Below, piece by piece: positions 1 through 8,340 of a stretch of DNA of 8,340 bases. Position 1 is the first letter of the stretch. Each line of letters opens with the position of its first letter. The position numbers and the translations under genes were made by a program. Source of the DNA: an uncultured Desulfobacterales bacterium (GTDB lineage Bacteria; Desulfobacterota; Desulfobacteria; Desulfobacterales; G020354645); NCBI GenBank assembly GCA_947259865.1, contig CAMYNZ010000160.1, positions 1-8,340 on the forward strand, read 5' to 3'. A model generated the notes under the pieces. It had not been told where the DNA came from. It searched no databases and worked only from the letters and a program-made list of their open reading frames with translations.

Positions 1-2
1 AG

Positions 3-125
3 GCACGTGAAACATTCACTTTTCCGGTGGAAGACAGGTCAGTGTATCTGGCGCAGACTATTCTCATTTATGATGCGCCATCCGCGACAGGGAGCGCTTC
101 TCTGTATATGTCTGTTCATTGCTGA
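3..125 (+). CDS. C-terminal tail of an unidentified protein (5' end outside window)
   Basis: A reading frame is open from the window edge (base 3) to TGA at 123-125, giving 40 residues that begin ARETFTFPVEDRSV and end SLYMSVHC. I chose this frame over the overlapping GTG-start frame at 7-204 because its residues are balanced (acidic, hydrophobic and small residues alternating as in a beta-rich domain), whereas the other frame is rich in Trp, Arg and Cys. I do not recognise the family. It could be the true end of a gene or a decayed fragment. Confidence 0.35.
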   Translation, partial: ARETFTFPVEDRSVYLAQTILIYDAPSATGSASLYMSVHC

Positions 126-214
126 ATCGTGGCAATGGCAATTCAGAGGGACTACACCGCCGACTAAGCTTTTGCGGCAAACGTGGCAATTTAAGACGAT
201 CTAAGTGGAGTATC

Positions 215-282
215 GGTGTCAAATCTTGATCAGTGACTATATGTATGCACTCTGTAAAAGGGTGTCAAAACTTGATCAGTGA
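215..282. repeat. Pair of 22-bp direct repeats, possible IS21-like end
   Basis: Copies at 215-236 and 261-282 match at 21 of 22 positions; both begin GGTGTCAAA and contain TTGATCAGTGA, and they are spaced 46 bp start to start. Multiple terminal repeats starting with TGT and spaced by tens of bases are typical of IS21-family ends, where IstA binds. No istA/istB reading frame follows, so if this is such an end, it is a solitary remnant. An alternative is a pair of protein-binding sites. The rest of 126-556 (AT-rich, no convincing gene, promoter or terminator) holds nothing else I can name. Confidence 0.45.
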
Positions 283-556
283 TTAATTGATTCCGATCCG
301 GATTTCTATGGATTTTTCAATTTTATTTGACCTTTTGCAATTCAATGATGTATACGAATTTAAATATGTGTTGATTTCCATTTTCAACTGACCTGAAACG
401 CATGCACATTTCATAAAGCTAACCGGGTCTCACTTCTGATCTCCCACTCCTCTGAGTCGCCCAAACTCCGAATTCTCACGATGTTAAATAACCATAATAC
501 GGCCTGCTAGGTAAGAGCCCTATAAAGCACAAATACGTGCGGGTAGTTATTATCTA

Positions 557-865
557 ATGTTATCCAGCATGAAAAGAATATTAAATCTATGGCGTAAGAG
601 CACCCAGTCAATCGCTGAAAATGAAGATTTCATAACATTGATTCGAGTCGCACAGGAAGATCCTGAGGTTAAAAGCCAGCTTTCGAGTATTCGTGCTTTA
701 GACGGGTTCAATAGGAAGTCAGCATTAAATACCTTTCTGGAGGAGCTACGTTTTAGACAGGCACCGAAGGAATTTATATCAGCAATGACGATCTTACTCG
801 ATGAAAAGGTGGCAGAACAGGTCTTGAAAATGCTCACAGCTGAGAACTCCAGCAGAGCTGGATAA
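557..865 (+). CDS. Small hypothetical protein, helical, soluble
   Basis: A 102-aa protein with no signal peptide and no membrane segment. The sequence is amphipathic and charged throughout (FITLIRVAQEDPEVKSQL, LNTFLEELRFRQAPKEF, LLDEKVAEQVLKML), so I expect an all-helical fold. I do not recognise the family. An alternative start is the ATG at 569 (MKRILNLWRK). Neither start has a convincing Shine-Dalgarno; GGGTAG around 541-546 is the nearest purine run before 557. It stands alone, downstream of the direct repeats and upstream of the REP/IS110 region. It may be an accessory or orphan gene; the protein-like composition is the main support that it is real. Confidence 0.55.
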   Translation: MLSSMKRILNLWRKSTQSIAENEDFITLIRVAQEDPEVKSQLSSIRALDGFNRKSALNTFLEELRFRQAPKEFISAMTILLDEKVAEQVLKMLTAENSSRAG

Positions 866-960
866 CTAGTCACTGCAGATTGACGCGGCAAACAGCTCCT
901 TTCGCTTGGTAGTTCGGTCTAGAGCCTTTGCCACGAACCTGCCGAAAGCTGAACTCGGGA

Positions 961-1025
961 AATAGGGGACGTTTTCAACTTATTAACTTCCGATCTAAGA
1001 GACCAAGTTAAAAAGTTAGGAACGT
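961..1025. repeat. REP-like palindrome, left arm and most of right arm (interrupted by IS)
   Basis: The left arm at 961-989 starts AATAGGGGACGTT and ends TTAACTT; a 15-nt loop follows (990-1004), then a right arm from AAGTTAAAAAG through AACGT at 1005-1025. The right arm stops abruptly at GT (1024-1025), and its missing last bases, CCCCTATT plus one C of overlap, are found at 2760-2767. Joining 1025 to 2760 gives two 29-nt arms that match at 25 positions. This architecture is like REP/RAYT-associated repeats, and a second element of similar design lies at 4415-4515. Confidence 0.8.
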
Positions 1026-1031
1026 TATATA
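1026..1031 (+). promoter_or_regulatory. -10 half of a circle-junction promoter
   Basis: TATATA occupies the first six bases of the IS left end. No good -35 lies at the right distance in the inserted state. When the ends join in an excised circle, TTGACA of the right end (2737-2742) would lie exactly 17 bp upstream, giving a near-consensus sigma-70 promoter reading into the transposase. Confidence 0.6.
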
Positions 1032-1093
1032 TAAAAAGAGCAAAGGTATATACTCCCCCGTATAGCATAGAAAAAATTTATTATCGCGTAGAT

Positions 1094-1160
1094 AAAAAAA
1101 TAACCTCCTGATAGTTTGAGGCTGCCAAAATCAACCCATAACCAAACTAACAGGAGGTTA
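1094..1160. promoter_or_regulatory. Leader hairpin that buries the transposase RBS; terminator on the other strand
   Basis: 1101-1118 pairs with 1143-1160 at 17 of 18 positions (TAACCTCCTG against CAGGAGGTTA is perfect), with a 24-nt loop. The AGGAGG Shine-Dalgarno at 1152-1157 lies fully inside the stem, 5 bases before the ATG, so any transcript that enters from upstream would fold and hide it. Read on the minus strand, the same stem is followed directly by seven T (complement of A at 1094-1100), the form of an intrinsic terminator for antisense transcripts. Translational occlusion of this kind is known for other IS such as IS10; the effect here is inferred. Confidence 0.75.
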
Positions 1161-1162
1161 CC

Positions 1163-2449
1163 ATGAACATTGAAGACACTACCAGGCGAGAGCAATTTAG
1201 TCAAATCAAAACTGAGATCTGTGGATCGGACAAGTATCTGGTGATCGGCATTGATGTGGCCAAGGATATACATCATGCTTTTATGGGCACCGCCACGGGT
1301 CAATCACTTTTACGGAAACTGGTCTTTGAAAATAACCTTGACGGTTTTGGCAAATTGTTGGAGCACAGCCAAGCGGTCAAGGCCCGTAACGCGCTGAGCA
1401 AAGTGGTCTTCGGTCTGGAACCGACCGGAAACTACCACAAACCGCTGGCAGCGTATCTGATCCGTTGCGGCTGCCAGGTGGTGCTGGTGACCGGTAAAGC
1501 GGTGAAAAACAACCGCGAACAACTGGATGGTCGCTGGGACAAAAATGATGACAAAGATGCGGCCAACATCGCCGATCTGGTCTCGCGCGGCCGCTGTCTA
1601 TACTATGACCTGCCGTCATCGGATCTTGGCCAACTGCGGCAGGTGCTGTCGCTGCGAAGGCGCCTGAAAAAAGAAGAGCACCGGCTGCGCATGAACATCC
1701 GCAACAATCTGCTGGCCCAGTACTTTCCCGAGCTGGATGCATATTACAGCGCCTGCGAAGCCGAAACGCTGGCCATCGTAAGCCGGTGTCTGGATCCCAA
1801 TCAGATTGCCGGCATGCACTTTGATGAGTTCTTCACCCGGGTGACCACCAAAAGGCGTGGGATTGCCCAGAAGCTGCGGTTGCAAAAAATCCATCGGGCA
1901 GCCATCCAATCCGTGGGCTGCCCGATGGGGCCGGTGGTCCAGATCGAGGCGCAGCTTCTGGTCAACAAACTCGGCCAAGTCCGCAGTCAGCTCAAACAGG
2001 TTCAACAGTGGATGGAAGATATCGCCTGTGGGTTTGCCGAGTACAGTTACCTGTTAACCATCCCCGGCTTTGGGCCCTATGTTGCCTCCACAGTTCTGGC
2101 GGCCATCGGCAATCCCTGGCGTTTTGACACTGCCGGCCAGCTGCTCAAATTGGCCGGCTATGATTTGAGTGCCAGCCGCAGTGGTAAAAACAGCAACACA
2201 GCTATTGCAGTGATCTCCAAAAGGGGCAACAGCCAGCTGCGCTATGCCCTGTATCAGGCTGCCCGGGTGGCTTCCAGCCGCAGTCGAGACTTTATCAACT
2301 ATTTTACCGGCTTGCTTCGTGGCCGTGAGCGTGAGCGCGGTATCAAAACCAAGATGCGGGTTAAGTTAGCCGCCAAAATGCTCAGAGTTGCCTGGGCGCT
2401 AATGAAGAAAAAGCAAGTGTTTAATCCGGACTATCTGTTTATAAAATAA
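1163..2449 (+). CDS. IS110-family transposase (RNA-guided DEDD/Ser recombinase)
   Basis: A 428-aa recombinase that catalyses excision and insertion of the element as a circle, with sites chosen by a bridge RNA. The N-terminal RuvC-like (DEDD_Tnp_IS110) domain shows D31 in GIDVAKD, E86 in GLEPTGNY, and D129/D132 in the KNDDKDA motif, so all four acidic residues are present. Residues 160-285 are a charged, helical linker. The C-terminal Transposase_20 domain starts near 297 with LLTIPGFGPYVAST, followed by LAGY and a SRSGKN stretch whose Ser (338 or 340) is the likely nucleophile, then ISKRGNSQLR. The length is normal and the frame intact. The start is fixed by AGGAGG at 1152-1157. An A/T-rich hairpin (2441-2447 with 2453-2459) overlaps the stop. 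The putative guide RNA follows directly. Confidence 0.95.
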   Translation: MNIEDTTRREQFSQIKTEICGSDKYLVIGIDVAKDIHHAFMGTATGQSLLRKLVFENNLDGFGKLLEHSQAVKARNALSKVVFGLEPTGNYHKPLAAYLIRCGCQVVLVTGKAVKNNREQLDGRWDKNDDKDAANIADLVSRGRCLYYDLPSSDLGQLRQVLSLRRRLKKEEHRLRMNIRNNLLAQYFPELDAYYSACEAETLAIVSRCLDPNQIAGMHFDEFFTRVTTKRRGIAQKLRLQKIHRAAIQSVGCPMGPVVQIEAQLLVNKLGQVRSQLKQVQQWMEDIACGFAEYSYLLTIPGFGPYVASTVLAAIGNPWRFDTAGQLLKLAGYDLSASRSGKNSNTAIAVISKRGNSQLRYALYQAARVASSRSRDFINYFTGLLRGRERERGIKTKMRVKLAAKMLRVAWALMKKKQVFNPDYLFIK

Positions 2450-2461
2450 ACAATTTTATCA

Positions 2462-2662
2462 ACTTCGGCGAGAGAGCCCGATCACGGACGTTGAGGCATT
2501 AGACCTCGGGAGGGACAATAAAAGGGCCTCTCACGGAACATAAAAGTCTGGATAAGGGATGATGGACGGCTGAAAGTAAAAGCACGTCGGATAAACGTAA
2601 CGATCAGACGTAAGGTTCGCATCGACTGAGAGAATCGCCGAAAAATTACTGTAAACAGTAAT
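2462..2662 (+). ncRNA. Putative bridge (seeker) RNA of the IS110 element
   Basis: The non-coding right end folds into two tandem stem/internal-loop units. Loop 1: GAGAG(A)GCCC at 2470-2479 pairs with GGGCCTCTC at 2524-2532, with an inner stem GAGG 2493-2496 / CCTC 2504-2507. Loop 2: GTCTG 2546-2550 pairs with CAGAC 2605-2609, with an inner stem GACG 2565-2568 / CGTC 2585-2588. TTCGGCGA (2464-2471) can pair with TCGCCGAA (2635-2642) to close the whole, and a perfect 7-bp hairpin, ATTACTG TAAA CAGTAAT, sits at 2645-2662. In IS110 elements one loop reads the target and the other reads the IS ends, and short matches of the right kind lie in both loops here. The exact 5' and 3' ends and the promoter are not visible to me. 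Confidence 0.7.
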
Positions 2663-2736
2663 GGAGAAATGCGCCCACAAAAAATGGACAGTGTAACTAC
2701 TCGTAATTATTAAAATAAATAATTTCTACTTCCCAC

Positions 2737-2742
2737 TTGACA
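2737..2742 (+). promoter_or_regulatory. -35 half of a circle-junction promoter
   Basis: A perfect TTGACA in the IS right end, reading outward. 2743-2759 is exactly 17 bp, so in a joined circle the next six bases are TATATA of the left end (1026-1031). In the inserted state the six bases at that spacing are CCCCTA, which is no -10. Junction promoters that switch on only after circularisation are known in the IS110 family. Confidence 0.6.
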
Positions 2743-2759
2743 GCAGGACTATAGGATGT

Positions 2760-2767
2760 CCCCTATT
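2760..2767. repeat. Distal end of the IS-interrupted REP-like palindrome
   Basis: CCCCTATT completes the right arm broken off at 1025; with the core GT before it, GTCCCCTATT (2758-2767) is the exact reverse complement of AATAGGGGAC at 961-970. The broken kinase gene starts at the next base, so the palindrome also marks the edge of that gene remnant. Confidence 0.8.
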
Positions 2768-3026
2768 GCACAATTTGTCACCCGCCGCTGAAAACTTCAT
2801 TAAGATCACCGTTTCCGACACCGGCATCGGAATCAATCCTGAAGATCTGGTTCGGATATTCAAGCCCTTTGAGCAGGTAGAAAATGCTGCCAGTCGCAAG
2901 TACGAAGGCACCGGTCTGGGTTTGTCGCTGACAAAGAATCTGGTAGAGCTGCACGGCGGCCTTATCTGGACCGAAAGCGAGGGGGAAAATAAAGGAAGCA
3001 AATTCAGCTTTGCCATTCCGGTTTAA
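2766..3026 (+). pseudogene. Histidine kinase fragment: C-terminal half of the ATPase domain
   Basis: The 86-residue frame carries the second half of a HATPase_c domain: G1 box DTGIGI at residues 18-23, F box IFKPFEQ at 31-37, and G2 box GTGLGLSL at 48-55, ending GSKFSFAIPV as full-length sensor kinases do. The phospho-acceptor His, the dimerisation helices and the N box are absent. Only a TTG could serve as a start, with no Shine-Dalgarno, and the homology stops within about ten codons of the REP palindrome. The gene was therefore cut at its 5' side, with the REP/IS at the break; no kinase sequence is visible on the left side of the palindrome. The kinase type (hybrid or simple) cannot be told. 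Confidence 0.85.
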
Positions 3027-3076
3027 TTCATTGTAAATCTGGCAAGGCCAAAAACAGGGGCTTGGACATGTCGGCG

Positions 3077-3922
3077 TCAGCCTCCTTTGATTCTGCCGAT
3101 TCTGGGCATGAACATACCTGTGCGATCCCTGTAGCTGGCATATTCGCCAAATGCCAGTTCCAATTTACGCTCTTCAATACGCGCCCTGAATACCTGCCCT
3201 GCCAGAAATAGCAGGTAGAGCAGAACCGTTGCAAAGTTCAGGCGCAATAGCATGCTTCCGAAAAAAATAATAATATGACCAATGTATAGTGGGTGGCGCA
3301 CAAAACGAAAAACCCCATGAGTAATCAGGATGCGGGCTTCGCTCATGATGGTAAACGATCGGCGCAGGGTGATCAGACCGATGAGATTGATCATGCCTCC
3401 GATAACGATCAAGCCCATTATGATCAGGTAGAACGTCAAGTGTTGGGTTGATGTAAAAGGGAGCCAGTGAGGCAGGCTGTATGGCATTAAAGAGATTAGG
3501 ACAGGGAGTCCCGCCACCAGTATCGGAAACCCCACTTCAAAAAAGCCCCTGGCAATGCTGACAACTCTTGCCCGGCTGGCGTAAGAAGCGATGTACCCAA
3601 AATAAATGGCGGTTTCGATGATCCAGACCGTCAGTTTTATGCCCCAGAGAAGCCGTATATCACCCATACTGTATAAAAGTGTGCCTGAAGTGGTCGTAAT
3701 GGCGCCGTAGAAGCGGTACGCATCCTGGAAGAGCTGGGGAAAACGGTCGAAATGATATATGCGCAACCCAAGAAAGACAGCGATGATGGTTAGCGCTGTA
3801 ATTCTGCTGATCAGCTCCCGCAGGGGCCAGCGGGCCGGATTAAAAATCACCCATTGGTCTACCTTGGTGGACCATTTCGTGGCGTGCTTCCGGTGGAGCG
3901 CATGGTTTGTCTTCTTTTGCAT
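3077..3922 (-). CDS. Integral-membrane methyltransferase of the ICMT/PEMT-like family
   Basis: From the ATG at 3922 the protein has 281 aa. The C-terminal part shows the isoprenylcysteine/phospholipid methyltransferase signature: GVFRFVRHPLYIG at 203-215, a hydrophobic pair after it (216-245), then EERKLELAFGEYASYRDR at 250-267. In this family the RHP..G and EE..L...G..Y.Y motifs bind S-adenosylmethionine at the membrane face. Earlier hydrophobic segments near 38-54, 91-113, 127-146 and 162-185 suggest about six membrane spans. The substrate is unknown; bacterial members methylate lipids, thiols or unknown targets. The frame stays open to a TTG at 4054, which would add 44 residues. I prefer the ATG, although neither has a clear RBS. 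It converges on the kinase remnant. Confidence 0.8.
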   Translation of the reverse strand: MQKKTNHALHRKHATKWSTKVDQWVIFNPARWPLRELISRITALTIIAVFLGLRIYHFDRFPQLFQDAYRFYGAITTTSGTLLYSMGDIRLLWGIKLTVWIIETAIYFGYIASYASRARVVSIARGFFEVGFPILVAGLPVLISLMPYSLPHWLPFTSTQHLTFYLIIMGLIVIGGMINLIGLITLRRSFTIMSEARILITHGVFRFVRHPLYIGHIIIFFGSMLLRLNFATVLLYLLFLAGQVFRARIEERKLELAFGEYASYRDRTGMFMPRIGRIKGG

Positions 3923-4025
3923 GATTTTATTCTGAATAGATCCAACAATCAATCCTGCGTCGGGAAACAACTCTATCACATACAGCAGGCTTGATCTATT
4001 TAAAGAATTAGGAAAGTACTTGAGC

Positions 4026-4046
4026 ACCTGACGAAAAACGTCAGGT
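4026..4046. other. Perfect short hairpin upstream of the methyltransferase
   Basis: ACCTGACG, five A, CGTCAGGT: an 8-bp perfect stem with a 5-nt loop, followed on the plus strand by only three more T. It has the shape of a weak terminator for rightward transcription, but no rightward gene ends here. On the minus strand it would lie in the methyltransferase leader if the ATG at 3922 is the start, or inside the coding region if the TTG at 4054 is used. Confidence 0.4.
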
Positions 4047-4414
4047 TTTCGCAAAACTTCTAACGAGAAGAAACGTTAAGATACCCTTTCAGGTCCACAA
4101 AAAAATCCATCCTTTCAAAACTGCAGACACCCATAACTTATCATAACCTGAACTGTAGTTGCGTATGCTGCTATATACCACAGGTTTCTGCTCCATATTT
4201 AAACCTGAAGTATCTCCGACAAATTGTAGCTTTTTGCGGCCCAAAAATTGTTGTGATATCGTCAAAATAATATGATATCCACAAGTAGAGCCTAAACTTG
4301 TATATTCTCAATATATCGTTACTTGGGTGATATTTGGTTTTCGGTAAGAGATATCTGCAAAATCCTCTTTGGTCCATCACCACAAGATGTTGTGTATCCA
4401 CAAGATAATAAATT

Positions 4415-4515
4415 GGGGTCACATCTTAACTATTAACTATTCAGTGCTTCACAATCTGATCTGATCATAGAAATAATTAAACAGACCAGAAAGTTAATAA
4501 TCAAGATGTGACCCC
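4415..4515. repeat. Second REP-like palindrome
   Basis: The left arm at 4415-4439 (GGGGTCACATCTT...ATTAACT) and the right arm at 4491-4515 pair at 22 of 25 positions around a 51-nt loop. Like the IS-interrupted element it begins with a GGGG block and ends its arm with an ATTAACT-type AT segment, so the two seem to be variants of one repeat design, probably moved by a RAYT-type Y1 transposase coded elsewhere. The rest of 4055-4414 is AT-rich and holds no gene I trust; the only other structure is an imperfect inverted pair, TTGTGATATC (4251-4260) and GATATCCACAA (4274-4284). Confidence 0.7.
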
Positions 4516-4516
4516 G

Positions 4517-4594
4517 TCCCACTCTCAACCGGTGGATTCCCAAGATTCCTCCACCAACGGCCTGATCAACGCCTTCAAGGAAATGAGATCATAA
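4517..4594 (+). pseudogene. Possible C-terminal tail of a lost gene next to the REP-like repeat
   Basis: Right after the palindrome a frame reads SHSQPVDSQDSSTNGLINAFKEMRS and stops with TAA at 4592-4594. The residues look like a real protein end (polar linker, then an amphipathic helix), and base composition rises in GC compared with the AT-rich DNA on either side. There is no start codon of its own. It may be a gene end cut off by the repeat, or chance; I do not recognise a family. Confidence 0.25.
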
Positions 4595-4612
4595 AAAACA
4601 GGGCATCGCGTC

Positions 4613-4642
4613 TTGACAATGACAAGCTCCATCCTTTATTAT
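4613..4642 (+). promoter_or_regulatory. Sigma-70 promoter for the beta-barrel gene
   Basis: TTGACA at 4613-4618 is a perfect -35 box; TATTAT at 4637-4642 lies 18 bp downstream as the -10. An overlapping TATAAT at 4640-4645 is a better box but at 21 bp spacing. Transcription would start near 4649-4655, leaving a leader of about 65 nt before the ATG at 4716. Confidence 0.6.
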
Positions 4643-4715
4643 AATTTTATTTCATTTATATGATACATGAATTTTTGAGGTTGGGCACGGTGCCTATTCC
4701 AGAAAAGGGGCGGTC

Positions 4716-5552
4716 ATGAAAAAAATATTTCTCATTATGGCAACGATACTTTCAGCAACTCTGGTTTCGCAGCCAGTGTTTGCTGCTGAGAAAAACGAAA
4801 GGGAATACGCACCCTGGAGTAAATTAGAGGTGAGCGCGGGATGGTTCCTTAACGACTTCAGCACGGATCTCCGTGCCGACTCCAAAGCCCTTGGAATTGG
4901 TACCGTACTTGACCTGGAGGAGTTGCTTGATTTAGATGAAGAATTATCGGTATGGCGAATTGAAGGCCTGTACCGCTTCAGCCAGAACGGCCGTCACAAA
5001 ATGGATTTCATGCTTTACGACCTCTCCCGGGACGCCACCCGAACCCTCACCCGGGACATTCAATTCGAAGATCGGGTGTTTTCCGCGGGTACCACGGTAG
5101 ACACAATCTTTGACTTGCAAATACTAAAGGTGTCATACTCCTATTCACTTCTGTTGAATAAAATATTCGACATCAGCATATCCGGAGGTATTCATTTTCA
5201 AGATATAAAATTTCAAGTGACGGATGAAGGCACAGGCTTCGAGGAAGATTTAGACTTTCTCGCACCGCTTCCTATCATCGGCCTACGCGCCAATATTGCC
5301 TTAACAGAAAAACTTTTCCTCAAAGAGAGTTTGGACTTTTTTTATCTGGAGTATGACAATTTCAGAGGCCGGCTGGTTGATTTCAACCTGGCAGTGGAGT
5401 ACAAAATCCGAGATCAAGTGGGAATTGGTCTTGGTTGGGAATCCTTTCGATTTGAAGTGGAAGCCGAAGACAAAGACGCGCCTCTGGCCCTTGTGGGAGA
5501 AATCGATTATTGGTATCAGGGGATAGTTCTATACGCCTCGGTATATTTTTAA
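4716..5552 (+). CDS. Outer-membrane beta-barrel protein
   Basis: 278 aa. A signal peptide covers residues 1-23 (MKKIF, hydrophobic core, then PVFA cut before AEKNERE). The mature part is a run of amphipathic strands with alternating hydrophobic and polar residues (VWRIEGLYRF, HKMDFMLYDLSR, LQILKVSYSYSLL, ISISGGIHFQDI, LVDFNLAVEYKI, QVGIGLGWESFRFEVE, IVLYASVYF) and ends in Phe after an aromatic strand, the signal for BAM-dependent barrel assembly. An acidic patch, LDLEELLDLDEEL (residues 66-78), may be a loop that binds cations. I cannot assign a substrate; a structural or small-transport role is possible. SD AAAAGGGG at 4703-4710 fixes the start; the promoter lies at 4613. Only 33 bp separate it from the convergent lipoprotein gene, with no clear terminator. 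Confidence 0.88.
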   Translation: MKKIFLIMATILSATLVSQPVFAAEKNEREYAPWSKLEVSAGWFLNDFSTDLRADSKALGIGTVLDLEELLDLDEELSVWRIEGLYRFSQNGRHKMDFMLYDLSRDATRTLTRDIQFEDRVFSAGTTVDTIFDLQILKVSYSYSLLLNKIFDISISGGIHFQDIKFQVTDEGTGFEEDLDFLAPLPIIGLRANIALTEKLFLKESLDFFYLEYDNFRGRLVDFNLAVEYKIRDQVGIGLGWESFRFEVEAEDKDAPLALVGEIDYWYQGIVLYASVYF

Positions 5553-5585
5553 CTCTCTTTGGTGCCAGTCAAATTATTTAAGAGC

Positions 5586-6116
5586 CTATTTGGGTAACTT
5601 TTTGAACAACTGCCTCACCGCATAGTCGAGGCGCGCTTTCACCGTCTGCGTGTCGGGAGTTTCCTGAATTTCGGCGGCAGCCACACCTACCCAGATGACG
5701 AAGCCGGATTCGCTATCCACCAACATTACCACCATGCCGCCTTGAGGCACATTTTCAAGCATATCTATTTGGGTTTTAGGGTCTACCTTCACCCCCAGGG
5801 CTTCCATGTCGATTCCCGCCGCGAAGGCGATGACTAAATCAGGGTCGGCCGTATTTTCCGACATGCCGCGCTTGCGTAACTCGCGATCAATCAGAAACAT
5901 AATTTCCGCATCCGCATCGAACTGCGGTGGCTCCCATTGGCCGTATGGGTCATTGACGATTGCAGCTGTCCCCAACCAGGCATAGGTCTTGTAGCCGCTG
6001 AAATTTACCTTGGGATCGGCTTGCGCATCGACCTGAATATCCTTTGTCGGAACTGACGCACAGCCTGCAAGAAGTATAAGAACACTGATAGATACCAGTA
6101 GATAATTTCTTTTCAT
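5586..6116 (-). CDS. DUF4136 family lipoprotein
   Basis: From the ATG at 6116 the protein has 176 aa. It starts with a lipoprotein signal, MKRNYLLVSISVLILLAGC, giving lipid attachment at C19; A at +2 predicts transport to the outer membrane. The mature part fits DUF4136: VNFSGYKTYAWLG near the start, then a helix with IDRELRKRGM and DPDLVIAFAAG, and an end rich in helix, VKARLDYAVRQLFKKLPK. The function of the family is unknown. Upstream in-frame ATGs at 6131 and 6122 exist, but GAGGAA overlaps the former, touches the latter, and is 6 bases from the ATG at 6116, so the last is the start. It converges with the beta-barrel gene; a joint envelope role is possible but not shown. Confidence 0.88.
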   Translation of the reverse strand: MKRNYLLVSISVLILLAGCASVPTKDIQVDAQADPKVNFSGYKTYAWLGTAAIVNDPYGQWEPPQFDADAEIMFLIDRELRKRGMSENTADPDLVIAFAAGIDMEALGVKVDPKTQIDMLENVPQGGMVVMLVDSESGFVIWVGVAAAEIQETPDTQTVKARLDYAVRQLFKKLPK

Positions 6117-6176
6117 GATCATTTCCTCCATCGCGGTCCTTCTCGGTGAAAAAGTGTCTTCCTTTTCGAAATCCTA

Positions 6177-6201
6177 ATACAGCTGTATCTAAGGCAGCCT
6201 T
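6177..6201. promoter_or_regulatory. Two adjacent small palindromes upstream of the DUF4136 gene
   Basis: ATACAGCTGTAT (6177-6188, perfect 12-bp palindrome) is followed after two bases by AAGGCAGCCTT (6191-6201, 5-bp arms around one base). They lie 61-85 bp before the ATG at 6116 in the likely promoter region of the minus-strand gene. They may be operator sites; no strong -10/-35 pair is visible, and the call is tentative. The rest of 6117-6337 shows no gene. Confidence 0.3.
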
Positions 6202-6337
6202 TATCTTTACCAAATCCACGCAAAAGCTCGCACAGATTGAGAGTATGTTCATTTTAGCTGATCCAAGGTCACACTTTAAAAGTTAAATCCGTTTATTTCC
6301 CTGGCCAGATTGCAATACCGCAAGACTCTTTATAACA

Positions 6338-6595
6338 TCAACCTCCGTTGGTCAGTGCTGGCGGTTCCTGCTCAAAGGGCGTCATATCGGACTTGGCGGG
6401 TCTGGTCGGCTTGGTGCCGGGCATCATCTCGAAGTTCGGCGTGAAGTGAACAAGGACGCTCTTGAGCTGCTCGTACGGTTGTCGATTGCCCATCAGCTTG
6501 GCCTTGGGGTGGAAGTGTTTTTCTGATGCCAATGCACTGAAAGAAAACGCAGTTAAAATTATTATCGAGATAGCGTTTATCCTAAACGAATTCAT
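6338..6595 (-). CDS. Small secreted protein of unknown function
   Basis: From the ATG at 6595 this is an 85-aa protein with a signal peptide, MNSFRINAISIIILTAFSFS, cut after ALA to leave about 61 residues beginning SEKHFHPKAKLMG. The mature part is polar and proline-rich towards the end (MMPGTKPTRPAKSDMTPFEQ, PPALTNGG), with two His near the N-terminus and no Cys. GGAG lies 8 bases before this ATG, which decides the start; the frame also runs up to an ATG at 6646, but that would place 17 charged residues before the signal. I recognise no family. It stands alone and points the same way as the DUF4136 gene, 221 bp upstream of it. Confidence 0.6.
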   Translation of the reverse strand: MNSFRINAISIIILTAFSFSALASEKHFHPKAKLMGNRQPYEQLKSVLVHFTPNFEMMPGTKPTRPAKSDMTPFEQEPPALTNGG

Positions 6596-6711
6596 GTTAC
6601 TTGCTCCATTAGAGTGAGGTCTTGAGAGTTTATTCAGGTTACTCAACTAAAATGTAAATATGGATTGTAATCTTGAGAAGTGTTTTCAGACCGATACATT
6701 AAGATGTATCA

Positions 6712-6869
6712 TTTTGGGTAGATTGTCAAATGTTCTTGTTTAAAGTTGGTTTTGACAATTAAGAGGTCTAAATGTTGAAAATGTAGCATAGCGTAATTAT
6801 CATTGAATATGTTCTTGTCACAGGGCTCGGATACATTTTTCAAGCTAAGGTGGATCTATCTACCCAAAA
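6712..6869. repeat. Intergenic stretch with 12-bp inverted repeats, MITE-like
   Basis: TTTTGGGTAGAT at 6712-6723 and ATCTACCCAAAA at 6858-6869 are exact inverted copies 134 bp apart. Inside lie a second inverted pair, ATTGTCAAA (6722-6730) and TTTGACAAT (6751-6759), and two direct copies of ATGTTCTTGT (6730-6739, 6809-6818). Just outside is a 7-bp hairpin, GATACAT TAAG ATGTATC (6693-6710). There is no coding capacity. It could be a small non-autonomous element or a regulatory region of the divergent genes on either side. The rest of 6647-6987 holds nothing I can name. Confidence 0.4.
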
Positions 6870-6987
6870 AATAATTGGGTGAATATAGCAACTGGAATGA
6901 TCCCCGCCTTAAAAACCGAAGAACCGATTCCCCTTCAAAAAATTCCATCTTTGATTAACAAGCTTTTGGCTTTCTGACTGCCACCGA

Positions 6988-8256
6988 ATGGCGAAAAAAC
7001 AGTTTCATTTTATGTTCACTCAAGACAAAATACCTTTCCAGGCACTTTTACTGATTTGCTTGTTGACGTTCGGCGGCTGTGCGGTGTTCAATCCGCGCCC
7101 GATCTACGAGGTTCCTTTTAAGGAGCGGGCCCGGACACAGGTAAAAAACAATGTCCGAGTTACAGCGGCTGTTCTCAGCGCGGAGGAGAGCAAGGCTGTG
7201 TTCGGTGTTCCACTCTACAAAAAGGGCATTCAGCCGGTGTGGCTGGAAATTGAAAACAATGATGAACGGCGCCTCTGGTTCCCCCCTGTGAGTGTTGACC
7301 GAGACTATTTCGCCCCGCTGGAAGTCGCCTATATGCATCGGTTTAAATTCAATAAAAAAGCAAATCAACAGATGGAACAGCTATTTCACGGACATGCGAT
7401 CCGGGGGCATATCGATCCGGGCAACATCCGTTCAGGCTTTGTTTTTACTAACCTTGATATAGGGACCAAAGGTTTTAATGTCGATCTTGTGGGAGAAGAT
7501 CGCCAGGTCCGAACCTTCTCATTTTTGATGCCAGTGCCCGGTCTCAGAGTGGATTACCGGGAAGTGGATTGGCAAAGTCTGTACTCAACGGATGAAATGG
7601 GCATCTACGAAAGCCTGGAAAAATTAAGAGAGGCCCTGGATGAATTACCTTGCTGCACGACCAACGAGAGTGGCAACAGGACGGGAGATCCGGTCAATGT
7701 TGTCATCATCGGAAATGGCAGAGATATTCTTTACGCCCTGCGTCGCAGTAAATGGGATGAAACTGCAGCCCCATCTGCACTAGAAGCCGACTTTTCTATC
7801 ACTATTCCATGGAAATTTCGCCATACGCCTGTCAAATCTCTTTATCTTTTCGGACGACACCAGGATGCTGCTTTCCGCAAATCACGGTCAACGGTAAACG
7901 AGCGCAATCAACTAAGACTTTGGTTAAGCCCGATGATGATCAATGGAAAAAATGTCTGGGTCGGCCAGATCAGTCGGATTATAAGAAGATTTTCAGTGGA
8001 AAAATTCAAGATCGAACCTGACGTAGACGAGGCAAGACTCTATATTCTTCAGGATCTTTGGTACTCGCAAACATTGGAAAAATATGCCTTTGTGAAAGGA
8101 GTTGGAGCCATACCGATATCAAAACCACGGATGAGTCTCAATGATGATCCTTATTTCACGGATGGTTATCGGATCGTTTTGTGGGTATCCAGCGCCCCCG
8201 TATCTTTTGCAGAAGTTGAATTCGTTGAATGGGAGTTTCCCAAGCCCAAAAAGTGA
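6988..8256 (+). CDS. Lipoprotein with LssY C-terminal domain
   Basis: 422 aa. The N-terminus is a lipoprotein signal: hydrophobic FQALLLICLLTFGG before C31, with A at +2. Residues 45-190 form a predicted beta-rich domain of no family I know (VRVTAAVLSAEESKAVFGV, VWLEIENNDERRLWF, IRSGFVFTNLD). Residues 233-375 match the LssY_C domain by eye: DPVNVVIIGNGRDILYALRR, then SLYLFGRHQDAAFRKSR, NQLRLWLSP, VWVGQISR, and DEARLYILQDLW. In known proteins this domain usually follows DedA or PAP2-type membrane domains; here it is on a lipid anchor instead. Its function is unknown. The start is uncertain: ATG 6988 and ATG 7012 (M9) both lack a clear Shine-Dalgarno, and both keep the lipobox. Confidence 0.82.
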   Translation: MAKKQFHFMFTQDKIPFQALLLICLLTFGGCAVFNPRPIYEVPFKERARTQVKNNVRVTAAVLSAEESKAVFGVPLYKKGIQPVWLEIENNDERRLWFPPVSVDRDYFAPLEVAYMHRFKFNKKANQQMEQLFHGHAIRGHIDPGNIRSGFVFTNLDIGTKGFNVDLVGEDRQVRTFSFLMPVPGLRVDYREVDWQSLYSTDEMGIYESLEKLREALDELPCCTTNESGNRTGDPVNVVIIGNGRDILYALRRSKWDETAAPSALEADFSITIPWKFRHTPVKSLYLFGRHQDAAFRKSRSTVNERNQLRLWLSPMMINGKNVWVGQISRIIRRFSVEKFKIEPDVDEARLYILQDLWYSQTLEKYAFVKGVGAIPISKPRMSLNDDPYFTDGYRIVLWVSSAPVSFAEVEFVEWEFPKPKK

Positions 8257-8309
8257 AAAAATTTCAGAAATTATCGGTTCATCGGTTCAATGGATGAGGA
8301 CACCAGCAT

Positions 8310-8340
8310 ATGCGCAATCACTTGCAAATAAAATATTTTA
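8310..8340 (+). CDS. Possible start of a further gene, cut by the window end
   Basis: ATG at 8310 opens a frame MRNHLQIKYF that runs to the window edge, with AGGA at 8297-8300 nine bases before it. It lies 53 bp after the LssY-domain gene on the same strand, so it may be a second gene of that operon. A tandem 8-bp repeat, ATCGGTTC twice (8273-8288), lies in the gap. Ten codons are too few to say more. Confidence 0.35.
   Translation, partial: MRNHLQIKYF

Follow-up and report, generated by a model that had tools for sequence, protein, structure and literature searches.

What is encoded between the recombinase gene and the right end of an insertion sequence in this uncultured Desulfobacterales genome, and to which group of elements does it belong? 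The window (the whole 8,340-nt stretch of DNA analysed here) carries an IS110-family element at 1024..2759 on the forward strand, the strand on which all of its features are given. The ends were read from the sequence, with the core dinucleotide GT at both of them (1024-1025 and 2758-2759), and the element measures 1734 bp when one core is counted; similar ends, found by motif, occur in its relatives. An earlier note had placed a putative bridge RNA in the right end. We suggest, with a probability of about 0.92, that 2464-2642 does encode the bridge RNA of its own element. This is the best explanation because three features pass comparative tests: the stems carry compensatory changes, the left target guide tracks the insertion site and the left donor guide covaries with the element's end.

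The recombinase gene (1163..2449) specifies a 428-aa protein with DEDD_Tnp_IS110 (100.3 bits) and Transposase_20 (69 bits) domains, which scores 191.1 bits against NCBIfam NF033542, "IS110 family RNA-guided transposase" (cut-off 140). Its closest solved structures are those of IS621 (E 1.2e-11) and ISCro4, and the alignment to IS621 retains the D, E, D, D and S positions that we take to be the catalytic residues of that enzyme. Among 8,000 candidates scored in a protein search, 5,406 were retained at E <= 0.001, and nearly all of the 120 matches listed are likewise 428 aa long. We also note a hairpin (1101-1118 with 1143-1160) over the ribosome-binding site AGGAGG of the gene; its CCTCC...GGAGG arms are present in many relatives, and it possibly exerts translational control over the recombinase.

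The RNA lies downstream of this gene and folds as a three-way structure. Helix P1 (2464-2471 with 2635-2642) closes a target hairpin (2476..2527), in which stems 2476-2479/2524-2527 and 2493-2496/2504-2507 flank loop 1, and a donor hairpin (2529..2631), which has outer stems 2529-2534/2626-2631 (with a C-C mismatch at 2534-2626) and 2537-2541/2613-2617, and inner stems 2546-2549/2606-2609 and 2565-2568/2585-2588 flanking loop 2. Two internal loops in series had been proposed; the two guide loops stand, but they sit in separate hairpins joined by the closing helix and not along one stem. The minimum free energy z-score of 2450-2670 is -2.48, and Rfam at gathering scores gave no match within the window.

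The fold was examined in an alignment drawn from 34 relatives taken from species genomes. The RNA is present in the window and at 27 of these 34 loci, 3' of the stop codon wherever this is readable; several of the loci without a match stop short of the RNA position or contain a partial gene. From these first 28 RNA sequences 25 were aligned (the window and 24 relatives), with L006 (deletion), L025 (cut) and L027 (insertion) omitted, and the alignment yields a single three-way fold of closing helix, target hairpin and donor hairpin, with two-sided changes at 24 of 39 predicted pairs. In the retained 35-pair structure 94.5% of cells are paired, again with two-sided changes at 24 pairs. None of 500 shuffles matched this structure, and sliding the partner lowered pairing to 33-46%, a comparison biased toward the real over the slid versions in that the structure was derived from the same 25 sequences. 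Across 78 distinct sequences, which were aligned to the covariance model and are hence biased toward it, 94.4% of cells are paired and 31 of the 35 pairs show two-sided changes. The compensatory stem changes that the earlier note had named as support are thus present.

A covariance model built from the 25 sequences matches 2462-2643 with 178 bits, the window itself being one of them. It finds the RNA in every one of the 13 genomes that had already yielded a relative. At E <= 1e-10, 46 of the 291 genomes examined in the class around G002 contain it, and for the phylum around G009 the figure is 6 of 245. The 97 matches, from 99 sources, were reduced to 86 by dropping 11: duplicates (L090, L091, L103 twice, L105, L127 and L130), the cut L025 and weak partial second matches in L022, L123 and L124. 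The contig of L003 carries two RNA copies, the first with an internal deletion, and in L122, L123 and L124 a degenerate second stretch resembling the target hairpin lies 5' of the RNA, where it overlaps the last part of the recombinase gene (seen as weak model matches in L123 and L124, and by eye in L122). A stretch similar to GGAGNAGTGCG at 2664-2676, just 3' of the RNA, is common to many relatives.

The insertion site itself is an imperfect palindrome, one arm of which is split by the element (AATAGGGGACGT ... ACGT|CCCCTATT), and it resembles REP-like targets. Its left part (961..1025) begins with AATAGGGGACGT at 961-972 and contains an inverted repeat, 969-989/1005-1025, whose arm resumes right of the element as CCCCTATT (2760-2767). 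A search for GAACGTCCCCTATT in 5 related genomes gave 0 exact matches, and the window's target repeat was not found there. By eye, 2766-3026, directly right of the element, looks like a fragment of the C-terminal ATPase domain of a histidine kinase.

All four short guide matches that had been read in the two loops exist where they were placed, with the wobbles as given. In loop 1, GGACGT (2486-2491) corresponds to the left flank and core, GAACGT (1020-1025), with one G-T wobble, and GGGAC (2512-2516), the right target guide, is complementary to GTCCC (2758-2762). In loop 2, GGGATG (2556-2561) corresponds to the right end AGGATG (2753-2758) and GTAAC (2597-2601) to GTTAT (1024-1028), each with one wobble. 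When the letters of the loop segments were shuffled, all four matches recurred once in 200,000 trials (the product of the single rates is 7e-6); since the criterion was set after the matches were seen, this only shows that chance is a poor account, and it is the comparative tests that decide.

For the left target guide, these tests cover 38 insertions with a recognisable left end, that is, 37 plus one from G195, represented by its one copy with GT; L006, L048, L118 and L113 were excluded. The guide begins earlier than had been thought, running to 6 nt before the core (2484-2489, or 2484..2491 with the core GT). Guide and flank agree at positions -2, -3, -4 and -5 in 33, 26, 31 and 28 of the 38 insertions, against expectations of 22.8, 16.4, 21.1 and 13.3; C at -1 is identical in all 38, -6 is nearly always A, and beyond it agreement hardly exceeds expectation, if at all. 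None of 20,000 permutations reached the observed mean match, at every length tried. Because related elements use related sites, flanks were also swapped between nearest relatives with different guides, chosen by the RNA backbone without the guides: the own flank fitted better in 14 of 18 cases and worse in 2, with 2 ties. On a tree of the RNA backbone, the positions listed give 1 to 4 independent pairs each, none significant. The left target guide therefore varies and follows the flank, as the earlier note had said guide bases should.

On the right side of the target there is almost no variation: in the 59 of 86 elements compared, the target guide rarely departs from GGGAC or the flank from GTCCC. 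At position 6 matches are slightly more frequent than expected (20 against 14.7, reached in 797 of 20,000 permutations), and positions 7-9 did not track the flank in the same 59 elements. A longer pairing had also been considered, in which GGACGTT is an exact 7-nt complement of AACGTCC across the empty site; we reject it because its last base, the one following the core GT, is T, C, A or G among the relatives.

It could be argued that this RNA is simply a structured element of the recombinase mRNA's 3' UTR, acting in stability, termination or translation control, and that the likeness of its loops to the element's ends and the target is due to common descent alone. Its start some 15 nt past the stop codon fits such a role, as does the finding that 2350-2800 contains no sigma-70-like consensus promoter of its own. 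Against this, the loop letters track an insertion site located outside the element, and the same RNA is retained in the gene-less mini-elements described below; we regard this account as very improbable.

For the bridge RNA reading, the donor side can be followed through the element's own ends. The donor test used 63 of the 86 elements, after exclusion of 12 duplicates or broken copies and of 11 in which no right end could be recognised; in L033 and L117 the reading was done by eye. At the variable base, the left donor guide (2556..2561) and the right end read G-G in 40 elements, A-A in 17, T-T in 1, G-A in 3 and A-G in 2, an association with a Fisher probability of 2.3e-10 on 62 elements (the T-T case left out). 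Written as guide and right end, the commonest combinations are GGGATG with AGGATG(T) (38) and GGAATG with AGAATG(T) (13), followed by AGAATG with AGAATG (2) and AGGATG with AGGATG (1). Further forms are GGAATG with GGAATG, AGGTTG with AGGTTG and GGTATT with AGTATG (1 each) and GGGATT with GGATTG(T) (3), and the discordant ones are GGAATG with AGGATG (2) and GGAATG with AGAAGG (1). The three G-A cases represent a variant with one extra T in guide and end alike. L100 and L101, which combine GGAATG in the guide with AGGATG at the end, are exceptions to the rule, and L033 obeys it in part only. The 63 elements are less independent than their number implies: the RNA-backbone tree, with 59 rows, has 4 changes of the guide base, 3 of the end base and just 1 independent pair on supported branches, which leaves the tree test underpowered.

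These ends were located by motif, the left ones by GTTATA (partly chosen by eye) and the right ones by a motif ending in GT, and the letters of the core and end motifs are therefore constant by construction. For the same reason the right donor guide (2597..2601), which reads GTAAC in most rows and ATAAC or TTAAC in some, cannot show covariation, the left ends sought by GTTATA being unable to vary. With target and donor guides both readable from the sequence, the sites of such elements can be predicted and tested.

The ends also suggest how the RNA might be expressed. The left end reads GT followed by TATATA (1024..1031), which would serve as the -10-like element of a circle-junction promoter, and the right end (2737..2759) holds a -35 box, TTGACA (2737-2742), 17 nt from the end of the core, together with the donor AGGAT and GT. 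The hexamer with TTGAC or TTTAC lies exactly 17 nt before the core end in 28 of 30 elements, and 16 and 18 nt before it in the other two; elements with the extra T in the right end keep the spacing of 17. The left end reads on as TATAT in the 30 elements with both ends. The search motif for left ends includes TATA but places no constraint on the spacing. The arrangement is that of the circle-junction promoter described for the IS110 family in passages of PMC11208160.

We therefore posit the following cycle only as a proposal consistent with these features. The recombinase would excise the element as a circle, joining the right-end -35 box to the left-end TATATA at a distance of 17 nt, and the resulting promoter, which in the window would lie about 1.4 kb upstream of the RNA, unlike in IS621, would drive transcription across the gene and into the RNA. 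Once released from the 3' UTR, the RNA would be bound by the recombinase; in loop 1 the left guide would pair with the bottom strand of the genomic site and the right guide, GGGAC, with GTCCC on its top strand, around the GT core; loop 2 would pair likewise with the junction of right and left end, and the enzyme would exchange strands at the core. It might be objected that the copy in the window is a bridge RNA element already decaying and inactive, as its imperfect left target match (4 identities, a wobble at -3 and a mismatch at -5 over the six guide positions) and the C-C mismatch in the donor stem could indicate. Yet the reading frame is intact, and the catalytic letters, the ends, the core and the promoter parts are all in place; we consider decay unlikely, if a risk to be reckoned with.

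Bridge RNAs and seekRNAs are already known, and what the window adds is an uncommon layout. According to the parts of PMC11187229 consulted, the left guide comes first in the IS110 group and the order is reversed in IS1111, whose elements (ISEc11, ISPa11 and ISKpn4 among the seekRNA systems) have terminal repeats of 7-17 bp, an RNA from the non-coding sequence that follows the transposase gene and enzymes of 330-350 aa. The element could then be an IS1111 member with an ordinary right-end RNA, a placement to which the RNA's position downstream of the gene would lend itself (PMC11208160 and PMC11187229, as far as their passages go), as would the 7-8 bp terminal repeats, in register, of L019, L097 and L111, the 3 of 30 elements that reach at least 7 bp. 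In the window, however, the repeat is 4 bp long; only TAT is invariant in all 30 elements, with the fourth position matching in 27, later positions weakly, and single elements reaching 6-8 bp. Furthermore, the left, bottom-strand guide (2484-2491) stands 5' of the right, top-strand guide (2512-2516), the reverse of the IS1111 order, and the enzyme has 428 aa. We accordingly hold IS1111 membership to be distinctly improbable. Similarity to IS4321 as an outside reference does not separate IS110 from IS1111: the recombinase scores 48 bits against IS4321 and 47 bits against IS621, values that come from different programs and from pairwise comparisons only (IS621, ISCro4 and IS4321).

The RNA of the window and its relatives thus combines, as read from the sequence, an IS110-type guide order and short repeats with the downstream position typical of IS1111, in place of the left-end position usual for IS110; this combination is unusual. 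The location is an exception already in print, because PMC11187229 notes, in the passages available, that in some IS110-type elements the non-coding region is downstream; those passages gave no description of an RNA for that group. Its "green" group of the IS110 family (Fig. 1b), compared here by text, shares with the window's element a downstream non-coding region and an IS110-like enzyme, and the two are possibly the same group.

Among the closest known systems is IS621 (PMC11208160, in part; PDB 8wt6). It likewise has a recombinase with a DEDD domain and a C-terminal domain, an RNA in which the target loop precedes the donor loop and both internal loops carry a left guide to the bottom strand and a right guide to the top strand, a core dinucleotide, a short ATA/TAT repeat and a circle-junction promoter. 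In contrast, the window's RNA is 3' of the gene and not in the left end, a long-range closing helix gives it a three-way junction, its core is GT instead of CT, and its enzyme has 428 aa against 328 aa. If our reading is correct, the known recombinases gain a clade of about 428 aa whose bridge RNAs lie in the right end, and RNA position and guide order are shown to be separable traits.

For six of the 86 matches to the model, the distance from left end to RNA is only 74-115 nt. These mini-elements (L036, L048, L039, L094, L097 at 246-619 on the reverse strand, and L111) comprise left end, RNA and right end within 373-428 bp, which leaves no room for a gene; L110 resembles L111 except for a changed left end. 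Including L110, the seven RNAs reach model scores of 159.6-181.4 bits, and the -35 box is altered to TTTAC in most of the mini-elements, TTGAC being kept in L039. That L094 (genome G112) and L097 (G002) are 97% identical yet stand in different flanks suggests that this mini-element has moved recently. The 374-bp G002 element is nearly whole in 4 of 291 genomes (G002, G112, G104 and G259), with a further copy at a contig end in G184, and 37 of the 291 contain some match to it, mostly to the RNA alone. The own left guide agrees with the own site at 6 of six positions in L036, 5 in L094, 4 in L039 and 3 each in L097 and L111; because the own guide fits only 3-4 of six there, some of these sites may have been chosen by another RNA. 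The mini-elements would be evidence that a bridge RNA can work for an element lacking a recombinase, a point relevant to the spread of such systems and to the separate supply of RNA and enzyme. In the open-access literature searched we found no paper on non-autonomous IS110 elements with a bridge RNA; the passages of MITE papers found there do not link MITEs to IS110, and PMC2680597 mentions MiniMdi3, a MITE some 400 bp long and a relative of ISMdi3, the family of which is not given in its passages.

A second modular relative is the element of about 3.58 kb in genome G195 (L151 6521-10098, with copies in L132-L135 and L137-L140). Eight copies have left end and RNA similarly spaced, a full-length comparison of two gave 99.8% identity over 3,648 bp, and a ninth RNA sits in a copy with just 573 bp in common. 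Before the right end are two RNA modules, one with a target part only (L151 9547-9629) and one complete (9800-9978). By eye, the target-only module is exact for the left flank and core (GCGTCCGT) and for the core and right flank (TGAACAC), while the complete RNA is a poorer fit to the site (CGTCCGT; 7 of 9 on the right); AGGTTG, the donor guide of the complete RNA, equals the altered right end AGGTTG. The core register here was picked after inspection, and the right-guide test used a register two bases further on. It is conceivable, although we offer it tentatively and with more doubt than belief, that guide functions are split in such relatives, complete bridge RNAs riding on gene-less mini-elements moved in trans by the recombinases of relatives, and the target-only module of G195 giving the better-fitting target guides and its complete RNA the donor loop. 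These modular relatives, the mini-elements and G195, are the part most worth experiments.

The flanks of the G195 copies resemble what we take to be integron attC sites; two patterns for empty attC-like sites gave 0 matches, and the target is read from the flanks only. One of the eight left ends reads GT and seven read GA. The recombinase is 51.5% identical to that of the window, and the element carries as cargo a Toprim-domain protein and a 148-aa protein without a Pfam match.
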